Of a DNA stretch of 51,251 nt, positions 1 to 51,251 are shown one piece after another. The position numbers and the translations under genes were made by a program. Source of the DNA: Actinomycetota bacterium (lineage in GTDB: Bacteria > Actinomycetota > AC-67); assembly GCA_040905475.1 (NCBI GenBank), contig JBBDRM010000028.1, positions 1 through 51,251 of the forward strand, in the 5' to 3' direction. The notes beneath the pieces were generated by a model that worked only from the letters and a program-made list of their open reading frames with translations, was not told the DNA's origin and did no database searches. How positions within the stretch are numbered: position 1 is the first letter of the stretch; the number at the start of each line of letters is the position of its first letter.

Positions 1-788
1 GCCCCGGCCACGCCGGGGTCTTCCAGGATGGGACGCGGCTGCGGCTGTGACGCGCACGACTCCTGCCGTTTCGCATCCGACGAGATCGAGAGGATGAGCG
101 GGGTCATGTTCCGTGCCGAGCCGTCCGGCTCGATGTCGGGCCACTCCAGGTCCGTCTCGGTCGCGCTCAGTCCGTCTCCGGAGATCTTGATCGATGCTCG
201 CACGTTGTTCGCGGCGTCCTTCCCATGGTTGACGAGCTCGAAGGTCACGCGAAGGGTCTCGCCGGGCTCCGCGACGTCGTCTCCGTCACCGCCCTCGAAT
301 GTGACGCCCGTCAGTGCGAGCCGCGGACCAGGACACGACGCCGGAAGCGCAACCTTCAGCGGAACGGCTCCGCCTTCGAAGACGGCTTCGCCGCCGATCC
401 CGACGAACTCGAAGCATTCGCCCTGCAACACGAAGGCGAATTCGCCGTCGGCCGACTCGCCCGGAGCGAGGTCCCCAATGGACGCTTCCGCGTCCGTCAG
501 CTTCACGCCCTCAGGCTGTTGAGCGAGCGTCACCTTCACTTCCTTGAGGGCGTCCGGGCCCGCGTTGCGGAAGGTCAGCGTGAGCGTAACCTCCTTATCC
601 GGGGTTGCCGCCTCGACCGACTTCCCGTCGACGGTCAGGCCGGTCTTCGTGATCTCGATCGCGCCCGGGCCGATGTCGGTAACCGGCGGCGCCGGCTCGG
701 TGGGCTTGTCCTGAGTCTGTGCCAGCGCGGGCGCAGCGGAGACGACGAAGGCGAGTGCTGCGATGGAAGCGATCAGCGATCTGCGCAC
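1..788 (-). CDS. Secreted protein with CARDB/DUF11-like beta-sandwich repeats (3' end outside window)
   Basis: The frame is open from a GTG at 788 down to the window edge, so the C-terminus is missing; about 262 codons are visible. A Shine-Dalgarno GAGAAGGGG lies 8 nt before the GTG. The product starts with VRRSLIASIAALAFVVSAAP and ALAQ, a clear Sec signal peptide with an AxA site. Two similar segments follow, each with a block like 'VTLTLTFRNAGPDALKEVKV' and 'GDLAPGES', then 'LRVTFELVNHGKDAANNVRA' and 'WPDIEPDGS'. These are the hallmarks of CARDB/NEW-type extracellular beta-sandwich domains that occur in adhesins and surface proteins. The exact role is unknown. It is divergent from the whiB7 transcript. 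Gene reality is well supported; function is only a fold guess. Confidence 0.75.
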   Translation of the reverse strand, partial: MRRSLIASIAALAFVVSAAPALAQTQDKPTEPAPPVTDIGPGAIEITKTGLTVDGKSVEAATPDKEVTLTLTFRNAGPDALKEVKVTLAQQPEGVKLTDAEASIGDLAPGESADGEFAFVLQGECFEFVGIGGEAVFEGGAVPLKVALPASCPGPRLALTGVTFEGGDGDDVAEPGETLRVTFELVNHGKDAANNVRASIKISGDGLSATETDLEWPDIEPDGSARNMTPLILSISSDAKRQESCASQPQPRPILEDPGVAG

Positions 789-901
789 GGCGGGCCCCTT
801 CTCGAAGGATCTCGGATCGGTGGTCAAGTGGTCGTTAGACGGGTCTTCGACGGGAGAGGTTCCCATGAGCATGGGCGCTGACCAGGAGCGACGTAATTCC
901 G

Positions 902-930
902 TTGACGGTGCTCGTGCCGCTTGCGATACT
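902..930 (+). promoter_or_regulatory. Candidate promoter for the whiB7 leader transcript
   Basis: TTGACG at 902-907 and GATACT at 925-930 are separated by 17 nt, a good match to a housekeeping sigma-70 promoter. Transcription would begin near 937 and give a leader of about 257 nt before the whiB7 start at 1194. That length fits the long regulatory leaders known for whiB7. Confidence 0.5.
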
Positions 931-973
931 GATGTCGGAAACGGGCACAGGCGCCCGTCCGGAGGCGACGTTG

Positions 974-1093
974 ATGTTCCACACGTACGCGCAGAAGCAG
1001 ATGCTCCATGGTGACGCGGGTATCCGCATGCCGTGGAGCGTTTCGGCTACGCGTGGCTCCGGGGCTTCCCGGTCGGGAGGAGCAACAGGATAA
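974..1093 (+). CDS. Upstream ORF (leader peptide) of whiB7
   Basis: A 39-codon ORF starts at ATG 974 with GGAGG at 961-965, 8 nt upstream, and ends with TAA at 1091-1093. The stop lies 22 nt before the first arm of an intrinsic terminator (1116-1148) and about 100 nt before whiB7. In mycobacteria and Streptomyces, whiB7 is known to be controlled by translation of a uORF that decides whether the leader terminator forms. Order and spacing here match that design. Inner in-frame ATGs (1001, 1028) are alternative starts. The peptide sequence resembles nothing I know, as expected for a leader read for its translation speed. That it is translated is inference. Confidence 0.45.
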   Translation: MFHTYAQKQMLHGDAGIRMPWSVSATRGSGASRSGGATG

Positions 1094-1115
1094 ACCCTCT
1101 CAATCCAGGATCCCC

Positions 1116-1148
1116 GGGCCGTCTTAAAACCCGACGGCCCTTCTGTTT
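1116..1148 (+). terminator. Intrinsic terminator/attenuator in the whiB7 leader
   Basis: Perfect 8-bp stem GGGCCGTC (1116-1123) and GACGGCCC (1133-1140) around a 9-nt loop TTAAAACCC, followed by TTCTGTTT. It lies between the uORF and whiB7, so termination here would prevent whiB7 expression. This is the only hairpin with a clear U-rich tail in this part of the window. Confidence 0.7.
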
Positions 1149-1193
1149 AGGGAAACACGAGCGGTCCACGAGGACCGGAGGAGGACGGGGAAG

Positions 1194-1484
1194 GTGGATG
1201 TCTTCAGGACGATCCAGTGGTCGCAAGCCCGATGCGCAACGGGCGACGCGACGATGCTCTCGCTGTTCTTCAGCGAGGAGCAGCACGAGGTCGCCCAGGC
1301 GAAGCAGCTCTGCCGTACCTGCCCGCTCCGGGGAGAGTGCCTCGCAGGGGCGCTGCGGCGCCGTGAGCCCGTGGGGGTGTGGGGCGGAGAGCTCTTCGAC
1401 CGCGGCCGGGTGATCGAGCGCAAGCGGCCTCGCGGCCGGCCGCGTAAGTCGGAGCTGGTCCCGGCGGGCGAGCAGGTCGCCTAA
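1194..1484 (+). CDS. whiB7: WhiB7-type transcriptional regulator
   Basis: A 96-residue WhiB-family protein. Four cysteines (C14, C40, C43, C49, the last three as CxxCx5C) would hold a 4Fe-4S cluster. The G[V/I]WGG turn is present (GVWGGE, 61-66). The C-terminus carries an AT-hook, KRPRGRPRK (77-85). The GVWGGE-LFD...KRPRGRPRK tail closely resembles WhiB7 of Mycobacterium, which binds the primary sigma factor and activates intrinsic antibiotic-resistance genes. The start is GTG 1194 with GGAGGAGG upstream. The leader has a promoter, uORF and terminator as in known whiB7 genes. No obvious resistance gene lies alongside. The family call is strong; the regulon cannot be seen here. Confidence 0.93.
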   Translation: MDVFRTIQWSQARCATGDATMLSLFFSEEQHEVAQAKQLCRTCPLRGECLAGALRRREPVGVWGGELFDRGRVIERKRPRGRPRKSELVPAGEQVA

Positions 1485-1499
1485 GGGCCGGCGGAAAGC

Positions 1500-1530
1500 G
1501 CGGCAGGATCGTCCGCGGCGGTCCTGCCGC
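1500..1530. terminator. GC-rich inverted repeat between convergent genes
   Basis: GCGGCAGGA (1500-1508) and TCCTGCCGC (1522-1530) form a 9-bp stem. It lies between the stop of whiB7 (1484) and the stop of the opposing SpoIID-like gene (1592). There is no U-tract, so it may be a weak bidirectional terminator or only an RNA-stabilising hairpin. Confidence 0.4.
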
Positions 1531-1591
1531 ATCCAAGTCTGCGAGCCGGCGTCTCCCCCTGGCGGCGCCGGTTCGCTGCGTTTTCGGCCGG

Positions 1592-3406
1592 TTATGCCGC
1601 GCGACGCCGGCGAGCAAGGAAGATGCCACCGCCGGCGACCAAGACCGCGATGACGGCGAAGATCGTGACGATCCCCGTGCCGCCGGCTTGCTGGTCGGTT
1701 GCCGGCCTCGGCGGCGGGGCGGGCGCTTCGACGTTCAATGCGACGGGCGTCGTGCGGACCCGATCAAGCCCGTCGTACGCCTCGAGCAGAACCTCATATG
1801 CACCCGGTGTGAGTGGTGGTGTCGGCGTGGCCGCCACCGTCGTCGTCGTCGTCGGAGTGACGCTGCCCGCCGTGCCAGGAGCTGGTGTTCCGGTGCCCGA
1901 AGCCGGGAGCGTCGTTGACGCCCCCGGTGAGAATGAGGGCGTGGAGGCGCCGAGCGGCACGCTGAAGACGTTCGGGCCCGAGATCTGCGAAACCTCGACG
2001 GTGCGCAAGACCTCCGATCCCTCGCGCCGGACGATCACGACGACCTTCGCCGAGCGCGACAGGGTGTAGGACAGCGCGATCGTGCCGTCCGGGGGGATCT
2101 TCAACGGAGGGGTCGCGAGGTCGACCGTGAGGACCGGCGTGAGCGTCGGTCCGACACCCCGGCGGATATCCAGCGTCGATCCGCCTCGAACCTCGAACCG
2201 ATCGCCCGGCGCGAGCGCGCTTCCGGTCGCCGTTTCGACCTCGGCCTTTCCTTCGATGGCAACGCGCACCCGGGACGCGTCCTCCACGACGAGAACGCGG
2301 ATCCGGCCCGGCTCATCGACCTGCTTCGGCCGTAGTCCAGCGTAGAAGTGCGCGAGGATGTCCGCGTAGCTTCGGCCGCGATCCCCAAGCGATCGCGCGC
2401 CGTACTGTGACATGCCGACCCCGTGCCCCCATCCGCGTCCGGTGAGGACCGCTTCGTCGCCGTCCTGTTTCAACGTGAAGTCGATAGATGGGACCGTCTG
2501 AGGCAACTTCGCGCCGGTCGAGCCCGACGTCGGATAGACCTTGGGGTATACGCACGATGCTTCCCGATTGAGCGCGTTGCGGAAGTCGCTCTTGCCCACC
2601 GAGTCGCTGCCTCCGGACCCGGAGAGCCGGACGGTCGATCCGTCGAGCCCTACGGTCGAAAGGCGTCCCCCAGACCACGCGCCGTCCTCAGCCAGGATCG
2701 GCCCGAGGTGCGACAGAGGAACGCGCACGGTCCAGCGCGCGAGCGGCGAATCATCATCCTCGCCGTCCACGCTGGCGAGGTAGGGGAGCGGCGTTCCCCC
2801 GGGGAAGCTTCGCTTCGTCGTGCCCGGCGAGGTGGAATGGTAGAAGGCCTGGATCGGCTCGCCGTTGTAAAGAAGCGCGCGTCCGCGCGTCTCGGTGACC
2901 GCGCGGATCCAGGCGTCGCCGAAGGCTCCCTGCTCGACTTGAACCCCTCGATACACCTGGCATTGGTCGGTCGAGCAGATGTCGTAGCCGAGCCTTTCCG
3001 CGGCGGGGCTCCGATGCTGCAGGTGGTAAAGGCCGTAACTGCGCGCTGCGACGACTTGTGCCTTGAGCGTCTCGAACGGCCACGAGCGCGGCACCTCTGC
3101 CAGGCCGCGCAGGTACTCGTCGAACGTCAGGTGGTCGATGACCGCGAGCCGGCCGTCGCTCTGACGGATTATCTCAAGCTTCCCCCGGTATCGAGCGTTC
3201 AGATCCCGGCGCTTCTTGGTCTCGCACGTCACGCCGGCGTTGTTGTAGACGGCCTGCACACGGAAGGTGGTGTTCTCAGAAGGGGTCAGGATCAAACGCT
3301 CTGAGGTCGCGCTTTGTGCGCGTGCCGTTCCGGGTCGCGAGAAGATCGCCGGCAGGAGAGCGATCGCGAGAAGAACGAGGAGTCCCCGAGAGGCGACGCG
3401 AGGCAT
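1592..3406 (-). CDS. SpoIID/LytB-domain protein, secreted and membrane-anchored
   Basis: A 604-residue protein. Residues 1-30 are a signal peptide ending ARA. The SpoIID/LytB domain covers roughly 50-365, with 'EYLRGLAEVPRSWPFETLKA' (97-116), AARSYGLYHL and the family signature GRGWGHGVGMSQYG (323-336). SpoIID proteins are lytic transglycosylases acting on denuded glycan; LytB-like relatives stimulate amidases. A Pro/Thr-rich linker follows (about 490-560), then a transmembrane helix (about 576-596) and a short basic RRRR tail, so the enzyme is exported and stays attached. In a non-sporulating actinobacterium a role in cell-wall turnover is likely. A 40-codon membrane gene lies just upstream on the same strand. 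Confidence 0.85.
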   Translation of the reverse strand: MPRVASRGLLVLLAIALLPAIFSRPGTARAQSATSERLILTPSENTTFRVQAVYNNAGVTCETKKRRDLNARYRGKLEIIRQSDGRLAVIDHLTFDEYLRGLAEVPRSWPFETLKAQVVAARSYGLYHLQHRSPAAERLGYDICSTDQCQVYRGVQVEQGAFGDAWIRAVTETRGRALLYNGEPIQAFYHSTSPGTTKRSFPGGTPLPYLASVDGEDDDSPLARWTVRVPLSHLGPILAEDGAWSGGRLSTVGLDGSTVRLSGSGGSDSVGKSDFRNALNREASCVYPKVYPTSGSTGAKLPQTVPSIDFTLKQDGDEAVLTGRGWGHGVGMSQYGARSLGDRGRSYADILAHFYAGLRPKQVDEPGRIRVLVVEDASRVRVAIEGKAEVETATGSALAPGDRFEVRGGSTLDIRRGVGPTLTPVLTVDLATPPLKIPPDGTIALSYTLSRSAKVVVIVRREGSEVLRTVEVSQISGPNVFSVPLGASTPSFSPGASTTLPASGTGTPAPGTAGSVTPTTTTTVAATPTPPLTPGAYEVLLEAYDGLDRVRTTPVALNVEAPAPPPRPATDQQAGGTGIVTIFAVIAVLVAGGGIFLARRRRAA

Positions 3407-3426
3407 CAGCCCTCAGCGTAGCCGAC

Positions 3427-3549
3427 TCACCGAGAGTCGGCGGTTCGCACTTTCGGCTCAGCGTCGAGGATCCGAGCCTCTGCCCAATGCGTGTACCAGA
3501 GCAGCAACCCGACGACGCCCATAAGTGCTGCCATCGCGATCAAGAACAT
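3427..3549 (-). CDS. Small single-pass membrane protein (40 aa)
   Basis: ATG 3549 to TGA 3427, with GAGG 8 nt before the ATG (an in-frame GTG at 3558 is an alternative). The product begins MFLIAMAALMGVVGLLLWYT, a clear transmembrane helix, followed by a charged tail ending VRTADSR. It lies 20 bp upstream of the SpoIID-like gene on the same strand and could be co-transcribed. No homologue is recognised. Codon use looks like its neighbours and the Shine-Dalgarno spacing is good, but the length leaves some chance of a random frame. Confidence 0.5.
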   Translation of the reverse strand: MFLIAMAALMGVVGLLLWYTHWAEARILDAEPKVRTADSR

Positions 3550-3652
3550 CAGATTCACCTCGGCTCAGTAGTGCCCCATCGGGATGGCGTCCAAACGCGG
3601 GCGCGAGCCGTCGATGTTAGTTTCGACCGATTCAGGCCTGAACCTGAGGGTT

Positions 3653-4339
3653 CTAGGGGGAGGGCGGCGCTTCGGGCGCCGTGCTGGGCGTGTCTTCCTC
3701 GGCGTCGGTCTCGGGCTCGATGGGAGCCGGGACCGCGGGGGCAACGATCTGCTGCACGGTCTCCGCAACCTGCTTGGCCCGCTCACGCAACGGCGCCGGC
3801 AGCTCTTCGTTGCCGATCACCTGCTGCAGCCTCTTCACGGAGTCCATCAGGGCCGCCTTGACCTCGGGGTCGCTTGCAGCGCTCTGAGCTGCAGCCAGGA
3901 TCCGCTCTTGTTCCGGGGCGACGATGGCGCTCAGCGCGATCGTGTCGGAGACCGCAACGGCTGCCTCGAGCGCCTCGCTGAAGTCGTGGATGGCGTCGAT
4001 CTTTGCCTGGGTGGGTGGTATCGAGTCCGGACCGAAGGCGGCGAAGGCACCCGAGCCGAGCGCGAGGACGGCGGCGAGGCCGGCGAGGGCTGCGCGGGTG
4101 CGCAACCTGGTGCGCGCGATCTCCGGGGCGCGGAGGACGCGCTCGATCCGATCGGAGGCGCGGACCAGCGACAACCGCTGCTCGTCGATCACCTGCGCGG
4201 CGGCGCGATAGTTCTCTTCGCGCACCATGGCATGCGCGAAGTTCGTGGTGAACTCGAGCTCCTCGTACAGCGCCGCGATGGTCTCTTCCACGGCGTGCAA
4301 CGGTGAGCGTCCCCTACGGAGACGAAGCAGGCGTCCCAT
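3653..4339 (-). CDS. Single-pass membrane protein with helical extracytoplasmic part, unknown
   Basis: A 228-residue protein. The N-terminal cytoplasmic part (1-80) is charged and helical; one transmembrane helix follows at about 83-103 (ALAGLAAVLALGSGAFAAFG). The outer part (105-205) is predicted to be mostly alpha-helical, and the tail is Pro/Glu-rich. The layout resembles actinobacterial anti-sigma-like or DUF5667-type proteins, but no zinc-binding HxxxCxxC motif is present. GGAGG precedes the ATG at good spacing. No sigma-factor gene is adjacent. Function unknown. Confidence 0.65.
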   Translation of the reverse strand: MGRLLRLRRGRSPLHAVEETIAALYEELEFTTNFAHAMVREENYRAAAQVIDEQRLSLVRASDRIERVLRAPEIARTRLRTRAALAGLAAVLALGSGAFAAFGPDSIPPTQAKIDAIHDFSEALEAAVAVSDTIALSAIVAPEQERILAAAQSAASDPEVKAALMDSVKRLQQVIGNEELPAPLRERAKQVAETVQQIVAPAVPAPIEPETDAEEDTPSTAPEAPPSP

Positions 4340-4504
4340 ATGCCTCCGAAACTACGACTTTGAGCGAGTCCTGTCTAGCCATCGAGTTCGACGTTCCGGC
4401 CCCGTCTCCTCCTACAGATGCCGTAGACCGCTCGGTTTCTGTCACACCTGGGCACTAATCTCACGTTCTATGGAGATGACGGCTCTGACCTGGGAGAACG
4501 ATCG

Positions 4505-4792
4505 ATGACCGCGATGGGGCTCGCCTCGAAGGCCGAGATGGTCCTGGACCCACGTCTCGCGGAGGTCTGGCAGCTCATCTGGGCCGGAGATGAGAACCGA
4601 GATGAGGTCTCGGAGGAGGTCTTGGCGGGCTTGCTCCGATTGGCCTACATGCAGGGCTACGCGGACGCCTCGGCTGAGCCCGACTCGGGAGCGCTCTACC
4701 GCGAGCTCGGGATCCAGGGCCCGTCGATCACGAGGAAGGAAGCTGCGCGTCCGCTGGGGGCTCCACGTCGGCCCGGCAGTTCGGGCAGGTGA
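4505..4792 (+). CDS. Small helical protein, unknown
   Basis: A 95-residue protein starting at ATG 4505, or at the internal ATG 4514, after the purine-rich GGGAG. Residues 12-60 are acidic and helical (DPRLAEVWQLIWAGDENRDE, VLAGLLRLAYMQGYADA). The C-terminal 20 residues are basic and low in complexity, and are encoded on top of the 3' end of the opposing zinc-ribbon gene (4728-4792 overlap). No family is recognised. The composition of the first 75 residues supports a real gene. Confidence 0.6.
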   Translation: MTAMGLASKAEMVLDPRLAEVWQLIWAGDENRDEVSEEVLAGLLRLAYMQGYADASAEPDSGALYRELGIQGPSITRKEAARPLGAPRRPGSSGR

Positions 4793-5057
4793 CCTTCTCG
4801 ACTGTGCCGATGGCGAATCGGTAGCTACAGGCCTCGCAGACGACCCAGTTCACCCCGGTTTGCTGGGTGGGCGGCTTGGATGCCGGGGCCGGTGCCCCGC
4901 CCGGCAGCGTCAACCCGGAATCTCCCGGCGCCATCCCGAAGGGAGCGGCTCCCGCAGCTCCCCGGACGACGTTGCGGGTTCCACATGTCGGACAGATGAA
5001 TTCGCCCGGCCCAGAGACCTCGAGCTCGGCGCGACATCGACCGCATCGAACGATCAC
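4728..5057 (-). CDS. Small protein with two zinc-ribbon modules
   Basis: About 109 residues with two CxxC pairs at each end: CGRC...CPTC near the N-terminus and CEAC...CPNC near the C-terminus, joined by a Gly/Pro/Ala-rich linker. Each half would bind one zinc. Such zinc-ribbon proteins are common and poorly characterised; no partner can be inferred. The start was chosen as GTG 5057 because TAGCAT (5066-5071, minus strand) lies exactly 8 nt before it, as in other leaderless genes of this window. TTG 5066 is an alternative but overlaps that -10 box. Confidence 0.75.
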   Translation of the reverse strand: MIVRCGRCRAELEVSGPGEFICPTCGTRNVVRGAAGAAPFGMAPGDSGLTLPGGAPAPASKPPTQQTGVNWVVCEACSYRFAIGTVEKVTCPNCRADVEPPADAQLPSS

Positions 5058-5065
5058 GGCCGCCA

Positions 5066-5071
5066 ATGCTA
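5066..5071 (-). promoter_or_regulatory. -10 box (TAGCAT) for leaderless transcript of the zinc-ribbon gene
   Basis: TAGCAT on the minus strand ends 8 nt before GTG 5057. The same hexamer precedes the initiator tRNA at 32203. No convincing -35 is visible. Confidence 0.35.
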
Positions 5072-5163
5072 TCGGATGCGCGAACCCCCTTTTCCCGGCA
5101 GCGGCCTTCGTCGCGAAAGTGGGCGAACGCGTACGCAGCGCCCGTCGCGACCCTCAAGCGTTC

Positions 5164-5403
5164 ATGGTCTTGACCCGACACCTTCGGTACGTGAGTGCGA
5201 TCCCCAACCCCATCCCTCAGCCCGCGGACGATCAAGTCTGTCCGGTGTGTTCCTCCACGTCCCTGACCCGGGGCCGGCTCTCCGCGAGCCGGCGGGAGAT
5301 GATCGACTTCATCGCTTGCGACGACTGTGGTGATTTCTGGTTCGAGCGTTCCGGCACGCGACTTACGGGCACAGCGATGCGGGATCTCGGCCTGATGCCC
5401 TAA
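5164..5403 (+). CDS. Small zinc-ribbon protein
   Basis: Ends at TAA 5401-5403. Translation from ATG 5164 gives 79 residues; GTG 5191 (VSAIPNPIPQ) is an equally possible start. The protein has CPVC (about 26-29) and CDDC (about 53-56), one zinc-ribbon site, followed by GDFWFER. It is divergent from the two-module zinc-ribbon gene. Role unknown. Confidence 0.55.
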   Translation: MVLTRHLRYVSAIPNPIPQPADDQVCPVCSSTSLTRGRLSASRREMIDFIACDDCGDFWFERSGTRLTGTAMRDLGLMP

Positions 5404-5439
5404 CCTGCACCCCCAACCCGGGCCGTCGTGCCGCTGGGG

Positions 5440-5445
5440 TATCGT
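5440..5445 (+). promoter_or_regulatory. -10 box (TATCGT) before the MoaB/CinA-type gene
   Basis: TATCGT is followed by 7 nt and then ATG 5453. The identical hexamer stands 6 nt before GTG 15899. This decides the start at 5453 rather than the upstream GTG at 5444, which falls inside the -10 box. Confidence 0.4.
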
Positions 5446-5452
5446 GGCTTCG

Positions 5453-6256
5453 ATGGACGCCGCGATCGTCGTGGTCGGGGACGAGATCCTCGCAGGGCAC
5501 GTTCGGGATGCAAACACGTACTTCGTCGCGAGCCGGCTCGCCGCGCTCGGCCACCGGCTCCGGCGGGGCTGCGTGGTCGCCGACGACCCCGAAGAGATCG
5601 CGAACGCGCTTCGACGCGAGCTCGACGCCGGCCGCGGCATCGTGTTCGTCTGCGGAGGGCTTGGGCCGACGCACGACGACCGCACGATGGAAGGCGTTGC
5701 GAAAGGGCTGGGTCGCGGGCTTGCTTCGAACAGCAGCCTCGCCGAGCGTATCGAGACGATCGCCGATCATGTGAAACGGCAGAACTTCTCGGGCGACCCC
5801 CTCGGCGTCGCCATGCTGCAGAAGATGGCACTCGCTCCCGAGGGCGCGGAGGCGCTGACTTCCTCTGCGTGGTTCATCCCCGCCGTTTGGATGCAGGAAG
5901 CGAATGCGGTGATCGTGGTGCTACCGGGACCACCCCGCGAGCTGGAGCTCGTCTTCCGGGACGCGGTCGAGCCGCGATTCCTGGAAGGCTCCGGCTCGGT
6001 GCTCTGGCGCGAAGAGGTGGAGCATCATTTCCCGGAGTCGGCTCTCGCCGGGGTGCTCACCGAGCTCGAGCACGACTTTCCCGGTGTGCAGATCGGGTCC
6101 TATCCACTCGAGGACCGTGTACTCATCCGGTTGGCCGGCGACCAGACAGAAGTTCGCGACGTTACCCAGCGCATCCGGGACGCGATCGAGACGCTTGCCG
6201 CGTCTGAGGACGGGCAGCGCTTGATTGAATACCTCGATGCCCGGCGGAAAGACTGA
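5453..6256 (+). CDS. MoaB/CinA-type molybdopterin-binding-domain protein
   Basis: About 267 residues, mostly one MoaB/Mog-like domain as in the N-terminal part of CinA (COG1058). Visible motifs are 'VVVGDEILAGHVRDANTYFV' at the N-terminus, 'FVCGGLGPTHDDRTMEGVAK' (about 65-84, the TxDD-type ligand loop) and VLPGPPRELELVF (about 160). The C-terminal nicotinamide-nucleotide amidase domain of full CinA is absent. CinA N-domains hydrolyse ADP-ribose-type pyrophosphates in some bacteria; here the substrate is unknown. No molybdenum-cofactor genes are nearby. Confidence 0.85.
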   Translation: MDAAIVVVGDEILAGHVRDANTYFVASRLAALGHRLRRGCVVADDPEEIANALRRELDAGRGIVFVCGGLGPTHDDRTMEGVAKGLGRGLASNSSLAERIETIADHVKRQNFSGDPLGVAMLQKMALAPEGAEALTSSAWFIPAVWMQEANAVIVVLPGPPRELELVFRDAVEPRFLEGSGSVLWREEVEHHFPESALAGVLTELEHDFPGVQIGSYPLEDRVLIRLAGDQTEVRDVTQRIRDAIETLAASEDGQRLIEYLDARRKD

Positions 6257-6262
6257 GGGTCT

Positions 6263-7426
6263 CTAGGAACCGGACGAGATCGACGGGATCGGTGGGGGAG
6301 AAGCGGGGTCGACGAAACGCACGAACTCGAAATGCATGCCGTCGGGAACGAGCCAGCGTCCGCCCCAGGTGAAGCCCCACCGCTCCATAACTTCAACCAG
6401 GCGTGGATCCTGTAGCGGCGTCTCGCCGTAAGGGTTCCGCGTCGCGTTTACGTCGACCGCTATCCCATACGCATGACGCGAAAGCGCGTAGGTGTTGCCG
6501 ACCTGCATGCGCGGTGAATAGCAGCCGTTGGAAGTGCGGATCAGCCCTCCGAGCCCGCGCGCTATCAGTTCCCGCATGGCGCCGGTCAGCTGCGGAATGA
6601 GCTTCTTGTTGCACGCGATGAGGCCCAGCAGGGGCACGCGCTCCTCAACGATGTTCGCGTTCTCCCATGCCTTGTCGGGGATGACGAAACGGCTGGTTGT
6701 CGGACGATACGTCCACTCCCCGAAGATCTTCTTCACCTCCGCGAACGAGAGGATCTGGCCTTGGGAGACGTCGCCTTCGATGGCGTCGGCCGCTTGTATC
6801 CGAGCCCGAACCTTCTTGGTCAGCGCGTGCATCGCCTGAACGGCGCCGCCTGCGTGTTCGGCGACCACCGAGGTCACGACCGCACGAGGCGCGGTGAGGC
6901 CGAGGCCGGAGGACCGCGCGAAGGGGATCAGGACCTCACGGTTTCGAGCGTCATCGTCCGATACCACGGCTCCGACACGGAACGTGCGTCGGACCCCGTC
7001 TGCGGCGATCGTGAGAGTCGCGCCGGGATCCATACCCCGCATCTCCGCGGCGGTCTCGCTGAGAACCGCTTCGCCGGCGAGGAGCGCGGCGGACACGACA
7101 TCGCCCTTGTCGGGGTTGGGGTCCATGGCGGCGATCGAGATGGGGAAGACGGCCCCTTTGGCGCGTCGCGGCAGCGGGTGCTTTGCTCCGCTGACCGAAA
7201 CGAGGTCGACCATGCCGTTGGAGATCCGCGCCACCCAACGGACGCCTTCGATCGCGGCGACCTTGTGGTGGAGATCCTTCGGAAGGTCGCGGGAAGACCA
7301 GATGACGATCGGGACCGGGGCGGCCGGCGCGAGAGGCGCCGCGACCGGTGCGCGTTTCACGGTAGGGGAGCAGGCGCCCAAGCCCAGGGCGGCGACGCAC
7401 AGGATCGTAAGGAGCGGCTTCCGCAT
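6263..7426 (-). CDS. M15 (VanY-like) peptidase lipoprotein with an ABC-permease-like middle domain
   Basis: 387 residues. The N-terminus has a lipobox (LGLGAC, Cys about 19), so the protein should be lipid-anchored outside the membrane. Residues about 55-190 read like the extracytoplasmic MacB/FtsX core domain (PISIAAMDPNP, LLAGEAVLSETAAEMRGMDP, FRVGAVVSDD). Residues about 225-375 are an M15 D-Ala-D-Ala carboxypeptidase/endopeptidase domain with 'SRHAYGIAVDVN' and 'DGMHFEF', carrying the zinc ligands H, D and H. The start ATG sits at the edge of the palindrome ATGAGGCCTCAT, which also includes the GAGG Shine-Dalgarno. The enzyme would trim peptidoglycan cross-bridges. The middle-domain assignment is by pattern only. 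Confidence 0.8.
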   Translation of the reverse strand: MRKPLLTILCVAALGLGACSPTVKRAPVAAPLAPAAPVPIVIWSSRDLPKDLHHKVAAIEGVRWVARISNGMVDLVSVSGAKHPLPRRAKGAVFPISIAAMDPNPDKGDVVSAALLAGEAVLSETAAEMRGMDPGATLTIAADGVRRTFRVGAVVSDDDARNREVLIPFARSSGLGLTAPRAVVTSVVAEHAGGAVQAMHALTKKVRARIQAADAIEGDVSQGQILSFAEVKKIFGEWTYRPTTSRFVIPDKAWENANIVEERVPLLGLIACNKKLIPQLTGAMRELIARGLGGLIRTSNGCYSPRMQVGNTYALSRHAYGIAVDVNATRNPYGETPLQDPRLVEVMERWGFTWGGRWLVPDGMHFEFVRFVDPASPPPIPSISSGS

Positions 7427-7489
7427 GAGGCCTCATTGTGCCAGCCGGCGGTGAATGAAACCTGAGGAGCGTTGAACGACCTGGCTGGC

Positions 7490-10246
7490 TCAGCAGATGC
7501 CGATCGTTGCCATCTCCCAGGGGCGCATCGGCACCACGATCGCGCCCTCCTCCACGTCGAGCGAAGCGAGCTCCTTTCCGAACAGGTCCAGGGTTGCCGG
7601 GGCAGATACGTGCAGCGGCCGTCCGACGCGCAGCCGTGCCGTGACGGGTCGGCCGGCAGCGTTGAAGACCCGGCATTCGGTCCGGCCCTCCAGCGTCGCG
7701 AGGGAGGTAAGCCGCACGCCGACCGGCTCGATGCTCAATGCGCTGCCGAAAGCCGGCAGAGCGCCTCCATGGCCGCGTACCCCGATGGACCGGAGCGGGA
7801 GCGAGAAGAGCTCGGCAGCGTCGAGCACATCGCCGTCGCGCCAGTCGCCCGCGTGTGGGAAGAGCGCCAGCCGGATCACATGCTCGCCGGGAAGCTGTGC
7901 TCCCGGGGTCTCGAGGGTAGGACCGGCCGGGCCCGATCGCGTGCGAAGGTCCTGACGTGAGAGCCATCCGACGGATCGAAGGAGTGTGACGGCCAGATCG
8001 GTCCCTTCGACGAGCTCGTACTCGGGTGTTCCCTGGTGCAACACGGCCAGGCCGTGTTCGTCGTCGGATGCGTCGACCCAACGGCGGCAGGGAAAGGTCG
8101 GGAGGCCCAACTCGAAGCCGCCCTCGGCCGCGAGGCCGCGCTCGACGACGTCGAACGCGCCGTCGGCGTGCGAGCGTGACGTCGCGAAGGGCAGCGGGAA
8201 GTGCGCACGCAAACGGTGGTCGCGCGCTTGGTTCGTGAGCCGGATCGTGGCGCGCAGGAACGGTTCGCCGGTGCGGAGCGCCAGATCGATCGAGACCGGC
8301 ATCGCAACGGTTCGCCGCGAGCGACCGCGACGGTTGGTGGTGAGCGCTGCCGGAACCTTGAGTCGCAACGCGACGCGGATGCGAGCTTCTATGGGGCCGG
8401 CGCGGACGACTTCGGTTTCGACCGACCTCGCTCCGCCGACGATCACGTCACGCTCCGGCGGCGAGTAGTTGTATTCGTCGCCGGCGTCGCCGCCGTCTCG
8501 AAGCGCAAGCAAGCCGACGAACGTCTCTCCTGACGCGATGTGATGCAGATCGATGGTGCCGTCGTCGCGTACTTCGGCTCGGAGGTGCTCGTTCGAAAGC
8601 ACGCGGTTGTGGGCGGTCGCGGGCCGCTCCACGGTCACGCGAGCGGCCTTCGGCTCGAGCAGCGTCCAGCCGAGCCCCCCGACCGTTCCCGGGTGGACCA
8701 GCAGTCGGAAGAGGGGCGGGCCCATGCCGATCACGTGGAAGCGTCCGTTGGGGCGTGACGCCGCGATCTCTTCCACGCGCCGCTTCGCCGTTTCGACGTC
8801 GAACTCGCCGATCGGAACCGGACCCATCCGCAAGCGGATCGTCGCGGGGTTCTGTTCGATGTCGAGCCCGTTCACGTACATGGGCCCGAGCAGGCGGGAG
8901 TGAAGCGATGGAACCAATCGTGCGAGCTCGCTCCCACGAAGCTTCATGTCGACGATGATCTGGTCGGTTACTTCGAGCGGCTGCACGGCATGCGTCACGC
9001 CGTCGGGTGTCGCCAGAGCGCACTCCTCAGGAATACCGGGAAGCGTGAGTGACACCTCGGCGACGCCCGACCGCTCGAAGGGGGAGGGGTTGAACACCAG
9101 TGCTCCCTCGTCCGTCTCGGCCAGCGCCGAAGCGTCGATTCCGGCGGCGAGCGTCTCTAGCCCGTCGCGCGCGACGAGGTCCCCGACCCGGTGCGCTTCG
9201 CGGTAGCGAGCGGCAACCGCATCTGCGACGGCGTCGATGCCGCAGCCGCAGATCGAGTCGTGCGCTGAGTTCTCGACGATCCCCCGCCACGGTTTCGCCA
9301 GGATCCGCTCGGCATCGGTTCCGGCGATCGCGGCCAGCGGTTCGGCGAAGCGTTCGAGCATCGTCGAGGCCGCGAACTCGAGCTGCTTGAGCGGCATGCG
9401 CGCGCTGACGACGCCCATGAGCAGGTTCGCCCGGGCTCCCGACCGCATCTCGCCGCGCCAGACCGGAAGGTCCTCGCTTGGCACCTCGCGAACGTACTCG
9501 GTGATCGAGCCGATGCGGAAGCCGAGCTCGTCCTGCCGGGCGTTGGCTTCGGCGAACAGCGCCGGCAGATGCGCTTCCGGACCGCGGTGATCCGTACCGT
9601 TCATCGCGAGAACGATGCCTCCCGGATGGAATGGAAACATGTCTTCGACGATCCGCTTTCCGCGGACCATGAGCTCTTCGAAAGTTTCCGGAAGACTGGC
9701 GCCGTTCGAATAGGAGCGAGCGAGGTAGATCGCGCGCACTGCCGAGCCGTCCGGCGCCTCCCAGCGGAACGCCGCGCGATCGACGGCTTCGGGAACGCCT
9801 CGCCACACGCAAGCGTCGGTGAAGCCCGCGAGACGCAAGATCTGCGGCATCTGCGAGATGTGGCCGAACGAGTCGGGGATGTAACCGATGCGCATGGAGC
9901 CGCCGAGCCGCTCGGCCATCGCCACGCCCTGCCGGAGGTTCCGGATGATCGTCTCGGGAGAGCAGAGGAACTCGTCCATCAGGATCCGCCACGGCCCGAC
10001 GGCGAGCCGCCCGGCCTCGACGAAACGCTTCACCTCCGGCTCCACCGCGGCGCGCACCTCGAGGTAGTCCTCGATCGCGGCGGTTTGGCCGTCGAAGTTG
10101 AAGTGGTGGAAGTCGGGGTCGGTGTCGAGCACCTCGAGGAGGCGGTCGACGACCTTCACGAGCTGGAACCGGTAGACCTCGAGCGGTTCGTACCACTCGC
10201 GATCCCAGTGGGTGTGGGGAACGACGTGCAGGACGGTGCGGGGCAT
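7490..10246 (-). CDS. Glycoside hydrolase family 38 alpha-mannosidase
   Basis: 918 residues from ATG 10246. The N-terminus PRTVLHVVPHTHWDREWYEP contains the HxHWDREW zinc-site signature of GH38. 'FNFDGQTAAIEDYLEVR' and 'GPWRILMDEFLCSPETIIRN' follow in the catalytic domain (to about 280), then GH38 middle and C-terminal beta domains. GH38 enzymes release alpha-linked mannose from glycans or lipids. An open frame extends upstream, but the true start is set by TATACT (10254-10259 minus) 7 nt before ATG and by the family N-terminus. The gene is divergent from the phosphodiesterase-family gene at 10326. The natural substrate is not evident. Confidence 0.92.
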   Translation of the reverse strand: MPRTVLHVVPHTHWDREWYEPLEVYRFQLVKVVDRLLEVLDTDPDFHHFNFDGQTAAIEDYLEVRAAVEPEVKRFVEAGRLAVGPWRILMDEFLCSPETIIRNLRQGVAMAERLGGSMRIGYIPDSFGHISQMPQILRLAGFTDACVWRGVPEAVDRAAFRWEAPDGSAVRAIYLARSYSNGASLPETFEELMVRGKRIVEDMFPFHPGGIVLAMNGTDHRGPEAHLPALFAEANARQDELGFRIGSITEYVREVPSEDLPVWRGEMRSGARANLLMGVVSARMPLKQLEFAASTMLERFAEPLAAIAGTDAERILAKPWRGIVENSAHDSICGCGIDAVADAVAARYREAHRVGDLVARDGLETLAAGIDASALAETDEGALVFNPSPFERSGVAEVSLTLPGIPEECALATPDGVTHAVQPLEVTDQIIVDMKLRGSELARLVPSLHSRLLGPMYVNGLDIEQNPATIRLRMGPVPIGEFDVETAKRRVEEIAASRPNGRFHVIGMGPPLFRLLVHPGTVGGLGWTLLEPKAARVTVERPATAHNRVLSNEHLRAEVRDDGTIDLHHIASGETFVGLLALRDGGDAGDEYNYSPPERDVIVGGARSVETEVVRAGPIEARIRVALRLKVPAALTTNRRGRSRRTVAMPVSIDLALRTGEPFLRATIRLTNQARDHRLRAHFPLPFATSRSHADGAFDVVERGLAAEGGFELGLPTFPCRRWVDASDDEHGLAVLHQGTPEYELVEGTDLAVTLLRSVGWLSRQDLRTRSGPAGPTLETPGAQLPGEHVIRLALFPHAGDWRDGDVLDAAELFSLPLRSIGVRGHGGALPAFGSALSIEPVGVRLTSLATLEGRTECRVFNAAGRPVTARLRVGRPLHVSAPATLDLFGKELASLDVEEGAIVVPMRPWEMATIGIC

Positions 10247-10253
10247 CGCGGCG

Positions 10254-10259
10254 AGTATA
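10254..10259 (-). promoter_or_regulatory. -10 box (TATACT) for the GH38 gene
   Basis: TATACT on the minus strand is followed by 7 nt and then ATG 10246, consistent with a leaderless mRNA. It fixes the start of the mannosidase. Confidence 0.45.
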
Positions 10260-10312
10260 TCGGCGGGAGGAGCGAGGCTCGGCGAACGCGCGAGCTCCAA
10301 ACCCCTCGTCCA

Positions 10313-10318
10313 TAATGT
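10313..10318 (+). promoter_or_regulatory. -10 box (TAATGT) for the phosphodiesterase-family gene
   Basis: TAATGT (overlapping CATAAT) ends 7 nt before ATG 10326. No Shine-Dalgarno is present. The two divergent -10 boxes here are only about 55 bp apart. Confidence 0.4.
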
Positions 10319-10325
10319 CCGCGCG

Positions 10326-11777
10326 ATGGCGGATGAGATGCTCAAGGATCGCGCTCTCGATGTCTTGCTCGGCGACGAGCTGAAGGACGTCGTGGACATG
10401 GTCTTGCTCTCGCGCGAGGGTGAGCTCGAGGCGCATGCGCGCGGCGGAGCGGTCGGGTTCACCGCGGAGGGTCCTCGGTGGGTGCGCGGCCGGGATCCGC
10501 TGGCGCGCCAGGATCCTGCCGCGTTCTCTCCGCTCGACGCCGAGCTGGCCGGCGTGCGTCCGGTTAGCGAGGACAACCAGTATCCGTACGCGTACTCGTC
10601 CGTGGCGCAGCTGTTCGACGATCCGCGCGCTCCGGACCTCGCCGTCCTGCACACGCCGGCGCACAACTGGGAGGAGCGCGGCGGCCATCGTGGCGAGCAC
10701 GGCTCGCTCGACCTCGTCCAGTCGCGCGCGCCGCTGATCTTCGCCGGCGCCGGCGTGCATGCCCGGGGCCGGATCGCTACGCACGCACGGATGGTGGACG
10801 TCGCGCCGACGCTCGCGACGCTCGCCGGTGTGCCGGCGCGAGGCGATGGGTCGATCCTTGCGCGTCAGGACGGAGCGGTCCTCAAACAGGTCGTGGACAA
10901 GCGCGAGCTGCCCCGACAGGTGGTGGCCTTCCTCTGGGACGGCACGAACCCGAACGTCATGTACGCGATGGCCGACGCCGGCGAGCTACCGAACGTCGCG
11001 AGACTCATAGCGGAGGGGACGACGTTCGGTCACGGGCTGATCGCGTCGTTCCCGAGCGTCACGCTGGCCAACCACACGTCGGCGATCACGGGCTTGCATC
11101 CCGGTCACCACGGGATCCTGCATAACGCCTACTTCGACCGTTCGACTGGGCGCCAGATCATCACCAACGCCCCCCAGACGTGGCACCTGGCGAGCAACGA
11201 GCTCCGCGCGGACGCCGAGACGATCTTCGAGGCAGTTGCGCGGTCCGGGCGGGGCTTCACGGCCGCCGTCGACGAGCCGACCGACCGAGGCGCCGGCTAC
11301 TCCACCTTCGACCTTCTCCGGCGCGGTGAGGTGCCTGCGGTCGAGGGGGCGCTCCCGGACCCGACGAACTTGCCGGGTGCGACGCAAGAGTTCGTCAATC
11401 TCAAGCGGGAGTATGGATGGGCCTCGTCCGCCGATGCACTGGCCGTCCTTCAGGCGCAACAGCTCTGGGCAAGCGTGAACGGGAACCCTCGTCCCCGATT
11501 AATGTGGGTCAACCTGATCCTCCCCGACGCCGGCAACCACGCGGGGGGGCCGTACTCGGACATCGGCCACGCCGCGCTCCGCGATACCGACCGTCGGATG
11601 GGTGAGATCCTCGACGCGATCGACTGGGGGGCCGGAACCACCGCGTTCGCGCTTCTCGCCGACCACGGCATGGAAGAGAGCGACCCCGACTGCAAGGGCG
11701 ACTTCGACGAAGCGCTCACCCGGGCCGGGATCCCGTTCCGCGACGAGGGGTACGGCTTCATCTATCTCATGCCCTGA
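10326..11777 (+). CDS. Alkaline-phosphatase-superfamily phosphodiesterase with swapped (circularly permuted) halves
   Basis: 483 residues from ATG 10326. Metal and nucleophile residues of type I phosphodiesterase/nucleotide pyrophosphatases are visible: D205 (FLWDGTNPN), T246 (FPSVTLANHTSAITG), D401 and H405 (LPDAGNH), D446-H447 (LLADHGME). The segment that normally ends the fold (GEHGSLD, H125, then APLIFAGAGV and MVDVAPTLATLAGV) comes first, at residues 110-170. The protein ends at GYGFIYLMP, the point where a normal family member would continue into the segment found here at the N-terminus. All ligands are therefore present but in rotated order. The likely activity is hydrolysis of phosphodiester or phosphoester bonds, substrate unknown. 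It is divergent from the GH38 gene. Confidence 0.85.
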   Translation: MADEMLKDRALDVLLGDELKDVVDMVLLSREGELEAHARGGAVGFTAEGPRWVRGRDPLARQDPAAFSPLDAELAGVRPVSEDNQYPYAYSSVAQLFDDPRAPDLAVLHTPAHNWEERGGHRGEHGSLDLVQSRAPLIFAGAGVHARGRIATHARMVDVAPTLATLAGVPARGDGSILARQDGAVLKQVVDKRELPRQVVAFLWDGTNPNVMYAMADAGELPNVARLIAEGTTFGHGLIASFPSVTLANHTSAITGLHPGHHGILHNAYFDRSTGRQIITNAPQTWHLASNELRADAETIFEAVARSGRGFTAAVDEPTDRGAGYSTFDLLRRGEVPAVEGALPDPTNLPGATQEFVNLKREYGWASSADALAVLQAQQLWASVNGNPRPRLMWVNLILPDAGNHAGGPYSDIGHAALRDTDRRMGEILDAIDWGAGTTAFALLADHGMEESDPDCKGDFDEALTRAGIPFRDEGYGFIYLMP

Positions 11778-11794
11778 GTAGGCGGACAAAAGAC

Positions 11795-11825
11795 GAGAGG
11801 GACGGGGGGAAGACCCATCCCTCTC
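11795..11825. terminator. Bidirectional terminator-like hairpin
   Basis: GAGAGGGA (11795-11802) and TCCCTCTC (11818-11825) pair perfectly around a 15-nt loop, between the convergent genes ending at 11777 (+) and 11846 (-). No long U-tract is present on either side. Confidence 0.5.
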
Positions 11826-11845
11826 GCGAACTTCAGTCGAGCTTG

Positions 11846-12172
11846 TTAGGCAGCCCGGGGCGTGCGCTGGTCCGACGCGCTGTCGCTGGAGCGGCGGCTC
11901 GAGCCGATGTAGCCGAGCGCCTCGTGCCAGACGTAGGTCATGGCGCCGACCATCAGACCGGTGAAGAACGGGCCCATCCAGGCCTCACGGATCGAGATGT
12001 TCCAGCCGGCGAAGACCGAGTAGTCCAGCAACGACGTCGCGACGACGCCGAGGCCGAGCGTTACGAAGGTCTTGATGGCTCCGCGGAGCTCGATTCCAAG
12101 GATCCCGAGCACGAACTCGACCGTCTTGTAAACGGCGAGACCGAGGAGCGCAACGATTGCGAAGTGATACAT
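11846..12172 (-). CDS. Small integral membrane protein, unknown
   Basis: 108 residues with two or three hydrophobic helices: 4-24 (FAIVALLGLAVYKTVEFVLG), 35-55 and about 65-90. The C-terminal 20 residues are polar and Ser/Arg-rich. A strong Shine-Dalgarno AAAGGGGG precedes ATG 12172, but it overlaps a small hairpin GGGT-GAC-ACCC that may lower access to it. No family is recognised; holin-like size, but no phage genes are near. Confidence 0.65.
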   Translation of the reverse strand: MYHFAIVALLGLAVYKTVEFVLGILGIELRGAIKTFVTLGLGVVATSLLDYSVFAGWNISIREAWMGPFFTGLMVGAMTYVWHEALGYIGSSRRSSDSASDQRTPRAA

Positions 12173-12274
12173 CTAGGGTGTCACCCCCTTTCTCGCCGCG
12201 TTAGACCGCAAGCGTGTCCCGGGGGTTACAGGCCTGTAAGTTACCGACTGGGAACAACGGTGCGGAGGTCGGAC

Positions 12275-13066
12275 ATGAGCGAGGATCCGGTACTCGTCGA
12301 GCGCGACGACACTGGCGTCGTCACGATCACCCTGAACCGGCCGGACATACGGAACGCGATGACGCCGGAGCTGTCGGAGGCGTTCAGCGCGACGATCGGG
12401 TCCCTGCGGGGCGACCCGGCGGTGCGAGCCGTGATCATCACCGGCGGAGGGAAGGCCTTCTGTGCCGGCGGCGATCTTTCGTGGATCAGCCCAGGACCCG
12501 GCGCAGACATCCCAGCGATCCGCGCGAAGATGCGCGCCTTCTATCCGAAGTTCCTCGTCGTGCGGACGCTCGACGTGCCGACGATCGCCGCGGTGAACGG
12601 AGCGGCCGTGGGAGCGGGATTGTGCGTCGCGATGGCTTGCGACATCCGCCTCGCCGCCGAGGACGCCAAGCTGTCGACCGCTTTCCTACGCCTCGGGATG
12701 CATCCGGGCATGGCGGCTACCTATCTCTTGACCCGTCTGGTCGGCACGGCGCGCGCCGCAGAGCTGTTCTTCACGGCGCGGACCGTGGACGGCCGCGAGG
12801 CGGAGCGGCTCGGCCTGGTCAACCGCGCGGTGGCGGGCGGGGCGCTGCTCGACGAGGCCCGGAGCATGGCACGTGAGATCGCGAACAACGCTCCGATCCC
12901 GATGGGGATGGTCAAGCGCGCGATCTACCTCGCCGAGCGAGCCGACCTCGAGACGATGCTGGAGTACGAGGGCCTGGCTCAGCCGATCACGATGGGGACA
13001 GCCGACCTGCTCGAGGGTCTGGATGCCGTGAGGGGGAAGCGCCCGCCTCGCTTCGAGGGCCGTTAG
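12275..13066 (+). CDS. Enoyl-CoA hydratase/isomerase family (crotonase) protein
   Basis: 263 residues from ATG 12275, chosen because GGAGG sits just upstream and the family N-terminus begins there. The crotonase motifs are VVTITLNRPDIRNAM (16-30), the oxyanion-hole loop GGGKAFCAGGDLSWI (about 58-72) and 'NGAAVGAGLCVAMACDIRLA'. The positions of the two catalytic glutamates of rat crotonase (E144, E164) are occupied by Cys (GAGLCVAMACD) and Phe (STAFLRLG). True hydratase activity is therefore doubtful; an isomerase, thioesterase or hydrolase of this fold is possible. Its stop overlaps that of the opposing thioesterase gene. Confidence 0.85.
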   Translation: MSEDPVLVERDDTGVVTITLNRPDIRNAMTPELSEAFSATIGSLRGDPAVRAVIITGGGKAFCAGGDLSWISPGPGADIPAIRAKMRAFYPKFLVVRTLDVPTIAAVNGAAVGAGLCVAMACDIRLAAEDAKLSTAFLRLGMHPGMAATYLLTRLVGTARAAELFFTARTVDGREAERLGLVNRAVAGGALLDEARSMAREIANNAPIPMGMVKRAIYLAERADLETMLEYEGLAQPITMGTADLLEGLDAVRGKRPPRFEGR

Positions 13067-13512
13067 CCGTCCCCGCCGAGGGGTTGCTCGTTGCGACGGC
13101 GGGCGGGGATGACCAGGAACGTGGCAGAGCCCTTGGCGATCAGTCGTCCTTGGTCGCTCGTCAGCTCCGCCTCGCCGTGGGAGACGCGGTCCCCGACACG
13201 AACGGCGCGGCCCCGGCCGGTCAACACTCCCGCCCGCATGGCCGAGATGTACTGCACGCTGAGGTTCGTCGTCACGTGGTCCTTGTCCATGCCGAGCTCT
13301 GTTCGCAGCGCCAATCCGATGCACCCATCGAGCAGGGTCGCGATCACGCCGCCGTGCACGATGCCACCCGGATTGAAGTGATGCGGCTCGAGGTCGAGGC
13401 GAACCTCGCTCGTACCTTCGCCGAGCGTAACGAGTGTGAGGCCCATCCACTGTGCGAACTTGCTCGAGCCGAAACGCTTGCGCACAGCGGGCTCGAGGGC
13501 CGGATCAAGCAT
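13063..13512 (-). CDS. PaaI-type hotdog thioesterase
   Basis: 149 residues with the PaaI/4-hydroxybenzoyl-CoA thioesterase core: NPGGIVHGGVIATLLDGCIG (46-65, the HGG helix) and 'TTNLSVQYISAMRAG'. These enzymes cleave aryl- or acyl-CoA thioesters. It ends on codons that overlap the stop of the convergent crotonase, so the two 3' ends are fused; both act on CoA thioesters. The start ATG 13512 is set by TACCAT (13520-13525 minus) 7 nt upstream. A palindrome with direct repeats lies just upstream of the promoter. Confidence 0.88.
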   Translation of the reverse strand: MLDPALEPAVRKRFGSSKFAQWMGLTLVTLGEGTSEVRLDLEPHHFNPGGIVHGGVIATLLDGCIGLALRTELGMDKDHVTTNLSVQYISAMRAGVLTGRGRAVRVGDRVSHGEAELTSDQGRLIAKGSATFLVIPARRRNEQPLGGDG

Positions 13513-13519
13513 AGGCGCG

Positions 13520-13525
13520 ATGGTA
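13520..13525 (-). promoter_or_regulatory. -10 box (TACCAT) for the thioesterase gene
   Basis: TACCAT on the minus strand, then 7 nt, then ATG 13512. This fits a leaderless transcript. Confidence 0.4.
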
Positions 13526-13540
13526 GCGGAGCATCACACC

Positions 13541-13572
13541 AGCAAGCGAACGTTCGCTGAAAGCAAGCGAAA
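13541..13572. promoter_or_regulatory. Candidate operator: 14-bp palindrome and direct repeats
   Basis: AGCGAACGTTCGCT (13545-13558) is a perfect 14-bp palindrome. AGCAAGCGAA occurs at 13541-13550 and again within 13563-13572, one pair of helical turns apart. The cluster sits about 20 bp upstream of the thioesterase -10 box, where a repressor or activator would bind. The regulator is not identified. Confidence 0.4.
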
Positions 13573-13601
13573 CGCTCATCGATGACGAGCGCGAGAAAAA
13601 C

Positions 13602-13683
13602 GGAAGCTCCGATCGACCTTTGGGGCCGCCGGTGCCTTCCCCTTTCACCGGCGTTCTCTACTCAGCCGATCGGAGCCTTCCGC
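13602..13683. ncRNA. Structured intergenic element with two nested stems
   Basis: CGGAAGCTCCGATCG (13602-13616) pairs with CGATCGGAGCCTTCCG (13668-13683), a 15-bp stem with a single bulged C. Inside it, CGCCGGTG (13628-13635) pairs perfectly with CACCGGCG (13647-13654) around an 11-nt pyrimidine loop. The loop CCCC could also pair with GGGG at 13623-13626. It lies in a 390-bp gene-free stretch (13513-13905). The rest of that stretch shows a T6 run at about 13795 and no ORF. RNA, attenuator or DNA cruciform functions are all possible. Confidence 0.4.
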
Positions 13684-13905
13684 AGCGCGCAAGTTATCCG
13701 TGGCGATGGGCAGCGTCAACATCGGCAAAAAGCCAGGTCGCTAAGTCGAAGCGCAGGTGGCACGCGTGAACGTGCAACGAACATCGCTCAAAGTTTTTTC
13801 TACGCGCGCGCAACATCGTGACGATGGTCCGTAGAACGAGTCGTGATACTTCCGCGCGATAACATGTTTGCGTGACGTGCTGGCCGTGTGACACGCTGCG
13901 CCGCC

Positions 13906-14394
13906 ATGCTCGACGCACAGGTCGATCACGTCGCGGTCGCGGTCCGTAGCATCGCGTCGGCGAAACCGTTCTTCGTCGACGCGCTCGGCGCGTCGTTCCT
14001 GTTCGCCGGAGAGAACAAGCGCCAAGGCTTCACGTGGGCGCAGTTCCGCTTGCCGCACGGCGGGAAGATCGAGCTGGTGACGCCGATCGGCTCGGATGGT
14101 TTCGTACAACGCTTCCTCGACAAGCGCGGCGAGGGCGTTCATCACCTCACGCTCAAGGTGCCGGACATCCTCGGCGCCATAGAGCATCTGCGTTCAAGGG
14201 GCGTTGAGCTTTTCAACGTTTCCACCGAGCATCACAACTGGAAGGAAGCCTTCATCCACCCGCGCGACGCGCACGGGGTCTTGGTCCAGCTGGCGCAGAC
14301 CGCCTTCTCGGACGAGGACACGGCGGAACACCACCTCACCGATCACGGGGATTCCGACCACCGGCACCTGGGCCTGGCCGACCTCCTGGGCTAG
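13906..14394 (+). CDS. VOC-family protein, methylmalonyl-CoA epimerase-like
   Basis: 162 residues from ATG 13906 (GTG 13888 is an alternative). The VOC fold motifs are VDHVAVAVRSIASAKPFFVD (6-25, metal ligand H8), GGKIELVTP (52-60), GEGVHHLTLKVPDI (75-88) and FIHPRDAHGVLVQL (116-129). Methylmalonyl-CoA epimerases usually end this last motif with a glutamate ligand; here it is Q128. The C-terminal tail is rich in His and Asp (EHHLTDHGDSDHRH), which is unusual. The enzyme would interconvert methylmalonyl-CoA epimers in propionate metabolism, in keeping with the carboxylase parts at 45206-48348, but the altered ligand leaves another VOC reaction possible. Confidence 0.75.
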   Translation: MLDAQVDHVAVAVRSIASAKPFFVDALGASFLFAGENKRQGFTWAQFRLPHGGKIELVTPIGSDGFVQRFLDKRGEGVHHLTLKVPDILGAIEHLRSRGVELFNVSTEHHNWKEAFIHPRDAHGVLVQLAQTAFSDEDTAEHHLTDHGDSDHRHLGLADLLG

Positions 14395-14582
14395 ACCCGG
14401 CGCCCCACTGGGTCCCCACCCCAGAGCATTCCCTAGGCCTTCCGGCCACTCTTTTCGAATCATTCAGGCGAGAAGTTCCTCCCAGGGGTTACGAGTCCGT
14501 TAACTCCGAGAAGGGGGGGTTGCGCGGCGAGTTATCATAGGGCAAGAAGGTGTCCGGCAGGGGCGTCTTCACCCCATAGGCA

Positions 14583-15098
14583 GTGGCGAGGTGCATCCCC
14601 TTGAGGGTCAAGGTTCAGGTCGTCCGTAGTCCACGTCGTCGTAAGACCGTCGAGGCCGTCAAGGACGGGAACAAGGTCGTCGTGCGCCTCCCGGCGACCC
14701 TCACCAGGTCGGAGGCGCGGCGCTGGGTCCGCGAGATGGTCGAGCGGATCGAGGAATCCGAGCAGGTCCGGCGGCTCAACGAGAAGCGCGATCTTCACCG
14801 CCGGGCCGAGGAGCTGCACGACCGTTACTTCGGCGGCCGGCCGAAGCTCCGCAGCATCCGGTACGTCGCCAACCAACACGACCGGTACGGGTCTTGTACA
14901 CCGGCCGACGGCACGATCCGCCTGTCCCACAGGCTCGCGGAGTTCCCCGACTGGGTCCGGGACTACGTGATCGTCCACGAGCTGGCGCACCTCCGGGTGC
15001 CCGACCATTCACCCTGGTTCTGGAAGCTCGTGAAGCGGTATCCGCTTTCCGAGCGGGCGCGCGGCTACCTGATCGCGCGCGGCATCGAAGGCGACTAG
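14583..15098 (+). CDS. YgjP-like (DUF45/M48-type) metallopeptidase
   Basis: 171 residues from GTG 14583 (TTG 14601 is an alternative with GAGG upstream). The C-terminal half holds YGSCTPADGTIRLSHRL and the zinc motif VIVHELAHLRVPDHSPWFWK, that is HELAH with a downstream histidine, typical of YgjP/WLM-type metalloproteases. The N-terminal part is basic and helical. Function is unproven in this family; a link to DNA or protein quality control has been proposed for relatives. Its stop shares the CTAG with the opposing gene. Confidence 0.82.
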   Translation: MARCIPLRVKVQVVRSPRRRKTVEAVKDGNKVVVRLPATLTRSEARRWVREMVERIEESEQVRRLNEKRDLHRRAEELHDRYFGGRPKLRSIRYVANQHDRYGSCTPADGTIRLSHRLAEFPDWVRDYVIVHELAHLRVPDHSPWFWKLVKRYPLSERARGYLIARGIEGD

Positions 15099-15868
15099 GC
15101 GGACTTGACCTGCCAGGCGGCGACGACGTCGCCGAGCAGAGCCGCGTCGCCTCCAACGGTCGAGCGGTCGAGTGCCTCGGCGGCCGGCAAGCGTCCCGTG
15201 GTCGCTAGCACGAGCGTCTCGGGGTCCGTCTCCCAAGTCGCGGCGGCCGGCCCGTCCGGCTCTGCGACGGCCCATGCGCCGTCGCGATGCTCGAGTAGCC
15301 AGGACCCGGCCCCGCCAGCCTCGACCCGGATCACGGCGTCGGCCTTGAGCTCGGCCGACGTTAGTACGTCCGGGGCTCTCCGAACGCAGTACTCGACGAT
15401 GACCGGAGCGCGATCGCCCCATAGTGACGGCGCACCGAGTGCGGCGCTCACATCGTAGGAGTGAATCGCCAGGTCGAAGAAGTGCAGCTGCAGAACGTGC
15501 CGCAACAGCCGCGGCCGGTCGAACACGCTGACGTCGCGCCCCCACGAGTCCTCGGAACGTGAATCGATCACCCGCTGTGTTGCGGAACCGTGATGCCATA
15601 GGGAGAACCTCAGGGTCTCGCCGTCGGCCCGCGCCCAGCGCAAAACGCCTGCTTGGGGGTCGGCATCCTCGCGCGTAAGCGACTCGAGCTCGCCGCGGTA
15701 GAGGCGCCCGAAGAGCAACTCTCCTTCGACCAGATGCGCGACGACGTCGTGCACCGGCCAGCCGCGGCAGCCGGTGGGACGCGTCCAATCCTCGGCCGGA
15801 AGGCTCGACAACAGGCCGAGCAGGTCTGCTCGTTGATCGCTGGTCAGCGGCACGAACCGTTCCGACAC
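15095..15868 (-). CDS. Maleylpyruvate-isomerase-family, mycothiol-dependent-type protein
   Basis: 257 residues. The N-terminal DinB-like four-helix domain has 'DWTRPTGCRGWPVHDVVAHL' and a later 'HFFDLAIHSYDVSAALG', the metal-binding histidine pattern of the MDMPI_N family (TIGR03083). A C-terminal MDMPI domain follows (about 160-250). Members use mycothiol as cofactor or are mycothiol-dependent S-transferases and isomerases; the substrate is unknown here. The start is GTG 15868, set by TACACT (15876-15881 minus) 7 nt upstream. It is divergent from the lipoprotein gene at 15899, and their -10 boxes are about 6 bp apart. Confidence 0.8.
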   Translation of the reverse strand: MSERFVPLTSDQRADLLGLLSSLPAEDWTRPTGCRGWPVHDVVAHLVEGELLFGRLYRGELESLTREDADPQAGVLRWARADGETLRFSLWHHGSATQRVIDSRSEDSWGRDVSVFDRPRLLRHVLQLHFFDLAIHSYDVSAALGAPSLWGDRAPVIVEYCVRRAPDVLTSAELKADAVIRVEAGGAGSWLLEHRDGAWAVAEPDGPAAATWETDPETLVLATTGRLPAAEALDRSTVGGDAALLGDVVAAWQVKSA

Positions 15869-15875
15869 GGCGCCG

Positions 15876-15892
15876 AGTGTACGCGTTATCGT
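15876..15892. promoter_or_regulatory. Back-to-back -10 boxes of a divergent leaderless gene pair
   Basis: TACACT (15876-15881, minus) lies 7 nt before GTG 15868, and TATCGT (15887-15892, plus) lies 6 nt before GTG 15899. The two start codons are only 30 bp apart, so the two promoters must overlap and probably exclude one another. Confidence 0.4.
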
Positions 15893-15898
15893 GCTCGG

Positions 15899-16402
15899 GT
15901 GAGGATCGCGCAGCGTATCGCGCCGGTCGTCGTGCTTCTCCTTTGCCTCGCGGCGTGCGACGGCGGCGGGGAGAAAAGCGCCGCCGGGACCTTCGACGTC
16001 GGCTCGCCCAAGGGCGCGGCCGCTTCGTCGCCGGGAGCGACCGTTGGGGCCGGCAAGCTCAAGCCACCGGCGCCGGCGCGCATGTTCGCCGGCGCAAGCT
16101 CGGTCGTCGGCCAGCTGACCCGCTACTGCAAGTCGACGTGCATCGTGTCCGATCCGGCGACACCGACCTACCTCAAAGTGCCGTCCGGTGCCTTCGTTCT
16201 CTTCACGCTCGGTGAGATCCCTCAGGCGGCGGTGGCCGAGGTCCGGGTGCGGTCGAACGAGAAACCGGGAACGGTGACGCTCAACCCGAGCACGACCATG
16301 GTGTTCGACTACGGCTTGGGCGAAGGGAAGTATCTGGTCGACCTCTACGTCCGATGGAAGGCGTCCGAGGCGCGCTGGAGGTTCGGCCTGAACGTTACCT
16401 AG
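15899..16402 (+). CDS. Lipoprotein, unknown
   Basis: 167 residues from GTG 15899. The signal peptide VRIAQRIAPVVVLLLCLAAC ends in a lipobox (CLAAC), predicting a lipid-anchored surface protein. A Gly/Ala/Ser/Pro-rich linker follows (about 25-60), then a compact domain with one probable disulfide (YCKSTCIV) and beta-rich sequence ending 'YLVDLYVRWKASEARWRFG'. The last part looks like a small periplasmic beta-sandwich. No family is recognised. Confidence 0.72.
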   Translation: MRIAQRIAPVVVLLLCLAACDGGGEKSAAGTFDVGSPKGAAASSPGATVGAGKLKPPAPARMFAGASSVVGQLTRYCKSTCIVSDPATPTYLKVPSGAFVLFTLGEIPQAAVAEVRVRSNEKPGTVTLNPSTTMVFDYGLGEGKYLVDLYVRWKASEARWRFGLNVT

Positions 16403-17561
16403 CCACCCGCGCGAGCCAGACGGTCGGGTCGGAGAGCTCCTCTACGCTGGGAATGGCCTGCGAGTCTTCCCAGACGCGCGAGAGCGCGGGCCAGCCTTCT
16501 GCTTCCAGCACCGCGCGGCAGAACGCGTCGGCCGCCCGCAGGGTCGCTGCCGGAAGATCGACGCCGATGAACCGTTGGAACATGCGATCGCCCGGCCCGG
16601 AGTCCGCACGCCGGCGCGCCATCGCCTCCGAGATCTTCGATCCGGATGCGAGACGCGATGCGGCCGTATCGACGGCGCGATCCGCGTACGCCTCGAGGAC
16701 CGCGAGGAAGCGCTGAAGCCGGGCGAGGGCCTCGGCCGCGGCCGGGGTGTCGATCAGGCCGAAGAATCCTTCTTGTTCCATCGCCGCGCGGAGATGCTCG
16801 GGGCTTTGAAGATCGAGCGACTGCAATCGGTCCAGCGCGCCCGTCAGGTCCACCTGCAGGGCGGCGACGTAGTTGTGGAACAAAGCGAAGAAGTGCGTGG
16901 AGACGTCCGGGGTTGCCTCGAAAAGGCTGCGATGCGCCGCCTGGTGCAGTGCACCCCACAAGCGGGTTTCGCGCCGGTCGAGCCCGTAGGAACCGGCGAA
17001 GGCATCGATCGTAGGGACGACGATGTCGACGGCGCCCTCCTCGGCCACAGGCATCGGCACGTCGTATGTGCCCAGCACGCTTCCCGCCAGCGTTCCGAGC
17101 ACGACCCCGGCCTGGATCCCCATGAACACCGGCGCCATCTGCGCCATGACGGGTCCGAGCATCGCGGCCTCGCCTCCGGCGTCGCTGCCGCCGGATTGGT
17201 CGCGAACCGACGCGACGACCTTTGCGGCAAGCGGGTCGACGATCTCGCTCAAGGCGGTCGCGCGCTCGGCCCAGCGCGCCGGAGTCGTCGCGCGGACGAC
17301 GGCAACTTTGGCGGGAGTCGCGAGGCCGGGCCCTTCGGCGAGCCACAGCTCGGCGAGCCGGAACGCTTCGGTTATCTCCTCGGAGTCCGCCTTCGGAACC
17401 TCGTGCACGGTTTCCTCTCCGGCCGCGAGGGCGACCGCGATCTGCCGTGCGAGATCCCAGTTGACGGGCCCGCCGCTCCACGAAAGTACCTTGGCGAGCT
17501 CGGCGAACAGCGGGATGCGGCCCAGCAGGTCTGGGGGGAGCTCGAACGGTTCTTCCGGCAT
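16395..17561 (-). CDS. Zincin-like (DUF2342/PF10103) protein with altered catalytic motif
   Basis: 388 residues, typical length for the actinobacterial 'zinc-dependent metalloprotease' family sometimes tagged as coenzyme F420 biosynthesis-associated. The opening 'GGPVNWDLARQIAVALA' and the long central helices fit the family. The expected HEXXH reads HQAAH (206-210, in RLWGALHQAAHRSLFE), so the catalytic glutamate is glutamine. If the family uses the canonical zincin mechanism, this member should bind metal but be a poor protease. The start ATG 17561 follows TACGAT (17570-17575 minus) by 8 nt. The 3' end overlaps the convergent lipoprotein gene by 8 bp. Confidence 0.82.
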   Translation of the reverse strand: MPEEPFELPPDLLGRIPLFAELAKVLSWSGGPVNWDLARQIAVALAAGEETVHEVPKADSEEITEAFRLAELWLAEGPGLATPAKVAVVRATTPARWAERATALSEIVDPLAAKVVASVRDQSGGSDAGGEAAMLGPVMAQMAPVFMGIQAGVVLGTLAGSVLGTYDVPMPVAEEGAVDIVVPTIDAFAGSYGLDRRETRLWGALHQAAHRSLFEATPDVSTHFFALFHNYVAALQVDLTGALDRLQSLDLQSPEHLRAAMEQEGFFGLIDTPAAAEALARLQRFLAVLEAYADRAVDTAASRLASGSKISEAMARRRADSGPGDRMFQRFIGVDLPAATLRAADAFCRAVLEAEGWPALSRVWEDSQAIPSVEELSDPTVWLARVAR

Positions 17562-17579
17562 GAGTGTGCATCGTAGCGC

Positions 17580-17598
17580 CGGTGCGGCTTCCGCACCG
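17580..17598. promoter_or_regulatory. Inverted repeat between two divergent leaderless promoters
   Basis: CGGTGCGG (17580-17587) and CCGCACCG (17591-17598) form an 8-bp inverted repeat with a 3-nt centre. It lies exactly between the minus-strand -10 TACGAT (17570-17575) and the plus-strand -10 TACTAT (17602-17607), the position expected for an operator acting on both genes. Confidence 0.4.
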
Positions 17599-17601
17599 CG
17601 C

Positions 17602-17607
17602 TACTAT
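17602..17607 (+). promoter_or_regulatory. -10 box (TACTAT) for the SDR gene
   Basis: TACTAT, then 8 nt, then ATG 17616. No Shine-Dalgarno is present. It makes ATG 17616 preferable to the upstream TTG 17607. Confidence 0.4.
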
Positions 17608-17615
17608 TGCCCACG

Positions 17616-18686
17616 ATGGCGGGGGGATCAGGAAACGCGCATGTCGTCGCCGTTACTGGGGTGGCGGGTTACCTCGGCCGCCGTTTGCTCGCCCTTCTCG
17701 ACGCAGATCCCGAGATCGAGCGCGTCGTCGGCATCGACATCGCCGAGCCGCACGCAGGATCGCCGAAGCTCGATTTCCACCAGGTCGACGTACGCGACGC
17801 GCGGCTCGTGAAGGTCCTTCCCGGTGTTGATGCTCTGGTTCATCTTGCGTTCCAGGCAGACCCGATCCGGGACGAGGAGCGCACGCGGGAGGTGAACGTC
17901 GACGGCACCCGCAACGTGCTGGAGGCTGCGGGGGCCACGGCGATCCGAAAGATCGTCCACGTGTCGAGTGCCACCGTGTACGGTGCGCACCCCGACAACG
18001 ACTTCCCGCTGACCGAGTCGTCGCCGCTTCGCGCCAACCCCGAATTCTTCTTCGCGTGGCACAAGCTCGAGGCCGAACGGATGATCGAAGCGTTCCGGGA
18101 GGACGCTCCCGAGGTCGTGGTCACCGTACTCCGGCCGGCGATCGTCTTCGGGCCGAACGTGAAGAACTTCATCTCACGCATGCTCGAGGCACCGCGCGTC
18201 ACGACGGTCAAAGGGTACGAGCCGCCGCTGCAGCTCGTTCACGAGGAGGACGTGGCAACCGCCATCGCGCATGCCGTGCAGGTGGACCTGCCCGGCGCCT
18301 ACAACGTCTCGGCCGACGGATGGCTGACCGGCGACGAACTGCTCGACATAACCGGGAAGAAGCGCGTCGAGCTGCCCGAAGCGGTCGCGTTCTCTCTCGC
18401 CGAGCGTCTCTGGAAGCTCGGGATCAGCCAGGCGCCGCCCGGCGAGCTCCATTTCGTCATGCATCCCTGGGTCGTCGATAACGCGAAGCTGAAGCGTGCC
18501 GGGTGGAGCCCGCGCCACACGAATCGCGATGCGCTGCTCGAAGCGATTGAGTCCCATCGGCCGTGGATCGCCGTCGGGCGGGCGAGGATGCGAAAGGACG
18601 ACCTGGCGAAGGGCGCGGCGGCGACACTGGGCGTGGTGGGAGCGATGGCTTTGGTGCGAAAGGCTCGAAAGAGGGGATCCGGCTAG
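17616..18686 (+). CDS. Extended short-chain dehydrogenase/reductase (NAD-dependent epimerase/dehydratase family)
   Basis: 356 residues. The Rossmann NAD(P)-binding motif is VAVTGVAGYLGRRLL (about 10-24). Asp in GIDIAEP, the DVRD turn and VHLAF follow, then VSSATVYG. The YxxxK catalytic motif is changed: K in 'FFFAWHKLEAERMI' is present, but the tyrosine four residues earlier is phenylalanine. 'LRPAIVFGP' and 'LVHEEDVA' are typical of the substrate half. A C-terminal hydrophobic segment (AAATLGVVGAMAL) and basic end suggest membrane association. The substrate is unknown and the missing Tyr makes normal SDR redox chemistry uncertain. The stop overlaps that of the opposing gene in a shared CTAG. 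Confidence 0.82.
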   Translation: MAGGSGNAHVVAVTGVAGYLGRRLLALLDADPEIERVVGIDIAEPHAGSPKLDFHQVDVRDARLVKVLPGVDALVHLAFQADPIRDEERTREVNVDGTRNVLEAAGATAIRKIVHVSSATVYGAHPDNDFPLTESSPLRANPEFFFAWHKLEAERMIEAFREDAPEVVVTVLRPAIVFGPNVKNFISRMLEAPRVTTVKGYEPPLQLVHEEDVATAIAHAVQVDLPGAYNVSADGWLTGDELLDITGKKRVELPEAVAFSLAERLWKLGISQAPPGELHFVMHPWVVDNAKLKRAGWSPRHTNRDALLEAIESHRPWIAVGRARMRKDDLAKGAAATLGVVGAMALVRKARKRGSG

Positions 18687-19753
18687 CTCGGAGAGCCGTT
18701 CCCGCTGGACCCGCCGGCGAGGTGCTTCCGTTCCCACTCGAAGAACGCCGGCTCGTAGTAGCGCACGCGCACCTTCTTGTACTCCTTGGTCGAGTAAAGC
18801 ATCGCGTGCTCCGCGACGCCGGTGTCGCGCGCGATCGCGTCGGCGGACTCCTCGCAATCCTCCTTGGTCCGGCCGTGAAGCATCCCGAAGACGTTGTACG
18901 GCCAGTCGGCGTAGGTGGGGCGCTGGTAGCAGTGCGAGACGGCCGCGAACCCGGCCATCGCGGTGCCGACTTCCTCGATCCGCTCCTCGGGAACCTTCCA
19001 GACGCTCATCGCGTTGGCGACGAAGCCGGCCTGCCGGTGATGGAGGACCGCGGCGAAACGACGCATCCGGCCCTCGACAACGAACCGGTGGGCGGAATCG
19101 AGCACGTCCTGCTCCGTGATGCCGATCCGGGACGCCATGCCGGCGAACGGCTCGGGCTCGAGCGCGATGTCCTCCTGCAACTCGCGCAGTAGAGCGATCT
19201 CACCGTCGTCCAGCGGCTCGCCCGCCTTCGGCGAGTGACGATAGGCCGGGATCGTCGTGCGAGCGTCGGCGGCGCGCTTCCCCGTCATGTCCAGATCGAC
19301 GCCGATCTTGAACATCCGGATCGTATGCATCAGACGGGTCGCCTCGCCGCCGGAGATCTCGTGTACCGCCTGGACGTGATCCTCGAGCGAGGACGTCGGC
19401 GGGACGGCGATCGTCCACCAGATGTTGAACTCGTGGTCGCGGCGGTAGTTGTGGGAGACGCCGGGGTGGTCGTTGATCACGTGCGCGACCTCGTCGACCT
19501 TGTCGTCGGGGGCTCGTGTCGCGACGAGCGAGGACTTGTATCCGAGCGCCCTCGTGTCGAAGATCGCCGAGATCTGCCGGATGATCCGCGCGCTCTTCAG
19601 CGCAACGAGGCGCTCGATCACTGCGGACTCTTCGATGCCGAGCTTGTCGGCGAGCGCGCGAAACGGTCGCGACTCGACCGGGAAGTCCACCTGGATGAGG
19701 TTGAGGAGCTCCTGGTCGGTGTCGTCTAGTGGGTACGTACGGACACCTGGCAT
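18683..19753 (-). CDS. Fused siroheme decarboxylase-like protein (AhbA-AhbB / NirDL type)
   Basis: 356 residues with two AsnC/Lrp-like halves. Each half has a winged-helix segment and an AhbA/B-type ligand domain: 'RQISAIFDTRALGYKSSLVA' with HPGVSHNYRRDHEFNIWWTI in the first, and RRFAAVLHHRQAGFVANAMS with VSHCYQRPTYADWPYNVFGM in the second. The RRxxxxNxWW and YxRPxYxxWPYN patterns are those of siroheme decarboxylases, which convert siroheme to didecarboxysiroheme for heme or heme d1. Usual genes encode two separate subunits; here they are fused. No other heme gene is adjacent. Such genes are often mislabelled as AsnC regulators. The start ATG 19753 follows TACGAT by 9 nt. Confidence 0.82.
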   Translation of the reverse strand: MPGVRTYPLDDTDQELLNLIQVDFPVESRPFRALADKLGIEESAVIERLVALKSARIIRQISAIFDTRALGYKSSLVATRAPDDKVDEVAHVINDHPGVSHNYRRDHEFNIWWTIAVPPTSSLEDHVQAVHEISGGEATRLMHTIRMFKIGVDLDMTGKRAADARTTIPAYRHSPKAGEPLDDGEIALLRELQEDIALEPEPFAGMASRIGITEQDVLDSAHRFVVEGRMRRFAAVLHHRQAGFVANAMSVWKVPEERIEEVGTAMAGFAAVSHCYQRPTYADWPYNVFGMLHGRTKEDCEESADAIARDTGVAEHAMLYSTKEYKKVRVRYYEPAFFEWERKHLAGGSSGNGSPS

Positions 19754-19762
19754 CGCCGACGA

Positions 19763-19768
19763 ATCGTA
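19763..19768 (-). promoter_or_regulatory. -10 box (TACGAT) for the siroheme decarboxylase-like gene
   Basis: TACGAT on the minus strand, then 9 nt, then ATG 19753. The same hexamer precedes the DUF2342 gene. Confidence 0.35.
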
Positions 19769-19787
19769 GCAGAGCCCGCTACACGCC

Positions 19788-19819
19788 TATACTGCCGCGT
19801 CCGCACGAACGCACGAAGG
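19788..19819 (+). promoter_or_regulatory. -10 box and Shine-Dalgarno of the mreB-like gene
   Basis: TATACT at 19788-19793 and GAAGG at 19815-19819, which is 7 nt before TTG 19827. Unlike many neighbours this gene has a conventional short leader, and the Shine-Dalgarno decides the unusual TTG start. Confidence 0.4.
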
Positions 19820-19826
19820 TTCCCCA

Positions 19827-20846
19827 TTGTCGCGCGACCTGGCCATCGATCTCGGCTCCGCCAATACGCTCGTGTTCATCCGCGGGCGCGGGATCGTGCT
19901 GCGTGAACCGACCCTGATCGCGCTCAACGAGCGCACGGGTGAAGTGCTCGCGATGGGAGAGGAGGCCTGGCATGCAGCCGGGAAGGGTTCGGACCCCGTT
20001 GTCACGTTCCAGCCCCTTCAGCGCGGTGCGGTCAGCGACTTCGCATTGACGGAGCGACTGCTGCATCTCGTGCTCCGCAAGGTCGGCGCGAGCCGCTTGA
20101 TCAAGCCGCGTGTGCTCGTCTGCGTCCCCTCGAACGTGACGATGGTGGAGCGGCGCGCTTTGGAAGAGGCGACGCTTCAGGCCGGCGCCCGGCAGGTCTG
20201 GCTGATCGAGGAGCCGATCGCCGCCGCGATCGGGGCTGGTCTGCCGATCGACGAGCCTACGGGGACGTTCATCGTCGACGTCGGGGGCGGCACGACCGAG
20301 GTCGCCGTCATCTCGATGGGCGGCCTGGTGTCCCGGGTGACCTGCAAGGTCGGCGGCTTCGACCTGGACGACGAGATCACTCGCTTCATGCGGACCGAGT
20401 ACGGCATGGCCGTGGGCGAGCGAACCGCCGAGCACCTCAAGATGGCCATCGGATCGGCATCGCCCTTGGACGAGGAAGGAAAGGCCGAGGTCCGCGGGCG
20501 CGAGATCGATTCCGGCGCGCCGAAGACGGTGATCGTTTCCAGCGAGGAGATCCGCCGGGCGCTGGGCAACCCCACTCGGGTCATCGTCGAGGCGGTTCGG
20601 ACGACGCTCGCCGAGACTCCGCCGGAGCTTGCTCACGACGTGCTCGATCAGGGGATCTACTTGACCGGCGGGGGAGCGCTCCTGCGCGGGCTCGACCGCC
20701 GGCTCTCGGCCGAAACCGGCATCCCCGTCCACCTGGCTCCGGCTCCGCTCGACACGGTGTGCCTGGGCGCTGCGCAGGCGCTCGAGGAGATCGAGCGGAT
20801 GCGCGGCCGTGGTCTGGTTCAGGAGCCAGAAGGGGCGTTCCGGTAG
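19827..20846 (+). CDS. mreB: MreB-like rod-shape-determining protein
   Basis: 339 residues of actin fold. Phosphate-1 motif LAIDLGSANTLVFIRGRGIV (5-24), IEEPIAAAIGAGL (about 131-143), phosphate-2 motif FIVDVGGGTTEVAVISMGGL (about 151-170), and adenosine motif LTGGGALLRGLDRRLS near the C-terminus. MreB polymers guide lateral wall synthesis in rod-shaped bacteria. The usual mreC, mreD and rodA genes are not next to it; instead a membrane-linked subtilisin-like protease follows. The start is TTG 19827 with GAAGG upstream. Confidence 0.9.
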   Translation: MSRDLAIDLGSANTLVFIRGRGIVLREPTLIALNERTGEVLAMGEEAWHAAGKGSDPVVTFQPLQRGAVSDFALTERLLHLVLRKVGASRLIKPRVLVCVPSNVTMVERRALEEATLQAGARQVWLIEEPIAAAIGAGLPIDEPTGTFIVDVGGGTTEVAVISMGGLVSRVTCKVGGFDLDDEITRFMRTEYGMAVGERTAEHLKMAIGSASPLDEEGKAEVRGREIDSGAPKTVIVSSEEIRRALGNPTRVIVEAVRTTLAETPPELAHDVLDQGIYLTGGGALLRGLDRRLSAETGIPVHLAPAPLDTVCLGAAQALEEIERMRGRGLVQEPEGAFR

Positions 20847-20894
20847 AGACGGACCCTAGGGGAAAGACCGGTACCGTCTTGTCCCCGGGCTCGT

Positions 20895-20900
20895 TAGTCT
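20895..20900 (+). promoter_or_regulatory. -10 box (TAGTCT) for the subtilisin-like protease gene
   Basis: TAGTCT, then 7 nt, then ATG 20908. It argues against the upstream in-frame GTG at 20902, which would fall before the predicted transcription start. Confidence 0.4.
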
Positions 20901-20907
20901 GGTGAAG

Positions 20908-22206
20908 ATGCGGCGGTTGATCGCTTTCATGCTGGGCGGCCTCGTCCTGCTCGCGGGGACCGCCCCTTCCGCGTGGGCCGCTCCGAATGACCCAGGGTGG
21001 CTTTCGGGTCAGCAGTGGAACCTCGCCAAGATCCGGGCCGATAAGGCCTGGGCGACGTCCAAAGGCTCCGGCGTGATCGTGGCCGTCGTGGACACCGGCG
21101 TCGACCTGGCGCACCCCGACCTTCAGGGACGGCTCGTCGGCGGCGTGGATCTCGTCAACGGCGGCTCTCCGCAGGACGACAACGGTCATGGGACGTTCAT
21201 GGCCGGGATCGTCGCGGCAAGGACCGGCAACGGCGAAGGGGTCGCGTCCGTCGCCCCGTCGGCGAAGATCATGCCCGTCAAGGTCCTGAAGTCGGACGGG
21301 GTGGGAGATCCAGAGGTCGTCGCCGACGGTATCCGTTGGGCCGTTAGCCACGGCGCGGACGTCATCAACCTTTCCCTCGCCGAGACTTCCTCGGGCGGCG
21401 TCAAACTGCCGCTCAACTTCTTCTCCAACTCCGAGCTGGACGACGCGATCCGCGATGCCGCCGGCGCGGGACGATTCGTAGCCATCGCGGCCGGCAACGA
21501 GTTCTCATCGACAGGCGGGAAAGGTCAGACCTCGTATGACGCCCAGGTCTCCGGTGTCCTCGTGGTCGGTGCGAGCACCTCGGGGGACAAGCGGGCGGCG
21601 TACTCGAACTACGGTCAAGGGCTCGACGTTCTCGCGCCCGGCGGAGGAAGCTCGACCGATGCCGCGCCGGCCGCTTGTCAGCCGAACGATCCGGTCGTCA
21701 GTACCTGGTGGAATAGCGGCTCGCAATACGGCGCCGGGTGTGGCACGTCCATGGCGGTCGCGCACGTTGCCGGTATCGCGGCGTTACTGAAGGCACGCGG
21801 CTATACGGCCGCCGGGGCAGCGCAGCGGATCATCGCGACGGCGAAGGATCTCGGGTCCAACGGGTGGGACTCGCAGACCGGCTACGGTCGCGTGGACGCG
21901 TACTCCGCCGTTGGAATGTCGTCCGGCCCGGCTCCGGCGCCCGCGCCCAAGCCGCCGGCGAAGAAGAGCCCCCCGAAGAAGAAGGTGACGGCCGCGGCCT
22001 CCCCGACCTCGGTGCCGTCCGTGAAGGACACCAAGATCGCACCGCCTGCACCGTCGTCGTCACCGACGGGCCTCTTGCTCGCTGCGATCGACGCGCCCGA
22101 GATGCCCCTTGCGCCGCGGCGAACGCTGGTTTTGATCGCAACGGCCCTCGCGTTCCTGGTCGGGGTCTCCCACCCGCTGGTTCGCGTCTCGCTTCGCCGC
22201 TTGTAA
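20908..22206 (+). CDS. Subtilisin-family (S8) serine protease, exported and membrane-anchored
   Basis: 432 residues. Signal peptide MRRLIAFMLGGLVLLAGTAP..AWA. The catalytic triad is visible: Asp in VAVVDTGVDLAHPD (about 52-65), His in DDNGHGTFMAGIVAA (about 90-104) and Ser in GCGTSMAVAHVAGIAALL (about 277-294), with oxyanion Asn in AAGNEF. A Pro/Lys/Ala-rich linker follows (about 340-385), then a C-terminal transmembrane helix and RVSLRRL. The layout (signal, S8 domain, Pro-rich stalk, TM anchor) is that of mycosins of type VII secretion, but no ESX genes are here, so it may be a general cell-surface protease. Confidence 0.9.
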   Translation: MRRLIAFMLGGLVLLAGTAPSAWAAPNDPGWLSGQQWNLAKIRADKAWATSKGSGVIVAVVDTGVDLAHPDLQGRLVGGVDLVNGGSPQDDNGHGTFMAGIVAARTGNGEGVASVAPSAKIMPVKVLKSDGVGDPEVVADGIRWAVSHGADVINLSLAETSSGGVKLPLNFFSNSELDDAIRDAAGAGRFVAIAAGNEFSSTGGKGQTSYDAQVSGVLVVGASTSGDKRAAYSNYGQGLDVLAPGGGSSTDAAPAACQPNDPVVSTWWNSGSQYGAGCGTSMAVAHVAGIAALLKARGYTAAGAAQRIIATAKDLGSNGWDSQTGYGRVDAYSAVGMSSGPAPAPAPKPPAKKSPPKKKVTAAASPTSVPSVKDTKIAPPAPSSSPTGLLLAAIDAPEMPLAPRRTLVLIATALAFLVGVSHPLVRVSLRRL

Positions 22207-22217
22207 CGCCGCGCGGC

Positions 22218-22568
22218 TCAGCCGCCGATCTGCTGGAACATCTCGATCAGGGCCCGTACAACCACGATCAAACCGACGGCGCCGACGATTGCGAGGGTCG
22301 TGATACCGGCGATCAGTCGAAGCGCGCGGCGCGGAACAGGCTTCCGTTGCTCGGGAGCGGCGGGCTCGCCGGTGAGGATGCGCGGGCGGCCGCTCGGCAC
22401 GACCACCGGTTCTGTCGAACCCTTGGGGGGGTCGGACCGCTGCGGGAGATGCTCCGCTGGTGAAGGTTTGGCGGTGGGGTGAGTGCGTCCGGACCTCAGC
22501 ACGAAGATCGCGGTGAGGATCATGACGCCGCCACTGATCGCGAGCTTTATGGCGTCGGACTCGATCAT
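22218..22568 (-). CDS. Small two-helix membrane protein, unknown
   Basis: 116 residues. Transmembrane helices at about 8-25 (KLAISGGVMILTAIFVL) and about 85-108 (LIAGITTLAIVGAVGLIVVV) flank a Pro/Arg/Glu-rich soluble loop. It lies between the protease gene and a methyltransferase gene. No family recognised. Confidence 0.65.
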   Translation of the reverse strand: MIESDAIKLAISGGVMILTAIFVLRSGRTHPTAKPSPAEHLPQRSDPPKGSTEPVVVPSGRPRILTGEPAAPEQRKPVPRRALRLIAGITTLAIVGAVGLIVVVRALIEMFQQIGG

Positions 22569-22622
22569 CGCACCGTACCTAGGCGGTCGGAACCAAGTTG
22601 CCTGCGCTCGGGGGTGTCGACG

Positions 22623-23282
22623 TCACGAGGACGGGATGACCTCGTACACCGTCTGGAAGCGATAGGCACCGAACGTGCGAACCTGAGCGTTCGGGAGAGC
22701 CTCTTTGATCCGCTCGGGCAGCTCTCCGTGGAACGCCGTCTCGGCCGTCGGGAACTTCTTCTTCGCGCTCCGGGTGAAACGCTGGAACTCCTCTTCGTCG
22801 CGGAGCGCGTCTTCCGGGACGTCATCGAGCAGCGGTGCGTACGACCGATCGGGCGTGATGTAACTGATCATCCCAACCTTGCCGATCGCAGCGAGGGTGT
22901 TCTTCAGGGCCGCAGTGAAGTCCGCCGGCTCTATCTGATGGAGCAGCACATCGAAGCAAACGACGAGGTCCGCCGGCTGGTTCGGAGGGGAGTCGGCGAT
23001 GTCGTGAACCAGGAACTGGTACTCGGGAAACTGCTCCTTGTTCTTCTTCACGACGACGTCGGAGATGTCCAACCCTGTGTACGCCACGTCGCCGAGCGCG
23101 CCCTTCCGCAGCCAGCAGAGATCACCGCAGCCGATGTCCAGAAGTGAGCGGAACCGCTTGCTGGCGAGAGCGTCCTCGATCAATCTCTGCTTGAACCAGG
23201 CGGCGTAACCGCGCGAGCCGGGGCCGCTTCCCAGTTCGGGAAGGGTGACGTAGCGCTCATTCCAGAACTGTTGATTGTCCAA
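22623..23282 (-). CDS. Class I SAM-dependent methyltransferase
   Basis: 219 residues from TTG 23282 with AGGGAAC upstream. Motif I is LLDIGCGDLCWLRK (about 47-60), with YTGLDISDVVV as the acidic ribose-binding strand and ADLVVCFDVLLHQ as motif IV. The N-terminus NQQFWNERYVTLPELGSGPG fits small-molecule or tRNA-type class I methyltransferases. The substrate cannot be judged. Confidence 0.82.
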   Translation of the reverse strand: MDNQQFWNERYVTLPELGSGPGSRGYAAWFKQRLIEDALASKRFRSLLDIGCGDLCWLRKGALGDVAYTGLDISDVVVKKNKEQFPEYQFLVHDIADSPPNQPADLVVCFDVLLHQIEPADFTAALKNTLAAIGKVGMISYITPDRSYAPLLDDVPEDALRDEEEFQRFTRSAKKKFPTAETAFHGELPERIKEALPNAQVRTFGAYRFQTVYEVIPSS

Positions 23283-23405
23283 GACGTTCCCTACTGGTGA
23301 GACGGGCGCTCGGGTCGATATTAATCCGACGGGGGTTCCGGGGAGCGGAAACGGGTTCAGGCTGGTCTCAGGGTGCTCGGGTAGGATTCCGCCCCGTTAC
23401 CCCTC

Positions 23406-24467
23406 ATGGATCATCCGCCGCCCCTCCCCGAAGAGCCGCCCGTTGGATCGAAACGCTGGTGGCGTCTCGCCGTGGTCATCCTCGCCCTCGGGGTCGGCAT
23501 CGGGCTGGTGGGCGCCTACGTCCAGGTGCCGTACTACAGCCTCGGCCCTGGCCCGGCCAAGGACGTCTCGCAGCTCGTGAGCGTGGACGGCGAGCGCACC
23601 TACCCGTCGGCCGGCGCCTTCTTCCTCACCACGGTGTCGGTCTCTTCGAGGCCGGTCACGATCTTCGAGGCCCTGGTCGGCTGGCTCGATCCCGCGGTGT
23701 CGGTCGTGCACCGCGACGTGATCATCCGGCCGGGGCTCAGCGACGAGCAGCAGGACCAGTTCAACGTGCTCGACATGGAGGAGAGCAAGTACGCGGCCGT
23801 CATCGCGGCGTTGCGCGCCGTCGGTATCAAGACGCCGCCGGTGCGCGGCGCGCAGGTGATCGCGGTCGCGCAGGGGTTCCCCGCAGCCGGAAAGCTCCGG
23901 CCGGGCGACGTCGTGGTCGCCGCGAACGGGATCGCCGTCCGCGACCCCAACGCATTCGTCGAACAGATCATCTCGAAGCCCGTCGGCGCCATGCACACAC
24001 TGAAGGTGCTTCGGGGGAACGAAGAGGTCATGGTCGAGCTTCGAACGATCGCGTCGCCCATCCAAGGCGAGAAGGATCGGCCGGTCATCGGCGCCGCGCT
24101 CGGCGCGGCATTCCGCCTCCCGCTCAACGTGAACCTCGACTCGCAGAACATCGGCGGCCCGTCTGCCGGGCTGGCGTTCGCGCTGACGATAGCCGACGCA
24201 CTCACGCAGGAGGACCTTACGCGCGGGCACCTGATCGCCGTGACCGGGACGATCGACATCTCTGGCGCGGTCGGGCTCGTCGGCGGGGTCGAGTTCAAGG
24301 TCCGAGCGGCCGAACGTGAGGGCGCCGACATCTTCCTGGTTCCGAAGGAAGAGGTCGCGCTCGCGAGCGGGGTCTCCACCAACGTTAAGGTGATCGGTGT
24401 GGAGACGATCGAGGAAGCTATCGCCGCTTTACGCGCCCTCGGTCGCGTCGCTCCGAAAGCGGCCTGA
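23406..24467 (+). CDS. YlbL-like membrane PDZ-Lon protease
   Basis: 353 residues. N-terminal cytoplasmic Pro-rich stretch, then one transmembrane helix (about 20-40, LAVVILALGVGIGLVGAYV). A PDZ domain covers about 140-215 (GFPAAGKLRPGDVVVAANG). A Lon (S16) proteolytic domain follows with Ser253 (NIGGPSAGLAFALTIAD) and Lys298 (VEFKVRAAEREGA), the Ser-Lys dyad. This matches YlbL/SdrC-type proteins of Firmicutes and Actinobacteria, site or quality-control proteases at the outer face of the membrane. The dyad is complete. Confidence 0.92.
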   Translation: MDHPPPLPEEPPVGSKRWWRLAVVILALGVGIGLVGAYVQVPYYSLGPGPAKDVSQLVSVDGERTYPSAGAFFLTTVSVSSRPVTIFEALVGWLDPAVSVVHRDVIIRPGLSDEQQDQFNVLDMEESKYAAVIAALRAVGIKTPPVRGAQVIAVAQGFPAAGKLRPGDVVVAANGIAVRDPNAFVEQIISKPVGAMHTLKVLRGNEEVMVELRTIASPIQGEKDRPVIGAALGAAFRLPLNVNLDSQNIGGPSAGLAFALTIADALTQEDLTRGHLIAVTGTIDISGAVGLVGGVEFKVRAAEREGADIFLVPKEEVALASGVSTNVKVIGVETIEEAIAALRALGRVAPKAA

Positions 24468-24470
24468 GGG

Positions 24471-24884
24471 CTAAGAGCCCTCCCCGCCGGGATCCTTCGA
24501 CTTCTTTCCCGCCGACGACTTCGCTACCGAGGACACGTACTTCCCGTGCGCCGATCCCGTGCAGTCGTCCGGCGCGGTGAAGTCCGGGCTCTCAGACGTG
24601 TTCGGGTCGTCGACGTCTTCGCAGTGGGCAGCCTGAGAGACGAAGAAGCCGTGATTCTGCTTCCGCTCGCCCGACCCGTCGTCGGCTTGGTCTCCTTGAT
24701 CCTTCTGCTTGGCCGCTTCGCTCACATCTCTGCCGTGATCGGATCCCGGGGGGGTGGAGGTCGGCTTGGCCACCGCCGAAACGTCCGCGCCGTGGTTCTC
24801 TCCCACTTGGGCGAAGCTCAGCGCAGCGCCGGAAACGACGAAGATCGTGGCCAGGCAGAGGACCGAAACACGGAAAGGTCGCAC
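24471..24884 (-). CDS. Secreted protein with four HGxxVSxxA repeats
   Basis: 137 residues from GTG 24884 with GGAGGG upstream. A signal peptide (about 1-26, ending SFA) is followed by four copies of one 10-11-residue motif: NHGADVSAVAK (30-40), DHGRDVSEAAK (49-59), NHGFFVSQAAH (77-87) and AHGKYVSSVAK (112-122). Between them the sequence is acidic, Pro/Ser/Thr-rich and probably disordered; two cysteines (C88 and C108) flank the third spacer. His-Gly-x-x-Val-Ser-x-x-Ala is kept in every copy, which suggests a small helical binding unit. I recognise similar HG..VS..A strings in other actinobacterial secreted proteins but know no function. Confidence 0.7.
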   Translation of the reverse strand: MRPFRVSVLCLATIFVVSGAALSFAQVGENHGADVSAVAKPTSTPPGSDHGRDVSEAAKQKDQGDQADDGSGERKQNHGFFVSQAAHCEDVDDPNTSESPDFTAPDDCTGSAHGKYVSSVAKSSAGKKSKDPGGEGS

Positions 24885-25096
24885 GTCTTATCCCTCCTCG
24901 GTTCAGCGAAGCGAGCAGCAGCCACTACTCGCATCAAGCACGTCTCTAAGAGCGTCCGAGCGGCTGCTAGGGTTTACCTGGACCACGTGGGGCACGCAGA
25001 AAACCGGCAGTTCGGACGCACTCGGACGAAAGTCATAGCCCAAAGTGACTAGGGAAATGGCACCCCGAGGTCATGGGTTGATGTCGCCGAACTTAG

Positions 25097-25102
25097 GATA
25101 AT
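25097..25102 (+). promoter_or_regulatory. -10 box (GATAAT) for the sensor kinase gene
   Basis: GATAAT overlaps TAGGAT (25094-25099) and ends 9 nt before ATG 25112. There is no Shine-Dalgarno. Confidence 0.35.
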
Positions 25103-25111
25103 CCTGGTCAT

Positions 25112-28084
25112 ATGGATGGCCAGCTCGCTGCACCCTTCCATTTCGCCGCCGAGTTCCTGATCCTTGCGGTGTGCGCCGGCGCGGCCGCCGACGCGCTGCG
25201 CGGCATCCGGAACGGCGCCGGCTTCGTGGCGTGGGTCCGCGCAGCCGGGTTCGCCGCGCTCGTTGCCGCGCAGATCGCGCACGGCGCGCTGGTCGTGGAG
25301 GGTGACGGAGATATCTCGATCGTCGTCCTCCGCGCCGTCGGATTCGGTTTGCTGGCGCTCTCGCTGAAGCCCGTTCCCGCCGGCGGCTTGCCGGCCATCT
25401 TCTTCGCCGGCGACGACGCGCGCTGGGCCGCACTTCCGGCGTTCTTCGCGATCGTCGCTTCGGCTCGTCTGCTCGTCGATGGGCGCAAGGCGCGCGATAC
25501 CGCCTCGCTCTCGCTCGCCGGCGCGTTCGCCCTTTTTGCCGCGGGAGAGGCCGCGCTGGTCGCGGCCGATCCTGCGGGCGGGGGAGCCGCATTCGTCATC
25601 TCCCATGCGGCTCGCGCGGCCGGTGCGGTGCTGCTCGCGCGCTGGCTGTGGACGTCGTTCGCGCGCTCGGTGCGGCTCCGGTTCGTCGCGGTGTTCGTCG
25701 CTGCGCTCGTGCTCCTCGCAACCGTTGTGGCCGGCGCGCTCACACAGGTCATCGGCAACAACCTCGAGCACGAGGAATTGCAGCGTCTGCAAGTGATCTC
25801 CGGAAGTCAGAAGCGAGCCCTCCAGCAGCGGGTTCAGTTCGCGATCCAGCAGACGAACACCTTGGCCGATCTGCTCAGTAGCGAGGGCGTCAACTTCGCG
25901 AGCTTCCTCAAGTCACCGGAGGCCGCCAGGGCCTTCTTCACCGGGCCGGGCAGCGCACTCTTGCTGCCCCCAGACGCCGACTTCCTCGTATTCCTCGACG
26001 ACAAAGGGAAAGTAACGGCATCGGCTCGCGAGACTCTGGGATCCTCGCAAGCTCCCGAGCCCACATTCCCACCGCTGACCCCCGTCGAGCTGATCGCCCT
26101 GCGAGGCAGCTTGGTCATCCGTCAAGCCCTCGCGCCTTCCCCGGTCGAAGCCGGTGACATCATGTCGATCGAGCTCCGCAAGATCGCGGTCGTCGGAGCC
26201 GCTGCCGTTCGTCAGCGCGGCAAAACGGTGGGCGTCGTCGCGCTGGGATTCGATCTCGACCGAGAGCTCCTCTTGAGCCTCAGCGGGTCTGAAGCCGACA
26301 TCACCGTTCTGAAGGGCGGCGAGGTCGTTTCCACGACCTACGCTGATCCTCGGACTCAGCGCGAGGATCGGGACATCGCCGCAGCCCTGACCCGCGGCGC
26401 CCTGCGCGAGAAGGTGCGGCGCGTCGTTGAAGAAGAAGGGGGCACGCTGAGAACCACCGCATCGCCGGGAGGCGAGCGATCGTTCATGGTCTATGTGCCG
26501 ATCCTCTCGGAGGATGGCGCCCAAGTGGTGGGCGTGCTCGCGGCTTCGCGGCCCGCCGTCGTGCTCGCCGCTGCGCAGCGCGCGATCAACAGAACGCTCT
26601 TCCTCATCACGCTGGCGGCGTCGGCGATCGCCGCGGTGCTCGCGTGGGTGCTCTCCGGACGTGTGACACGGCCGATCAGAGCGCTGACGCGCGCCGCCCG
26701 GCAGGTACGCGGCGGCGATCTCGATGTGCGTGCGACCGTCGACGTGGCCGACGAGGTCGGGACGCTCGGCGCCGCGTTCAACGAGATGGCGCAGTCGCTC
26801 AAGACCATGACCGACGACCTCCGCGGCGCTGCCGACGAAGAAGCGAACTTGCGCGCCCGCATGGAGGCGATCATGCAGAGCATGGGTGATGCACTCGTTG
26901 CCACCGACACGGGCGGGACCGTCGTCGCGTTCAATCGCGCGGCCGAGGCGATGCTCGCGCGAACGGCGGAAGACGTGGTCGGCCGGAAGTTCGGCGACGT
27001 CCTCAGGGGAGTCGACGCGCACGGCGGTCCGCTCGCCGAGGCGGCGCTCGGGGGCAACGGCATCGGGATAACAGCGATGGTCGAATCGGGAGACGGGCGT
27101 CGCGTCCCCGTCGCGGTCACCGGGGCCCCGCTGCTCGACGCGTCGGGCGAGACGGTCGGCCGCGTCGTCGTGCTTCGCGATACCTCCCGGGAGCACGAAG
27201 CCGAGCGCATGAAGAGCGAGTTCCTCGCCAACGTTTCGCACGAGTTGCGCACGCCGTTGACGCCGATCAAGGGGTACACGGAGATCCTGCGGCGGAAGCA
27301 GTTCCCACGGAAGAAGGCGGAGACGTTCCTCGACGGGATCATGGAATCGACCAAGCGCCTCGAGCGGATCGTTGAGATCCTCGTGGACTTCGCGGCGATG
27401 GAAGCGGGAAGGCTGAAGCCGCACCTTGAGCCCATCGATCTCAAGCCGTTCCTGGGAACGGTGGTCGATACATGGAAGGCCCGTGCTCCGTCGCGCCGTT
27501 TCCTCCGGAAGGTTCCCGGCGATATCCCACCGGTGTTGGGTGACGAACGGCTGCTCCGGAAATGTCTCGACGAGCTCCTCGACAACGCGGTGAAGTTCTC
27601 GCCCGACGGAGGCGACATCGAGATCGAAGCCGTGCCCGCGACCGTCGCCGGCAAGCGACGCCCCGCAGGAGTTCGGATCCTCATCCGCGATCGAGGGATC
27701 GGTATCGAGGCTTCGAAGATGGGATCGCTGTTCCAGGACTTCCGCCAAGGGGACGGCTCGGAGACCCGGGCGTTCGGTGGTCTTGGGCTGGGCCTTTCGT
27801 ACGCGCGCCGCATCGCTCTGGCGCATCGCGGCGAGATCTCCGCGACCAGCGAGCCCGGCCGGGGCAGCGTCTTCGCGATCACCTTGCCGAGGGCGCCGGC
27901 TCTGGGGCGATCGTTGCCCAGGCCCGCCGAGACGCGCCTGCCGGCAGCGAGGAAGAAGAAGCCGGCGCGCCGTATCGAGCCGAAAGGTCGCACGCGGAAG
28001 GCCGCACCGAAACCGAAGTCGACGGTCATCCGCAAGAAGGTTGCGGCCGCGAAGATCCCCCCTCGGCGAAAGCGACCCCGATGA
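25112..28084 (+). CDS. Large membrane sensor histidine kinase with basic C-terminal tail
   Basis: 990 residues. About six hydrophobic helices occupy 1-180, another helix lies at about 190-212, then an extracytoplasmic sensor (about 215-485) and a helix (about 490-510). HAMP follows (RVTRPIRALTRAARQVRGGD), then PAS (about 590-700), HisKA with SHELRTPLTPIKGYTEIL (phospho-acceptor about H710), and HATPase_c with N-box DELLDNAVKFSPD, G1 DRGIGIE and G2 'FGGLGLGLSYARRIALAHRG'. The last 70 residues are Lys/Arg/Ala/Pro-rich (KPARRIEPKGRTRKAAPKPK), like histone H1 tails, which is rare in kinases. The stop overlaps the start of the FecR-like gene (ATGA), implying translational coupling. No response regulator is adjacent. 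Confidence 0.9.
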   Translation: MDGQLAAPFHFAAEFLILAVCAGAAADALRGIRNGAGFVAWVRAAGFAALVAAQIAHGALVVEGDGDISIVVLRAVGFGLLALSLKPVPAGGLPAIFFAGDDARWAALPAFFAIVASARLLVDGRKARDTASLSLAGAFALFAAGEAALVAADPAGGGAAFVISHAARAAGAVLLARWLWTSFARSVRLRFVAVFVAALVLLATVVAGALTQVIGNNLEHEELQRLQVISGSQKRALQQRVQFAIQQTNTLADLLSSEGVNFASFLKSPEAARAFFTGPGSALLLPPDADFLVFLDDKGKVTASARETLGSSQAPEPTFPPLTPVELIALRGSLVIRQALAPSPVEAGDIMSIELRKIAVVGAAAVRQRGKTVGVVALGFDLDRELLLSLSGSEADITVLKGGEVVSTTYADPRTQREDRDIAAALTRGALREKVRRVVEEEGGTLRTTASPGGERSFMVYVPILSEDGAQVVGVLAASRPAVVLAAAQRAINRTLFLITLAASAIAAVLAWVLSGRVTRPIRALTRAARQVRGGDLDVRATVDVADEVGTLGAAFNEMAQSLKTMTDDLRGAADEEANLRARMEAIMQSMGDALVATDTGGTVVAFNRAAEAMLARTAEDVVGRKFGDVLRGVDAHGGPLAEAALGGNGIGITAMVESGDGRRVPVAVTGAPLLDASGETVGRVVVLRDTSREHEAERMKSEFLANVSHELRTPLTPIKGYTEILRRKQFPRKKAETFLDGIMESTKRLERIVEILVDFAAMEAGRLKPHLEPIDLKPFLGTVVDTWKARAPSRRFLRKVPGDIPPVLGDERLLRKCLDELLDNAVKFSPDGGDIEIEAVPATVAGKRRPAGVRILIRDRGIGIEASKMGSLFQDFRQGDGSETRAFGGLGLGLSYARRIALAHRGEISATSEPGRGSVFAITLPRAPALGRSLPRPAETRLPAARKKKPARRIEPKGRTRKAAPKPKSTVIRKKVAAAKIPPRRKRPR

Positions 28085-29307
28085 GCGTCCGGCGAACCGC
28101 GCACGCGTTCGCGATCGCCGTCGTTCTCGTCGTCGCGGCGACGGGATGCCTCGGGCGAGGCGGCGGCGCGGCGGACGGCGGCTTCCTCGCGGCCGAGCTG
28201 TCCGGCTCGATCTTGGCCAGGTTCCCGAGCGGCGAGGACCGCGCGCTTCGCAAAGGCGACGACGTTCCGGCGGGCACCGTTCTGGAAACCGGGCCCGACG
28301 GATTCGTCAAGCTCGAGGGCGCCGAGGGCCAGCTCGTCGAGCTTCAGAACGACACGCAGGCGACCCTCATGGAGGCGCGACGTGCGACGCTCGAGTTCGG
28401 ACGCGCGCTGGGTCGCGCCGGCGAGAAGCAGGCTTTCACGATCGAATCCCGTGGCACCGTCGTCCGCATCGCTCCCGATGCGGCGACGCGGGTCGAGCGG
28501 CTCCTCGGAGCGTTGCGCGTCGGGGTGTATCGTGGCTCCGCGCGGGTCGAGCTTCTCGGCCGCGGCGTCGACGTGCCGGGGCTCAGGGAGATCGTGATCG
28601 CCGGCGGCGTTCCGCTCGAGCGGGCTCCGCGGCCCTTGACGCTCTCCGCGCAGGATCGCTGGGACCGGATGCTGCTCGGCGACGTCCTCGACTTCGATCG
28701 GGAGCTGACGCAGTTCGGCGCGGGATTCAATTCGGAGTTCGGCGCCAGGCCACTGGCCCCGCGCTTCTTCACGGCCTTCGTCGAGTTGCCGAGCCTGAGC
28801 TTCCTTCGTCCCGAGCTCCCGACCACCGAACCGGCGGAAGTGCTCGTCGGGGTCGTGTTCGCTCAGCAGCTCTCGACCCGAGCGGGCGGACCGTCGACCC
28901 TTCCCGGCTTCTTCGAGGAGTTGCTCGGGCTACGCGACCAGGGCGCGAGCTGGGGGCTCATCGCGAAGGAGAAGGGCCTCGATCTTCGCCTTGCCCTGCA
29001 AGGAGTCGTCGACGCCATACGTCAAGGTACCGCTCCCACGCCGCCGCCCGGATCGGGCGGTAGTGGAAGCGGCGGTGGTGGAAGCGGCGGTGGCGGCGGG
29101 GGAGGCTCCACGCCGGGACCGGAGCCGTCGCCGACCCCAACTGCATCGCCGACGGAGCCGCCTCCCGAGGAACCGCCGCCCCCGGAAGAGTGCAGCCTCC
29201 TCGAGGTGCTGCTCGGGACCTGCGAGCAAGGCGCGAGCAACGACCCGGGGGCGTCCTCTGTTGAGGAGTGCTCGGTCGTGGCCGTGCTGCTCGACCCGAA
29301 TTGCTGA
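28081..29307 (+). CDS. FecR-domain lipoprotein
   Basis: 408 residues from ATG 28081, overlapping the kinase stop by 4 bp. Signal peptide with lipobox VVAATGC. A FecR-type domain follows (about 35-170: GSILARFPSGEDRALRKGDD, GTVLETGPDGFVKLEG, ESRGTVVRIAPDAATRVE). The C-terminal part has a helical region (about 185-310), a pure Gly/Ser linker (about 325-345), a Pro/Thr/Glu stretch, and two similar Cys-containing ends, 'EECSLLEVLLGTC' and 'EECSVVAVLLDPNC'. FecR domains bind surface ligands or transmit signals to the cytoplasm; coupling to a sensor kinase suggests they act together. The duplicated CS..-VLL-..C end is notable. Confidence 0.82.
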   Translation: MSVRRTAHAFAIAVVLVVAATGCLGRGGGAADGGFLAAELSGSILARFPSGEDRALRKGDDVPAGTVLETGPDGFVKLEGAEGQLVELQNDTQATLMEARRATLEFGRALGRAGEKQAFTIESRGTVVRIAPDAATRVERLLGALRVGVYRGSARVELLGRGVDVPGLREIVIAGGVPLERAPRPLTLSAQDRWDRMLLGDVLDFDRELTQFGAGFNSEFGARPLAPRFFTAFVELPSLSFLRPELPTTEPAEVLVGVVFAQQLSTRAGGPSTLPGFFEELLGLRDQGASWGLIAKEKGLDLRLALQGVVDAIRQGTAPTPPPGSGGSGSGGGGSGGGGGGGSTPGPEPSPTPTASPTEPPPEEPPPPEECSLLEVLLGTCEQGASNDPGASSVEECSVVAVLLDPNC

Positions 29308-29344
29308 CGCCGCCCCCACCCGGGCCCGGCCGCGCCCGGACTGA

Positions 29345-29350
29345 TAACCT
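29345..29350 (+). promoter_or_regulatory. -10 box (TAACCT) for the UPF0182 gene
   Basis: TAACCT is preceded by GA (GATAACCT) and ends 9 nt before GTG 29360. It suggests the UPF0182 gene can be transcribed on its own. Confidence 0.35.
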
Positions 29351-29359
29351 GCCCCGGAC

Positions 29360-32173
29360 GTGAAGGTCCCAGCGAACGTTCCGCGTCCACGCATCGGCCG
29401 GCGCTCGCTGATCATCGCCGGCTCGGTGATCGTGGGCCTGCTGATCCTCCTCGGCGGCGCCGCCACCTTCTACACCGATCTCCTGTGGTTCCGGGAGACC
29501 GGCTTTCAGAGCGTCTTCACCAAGCAGATCTTGACCAAGACCTATCTCGGGCTGGCGTTCGGGTCGATCTTCGCCGCCTTCATGCTGGTTAATCTGTGGG
29601 TCGTGCAGAAGGTGACCAGCCCGTACCGGCTGTTCACGATGCAGGACCAGGTTCTCGAGCGCTACCGCGCGACGCTGCGCCCCTATTTCAAGTGGGGCGT
29701 GATCGGCCTCTCATTGCTGTTCGGCCTGTTCGCCGGGAGCGGCGCGACCTCTCAATGGCGGAAGTGGCTGCTGTTCTCGAACTCGGAGCCGTTCGGGATC
29801 AACGATCCGCTGTTCGCGAAGGACCTCGGCTTCTTCGTGTTCCGGCTGCCGTTCCTGCGTTTCCTGTTCACCTGGGGCTTTTCGTCGCTGGTGATGATCA
29901 CGCTCGTCGTCGGGGTGGCGCACTACTTCATGGGTGGGATCCGGAGCGCGCCGGCGGGGGAGCGGGTCACGCCCCAGGTCAAGGCGCACATGTCGGTGCT
30001 GCTGGGGTTGCTCGTGCTCCTCAAGGCGTGGGGGTACCGGCTGGATCAGCTCGAGCTGGTGTACTCGGCCCGCGGACAGGTGACCGGCGCGTCGTACACC
30101 GACGTCAACGCGCAGCTGCCGGCACTGAAACTGCTCGTGATCATCGCGATCGTCGCCGGCATCCTTTTCTTGGTCAACATCCGGTTGCGCGGGTGGCTAC
30201 TGCCCGCCGCCGCCGTGGGGATCCTGGGGCTGACCTCGATCCTGGTGGGCGGGCTGTATCCCGCGTTCGTGCAGCGGTTCCGGGTCACGCCCAACGAGCT
30301 CGTCCGTGAATCGAAGTACATCGGCTACAACATCCAGAACACCAAGCAAGCGTTCGGCATCGGCGACGACAACGTGTCCGTCCGGGAGTTCCCCGCCGAG
30401 GCGGCGCTCGACTCGGCGGCGATCCAGCGAAACGCCCCGACGGTCGAGAACATCCGGCTGTGGGACCCAAGGGTGCTCGAGCGTTCGTATACACAGCTCC
30501 AGCGGATACGTTCCTACTACCAGTTCGTCGACGTCGACGTCGACCGCTACGGGTTCGACGGCCAGACGCGGCAGGTCATGCTGTCGGGACGCGAGATCGC
30601 CCAGAGCGGCCTGCGTCCCGAGGCGCGCACGTGGCTCAACTCGCACCTGGTGTACACACACGGGTACGGGGTGGTGGCCAGCCGCGTCGACAAGGTGACC
30701 GGCGAAGGCCAGCCCGACTTCATCATCAAGGACATCCCCGGCACGCCGGTTGCCGGGCTGCCGGAGATCAGCGAGCCGCGGATCTACTTCGGCGAGAGCG
30801 AAGACACGAAGTTCGTGGTCGTTCGCAGCGAGCAGCAGGAGCTCGACTACCCGCAGGGCGACACCATCCAAACGACGAGCTACACGGGCAAGGGCGGCGT
30901 TGAGATGAAGGGGCTCTTCCGGCGTGCGGCTCTCGCGTGGCGGTTCCGCGACTTCAACCTGCTCATCTCGGGAGCCATCAAGGGCGACTCCCGGATCATC
31001 TTCCGCCGGACCGTCGGAGAGCGCCTCCGCCAGGTCGCGCCGTTCCTGAAGCTCGATGGCGACCCGTACATCGCGATCGTGGACGGAAGGCTCGTGTGGA
31101 TCCAGGACGGGTACACGACCACGGACATGTATCCGTATTCCGAGCGCGTCGACCTGGGAGACGTCACCGGCGGGGGGGTTCACATCACCGGCCGGGTGAA
31201 CTACATCCGCAACTCGGTCAAGGCGACGGTCGATTCGATGGACGGCACGATCACGCTCTACATCGTCGACGAGTCGGACCCGGTGATCCGCGCCTGGCGA
31301 CGCATCTTCCCCGACATCTTCCGGCCAGCGTCGGCCGTGTCGCCCGCTTTGCGGGCGCATTTCCGCTATCCCGAGGACCTGTTCACCGTGCAGGCCAACC
31401 AATACACGACCTATCACATCCAGGACCCGGCCGGCTTCTACTCGAAGGAGGACGCCTGGCGCATCCCCGGCGACCCGACCACGCCGGAGGCCGACATGTT
31501 GCCGCCCTATTACGTGATGATGCGTCTTCCCGGGGAACGCGATCCGCAGTTCATCATCATGCAGCCGTTCGCGCCGTTCTCCTCCGATCCGCAACGGCCG
31601 CGGCAGAACATGACGGCCTGGCTCGCGGCACGCTCCGACCCGCAGGGGTACGGTGAGCTGATCGCGTTCGAGATGCCTCGGCAGAAGCTGGTCTTCGGGC
31701 CGGAGCAGGTGTTCGCCCGGATCCAGCAGGACCCGCTCGTGTCGCAGCAGATCACCTTGTGGGACCGCGCCGGGTCGAACGTGATCCCCGGCAACATGCT
31801 CGTGATCCCGATCGAGGACTCGCTGCTCTACGTGCACCCGCTGTACCTCGAGGCGTCGAGCGGCGCGCTGCCGGAGCTGAGGCGGGTCGTCGTGGTGGCG
31901 GGCCAAGTCGTGCGGATGGGAGCGACGCTCGACCAAGCGATCAAGGCCGTGTTCGGCGAAGCGCCGCCGGCTCCCATCGAGGGCGGGGGGGTTACGCCGG
32001 GCCCAGACGGTGCGCCGAGCGGGAATCTCGCAGCGTTGATCGCAGAAGCGCTGCAGCACTTCGAGGCGGCCGAGCAAGCGCTCCAGGCCGGCGACCTCGC
32101 AACCTACGAGCTCGAGATCGAAGCCGCGAGAGCCGCGCTCGAACGGGCGGGCCAGTCCGGGGCGAGCGACTGA
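29360..32173 (+). CDS. UPF0182 family membrane protein
   Basis: 937 residues, the usual length for UPF0182/COG1615. Seven hydrophobic helices occupy the first about 310 residues (for example RRSLIIAGSVIVGLLILLGG, 'FAALWF...'-type first helices, then AVGILGLTSILVGGLYPAFV). A large extracytoplasmic domain follows with family landmarks YIGYNIQNTKQAFGI, 'VYTHGYGVVASRVDKVTGEG', 'YFGESEDTKFVVV', YPYSERVDLG and 'NYIRNSVKATVDSMDGTITL'. The C-terminus is an acidic helical tail. The family is conserved in Actinobacteria and Cyanobacteria; its function is not established. The initiator tRNA gene follows immediately. Confidence 0.93.
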   Translation: MKVPANVPRPRIGRRSLIIAGSVIVGLLILLGGAATFYTDLLWFRETGFQSVFTKQILTKTYLGLAFGSIFAAFMLVNLWVVQKVTSPYRLFTMQDQVLERYRATLRPYFKWGVIGLSLLFGLFAGSGATSQWRKWLLFSNSEPFGINDPLFAKDLGFFVFRLPFLRFLFTWGFSSLVMITLVVGVAHYFMGGIRSAPAGERVTPQVKAHMSVLLGLLVLLKAWGYRLDQLELVYSARGQVTGASYTDVNAQLPALKLLVIIAIVAGILFLVNIRLRGWLLPAAAVGILGLTSILVGGLYPAFVQRFRVTPNELVRESKYIGYNIQNTKQAFGIGDDNVSVREFPAEAALDSAAIQRNAPTVENIRLWDPRVLERSYTQLQRIRSYYQFVDVDVDRYGFDGQTRQVMLSGREIAQSGLRPEARTWLNSHLVYTHGYGVVASRVDKVTGEGQPDFIIKDIPGTPVAGLPEISEPRIYFGESEDTKFVVVRSEQQELDYPQGDTIQTTSYTGKGGVEMKGLFRRAALAWRFRDFNLLISGAIKGDSRIIFRRTVGERLRQVAPFLKLDGDPYIAIVDGRLVWIQDGYTTTDMYPYSERVDLGDVTGGGVHITGRVNYIRNSVKATVDSMDGTITLYIVDESDPVIRAWRRIFPDIFRPASAVSPALRAHFRYPEDLFTVQANQYTTYHIQDPAGFYSKEDAWRIPGDPTTPEADMLPPYYVMMRLPGERDPQFIIMQPFAPFSSDPQRPRQNMTAWLAARSDPQGYGELIAFEMPRQKLVFGPEQVFARIQQDPLVSQQITLWDRAGSNVIPGNMLVIPIEDSLLYVHPLYLEASSGALPELRRVVVVAGQVVRMGATLDQAIKAVFGEAPPAPIEGGGVTPGPDGAPSGNLAALIAEALQHFEAAEQALQAGDLATYELEIEAARAALERAGQSGASD

Positions 32174-32178
32174 GCCCG

Positions 32179-32199
32179 CGCGAGGGGCCTCGCCTCGCG
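32179..32199 (+). terminator. Hairpin just after the UPF0182 stop
   Basis: CGCGAGG (32179-32185) and CCTCGCG (32193-32199) form a 7-bp stem with a 7-nt loop, 5 nt after the stop. There is no U-tract, so it may only partly separate the gene from the tRNA. Confidence 0.4.
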
Positions 32200-32202
32200 T
32201 GC

Positions 32203-32208
32203 TAGCAT
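32203..32208 (+). promoter_or_regulatory. -10 box (TAGCAT) for the initiator tRNA
   Basis: TAGCAT ends 11 nt before the tRNA 5' end. No good -35 is visible because the upstream sequence is the UPF0182 terminator hairpin. Confidence 0.35.
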
Positions 32209-32219
32209 GTGCGCCGCGA

Positions 32220-32293
32220 CGCGGGGTGGAGCAGTCCGGTAGCTCGCTGGGCTCATAACCCAGAGGTCGCAGGTTCAAATCCTGCCCCCGCTA
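32220..32293 (+). tRNA. Initiator tRNA (tRNA-fMet, CAT anticodon)
   Basis: A complete cloverleaf: acceptor CGCGGGG/CCCCGCT, D-arm GAGC-GCTC, anticodon arm CTGGG-CTCATAA-CCCAG with anticodon CAT at 32254-32256, T-arm GCAGG-TTCAAAT-CCTGC. Two initiator hallmarks are present: the first base pair is a mismatch (C1 against U72), and three G-C pairs lie next to the anticodon loop. The 3' CCA is not encoded (ACTAC follows), so it is added after transcription. A terminator hairpin follows at once. Confidence 0.96.
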
Positions 32294-32299
32294 CTACAA

Positions 32300-32325
32300 A
32301 AGCCCAGGTCAGAAGCCTGGGCTTT
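32300..32325 (+). terminator. Intrinsic terminator of the tRNA
   Basis: AAGCCCAGG (32300-32308) and CCTGGGCTT (32316-32324) form a perfect 9-bp stem with a 7-nt loop, 7 nt after the tRNA. The T-tail is short. Confidence 0.7.
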
Positions 32326-32523
32326 CCAAGGAGTGGGCGGCAGCAACCGCGTGGAGTCCGCGTGCCGATGCTCGCTCTCATGTGGGTCTGTGGCCCGAAA
32401 TGCCCTCGGATTTGGTCGACCTTTCGGAATCCCGTGCGCGCCGCTATCCCAGACCCAGGCGAACCGTTACGCCGGCGGTGATCAAGACTCCGCCGGACTC
32501 GCGCTGACACTACCCCGAGCGGA

Positions 32524-32562
32524 GTGGAAACGCCCTGGTTTCCACCAAGCGGAGGCGCTTGG
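32524..32562 (+). promoter_or_regulatory. Two tandem hairpins in the 5' leader of the FtsX-type permease, the second presenting the Shine-Dalgarno
   Basis: Hairpin 1: GTGGAAAC (32524-32531), loop GCCCTG, GTTTCCAC (32538-32545). Hairpin 2: CCAAGCG (32545-32551), loop GAGG, CGCTTGG (32556-32562). Both stems are perfect. The loop of hairpin 2 is the only Shine-Dalgarno-like sequence before ATG 32571. This looks like a translational control element, with the ribosome-binding site held in a loop. Confidence 0.5.
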
Positions 32563-32570
32563 ATACGACC

Positions 32571-35024
32571 ATGGCCGGGGTCGCCGTTTGGGTCCGAGCC
32601 GTTCTGCGACGTCGCTGGCGGGCGACGGTGCTGCTGTCGCTGGTCCTCGGTGTTGCGGGAGCCGCCGCGCTCGGCGCCGCAGCCGGCGCTCGGCGAACGC
32701 AGACGGCTTACCCGCGCATGCGCGCGGCAACGAACGCGAGCGACCTTCTCGTGTCGGTCGGCGGCAGCGGTCTCGCTGGCTTCTACCAAGCGATTGGACG
32801 CGAGCCGGAGGTGCAAGACATCGGCATCATCGCCGGGATCCCGGTCGGACCTATCGACGCCGGCTCCATCGAGGATCTGGTCGTCGTCATCGCGGGGGTC
32901 GACGACCATGCGCTCAGAAGGATCGCGCGTCCCAACGTCATCGAGGGCCGCATGTACGACCCGTCGGCCTCCGACGAGGTCTTCGTCGATCCCAATGCCG
33001 CCCGGCTGCTAAAGCTCGCGGTCGGGAGCCGGCTCCCGGTCGTTGTCTTCAGTTTCCAGGAGGACGGGCCGCCAACTATCCCCCCCGACGTCGTACCCGT
33101 CACGGTCCGCGTCGTCGGTATCGGTATCGGCGCGGAGCAAGTCGTCCCCACAACGCCGCTCGACCGAGAGCCGACGATGTTCTTTACGCCGGCATTCTTT
33201 CGATCGCAGCCATCGCTCGCCTCGCGGGACAGCCTCAATTACGACGGCGCGCTGGTCCGGCTTCGGCCCGGGACCAACATCCCGGCGTTCGAGCGCAAGC
33301 TCAACGGGCTCGCGGCAGGCTTCCCGGACACGTTCGGCGCGCCGTTCATCCAGAACCAGGCACAAGCCGGGGAGCGGACCCAGCGGGCCATCGGTCCGCT
33401 CGCGGTCGCGCTGTACCTGTTCTCGGGTCTGGTTGGCGCCGCGATCCTATTCGTTCTCGGCCAAGCGATCGCGCGACAGCAACTCGTGGAGGCCGACGAT
33501 CACGAGACCTTGCGCGCGCTCGGCTTCAGCCGCTTTCAGCTCGTCGCCGCGAGCCTGCTTCGTGTCGCCGTGGTCGCGGTCGCCGGCGCGCTGATCGCGG
33601 TGACGCTGTCGCTCGCCGTCTCGCCGTTCATGCCGATCGGCCCGGCACGTCGCGCCGAGCTGAATCTCGGCTTCGACGTGAACGTCGCGGTGACCGGGCT
33701 CGGTGCCGCCGCGATCGTGATACTGATCCTCGCGCGCGCAACGCTGCCGGCATTCCTCGCAGCGACCGCGGGAAATCGCGACCAGAGAGGGACGCGGTCC
33801 TTTGTTGCCGACGCGGCCGCGCGCGCCGGCCTCGCGCCTTCGGCCGCCACCGGGATCCGGATGGCGTTCGAGCAACGACACGGTTCGCGGTCGCTCCCGC
33901 TGCGAAGCGCGCTCGCGGGCACCGTGGTCGGAATGGCGGCGTTGCTCGCGGCGCTGATGTTCGGAAGCAGCCTGAGCCGGTTGGTCGACGTCCCCGAAGC
34001 CTACGGCCAGCGCTGGGACGTCGTCGCCGACTCGGCGTTCGGGTTCTTCCCACCGGAGGCGAAGATCCACGAACTGAGCGACGACCCGGACATCGCCGGC
34101 GTGACAGCAGGCAACTACGGCTCGGTGGCCATCGGCGACCGCGACATCCCGGCCATCGGGCTCGAAGCCATCGAAGGCGCGGTTTACCCGGTGATCCTCG
34201 AAGGCGAACCTGCGACGAAACCCGACGAGATCGTGCTGGGCACCAGCGCGATGCGCACGCTCGGCACGGGGGTCGGCCGAAGCGTCTCGGTCACGATCGC
34301 CGGAGCCACCGCGCCGCGCCCGATGCGCGTCGTCGGCCGCGCGGTCTTTCCGACCATGGGCCGCGGCTCGTTCGCTCCGACCTCGCTCGGGGACGGCGCG
34401 GCGATCCTCGCGAGCAACTTCGAGGAGTACGAACGCTCGCTCAACCCGGACCCCGGGGCGGAGCCCTACAACTTCTTGCTCATCAAGTACCGGCAGGGGG
34501 CGGACGCTGCCGCAGTCGAGAAGCGGCTGCGCGACCGGTTCACCGCAGCCGAATGCCTGGAAACGATGGACTGTAACGTGACCTTCGCACAACGCCCGAT
34601 CGAGCTGGGCGTGCTCAGCCAGGTTCGCTCTACTCCGATCATCATGGCCGGCCTGCTGGCGCTGTTCGCCGCGGTGACGCTGGCGCACGCGCTGATGACC
34701 TCGGTCCGGATGCGCTCACGCGACCTCGCGGTGTTGAAGACGATCGGGTTCGTCCGTCGTCAGATCGGTGCCACCGTCGCGTGGCAGGCTTCGGCGCTGG
34801 CGATCACCGCGCTCGCGCTGGGCGTGCCCCTCGGCGTGATCGCAGGCCGAACCGTCTGGTCCATCTTCGCGACATCGCTGGGTGCCCCGACAGTCGCTGT
34901 TATCCCGGTGGTGGTCGTGCTCCTAACCGTCCCAGCAACAGTCCTGCTCGCGAACATGATCGGCGCGTTCCCCGCGCGCGCTGCCGCCAAGACTGAGGTG
35001 GCGGTGGTGCTTCGCACGGAGTGA
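32571..35024 (+). CDS. FtsX/MacB-type ABC transporter permease (orphan)
   Basis: 817 residues from ATG 32571 (TTG 32559 lies inside a hairpin and is less likely). Layout: N-terminal helix (about 10-35), large extracytoplasmic core (about 45-280), a first FtsX domain with three helices (about 280-400), another TM (about 445-470), a second core, and a second FtsX domain (about 690-800) ending 'AFPARAAAKTEVAVVLRTE'. 'DDHETLRALGFSRFQLVAAS' and 'RSRDLAVLKTIGFVRRQIGA' are the coupling-helix motifs. Its partner ATPase is not in the surroundings, so the transporter must borrow one encoded elsewhere. Substrate unknown; lipid, lipoprotein or peptide export is typical. Confidence 0.88.
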   Translation: MAGVAVWVRAVLRRRWRATVLLSLVLGVAGAAALGAAAGARRTQTAYPRMRAATNASDLLVSVGGSGLAGFYQAIGREPEVQDIGIIAGIPVGPIDAGSIEDLVVVIAGVDDHALRRIARPNVIEGRMYDPSASDEVFVDPNAARLLKLAVGSRLPVVVFSFQEDGPPTIPPDVVPVTVRVVGIGIGAEQVVPTTPLDREPTMFFTPAFFRSQPSLASRDSLNYDGALVRLRPGTNIPAFERKLNGLAAGFPDTFGAPFIQNQAQAGERTQRAIGPLAVALYLFSGLVGAAILFVLGQAIARQQLVEADDHETLRALGFSRFQLVAASLLRVAVVAVAGALIAVTLSLAVSPFMPIGPARRAELNLGFDVNVAVTGLGAAAIVILILARATLPAFLAATAGNRDQRGTRSFVADAAARAGLAPSAATGIRMAFEQRHGSRSLPLRSALAGTVVGMAALLAALMFGSSLSRLVDVPEAYGQRWDVVADSAFGFFPPEAKIHELSDDPDIAGVTAGNYGSVAIGDRDIPAIGLEAIEGAVYPVILEGEPATKPDEIVLGTSAMRTLGTGVGRSVSVTIAGATAPRPMRVVGRAVFPTMGRGSFAPTSLGDGAAILASNFEEYERSLNPDPGAEPYNFLLIKYRQGADAAAVEKRLRDRFTAAECLETMDCNVTFAQRPIELGVLSQVRSTPIIMAGLLALFAAVTLAHALMTSVRMRSRDLAVLKTIGFVRRQIGATVAWQASALAITALALGVPLGVIAGRTVWSIFATSLGAPTVAVIPVVVVLLTVPATVLLANMIGAFPARAAAKTEVAVVLRTE

Positions 35025-35250
35025 GAGGAAGCGGGTTCGCCGGACCACGACCTTGACTTGCCTTCAGACGCTCACCGAAATGTTCGCGTAGGCGAGGTAG
35101 GCGTATCAGCCGGCAAAGCAGCCCCGGAACCGATGAGGAGCGCGACGAGAAGCAGTTTCGAACGACTCGGGCATGAAGCATACCCACGGAAGTGGATGTG
35201 TTGGGAGATATCGACCCGGTGCCCCATTTTCTTGAGCCGCTTCGGCCTGC

Positions 35251-35625
35251 TCAGCGGTGGTTCGAGAGCTCGATCGACCAGCGCCAGGCGCTGTGATCGT
35301 CGGCGTTCCACCAGGCGGTGAGGACCCCGACCTCGCCGCCCGGAAGGATCACAGGGAGTCCCAGGTCCGCGGTGCCCGGCCAGATCTGTTCGCGCGAAAC
35401 GCCCGACGGGTCGATCGTCAGCCGCGCCATCGGCGTCGGCTCGGAGCCTTCCAAACCCGAGCCGCGCGCGATGAACTCACCGGACTCGCTGTAGACCTCG
35501 ACGTCGAGCCGGGACGGAGCGGAGTGAACCAGGACGCGGTCGGAAACCCCCATGCGGGCGCGAGCGAACTCGAGGCCCGTCGAGCCTCCGTCGGGGGAGC
35601 GGATCTCCCAGATGCGGACGGCCAC
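35251..35625 (-). CDS. Conserved-looking small soluble protein, unknown
   Basis: 124 residues from GTG 35625 with GGAAAGG upstream. The sequence is beta-rich and without helices: RIWEIRSPDGGSTGLEFARA at the start, 'VLVHSAPSRLDVEVYSESGE' in the middle and TAWWNADDHSAWRWSIELSN at the end. It looks like a small beta-sandwich. It lies just downstream of the M23 peptidase gene. The 226 bp between its stop and the permease gene holds nothing I can support. Confidence 0.65.
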   Translation of the reverse strand: MAVRIWEIRSPDGGSTGLEFARARMGVSDRVLVHSAPSRLDVEVYSESGEFIARGSGLEGSEPTPMARLTIDPSGVSREQIWPGTADLGLPVILPGGEVGVLTAWWNADDHSAWRWSIELSNHR

Positions 35626-35633
35626 GGCAGGAA

Positions 35634-35649
35634 CCTTTCCGCGGAAAGG
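35634..35649 (-). promoter_or_regulatory. 16-bp palindrome containing the Shine-Dalgarno
   Basis: CCTTTCCGCGGAAAGG is a perfect palindrome ending 8 nt before GTG 35625. In RNA it folds as CCUUUC-CGCG-GAAAGG and would bury the Shine-Dalgarno GGAAAGG in the stem. It may instead be a DNA operator. Confidence 0.4.
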
Positions 35650-35673
35650 CGCCCGGCAAACGCTCGATGGGGG

Positions 35674-36657
35674 CTAGCAGGCGGCGGACAGGATCCGGTA
35701 TGGGTCCGCCGGATTGCCGCCGCGCGGGTGGTACTCGAAGTGCAGGTGCGGTCCGTAGCAGCGGCCCGTACAACCCACCTTTCCGATGAGCTGACCCGCC
35801 GAGACACGCTGGCCGACCGAGACGTACTCGGCTCCGAGGTGGGCGTACCACCACTCGTTGCCGATCGCGTCGCGGAGGACGATGCCGACGCCGATCCACG
35901 ATCCGTACGGGGTCGCCACGACCTTGGACGGCAGTACCGCCACGGTGCCCTGGCCGTAATCCGCCTGGATGTCGTCGCCCGTGTGCGGACCTCCCGGCCG
36001 CGGGTCGCCGAAGTTGTCCAACACGTACCGCGGGCCGGCGACCGGGCAGCGGAACCCGTTGGGCGCGCGCGACAGGCGGGACCCGCCGCCGAGCGAGACC
36101 AGAAGGTTCTGCAGACTCTGAAGCTCGCGGAGGTTCGCGAGGAGGTCGTTGCGGCGCGCCAAGAGCGCCTTCTGCGCCGTCGTCGCGACCTTCACGGCCG
36201 CAGCGAGTTCGGCCGACTCGGTCTTGGCCCGGCGCCGCAGCGCCGTCAGCTCCTCGAGCATCCCGGCCTCGCGGAAGCGGATCTGCTCGAGGTAGGAGGC
36301 GCGCTCCACGAACTCGTCGATGTCCTCCGCGCCCAGCATCGTCTCGATCATGGATCCGTTGCCGAGGGTGTACATCGACGCGGCCCGGCCGGCGAACGAC
36401 TGACGGAGGAACTGCTGGCGAGCCTCGGCGGTGGCGAGCGCTTTGCGGTGACGATCGGCCGCGGCGGTGGCGGCATGCGTCTCGCGCTCGGAGGTCTTGA
36501 GCTGGGCCCCGAGTTTGTCGAGGGACTTTCGAACGGCCTCGATCCGGGCGGAGACCTGCGCCGGGGAGGTCTGTGCAGCCCCGGCGACCGTGGGGTCACC
36601 CAGCAAGACCGCCGCCATCGCGACGGCCGAGATCAAACCGAGCCTCAGCCTTTTCAG
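35674..36657 (-). CDS. M23 (LytM-type) peptidase with coiled-coil, secreted
   Basis: Coiled-coil region at about 35-200 (long heptad-like helices, for example 'RIEAVRKSLDKLGAQLKTSE'), then an M23 domain with zinc ligands in GGPHTGDDIQ (HxxxD) and GPHLHFEYHP (HxH). This is the layout of EnvC/NlpD/RipA-type hydrolases or amidase activators. The TTG at 36636 gives a signal peptide with no positive n-region and has no Shine-Dalgarno. Reading from CTG 36657 adds KRLRLGL before the hydrophobic core and places GGAAGG 7 nt upstream, so a rare CTG start is likely. All zinc ligands are present, so it should be active. Confidence 0.85.
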   Translation of the reverse strand: MKRLRLGLISAVAMAAVLLGDPTVAGAAQTSPAQVSARIEAVRKSLDKLGAQLKTSERETHAATAAADRHRKALATAEARQQFLRQSFAGRAASMYTLGNGSMIETMLGAEDIDEFVERASYLEQIRFREAGMLEELTALRRRAKTESAELAAAVKVATTAQKALLARRNDLLANLRELQSLQNLLVSLGGGSRLSRAPNGFRCPVAGPRYVLDNFGDPRPGGPHTGDDIQADYGQGTVAVLPSKVVATPYGSWIGVGIVLRDAIGNEWWYAHLGAEYVSVGQRVSAGQLIGKVGCTGRCYGPHLHFEYHPRGGNPADPYRILSAAC

Positions 36658-36816
36658 TTGCCCACCTTCCCGGTGCGGACGACCCAGACGATTCGCCCCC
36701 CCACGGGCGCCGACCAGACGAGCCTTCGGTCGGCCCCCGACCCGGCCGGGGGGATGGGCTAACGGTCGCTAAGGCTGCCAGCCGAGCCCGGGGGAGTCAA
36801 ACCCGACGGACGAGTC

Positions 36817-36836
36817 ACCTGACGCGCGCGTCAGGT
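36817..36836. promoter_or_regulatory. 20-bp perfect palindrome upstream of the DUF3179-sigR operon
   Basis: ACCTGACGCG is followed directly by its reverse complement CGCGTCAGGT. It lies 20 bp upstream of the SigR-type -35 (36856) and between the divergent M23 and DUF3179 genes. It could be a repressor site or a hairpin. Confidence 0.45.
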
Positions 36837-36855
36837 CATGGAGGAGCCGGTCCGA

Positions 36856-36882
36856 GGAATCTCTGAACGGCCCTTCGCCGTT
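36856..36882 (+). promoter_or_regulatory. SigR/SigH-type promoter of the DUF3179-sigR-rsrA operon
   Basis: GGAAT (36856-36860), 19 nt, GTT (36880-36882). The consensus of SigR/SigH promoters is GGAAT-N18/19-GTT. Transcription would start within a few nt of GTG 36893. Because the operon encodes a sigma factor of this class, it suggests positive autoregulation under thiol-oxidative stress. Confidence 0.55.
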
Positions 36883-36892
36883 GGAACGAGAC

Positions 36893-37996
36893 GTGAAGGG
36901 ACGGTTGGTGGCGGTCGTGTCGGCTCTCGCGGTGGGGTTCACCGGCTGCTCGGGCGTTCGCGAAACGTTGCGCGCCCGCCCGGGGCCCGCGCCTACCGTC
37001 TTCGACGCGGCGGAGCTCGTCGACGTGCTCGCGCCCGACACCGTCCCGGCGATCGATCGCCCGGCCTTCGAGGCGCCCGACGAGGCGGCCACCCACTTGG
37101 AGCCGGAGGTGCCGGTCGCGGTGCTCGAGGTCGCGGGCGACGTGCGCGCCTACCCACTCGCGATCCTCGTCTGGCACGAGATCGTGAACGACTCGGTCGG
37201 CGGCGAGCCGGTCGCCGTCACCTACGCGCCTCTCTCCGGCGGCGTTCAGGCGTTCCGGCGCACCGTGGCCGGCCGGGTTCTGAGCTTCGGAGCCTCGGGG
37301 AAGCTCTACCGCTCCAACCTCGTCATGTACGACCGGGCCACCCGGTCGCTCTGGCCGCAGCTCCGGGGGGAAGCGGTTCTGGGCCCGCTCCGCGGGGCGT
37401 CGCTGGAGCGCGCGCCGATCCAGATCAGCTCGTTCGGAGACTTCCGAGACTCCTATCCGGACGGAAGGGTTCTGACGGCTGCGACCGGCGCCGCGCGCGT
37501 GTACGGCACCACTCCCTACGCGGGCTACGACTCCCGCCGGACTCCGTCCGAATCGTTCTTCGCTCTGGCGCCGGACCGGCGGCTCGGAGCCATGGAACGG
37601 GTCGTCGGTGTCTCGAGCGGAGCCGGCTCCTACGCGTATCGGTACGCCACGTTGCGATCGGCCGGCGTCGTCTACGACCGGATGGGCGAGGAAGAAGTCG
37701 TCGTTCTCTGGCGGGAGGGCACCCGGTCGGCGCTCGACACGCCGCTGATCGCCGACGGCGCCGCCGTCGGCGCGGCCGGCGTCTTCGTCCCCGTCGTGGA
37801 TGGGAAACGGCTGGATCTTGCCCCGGATCCCGGCGGCTTCCGCGACCGACAGACCGGGAGCACGTGGACGGTGCTGGGGGTCGCGACCGGAGGGCCGATG
37901 GCCGGGAAGCGGCTCGTCCCCGTCGAACACGTGGACGCGTTCTGGTTCGCCTGGGCGGCTTTCGCCCCGGCCACCGGAGTCTTCGAGGCCTCATGA
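36893..37996 (+). CDS. DUF3179-domain lipoprotein lacking the usual cysteine pair
   Basis: 367 residues from GTG 36893, just downstream of the SigR-type promoter. Signal peptide with lipobox VGFTGC. The DUF3179 domain shows the family pattern: [53 protein letters not shown], '[13 protein letters not shown]' and a C-terminal '[13 protein letters not shown]'. The family normally has CPLC in the TY-CPLC-G motif; here it reads APLS (about 112-115), so both cysteines are lost. Family function is unknown; the Cys pair suggests redox or copper roles, which this member could not perform. It overlaps an ATG of the next reading frame by 4 bp and is probably co-transcribed with sigR and rsrA. Confidence 0.8.
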
Positions 37997-38064
37997 GCGT
38001 TGCCTGCCTGGTTCGCATAGGCTCTGAAGCCGAGCCCGGCTTGGGGCCGGCGGAGGACGCCCGG

Positions 38065-38676
38065 GTGGCGAAAGAGACGCTCGAGGAACGTCAGGAGCGC
38101 TTCGAGGCCGAGGCGCTGCCGTTGCTCGACGGCATGTACGGCGCGGCGCTGCGGCTGACACGGAACCCGGCCGACGCCGAGGATCTCCTCCAAGAGACCT
38201 TCACGCGGGCCTTCGCCGCGTACGATTCCTTCCAGCCCGGAACGAACCTCAAAGCCTGGCTGTACCGGATCATGATGAACACCTACATCTCCTCGTACCG
38301 GAAGGCGAAGCGCTCCCCGCAGACCGTCCCGACCGACGACATAGAGCCCTTCTCGTACGTCCGGTCCATCGCCGAGGACGGCGGGAAGACCCCGGAAACC
38401 GAGGTCCTGGAGCGGATCCCCGACGAAGAGGTGAAGGCCGCGCTCGAGGACCTGCCCGAGCAGTTCCGTATGGCCGTGCTGCTCGCCGATGTCGAGGGTT
38501 TCTCGTACAAGGAGATCGCCGACATCACCGACACCTCGATCGGAACGGTGATGTCGCGGCTGCATCGAGGCAGGAAAGCGTTGCAGAAGGCGTTGTGGTC
38601 TTATGCCCGCGAGCGCGGGCTCGTAGAAGAGGACAAACCGTGGGCCACTCCGAGACGGACTGCCGGGCGGTCCTAG
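38065..38676 (+). CDS. sigR: ECF sigma factor of the SigR/SigH (thiol-stress) type
   Basis: 203 residues from GTG 38065 (GGAGG 8 nt upstream; ATG 37993 overlapping the DUF3179 stop is the alternative). Region 2 is [20 protein letters not shown]...'[20 protein letters not shown]', with [14 protein letters not shown] identical in style to SigR/SigH. Region 4 is [40 protein letters not shown]. The next gene is an RsrA-like anti-sigma factor, and a GGAAT-N19-GTT promoter precedes the operon. SigR-type factors control mycothiol, thioredoxin and protein quality-control genes. Its stop lies inside the anti-sigma gene. Confidence 0.92.
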
Positions 38677-38888
38677 AAAGCCTGTACCTCTACCTCGACG
38701 GCGAGATCGCCGCCGAGGAGGTAACCGTCATCCAGATCCATCTGGAGGACTGCAACGGTTGTCTGCACCGCTACGACTTCGAGCGCGACTTCAAGGAGCT
38801 CGTCCACCGCAAGTGCCGCGAAGGCTCGATGCCGGGCGACCTGGCGGACCGCCTCCGCGCGAACATCCGATCCGCCCTCGGCGAATAG
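38640..38888 (+). CDS. rsrA: RsrA-like zinc anti-sigma factor
   Basis: 82 residues from GTG 38640 with GAGGA upstream, overlapping the 3' end of sigR by 37 bp. The zinc/redox motif HxxxCxxC is HLEDCNGC (about 38-45), with further cysteines at C8 and in VHRKCRE. In Streptomyces and Mycobacterium this protein holds SigR inactive until disulfide formation expels zinc. Layout, length and motif all agree with that family. Confidence 0.92.
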
Positions 38889-38923
38889 CTCCTAGGACAC
38901 ATTCCGTGCCCGATGTTCACGCT

Positions 38924-38954
38924 CCGTGTCCAGAATCGGGTGATTCGGACATGG
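38924..38954 (+). terminator. Strong hairpin after rsrA
   Basis: CCGTGTCC-A-GAATC, loop GGGT, GATTC-GGACATGG: about 13 paired bases with one bulged A and one G-U pair. It lies 36 nt after the rsrA stop and just before the promoter of the micro-peptide transcript. There is no U-tract. Confidence 0.5.
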
Positions 38955-38982
38955 ACGCGAATTAAGTCCGCGGTTCCCACGA

Positions 38983-39011
38983 TTTATCCCGCCTGTCCCA
39001 AGACCTAATCT
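38983..39011 (+). promoter_or_regulatory. Candidate promoter of micro-peptide transcript 1
   Basis: TTTATC (38983-38988), 17 nt, TAATCT (39006-39011). The string CTAATCTCACG also occurs at about 4455-4465 upstream of the gene at 4505. Transcription would start near 39018. Confidence 0.4.
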
Positions 39012-39017
39012 CACGGT

Positions 39018-39252
39018 TGTCCGCTGATGACGGTGGGCAACGGAGAGGGAGCCAGGTCATGGAGGCAAGGCTTAGCAGCAAAGGCGAGGCAACCCGGTCC
39101 TCGCGACACCCCCTGACCACTTCCCTTGGGCCTCAGGACGCCAGGCTGGCAGGACCGGTCTGGGCCCCGGACCCGTGGGGCTCCGGAACACCAGATTGCA
39201 GGTGCGAGCTATTTCCCGCCGGGGGGCGGGCGTGACCCTCAAAGGGGGTGTG
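39018..39252 (+). promoter_or_regulatory. Structured 5' leader of micro-peptide 1 (about 235 nt)
   Basis: No ORF fills this stretch. Stems seen: GCCCC/GGGGC at about 39155-39182, and CCCGCC-GGGG-GGCGGG at about 39210-39230. Just before the start, ACCC(TCAAAGG)GGGT folds over the Shine-Dalgarno AAAGGGGG (39241-39248). This suggests translational control. I tried to match c-di-GMP, c-di-AMP and cobalamin riboswitch cores and could not. Confidence 0.4.
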
Positions 39253-39333
39253 ATGGGGATGAAGCGTATCTTCGCGATGCTGTCGACGCTCGTTGCGGTG
39301 TTCCTCGCCGCCGGCGCAGGAGCTCGGTGGTAA
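39253..39333 (+). CDS. Micro-peptide 1 (26 aa), paralogue of the peptide at 42080-42154
   Basis: ATG 39253 (or in-frame ATG 39259) to TAA 39331-39333, with AAAGGGGG 4 nt (or 10 nt) upstream. The peptide starts MGMKRIFAML, continues STLVAVFLAA and ends GAGARW. It has a short positive n-region (KR), a hydrophobic core and an A-x-A site just before the final Arg-Trp, so it looks like a bare signal peptide. The second copy at 42080-42154 shares 16 of 24 aligned residues (MKRI, LS, GA.ARW-stop), and many shared residues use different codons, which points to selection on the protein. An intrinsic terminator follows 20 nt after the stop, so this is a stand-alone short transcript. No homologue is known to me. 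Confidence 0.62.
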   Translation: MGMKRIFAMLSTLVAVFLAAGAGARW

Positions 39334-39353
39334 CAGAACCTCGCTAGGGAGGG

Positions 39354-39387
39354 AAGGGCGGAGCCGTGAGGCCCGCCTTTCTCCTTT
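39354..39387 (+). terminator. Intrinsic terminator after micro-peptide 1
   Basis: AAGGGCGG-A-GCC, tetraloop GTGA (GNRA type), GGC-CCGCCTTT, then CTCCTTT. About 11 paired bases plus a T-rich tail. It also separates the peptide gene from the convergent HD-domain gene ending at 39395. Confidence 0.65.
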
Positions 39388-39394
39388 GGCGTGT

Positions 39395-40687
39395 CTAGAT
39401 CATCCCCGACTTTTCGAGAACCTTGGTCATTGCCTGGATCGCCGCCGGGTCGTAGTCGTATGCCATCCCGGTGTGGAGCTTCTCAAGCGCATCCCAGGGC
39501 GTTCGGCCGGGACCGGCCGGCTCCGTTAGATCGTCGTAGGCGCTTGCCACCTTGATGATCTTCGCTCCGGTGGGGATGTTCCTGTTCACGTCCTCTCCCC
39601 GACGCCGGTACGGCTCGTGCTGATCGCGAACCATCCGGGCGACCGCCGGGAAATGGCCGGTCTCCTCGATGATCTCACCGCCGACCAGCGCGAGTTGCAG
39701 GTTGGAAGCGCTCTTCGCGGCATCTTCGGGATCGGGGAGACTGATGCGTCCGATGTCGTGCAGAAGTGCGGCGTACTCGATCTCTCGCACCTCCTGCGCC
39801 GCGACTCCGAGCTCGCGGGCGATCGCCACGGCCAGCGTCGCTACGCGAGCCGAGTGATCGCGCTGCGTGTATCCCGCCATCTCGGGGACCTTCGCGAGGG
39901 CACGCACGGTTTGCAAGTAGTTCTTACGGATCGAATCGACTTGCTTGAACGAGTATTGCGTCGCCGCAAGCGGCGCCAAAAAGAGCGGGAGGGTCCACAC
40001 ACGCAGCTCCGGATACGCGAGGGCCAGGAGGGCGGAGACCGACACCGTCGAGACTAGAAGCGGTGTCGTCGCACGCAACTCGTCACGCGCTACCTGTCGG
40101 ACGGGGAGCTGCTCGTCGGCGAGAACGAGCAGCGATTGAAGCACGACGTCGGACGTCACCGCGACGACCAGCACTGCCATGAGCCCGAGCATGGACATGT
40201 GATGCGGACCGAAGGACGTTACTTCACCGGCCGACCACACGACGGCCCGGTACGCGGCGGCCGATGCAAGTACGACGAGGAGCCTCACCGCGACCACCGG
40301 AAGGCGGATCGGCCGGCGGCGAACGAGCCGCCAGACCGCCGCGAGGGCGCTTCCGAGGACGAAAACCGTCACGACCTCGCCGAGCGTGGGGAAATCCCAG
40401 GCGAGGCACTTGTTGCCGGCAGCGGCTTCGGTGCAATACCGGTGCAGCCCGAACGCGAGACTGGGGGCAAGGCCGAGCGAGAACACCGAATGGCGGTCGA
40501 GCGGGATCTCGAGAAGATCGCCCAATGCCACGAACGCTGCGAAGGCTACGGCGGTGCCGCTCAAGGCGATCTCCCAGTCGGTCCGTAGTCCCCACGCCAG
40601 GACGGTCGCCACAGCGCCCGCCGCCGCCGCCGCCCCAACCGCGAGCAGAAGCCTGGAATGGTCGTCAGAGAGCCGCGGCCGTCGCAC
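39395..40687 (-). CDS. Membrane protein with degenerate HD-GYP-like domain
   Basis: 430 residues. Seven or so hydrophobic helices occupy 1-240 (LLLAVGAAAAAGAVATVLAW, 'TLGEVVTVFVLGSALAAVW' and others). A cytoplasmic HD domain follows: 'YTQRDHSARVATLAVAIARE' and 'EIEYAALLHDIGRISLPDPE' (the HD pair), then VRDQHEPYRRRGEDVNRNIP where GYP is expected, so the GYP motif is lost. 'PTGAKIIKVASAYDDLTEP' matches the later D motif. c-di-GMP phosphodiesterase activity is doubtful; it may be a sensor or modify another nucleotide. The 5' end overlaps the upstream HD-GYP gene by 23 bp, so the two are co-translated. Confidence 0.82.
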   Translation of the reverse strand: MRRPRLSDDHSRLLLAVGAAAAAGAVATVLAWGLRTDWEIALSGTAVAFAAFVALGDLLEIPLDRHSVFSLGLAPSLAFGLHRYCTEAAAGNKCLAWDFPTLGEVVTVFVLGSALAAVWRLVRRRPIRLPVVAVRLLVVLASAAAYRAVVWSAGEVTSFGPHHMSMLGLMAVLVVAVTSDVVLQSLLVLADEQLPVRQVARDELRATTPLLVSTVSVSALLALAYPELRVWTLPLFLAPLAATQYSFKQVDSIRKNYLQTVRALAKVPEMAGYTQRDHSARVATLAVAIARELGVAAQEVREIEYAALLHDIGRISLPDPEDAAKSASNLQLALVGGEIIEETGHFPAVARMVRDQHEPYRRRGEDVNRNIPTGAKIIKVASAYDDLTEPAGPGRTPWDALEKLHTGMAYDYDPAAIQAMTKVLEKSGMI

Positions 40688-41987
40688 CCGTCACCTCTTC
40701 ATCCTGTTCCGGTTCTGCTTCCCAGCCTTCGCGGCTGATCGCCTTCTCGAGGGCGGCGAGCGACACCGGGTCGAACTGCGTTCCCGCGCAGCGACGGAGC
40801 TCGGCGACGGCGTCTTCGATCCCCTTGGCTTTTCGGTAGACGCGGGTCGACGTCATCGAGTCGAAGGCGTCGCACACCATCACGATCCGCGCGAACACGG
40901 GGATCTCGTCTCCTTTCAATCCATCGGGATATCCGCGACCGTCCATGCGCTCGTGGTGGTGTCGAACCGCGGTTTCCGCCGCCTGGTGGAGGAAGTCGAT
41001 CTCGCTGACGATCTCGTATCCGCGAACGGGATGGGCCTTCATGTGCTCGTACTCCTCGTCGGTGAGTTTCCCCGGTTTGGCGAGGATCTTGGTCGACACG
41101 CCGAGTTTCCCGACGTCGTGCATCAGAGCGATGTACCGGATCACGCGGCACTGTTGGGGCGCGAGACCGTAGGCCCGCGCGGTCATCTCGGACAGCCGCG
41201 CCACTCTCATCGCGTGGCCGCGGGTGTAGGGATCCTTTGCCTCGATGGCCTTGATCAGACTCCCCACCGTCGCTTCGTAGGCCGTTTCCATCTCGATCGC
41301 CGACTGGAAAGCTCCACGCGCAACGAGCAATGGAACGAAGAGGAAGATCACCGACGCCGCGCCCAGACCGGAGATGTACAGCGCAGCCAGCACGATCCCG
41401 AGCAAGGCGAACGCCACGTATCCGCCCGCGAGCTTGCCGAACTGGGTCCGCCACATGTCGCGGAAACGCTCACCCCGAACGAGAGCGAAGACGGTCGCCA
41501 CGAGCGTGGTATTCACGATGAAGTGGACGGCGGTCGCAGCGAGGACCGGCACGAAAACCCTTGGGAACATGTCTTGCCTGGTCACGCGATCACCGATCAG
41601 AGCCCAGTACGCAAGCGCCGCGAACGTGCCCGTCAACGCGAGCTCGCTCATGTTGAACAGATGCCGGATGGGATGTACGCGCCGCGCCTCGCGCGCCGTC
41701 ATGAATCCCGATGCAGCCGCGATCCCGCCCTCGACCGGGCCACCAAGGATGATCGCCGCGATGACGATCACGAAGCTCACGGAATAGACGCCTTCGCCGA
41801 GAGCCAGCGTGACCGGGAACTGATCGACAATGAAGACGAACAGCCCGAAGATGAGTGCCAGGCGGACGTCGATCCCCCCGAAACGCGGATCGCCCGCCTG
41901 AGAGATCGCAACAAGGGTGAGGAGCGTCGCTGCCGCGACGGCCACCATGGAGATGAAGACACGCGCCCGGATCGGCAGGCTCTTCAC
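40665..41987 (-). CDS. Membrane HD-GYP domain protein (candidate c-di-GMP phosphodiesterase)
   Basis: 440 residues from GTG 41987 with GAGGAG upstream. Multi-helix membrane part (about 1-225) resembling MASE-type sensor domains. A complete HD-GYP domain follows: 'KDPYTRGHAMRVARLSEMTA', YIALMHDVGKLGVSTKILAKPGK (HD), VRHHHERMDGRGYPDGLKGDEIPVFARIV (HHExxDGxGYP), and CDAFDSMTSTRVYR. All expected metal ligands appear intact, so hydrolysis of c-di-GMP is plausible. No GGDEF gene is in the window. Micro-peptide 2 is encoded about 90 nt upstream on the same strand and could be in the same transcript. Confidence 0.9.
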   Translation of the reverse strand: MKSLPIRARVFISMVAVAAATLLTLVAISQAGDPRFGGIDVRLALIFGLFVFIVDQFPVTLALGEGVYSVSFVIVIAAIILGGPVEGGIAAASGFMTAREARRVHPIRHLFNMSELALTGTFAALAYWALIGDRVTRQDMFPRVFVPVLAATAVHFIVNTTLVATVFALVRGERFRDMWRTQFGKLAGGYVAFALLGIVLAALYISGLGAASVIFLFVPLLVARGAFQSAIEMETAYEATVGSLIKAIEAKDPYTRGHAMRVARLSEMTARAYGLAPQQCRVIRYIALMHDVGKLGVSTKILAKPGKLTDEEYEHMKAHPVRGYEIVSEIDFLHQAAETAVRHHHERMDGRGYPDGLKGDEIPVFARIVMVCDAFDSMTSTRVYRKAKGIEDAVAELRRCAGTQFDPVSLAALEKAISREGWEAEPEQDEEVTGATAAAL

Positions 41988-42044
41988 TGCGTCCGCTCCT
42001 CTAGCCCGACATCAGGTCCGCATCAGGTTATGGAGCCGGCAGGG

Positions 42045-42071
42045 CCCGCACGAGTCGTCGGCGTGTGCGGG
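42045..42071 (-). terminator. Hairpin between micro-peptide 2 and the HD-GYP gene
   Basis: CCCGCAC and GTGCGGG form a 7-bp stem around a 13-nt loop, 8 nt after the peptide stop. No U-tract follows on the minus strand, so it may attenuate rather than stop transcription into the HD operon. Confidence 0.4.
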
Positions 42072-42079
42072 TGTGGCAC

Positions 42080-42154
42080 TTACCACCTTGCTTGTGCCCC
42101 GGCCGACAGCACTGCTGCTGCAAGCCCGGACAGGAACGCAATGATGCGCTTCAT
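42080..42154 (-). CDS. Micro-peptide 2 (24 aa), paralogue of the peptide at 39253-39333
   Basis: ATG 42154 to TAA 42080. The peptide is MKRIIAFLSG followed by LAAAVLSAGA and QARW. It has KR, a hydrophobic core, then an A-Q-A-R-W end like its sister's A-G-A-R-W. A purine block AAAGGGG lies 14 nt upstream, longer than normal spacing, though GGTTGGG is nearer. Its leader is long and structured, and the HD-GYP gene begins 92 nt downstream on the same strand. Two unlinked short frames having 16 of 24 identical residues with synonymous codon differences is very unlikely by chance. Possible roles are a Sec-cleaved signalling peptide, a membrane micro-protein acting on the HD proteins, or a leader peptide. 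Confidence 0.6.
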   Translation of the reverse strand: MKRIIAFLSGLAAAVLSAGAQARW

Positions 42155-42443
42155 GATTGGTCGCCCAACCCCTTTCACGGAAGATTCTCTCGCTCCGCTA
42201 GATGCGAGAGTGATCTCCGCTCCGCTTGGTTGGAAGCGACGCGTGACGGGACCCTGCCGGCCCCACTCCTATGCGGTTTTCAAAGCGCCGGTGCGCGACG
42301 CCCCCTGATTCCGTCGGGGTCGAGAGGCAGCTTGGCCTGCTCAACGCCCACCCAGGCAGCCAGTCCGAAACGAAACCCCCCGCAAATGCCCGGACCTACG
42401 TCCGGACGCTCGCTAGGGGGAGCTTCTCGGTCTGACGCTTACC
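42155..42443 (-). promoter_or_regulatory. Structured 5' leader of micro-peptide 2 (about 289 nt)
   Basis: Stems seen on the minus strand: CCGGAC-GTAG-GTCCGG (42390-42405), and CTCTCGC with GCGAGAG (42187-42210). An outer stem joins GTCGC-TT-CCAACC (42228-42240) with GGTTGG-GCGAC (42160-42170), just before the start codon. The outer stem includes part of the AGGGG Shine-Dalgarno, so opening it should control translation. This covers the gene-free stretch 42155-42537; nearer the BldC-like gene the sequence (42480-42540) is unusually A+T-rich. Confidence 0.45.
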
Positions 42444-42449
42444 GGCCCT

Positions 42450-42479
42450 TTCCTACCATCGGCAGAGTGAGCCGGTCAA
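42450..42479 (-). promoter_or_regulatory. Candidate promoter of micro-peptide 2 transcript
   Basis: On the minus strand TTGACC (42474-42479), 18 nt, TAGGAA (42450-42455); GTAGGA with 17 nt is an equivalent reading. It lies at the edge of the A+T-rich patch that follows the BldC-like gene. Confidence 0.45.
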
Positions 42480-42537
42480 TACATCTGTGAACAGAAATAT
42501 CTTTGCGTACCTAACGTCTCTAAACGACTAACCTGAT

Positions 42538-42750
42538 CTATCCGGCCTGGGAGGTTCTCCCAGTACGCGTTCCGGACAGTTCGTTCATGAGACGCTCGAT
42601 CTCGCTTGCTGGGAAGCGTCGGTGCCCACCCAAGGTCGAGAGGTGGGGGATCCGCCCTTCCTTGGCCCAGCGCGAGACGGTCTTCGGCGAGACGTGAAGC
42701 ATCCGTGCGACGTCGGACGTTCTCAGGAATTTCTCGCTCGGATGCTCCAT
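42538..42750 (-). CDS. BldC-like MerR-type small DNA-binding protein
   Basis: 70 residues from ATG 42750 (MEHPSEKF), the usual BldC length; an upstream start at 42846 is possible but less family-like. The winged helix-turn-helix is LRTSDVARMLHVSPKTVSRW followed by AKEGRIPHLSTLGGHRRFPA, very close to BldC's PKTVxRWAKxGK..TLGGHRR core. BldC-type proteins bind A+T-rich direct repeats cooperatively and time development in Streptomyces. An A+T-rich patch lies at 42480-42540, right after this gene, next to the micro-peptide 2 promoter. Regulation of that promoter by this protein is a guess from position. Confidence 0.85.
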   Translation of the reverse strand: MEHPSEKFLRTSDVARMLHVSPKTVSRWAKEGRIPHLSTLGGHRRFPASEIERLMNELSGTRTGRTSQAG

Positions 42751-43018
42751 CGCCAATCGCCACCCTTCGGCTGTTGCCGGTTCTCGCCTTGGGACCGGCT
42801 TATCGGTTCTGAGTCGATTATCGACGCCGCGGCGCTCGCCGGACATCGTCCCCCTGGGTGGTTTTGGGATAGCCCGGATGAACTAGTCAGAAAGGGCTAG
42901 GCGACTCATTTCGAGCGCTGATGTATCGTTGGCCCGACTACGCACGGCGAGGCCGGTAGCACCGACGGAGGGAACACTGCGCGAGGGCAACGGGGGACGG
43001 CTGCCCGAGGGCGCCGGG

Positions 43019-43690
43019 ATGTCTGAAGCCGGTCCGCTTGAAGAAGCGATCCGCCGGATATCGGGCATCCAGGCCGCGCGCGTCGTGACCGGACCCGGAG
43101 GCCGGGTCGCGGAGGTTCACGTGCTCGCTGGCCGTGAGCGCGGCGCGAAGCAGCTCGTTCGCGACGTGCAGTCGGTGATCCTCACCAACTTCGGGATCGA
43201 CATCGACTACCGCACGGTGTCCGTCGTTCAGCTCGACGAGCCCGGGCCTTCGACCGCTCCGGAGCGGGGTACCGTCCCCGCGCCCGAAGAGCACGCGACC
43301 TTGTCGGAGTCGGCCGGCGTCCCTCGGGCCGCGATCGTACGGCTCGTCTCCGAGACGGCGTCGTTCACGACAGAGGTCCGGATCGCGGTCGCCGTCAACG
43401 GACACGAGCGTTCCGGCTCGGCCCGCGGGCCTTCAACCTCCGGACTGCGGCTCGTCGCGGGTGCGGCGGTTGATGCGGTAGCCGAGATGCTTCGCGCGTC
43501 GGCCGTCGAAGTCACGTCGGCGGAGCTCCTCGCGATCGGAGCCGTGCAGGTGGCGGTCGTCGTGGTTCGGCTGGCTACCTCGCGGGGCGAGCAGACCCTG
43601 ACGGGTTCGGCCGTGGTGCGCAAAGACGCGAACGACGCCGTTGCCCGCGCGACGCTCGACGCGCTCAACCGCGTGATCGACCGGCGTTAG
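43019..43690 (+). CDS. Two-domain conserved hypothetical protein
   Basis: 223 residues from ATG 43019 with GAGGG upstream; an open frame without a good start extends to 42929. The N-terminal domain (5-70) reads IRRISGIQAARVVTGPGGRV, EVHVLAGRERGAKQLVRDVQ and DIDYRTVSVVQL, a pattern I know from uncharacterised actinobacterial and firmicute proteins. A linker rich in Pro/Glu follows, then a second alpha/beta domain (105-220) with internal similarity between VRLVSETASFTTEVRIAVAV and 'VAVVVVRLATSRGEQTLTGS'. Function unknown. Confidence 0.72.
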   Translation: MSEAGPLEEAIRRISGIQAARVVTGPGGRVAEVHVLAGRERGAKQLVRDVQSVILTNFGIDIDYRTVSVVQLDEPGPSTAPERGTVPAPEEHATLSESAGVPRAAIVRLVSETASFTTEVRIAVAVNGHERSGSARGPSTSGLRLVAGAAVDAVAEMLRASAVEVTSAELLAIGAVQVAVVVVRLATSRGEQTLTGSAVVRKDANDAVARATLDALNRVIDRR

Positions 43691-43696
43691 CGCCGG

Positions 43697-44290
43697 TCAG
43701 CCGGGCGTCAGTTCGCGGTCCCGCTCTCCGGCTCCTCGGCGGCGTTTCCCCGGCCGTCCCACCATCAGCTGCTGGATGAGCAGCAGCAGCCCGGCCCAGA
43801 TCACGATATCTCCCGCGCTCACGACGTTGGCCGTCACGCGGATGGGGATAACGTCGGCCAGGACGGTCAGGCGGTCGTCGTCGTCGAGCGCGTGGTGCGC
43901 GCCCTTGGTGACGGCGCCGCTCTCGAAAGGGTTCCCGAGACCCGCGCGCTCGAGCGCGTCGAGGGAGACCGGCATCCCGCCGTTGGCCGCGATCACCAGG
44001 AAGTTCATCAGGGCGCCGAGCGCGATCAGCGTCATCCCGGGCAGCCTTCGGTTGAGCGCAGCGAACCCGAACGTCAAAGCGAACGAGCCGAGGACGAGCG
44101 CGAGCGGGAGCCAAGACTGATCCGCGCGCTCTGCGATCGTCGAGCCCACCTGCAGCAGCACGCCGATGAAGACCAGCGGGACGCCGTGCAGGTCGGTGCG
44201 CGCCAGGTTGGCGAACGACCCGCGTCGGACGAGCCCCACGCAGATGCCCACGGCGACCGCAAGTAAGAGCCCGATCACGGCGGGAATCAT
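43697..44290 (-). CDS. DUF5317-type membrane protein
   Basis: 197 residues with five hydrophobic helices: 3-20 (PAVIGLLLAVAVGICVGLV), about 38-55, about 63-80, about 86-103 (TLIALGALMNFLVIAANGGM) and about 160-178 (GDIVIWAGLLLLIQQLMVG). 'NGGMPVS' and 'VIPIRVTANVVSAGDIVIWAG' match the DUF5317 pattern. The C-terminus is basic and cytoplasmic. Function unknown. Confidence 0.78.
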   Translation of the reverse strand: MIPAVIGLLLAVAVGICVGLVRRGSFANLARTDLHGVPLVFIGVLLQVGSTIAERADQSWLPLALVLGSFALTFGFAALNRRLPGMTLIALGALMNFLVIAANGGMPVSLDALERAGLGNPFESGAVTKGAHHALDDDDRLTVLADVIPIRVTANVVSAGDIVIWAGLLLLIQQLMVGRPGKRRRGAGERDRELTPG

Positions 44291-44322
44291 CGCACGTGTT
44301 CGGTCTGGCTCGGCGGAGGCGA

Positions 44323-44328
44323 TAATCT
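44323..44328 (+). promoter_or_regulatory. -10 box (TAATCT, within GATAATCT) for the crotonase at 44335
   Basis: TAATCT ends 6 nt before GTG 44335; GATAAT (44321-44326) overlaps it. There is no Shine-Dalgarno, so a leaderless mRNA is likely. Confidence 0.4.
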
Positions 44329-44334
44329 GAGCCC

Positions 44335-45120
44335 GTGAAGCAGTTCGAGACGGTTCTCTACGAGACCGCGGGCCACGTGGCCCGGGTGACGATCAACCGC
44401 CCGGACAAGCGGAACGCCCTCAACGTCACGGTGATGGCCGAGCTGCGCGAGGCGATGGCCCTAGCTCGCGAGGACGTTGAGGTTCGCGTCGTGGTTCTCA
44501 CCGGCGCCGGCGATAAAGCGTTCTCCGCCGGCGGAGATCTCGGCGGCTTCACCGCCGAGCAGTCGAAGGTCGAGCAGCACCGGTTGAGGGCCACATTGGC
44601 CGACCTGTTCGAAGACATGGTGCGGCTCGGTAAGCCGATCGTCGCGCGCGTCAACGGCCACGCGCTCGCCGGCGGGTTCGGTCTGATGTGTGGATGCGAT
44701 CTGGTCGTTGCAGCTGACACGGCCGAGTTCGGCACGCCCGAGATCAACATGGGCCTATGGCCGTTCATCATCACCGCGACGGTCTCCCGTCGGCTCCCGC
44801 GCGCGAAAGCGCTCGAGCTGATGATGACGGGCGAGCGGATCTCCGCCGCGGAAGCAGAGGGCTGGGGGGTTGTTAACCGAGTCGTGCCGGCCTCGGATCT
44901 CGACAAGGCGGTCGACGATCTGTGCGCGACGCTCGCGTCGAAGTCGCCGGCGATCATGCGGCTCGGCAAGGACTCCTTCTACGCCGCGCAAGACATGGGC
45001 TTCCGCGAGTCGCTGGACTATCTGCACGGCCAGCTGGGCCTCTGCCTCGAGACCGAAGACACCATCGAGGGCGTGACGGCCTTCTTGCAGAAACGCGAGC
45101 CGAACTGGAAGGGCCGTTAG
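44335..45120 (+). CDS. Enoyl-CoA hydratase/isomerase family (crotonase) protein
   Basis: 261 residues. Motifs: VARVTINRPDKRNALNVTVM (17-36), 'GAGDKAFSAGGDLGGFT' (oxyanion hole), 'NGHALAGGFGLMCGCDLVVA' and 'FGTPEINMG'. Compared with rat crotonase the second catalytic glutamate (E164) is present (TPEINMG), but the first (E144) is Gly (GGFGLMCGCD). That pattern is seen in enoyl-CoA isomerases and other crotonases. It lies 85 bp upstream of an acyl-CoA carboxylase gene on the same strand and may act in the same acyl-CoA pathway. Confidence 0.88.
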   Translation: MKQFETVLYETAGHVARVTINRPDKRNALNVTVMAELREAMALAREDVEVRVVVLTGAGDKAFSAGGDLGGFTAEQSKVEQHRLRATLADLFEDMVRLGKPIVARVNGHALAGGFGLMCGCDLVVAADTAEFGTPEINMGLWPFIITATVSRRLPRAKALELMMTGERISAAEAEGWGVVNRVVPASDLDKAVDDLCATLASKSPAIMRLGKDSFYAAQDMGFRESLDYLHGQLGLCLETEDTIEGVTAFLQKREPNWKGR

Positions 45121-45205
45121 ACTGCCCCGCTAGACCCAGGCGGGCTCCGGAAGACTTCGGGGACATGTGGACCCCGGCGACGAGCCCCCGGAAGGGAGAC
45201 CACCA

Positions 45206-46831
45206 ATGGCCGAGGACACGGCCGTCCCCACCCCCGCGCCCGCGCGCGAGCTGCCCACGCTGAGCTACGAGGGTCCCGACATGCGCGGACTCGTCGGCGA
45301 GCTGACCGAACGCAAGGACAGGCATCGCGCGATGGGCGGTGCCGACAAGGTCGCGCGCCAGAGATCGCTCGGGAAGCTGACCGTCCGCGAGCGGATCGAG
45401 CTGCTGTTCGACCCCGGTTCGTTCCTCGAGACGGGATTGCTCGGCACGCACATGTCGAACTCGCCCCAGATGCAAGGGAAGTTCACGCCGGCCGATGGCG
45501 TCGTGACGGGCATCGGCGAGATCGAAGGCCGCAAGACGTGCGTGATCGCGTACGACTTCACGGTCATGGCCGGCTCGATGGGCATGGTCGGCGAGCTCAA
45601 GGCCGGAAGGATACGTGAGCTGGCGCTGCGCGAGCGGATCCCCATCGTTTGGCTGATCGACTCGGCTGGGGCGCGGATCCAGGAAGCGGCCGGCTCGATG
45701 TTCGCCCGGACCGGTGAGCTCTTCAAGGAGCAGGTCATCATGTCGGGCGTCGTGCCTCAGGTCGCCGCTATGGTCGGCCCGGGCGCGGCCGGCACCGCAT
45801 ACATCCCAGGGCTTTCCGATTTCGTCCCGATGGTCAAGGGTGTCTCGTCGATGGCGCTCGGCGGCCCACATCTCGTCAAAGCCGCCGTCGGCGAGGACGT
45901 TACCGAGCAGGACATGGGCGGCTCGCACATCCACAACAAGATCTCGGGCGTCGCCGACCTCGAGGTCGCCGACGACCGCGAGTGCATCACGGCCATCCGC
46001 ACGTACCTGTCGTTCTTCCCGTCATCGAACCTCGAAAGGCCGCCGATCCTGGCGGTCTCCGATCCGATCGAGCGCCGGTGCGAAGATCTCTACGACATCG
46101 TCCCGGCGAATCCACGTCAGGCGTACGACGTGCGCCGGGTGATCAAGTCCTTGGTCGACGACGGCGAGTTCTTCCCGATGAAGCCGGACTGGGCGCGGTC
46201 TTTGGTGACTGGGTTCGCGCGGTTCGGCGGGCGGCCGGTCGGGATCGTAGCGAACCAGCCGATCTTCCTCGGCGGAGCGATCGACGTGAACGCTGCCGAC
46301 AAAGCCGCGCGATTCGTCTGGTTGTGCGACGCGTTCCACATCCCGCTCGTGTTCTTGATGGACTGCCCCGGCTTCCTGGTTGGTAGCGCCGTGGAGAAGG
46401 CCGGCATCATCCGGCACGGTTCGAAGATGCTCTTCGCCGTGTCCGAGGCGACGGTCCCCAAGATCACCGTCGTGCTTCGCAAGGGATACGGCGCCGGCTA
46501 CTACGTGATGAACGGTCGCGCGTACGAGCCCGACCTCATCGTCGGATGGCCGACGGCGGAGATCAGCGTGATGGGACCGGAAGGGGCGGTGAATATCATC
46601 GGCCGCTCGATCCTCGAGAAGATCCCCGAGGAGGAGCGCGATGCGAAGCGGAACGAGATGATCGAGGCGGTGCGCGCGCAGATCGGGCCTTACATCGCCG
46701 CCGGCTGGTCCTTCATCGACGACCTCATCGACCCTGCGGACACCCGCACGGTGATCACGAAGGGGCTCGAGCACGCGGAGAACAAGCGGATCGAACGGCC
46801 CTGGCGCAAACACGGCGTCCTCCCCATCTAA
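45206..46831 (+). CDS. Acyl-CoA carboxylase, carboxyltransferase subunit
   Basis: 541 residues from ATG 45206 with GAAGGGAG upstream. N-terminal half: GKLTVRERIELLFDPGSFLE and 'LIDSAGARIQEAAGSMFARTGELF'. C-terminal half: RSLVTGFARFGGRPVGIVAN, 'DKAARFVWLCDAFHIPLVFL', CPGFLVG and 'GYGAGYYVMNGRAY'. These are the two crotonase-fold halves and oxyanion motifs of the propionyl/acetyl/methylcrotonyl-CoA carboxylase beta family. It moves CO2 from carboxybiotin to an acyl-CoA. A biotin carrier is encoded at 48136; the biotin carboxylase subunit is not in the window. Propionyl-CoA is a likely but unproven substrate, given the epimerase-like gene at 13906. Confidence 0.9.
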   Translation: MAEDTAVPTPAPARELPTLSYEGPDMRGLVGELTERKDRHRAMGGADKVARQRSLGKLTVRERIELLFDPGSFLETGLLGTHMSNSPQMQGKFTPADGVVTGIGEIEGRKTCVIAYDFTVMAGSMGMVGELKAGRIRELALRERIPIVWLIDSAGARIQEAAGSMFARTGELFKEQVIMSGVVPQVAAMVGPGAAGTAYIPGLSDFVPMVKGVSSMALGGPHLVKAAVGEDVTEQDMGGSHIHNKISGVADLEVADDRECITAIRTYLSFFPSSNLERPPILAVSDPIERRCEDLYDIVPANPRQAYDVRRVIKSLVDDGEFFPMKPDWARSLVTGFARFGGRPVGIVANQPIFLGGAIDVNAADKAARFVWLCDAFHIPLVFLMDCPGFLVGSAVEKAGIIRHGSKMLFAVSEATVPKITVVLRKGYGAGYYVMNGRAYEPDLIVGWPTAEISVMGPEGAVNIIGRSILEKIPEEERDAKRNEMIEAVRAQIGPYIAAGWSFIDDLIDPADTRTVITKGLEHAENKRIERPWRKHGVLPI

Positions 46832-46867
46832 CGCGCTGTCGCACCCCTTCCCTATGCTCTCCCGGGA

Positions 46868-46896
46868 GCGACAGACATGTCTGTCATGTCTGTCGC
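46868..46896. promoter_or_regulatory. 12-bp perfect inverted repeat (operator or terminator)
   Basis: GCGACAGACATG (46868-46879), TCTGT, CATGTCTGTCGC (46885-46896). Within it GACAGACATGTCTGTC (46870-46885) is itself a 16-bp palindrome, so several overlapping dyads exist. It is 37 nt after the carboxylase stop and 28 nt before the Phd-like gene. Overlapping dyads favour an operator bound by the Phd-like protein; a hairpin terminator for the carboxylase transcript is also possible. Confidence 0.55.
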
Positions 46897-46923
46897 TTCG
46901 TGAAGAGACCATAGGAGGAAGCC

Positions 46924-47358
46924 TTGGAAGTAACGATCAAGGCATGGGAGACGCGTAACGTCACCGCTCGTGATCTTTCCAGGCGGATCGCGCAGCTTTT
47001 GAACGAGATCGAAAACGATGGGCACGGGCTCGTCGTTCTGAGACACGGGCAGCCGGCGGCCCTACTCGTGCCGCTCGAGCCGAAGGGGCATCGCGCGCCG
47101 CGCAAGGTATCGATCGAGGAGCGGGAGGAAGAGCCGTTCGAGATGCCCGAGCTCGATGAGGGGAGCCGCCGATTGTTGCTCGAGATGGCGCGGTGCGCTC
47201 CCGAGCCCTACGACCCCGATGATTGGGGCAGCGGGGCCCTCGAGTTCGCCCGCTTGTTCGTCCGACTCGAGCTCAACGGGCTGGCCGAGAAGTCTGTCGG
47301 GGGAGGACGCTGGCTCACGGAAAGCGGGCAGCTCGTGGCGGCTAAACTCGTGGCGTGA
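46924..47358 (+). CDS. Phd/YefM-like DNA-binding protein with extra C-terminal domain, no toxin partner
   Basis: 144 residues from TTG 46924 with AGGAGG upstream. Residues 10-52 (NVTARDLSRRIAQLLNEIEN, 'GLVVLRHGQPAALLVPLEP') match the Phd/YefM antitoxin DNA-binding fold. An acidic linker (60-80) and a helical C-terminal domain (80-144, ending GGGRWLTESGQLVAAKLVA) replace the usual toxin-binding tail. No RelE, Doc or PIN toxin gene is next to it; ClpS follows with a GTGA overlap. Antitoxins are often degraded by Clp proteases, but a link to ClpS is speculation. It may be a repressor acting at the inverted repeat upstream. Confidence 0.7.
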   Translation: MEVTIKAWETRNVTARDLSRRIAQLLNEIENDGHGLVVLRHGQPAALLVPLEPKGHRAPRKVSIEEREEEPFEMPELDEGSRRLLLEMARCAPEPYDPDDWGSGALEFARLFVRLELNGLAEKSVGGGRWLTESGQLVAAKLVA

Positions 47359-47645
47359 GCACGAGACCCTCGACGATCGAGCGGCCGGAGGTCGATGAGG
47401 TCGTCCGGCAGGACAAGCCGTGGATCGTGATCGTGTGGAACGACCCGATCAACCTCATGAGCTACGTGACGTACGTCTTCCAGAAGCTGTTCGGATTCCC
47501 CCGTGAAAAGGCGCACCGGCTGATGCTTCAGGTCCACAACGAGGGGCGTGCGATCGTGGCCAGCGGACCGCGGGAACGATGCGAGGCCGACGTGGCCCGA
47601 CTCCACGCGCACGGCCTCTGGGCGACGCTCTTCAAGGAGGACTGA
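47355..47645 (+). CDS. clpS: ATP-dependent Clp protease adaptor ClpS
   Basis: 96 residues from GTG 47355, overlapping the previous stop (GTGA). ClpS core: PWIVIVWNDPINLMSYVTYV, FQKLFGFPREKAHRLMLQVH and NEGRAIVASGPRERCEADVA. The NDP and H-x-x-G surfaces that grip N-end-rule residues are present. ClpS delivers substrates to the ClpA/ClpC unfoldase. It is followed at 2 nt by DUF2017, the standard actinobacterial pair. Confidence 0.95.
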   Translation: MSTRPSTIERPEVDEVVRQDKPWIVIVWNDPINLMSYVTYVFQKLFGFPREKAHRLMLQVHNEGRAIVASGPRERCEADVARLHAHGLWATLFKED

Positions 47646-47647
47646 CC

Positions 47648-48124
47648 GTGCGCGGGCCGTTCGCGCTTCGCCGTGACGGGCAACTCGACGTCACGTTGAC
47701 GCCGGTCGAGGCCGACCTCTTCCGTTCGGTCGTCGAGCAGATGACGCAGGTGCTCGACGACCCCCCGGCTCGCCTCTTCCCGCCCGCGTACAAGGACGAT
47801 CCCGAAGCGCAGGCCGAGTACGCCCGGCTGATGACGGAGGATCTTAAGGACGGGAAGCGCCGGGCGATCGCCTCGGTTCAGACGACGCTCGAGCGCGGGA
47901 AGCCGAAGCGAGACGCATGGCGCGTGACGTTGACCGCCGACGAGGCGCAGGACTGGCTCGCGGTCCTGAACGATGCCCGCCTTGCGCTCGGAACCCGGCT
48001 GGCCGTCACCGAAGACTCCTATGAGCGGGATCTCGATCCGGCCGATCCGGACGCGGCCGCGCACGAGGTGTTCCGCTACCTCGGCTACCTCGAGGACTTC
48101 CTGGTCCACACGTTGATGGGCTAG
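47648..48124 (+). CDS. DUF2017 protein
   Basis: 158 residues from GTG 47648 with AAGGAGG upstream. Contains 'VEADLFRSVVEQMTQVLDDP', FPPAYKDDPEAQAEYARLM, VTLTADEAQDWLAVLNDARL and a C-terminal YLGYLEDFLVHTLMG. This family is found directly after clpS throughout Actinobacteria and is thought to work with it, although no biochemical role is established. Confidence 0.9.
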   Translation: MRGPFALRRDGQLDVTLTPVEADLFRSVVEQMTQVLDDPPARLFPPAYKDDPEAQAEYARLMTEDLKDGKRRAIASVQTTLERGKPKRDAWRVTLTADEAQDWLAVLNDARLALGTRLAVTEDSYERDLDPADPDAAAHEVFRYLGYLEDFLVHTLMG

Positions 48125-48135
48125 GCTGCGCGGCC

Positions 48136-48348
48136 ATGGCCGACGTCGAAGCAGAGATGGTTGCGAACGTCTGGAAGGTCCTCGTGGCCCCGGGCTCTGA
48201 GGTCGCCGAGGGCGACACGCTCGTGATACTCGAGTCGATGAAGATGGAGATCCCCGTCGTCTCCCCCCAAGGCGGAAAAGTGACGGCGGTCAAGGTGGTC
48301 GAGGGCGGTGTCGTCCAGGAGGGCGACATCATCGCGGTCGTCGAATAG
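48136..48348 (+). CDS. Biotin carrier protein (biotinyl/lipoyl domain)
   Basis: 70 residues, one biotinyl domain. The biotinylated lysine is in LESMKMEIPV (about K36), followed by GKVTAVKVVEGGVVQEGDII. It would carry carboxybiotin between a biotin carboxylase and the carboxyltransferase encoded at 45206. It is a free-standing carrier rather than part of a fused alpha subunit. The next start codon (GTG 48349) follows its stop with no gap. Confidence 0.92.
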   Translation: MADVEAEMVANVWKVLVAPGSEVAEGDTLVILESMKMEIPVVSPQGGKVTAVKVVEGGVVQEGDIIAVVE

Positions 48349-49137
48349 GTGTCCGATCTCGTCGTCGTCGAGCGCGGCCCAGTCGCAGTCCTCACCCTGA
48401 ACCGGCCCGAACGGCGCAACGCGCTCAGCGGCGAGATGCTCCAGTCGATCTTCGACGCGCTCGCGTCGCTCGCGACGGACGCCCAAGCCCGTTGCCTGCT
48501 GCTCCGCGGCGAAGGGAAGCACTTCTGCGCCGGCGCCGACTTCTCCGACGTCGCCGAGGGCGCGGCAAGCGGCGCGCGCTACGGCGCCGGCTTCGAGCAG
48601 ATGCTCCGCGCCATCGAGGAGCACCCGCTCCCGGTCGTCGCGGCCGTGCAGGGGGCGGCGCTCGGGGCCGGCTGCCAGCTGCTCGCGGCCGCCGACCTCG
48701 CCGTCGCGGCCGACGACGCGCGCATCGGTATCCCGTCGGCGCGGCTCGGGATCCTGCTCGACCTCGAGAAGGTCCAGCGCATGGTCCAGATCATCGGGCC
48801 GGCGCACACCCGCGAGCTGCTCCTGACCGGTCGCGAGCTCGACGGTCGTGAGGCGGCCGCGTGGGGTCTGGTCACGAAGGTCGTGAAGGCGCGAGACGTC
48901 GATCAGGTCGCGCGCCTGCTCGCCGAGCAGGTCGCCGAGAACGCGCCGCTGTCCGTGCAGGGAAGCAAGGCGGCGATCCGCACCGTCCTTCGCCACGGCT
49001 CGCTCGATCGCGCGGCCCACGGGGCGGAGTTCGGGCACCATGACGAGAACGCTCTCCGGGCCCTGACCTCGGCCGACGTCGCCGAAGGGCTCCGCGCGCT
49101 GAGCGAGCGGCGGCCCCCCGAGTTCAAAGGCGAGTGA
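48349..49137 (+). CDS. Enoyl-CoA hydratase/isomerase family (crotonase) protein
   Basis: 262 residues from GTG 48349, directly after the carrier stop. Motifs: VAVLTLNRPERRNALSGEML, 'GEGKHFCAGADFSDVAEG' and 'QGAALGAGCQLLAAADLAVA'. Neither catalytic glutamate of rat crotonase is present: the E144 position is Gln (GAGCQLLAAAD) and the E164 position is Ser (GIPSARLG). The reaction is therefore uncertain. Co-transcription with the biotin carrier points to acyl-CoA metabolism. Confidence 0.87.
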   Translation: MSDLVVVERGPVAVLTLNRPERRNALSGEMLQSIFDALASLATDAQARCLLLRGEGKHFCAGADFSDVAEGAASGARYGAGFEQMLRAIEEHPLPVVAAVQGAALGAGCQLLAAADLAVAADDARIGIPSARLGILLDLEKVQRMVQIIGPAHTRELLLTGRELDGREAAAWGLVTKVVKARDVDQVARLLAEQVAENAPLSVQGSKAAIRTVLRHGSLDRAAHGAEFGHHDENALRALTSADVAEGLRALSERRPPEFKGE

Positions 49138-49140
49138 ACG

Positions 49141-50601
49141 ATGTCCGTCCTTTCGAGCCTCGCCCGCCGTCACACGGCGCTGTCGGGCCGTGAGATCGAG
49201 CACCTCCATCATCTTGTCGCGGACTGGCAGCTCCTCGCGGACCTGAACTTCGCCGACCTGCTCCTGTTCGGAGCGTTACGCGACCGCGAGGCGTACGTCG
49301 TGCTCGCGCAGGTGCGTCCCTACCCGGCGCAGACGCTGTACCAGGAGGACATGGTCGGCACGATCTTCGAGGCCCGCGACCGCGAGCGGGTCCGTGCCGC
49401 TTTCGACGAAGGTCGAATCGTCCGCGAGGGCGACCCGGAATGGCGCGAAGGGATCCCGATCCGCGAGGAGGCGATCCCCGTCTCGCTGGACGGGGCGGTC
49501 ATAGCAGTGATAAGCGCCGAGCAGAACCTCGCGACGGCGCGCACGCCCTCGCAGCTCGAGCTCTCCTACCTCCAGGCGGCCGGCGACCTCGAGCAGATGA
49601 CGGCCGAAGGCGTCTTCCCCTTCCCGTCGTCGGACGAGCGCGAGATCTCGCCCCGCGTCGGCGACGGATTTATGCGGCTCGACTCCGGCGGCGTCATCGC
49701 CTACGCGAGCCCGAACGCCGTTTCCGCGTACCGGCGCCTCGGCGTCACCGCGAACCTCGTCGGCGAACACATCGCCAAGCTCGACTTCGACGAGGTCGCG
49801 ACACTCGAGTCGCTCAAGCGTGGACGTCCCGTCGAGGACGAGATCGACGCCTCCGGCGCCTGGGTCTACCGGCGGTTCATCCCGATCATCCACGCCGGCG
49901 AGGTGACGGGCGCCATCGGGATCCTGCGCGACATCACCGAGCTACGGCACCGCGACCGGATGCTCCTCCTCAAGGACGCAACGATCCGCGAGATCCACCA
50001 TCGCGTGAAGAACAATCTCCAGACCGTCGCGTCGCTGCTGCGCCTCCAGGGCCGCCGGCTAAGCTCGGTCGAGGCGAAGGCTGCGTTGGAGGAGAGCGTG
50101 CGACGGATCTCTTCCATCGCTCTGGTTCACGAGACGCTGTCGCAGGACTCGCACGAACGCGTCGACTTCGATCACGTCGCGAATCGGGTCGTCGAGATGA
50201 TCCAAGAGGGATTCGCAGTGCCGGAGCGCCCGATCAGGTTCCGGATCGACGGCCGTTCAGGCGATCTTCCCAGCGAAGTCGCCACGCCGTTGGCGTTGAT
50301 AATCGCCGAACTGATCCAGAACGCCTTCGAGCATGCGTTCGGGACGGAGTCTCGGATGGTCTCGGTGACGGTGGAGATGGCGAGACGTCCGGAGGAGCTT
50401 CGTCTCCGTGTGTCGGACGACGGCGTCGGGCTCCCTCCAGGGTTCGTGCTGGAGCGCGATTCCAACTTGGGGCTGCAGATCGTTCGCACGCTCGTCGAGA
50501 GCGAGCTCTTGGGAACGATCGGGGTGACCGGCGGCACGGGCGGCACGCAGGTCGAGGTGGTCATCCCCATCGCCCGAGCCCGCCTCGAGGGCGGCACTTG
50601 A
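49141..50601 (+). CDS. pdtaS: PdtaS-like sensor histidine kinase
   Basis: 486 residues. An N-terminal GAF-like domain (about 20-150, 'WQLLADLNFADLLLFGALRD', QVRPYPAQTLYQEDMVG) is followed by a PAS domain (about 180-275) and a HisKA_2 domain with REIHHRVKNNLQTVASLLRL (phospho-His at about 286-287). The HATPase domain has ELIQNAFEHAFG, SDDGVGLPPG and NLGLQIVRTLVES. This is the layout of mycobacterial PdtaS, which signals to the RNA-binding regulator PdtaR. No transmembrane helices are present, so it is cytoplasmic. PdtaR is not encoded in the window. Confidence 0.92.
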   Translation: MSVLSSLARRHTALSGREIEHLHHLVADWQLLADLNFADLLLFGALRDREAYVVLAQVRPYPAQTLYQEDMVGTIFEARDRERVRAAFDEGRIVREGDPEWREGIPIREEAIPVSLDGAVIAVISAEQNLATARTPSQLELSYLQAAGDLEQMTAEGVFPFPSSDEREISPRVGDGFMRLDSGGVIAYASPNAVSAYRRLGVTANLVGEHIAKLDFDEVATLESLKRGRPVEDEIDASGAWVYRRFIPIIHAGEVTGAIGILRDITELRHRDRMLLLKDATIREIHHRVKNNLQTVASLLRLQGRRLSSVEAKAALEESVRRISSIALVHETLSQDSHERVDFDHVANRVVEMIQEGFAVPERPIRFRIDGRSGDLPSEVATPLALIIAELIQNAFEHAFGTESRMVSVTVEMARRPEELRLRVSDDGVGLPPGFVLERDSNLGLQIVRTLVESELLGTIGVTGGTGGTQVEVVIPIARARLEGGT

Positions 50602-51251
50602 CACTGATCCTCTTGCACTCGGCCGGCGCGACGCCGGCCATCTGGGATCGGGTGCGTGCCCACCTGGTCGGCGTCCCGCTGCTGGTTCCGGCGATGCCGG
50701 GACGCGAGGACGCCGGGCCTCCGTCCGACCAGATCGCCTCGCACGCCGCGGCGGTACTGCGTGCTATGGACGGCGCCGGCGTCGAGCGCGCCGCGATCGG
50801 CGGGCATTCGCTCGGAGGCGCGGTCGCGCTGTGGCTGGCGATCCACCACCCCGCTCGGGTTGCCGGGCTGGGGGTGATCAACGCGGGCGCACGCATGCGC
50901 GTCGCCCCGCAGATGCTCGAGGCGCTGCCGGATGGCCTCGCGCCGATCGTGGAGCTCGTGGCCGCGTCGAATTTTCCGCCGGGCGTGCCCAAGGAGTGGA
51001 TCGAAGAGCGTCGCGCGACCTACGAAGCCGTCGGCGGAGAAACGTTGCTCGCGGACCTCACCGCGTGCGATCGGTTCGACGTCCTCGACCGGCTGTGGGA
51101 GATCCGCTGTCGCACTCAGGTGCTCGCCGGATCCGAGGACACGCTAACCCCTCCCCGCTTCGCACGGCTCATGGCCGAGCGTATCTCGGCGGCGCGCTTC
51201 CTTGAGTACGAGGGCGCGGGCCACATGCTGCCGATCGAGCGGCCTGCTGAG
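50598..51251 (+). CDS. Alpha/beta hydrolase (3' end outside window)
   Basis: 218 codons visible from TTG 50598, which overlaps the kinase stop (TTGA); the frame is still open at the window edge. LTLILLHSAGATPAIWDRVR (oxyanion region), nucleophile elbow GGHSLGGAVAL (about 68-78), acid in LAGSEDTLTPP (about 176) and His in GAGHMLPIERP near the end complete the catalytic triad. It probably loses only a few C-terminal residues. The substrate is unknown; it may be co-transcribed with the kinase. Confidence 0.85.
   Translation, partial: MTLILLHSAGATPAIWDRVRAHLVGVPLLVPAMPGREDAGPPSDQIASHAAAVLRAMDGAGVERAAIGGHSLGGAVALWLAIHHPARVAGLGVINAGARMRVAPQMLEALPDGLAPIVELVAASNFPPGVPKEWIEERRATYEAVGGETLLADLTACDRFDVLDRLWEIRCRTQVLAGSEDTLTPPRFARLMAERISAARFLEYEGAGHMLPIERPAE

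Follow-up and report, generated by a model that had tools for sequence, protein, structure and literature searches.

Micro-ORFs paired with MASE9 membrane sensors in Actinomycetota and Bacillota probably encode short, agr-like peptide signals

The window, a 51,251-nucleotide stretch of an Actinomycetota genome (contig JBBDRM010000028.1), contains an HD operon on the minus strand whose first gene is a micro-ORF (peptide gene A, 42080–42154; 24 aa, MKRIIAFLSGLAAAVLSAGAQARW, divided into MKRIIAFLSGLAAAVLSAGA and a tail, QARW). The operon continues with a 440-aa protein composed of a MASE9-type membrane sensor and an HD-GYP phosphodiesterase (40665–41987), followed by an overlapping gene for a second membrane protein with a degenerate HD domain (39395–40687; Pfam HD_5 2e-13). 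A paralogous micro-ORF on the plus strand (peptide gene B, 39253–39333; MGMKRIFAMLSTLVAVFLAAGAGARW, divided into (MG)MKRIFAMLSTLVAVFLAAGA and GARW) is convergent with the 3′ end of the operon. The first-pass annotation had described two paralogous micro-peptide genes, each with a purine-rich ribosome-binding site, and we recovered both the genes and the sites. They also flank the two overlapping HD genes as described, except that peptide A is part of the operon rather than one of two brackets around it. Peptide gene A precedes the sensor gene by 92 nt, both being on the minus strand, and its relatives occupy the same place. Based on the family alignment, a start of peptide B at 39259 (MKRI..., 24 aa) appears as likely as the one at 39253.

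Peptides A and B are the sole copies within the 4.24-Mb genome and share 16 of 24 residues, a level of identity that none of 200,000 composition-preserving shuffles reached. Their codon comparison (pS 0.64, pN 0.23, dN/dS 0.19) points to purifying selection on both. Profiles of the family, which were used for the wider search given that single-sequence peptide searches were too weak outside the class, match peptide A with E-values of 1.7e-12 (profile A1) and 3e-10 (profile A2), and peptide B with 4e-12. Copies were found in all four other genomes of the class that were searched, plus more distant ones, in the first search, and the profile search then detected family members in 55 of the 397 Actinomycetota genomes (a few of these matches are false) and in 42 of the 300 from Bacillota. 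Matches in G320, G130, and G001:C110 were discarded as fragments of nucleotidyltransferase-like ORFs (VLAAGAGSR), and partial matches inside long frames (G289 and G185:C10) were left out of the member count.

The family alignment is almost gapless, with a short Met/Lys/Arg start, an R/K position, a hydrophobic core of fixed length, an invariant Gly-Ala, and a tail. The leader of 20 residues is constant and ends in Gly-Ala (at −2/−1 in 70/70 peptides), with mostly A/G/S at −3 and A at −1, a pattern that would fit the type I signal peptide motif. The tails follow the order variable, aromatic, Lys/Arg, aromatic or aliphatic; most are four residues long (range 4–10), 66 different tails occur among the 70 peptides, and none contains an acidic residue. 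A single Cys was found among the 70 peptides, in a leader, and the tails show no ring motif; a thiolactone or lantibiotic-type peptide was rejected for want of Cys. None of 28 members scanned against the Pfam and NCBIfam small-peptide families scored above a curated cut-off, leaving weak, sub-threshold, signal-peptide-like matches, and we found no paper describing the family in the open-access library searched, which omits most subscription journals and preprints. The earlier proposal of a new micro-protein family is strongly supported, and we treat the family as unnamed and previously undescribed.

The 5′ leader of peptide A (42155–42239, minus strand) carries AGCGGAGCGGA (~42216–42226) and a hairpin with TAGCGGA in its loop (~42189–42200), followed by the purine-rich ribosome site. 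A corresponding arrangement, AGCGRAGCGG with a hairpin that has AGCG (UAGCGG) in its loop some 10–30 nt further on, precedes most peptide genes in both phyla (window leader, L007, L003, L258–L292, and the loci of family f45). Of the 27 f45 genomes, 22 carry the motif, almost invariably as a single copy located at the peptide gene. Long structured leaders had been reported for both micro-ORFs of the window; peptide A indeed has the leader motif common to its relatives, and peptide B lacks it. Hairpin pairing exceeded that of shuffled leaders at the level of the set (p=0.0033, the lowest value that the test can give). RNAalifold returned no consensus structure for 29 leaders, so that the hairpin-pairing test is what speaks for a leader structure. 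The Rfam 15 covariance models gave no riboswitch or leader match to the leaders (none at E<=1 for the window leader, the rest being chance or unrelated), and promoter and terminator scans found nothing. The conserved leader is possibly a regulatory RNA. If the RNA alone were functional and the peptide frame incidental, the conserved motif just upstream would be explained, but every member in both phyla keeps an open frame, copies such as peptide B lack the motif, and dN/dS in the peptide's own leader is 0.13–0.19. Loss of the frame in relatives or a dN/dS near 1, which the first-pass annotation had named as refuting its proposal, did not materialize. Codon-level selection refutes an RNA-only function, to which we assign a negligible probability.

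To identify the partner of the peptide, its neighborhood was surveyed with Pfam MASE9. Genes for this domain occur in 106 of the 397 phylum genomes, 40 of which also encode the peptide (Fisher p=1e-14). Out of 72 peptide profile matches, 39 have a gene with a Pfam MASE9 domain less than 3 kb away, and 26 of these are directly upstream of it on the same strand. An HMM of our own, built from sensor N-termini, detected a sensor beside the peptide at 22/25 loci examined, most without a Pfam-detected MASE9, and in Bacillota 29 of 30 examined peptides are located 88–184 nt upstream of a MASE9/HD-GYP gene. In the reverse test, which started from Pfam MASE9 genes and looked within 500 nt for a hydrophobic small ORF with a ribosome site ahead and an aromatic tail, such an ORF was found upstream of 24/26 genes compared to 9/302 control windows (p=7e-27), several of the nine positive controls being genuine family members.

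The sensors beside peptides are fused to different outputs (HD-GYP, HisKA_3 kinase, HisKA kinase, and GGDEF-EAL), and peptide and sensor genes are either on the same strand or divergent. The kinase and GGDEF-EAL partners in relatives fall below the Pfam MASE9 cut-off (19 bits or no match), yet match our sensor HMM. Peptides of this kind are also found beside kinases and a GGDEF-EAL protein of the MASE9 type, so the sequence data identify the N-terminal MASE9 membrane sensor as the peptide's partner, whatever its output or orientation. The suggestion of a membrane peptide with the HD proteins as its target was accordingly half right, with the sensor domain taking the place of the HD domain. For peptide B, candidate sensors are the second HD protein (39395–40687), which has very weak similarity to the sensor domain (full-sequence E 6e-5 with our HMM, for this single sequence), and the MASE9 protein on contig C82.

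Three features would also suit a cis-acting leader peptide, which on being translated would regulate the genes downstream through attenuation or coupling: the peptide gene usually precedes the sensor gene in the same orientation, its leader is conserved, and Trp is often the last residue ahead of the stop. However, divergent and convergent copies exist, some tails have no Trp (FTKM, SYVVSR, LKIPTQ), and the hypervariable tail tracks the amino-acid sequence of the sensor, as described below. In one family the peptide gene has a MASE9-type kinase gene on either side, one of the two being divergent, a placement incompatible with an exclusively cis-acting leader. We regard this explanation as largely refuted and very improbable.

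The protein encoded at 40665–41987 matches MASE9 (PF20972; 1e-8) with 35.6 bits, above the Pfam cut-off of 24.3, and HD_5 with 1.5e-36. Its HD-GYP signature (H289 D290 G292 K293 H318 H343 H344 E345 G349 G351 Y352) is invariant across 14 aligned proteins. In a structure model of the protein (pLDDT 84), Foldseek comparisons show that the C-terminus resembles HD-GYP structures and the N-terminus (approximately residues 1–235; 41283–41987, minus strand) resembles ECF transporter S-components. The best of these was RibU (5kbw; probability 1.00, TM 0.66 of target, E 0.03–0.05), followed by FolT, BioY, and ThiT; with probabilities near 1 but weak E-values, the modeled MASE9 sensor looks like an S-component fold, and the protein is the presumed receptor.

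Comparisons of related loci showed that tail and sensor have co-diversified, presumably forming specificity groups. Family f45 has a leader (MKRI..LL.SLAALV.GGGA) that hardly varies, and the tails differ among species of one genus (SYVVSR, FTKM, WIRG, LKIPTQ). Between genomes G406 and G407, the HD-GYP domains are 98% identical and the sensors 59%, with the tails IWKG and VWKY. Where tails are the same or differ by one residue (WFRA/WFRA, SFRW/SLRW, IWKW/VWKW), sensor similarity equals or exceeds HD-GYP similarity. Using partial Mantel tests on 22 sensors, in which shared ancestry can inflate the correlation, tail similarity was correlated with sensor identity once HD-GYP identity had been removed (partial r 0.50, p=5e-5); no such correlation with HD-GYP identity was left once the sensor had been removed (r 0.015). 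The Bacillota replicate gave r 0.32 (p=1e-4) for tail versus sensor and 0.005 for tail versus HD-GYP. The tail therefore tracks the sensor and not the HD-GYP domain.

At the DNA level, peptide tail and sensor form a hypervariable cassette between constant flanks. Identity drops with the first codons of the tail and rises again where the sensor domain ends (G406/G407; in Bacillota, G544/G655 and G578/G655). For G406/G407 it is 94–100% upstream, 98% in the leader, 47–66% from tail to sensor (the 15-nt tail bin itself, 80%), and 91–97% in HD-GYP. The peptide leader has a dN/dS of 0.13, and among close pairs pN is 0.007 in the leader and 0.42 in the tail. Genome G416 has two peptide-sensor pairs that share one leader and have two tails (VWKV, YFKL). 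Based on a topology assigned by the positive-inside rule, the two predicted outer loops rank with the sensor's most variable regions, with 16/19 compared positions differing between G406 and G407.

A constant signal-like leader, a hypervariable tail, and a co-varying sensor half are most simply accounted for if the peptide is a ligand that comes in specificity groups, as agr peptides do, and we consider it likely that the micro-ORF encodes a precursor for a short peptide signal, with the exported variable tail as the ligand of the neighboring MASE9 receptor. The constant 20-residue N-terminus (Met-Lys/Arg, hydrophobic core, Gly-Ala) would be the signal sequence that places the C-terminus outside the cell, and the tail (4–6 residues; QARW and GARW here) would probably be freed by signal peptidase after Gly-Ala. 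The tail would then bind an outward-facing pocket of the adjoining sensor and alter, in one direction or the other, the attached output (HD-GYP c-di-GMP hydrolysis here; kinase or GGDEF-EAL in relatives). It is probably a pheromone controlling c-di-GMP. The first-pass annotation had considered a bare signal peptide whose cleavage leaves Arg-Trp. The leader is signal-peptide-like, as it assumed, and the boundary between constant and variable parts falls after Gly-Ala, leaving 4–6 residues rather than RW.

The serious rival to the peptide-ligand reading is an unreleased, single-pass membrane microprotein with its N-terminus inside, which would be a regulatory subunit of the sensor and contact its outer face through the C-terminal tail, in the way that MgrB regulates PhoQ. 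MgrB and SafA are regulatory membrane microproteins in which a single hydrophobic helix acts on a sensor, a feature that the peptides would share; no sequence relation to them was found, and we know of no hypervariable tail or specificity groups in either. An uncleaved subunit would agree with the fixed-length core, which has no indels from R to GA, with the invariant small residues, and with an aromatic and basic C-terminus suited to the membrane interface. The invariance of Gly-Ala exceeds what signal peptidase I needs, and GA may hence belong to the active peptide or to a helix contact. Cleavage is also opposed by one member (G051, tail PWKW) with Pro at +1, as signal peptidase I disfavors Pro right after the cleavage point. 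On the other hand, if the peptide were strictly an internal subunit, it is hard to see why specificity groups should recur in which the membrane segment stays constant and the tail is hypervariable, or why orphan, tandem, and divergently placed copies should exist. We judge it unlikely, though much less so than a leader peptide. The peptide-ligand reading has its own difficulties, in that MASE9-like HD-GYP proteins of many Streptomycetaceae and relatives (L152–L201; Streptomyces, Actinomadura, and others) have no detectable family peptide upstream, two peptides of G160 have no sensor within ~3 kb, and the neighbor of peptide B is only weakly sensor-like.

The arrangement resembles agr of staphylococci and relatives, where hypervariability extends over the peptide and into the 5′ portion of the gene for the receptor (PMC3673130). 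Both systems have a short precursor (AgrD) beside a polytopic receptor (AgrC), and in both the peptide and the sensor part of the receptor are hypervariable between constant flanks, a likeness in working rather than membership. Unlike in agr, the tail is linear, with no Cys/Ser ring motif, and follows a signal-peptide-like leader, and the receptor is a MASE9 (S-component-like) protein, usually with an HD-GYP output. Going by the gene lists (sensor, second HD protein, DUF5317, HPF, SecA, and response regulators), we noticed no AgrB-like gene and no dedicated processing or export gene at or near the peptide loci. Rgg/SHP systems likewise have small ORFs (22–23 aa) missed by annotation, divergent or convergent beside their regulator (PMC13361665), but Rgg is a cytoplasmic transcription factor that needs peptide import, whereas the partner here is a membrane sensor. 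The S-component fold is known in 5TMR-LYT receptors (BtsS, YpdA, KinB), including pyruvate-sensing kinases, where this membrane domain is likewise joined to kinase or GGDEF/EAL outputs; their ligands are small metabolites such as pyruvate, and that study makes no mention of MASE and gave no peptide partner (PMC11109136).

On balance, we lean toward a new class of pheromones in Actinomycetota and Bacillota, in which a precursor of ~24 residues would release a 4–6-residue aromatic/basic tail, read by S-component-like MASE9 receptors with c-di-GMP-enzyme or kinase outputs, with agr-like specificity groups and a conserved RNA leader of its own. Such a system would be widespread and have been overlooked in bacteria, as gene annotation misses peptide genes of only ~24 codons. 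It would supply MASE9 receptors with their ligand, give the S-component fold a peptide-binding role, and link communication between cells to c-di-GMP breakdown in one step, with no two-component relay in between. Since specificity groups occur among closely related species, the proposal could be tested by exchanging tails.

Several other features were noted around these loci. A BldC-like HTH_17/MerR protein (42538–42846, minus strand), directly upstream of the peptide A leader on the same strand, could regulate the peptide gene. The gene at 42929–43690 (+) has no Pfam match and a motif, AARIV...IEEIHVLA...KQLVRDIET; its homologues (L056–L059, L006, L285) also sit beside peptide loci, in a range of genomes that reaches from this class to Bacillota. 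A DUF5317 protein or look-alike (43697–44290, minus strand) recurs near the peptide loci L056, L058, L059, and L008, followed by secA in several relatives. A SecM-like secretion-monitoring arrest peptide, considered on account of this downstream secA, was rejected because a 24-residue nascent chain would not leave the ribosome tunnel. A raiA RNA (Rfam RF03072, E 3e-29; L178:1–162, +) lies slightly >2 kb upstream of a peptide gene in a MAG labelled Slackia. A sister form of the peptide ends in TVRW, SVRW, or NVRW (e.g., MKKLMRVLIALGSLVGICSTVRW and MARFFKLIFSLVGLGSTVRW) and often occurs as two identical tandem copies, ~100–135 nt apart, upstream of MASE9/HD-GYP genes (L086, L088, L090, L095, L097, L105, L079). 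At L121 (1478 and 1790, +), two tandem peptides of divergent sequence, MRKILYALASLAAVAMAVGAGWKPY and MRKHDWRYVLFTGATLAALLLAAGARWKPN, precede a MASE9-type GGDEF-EAL protein.
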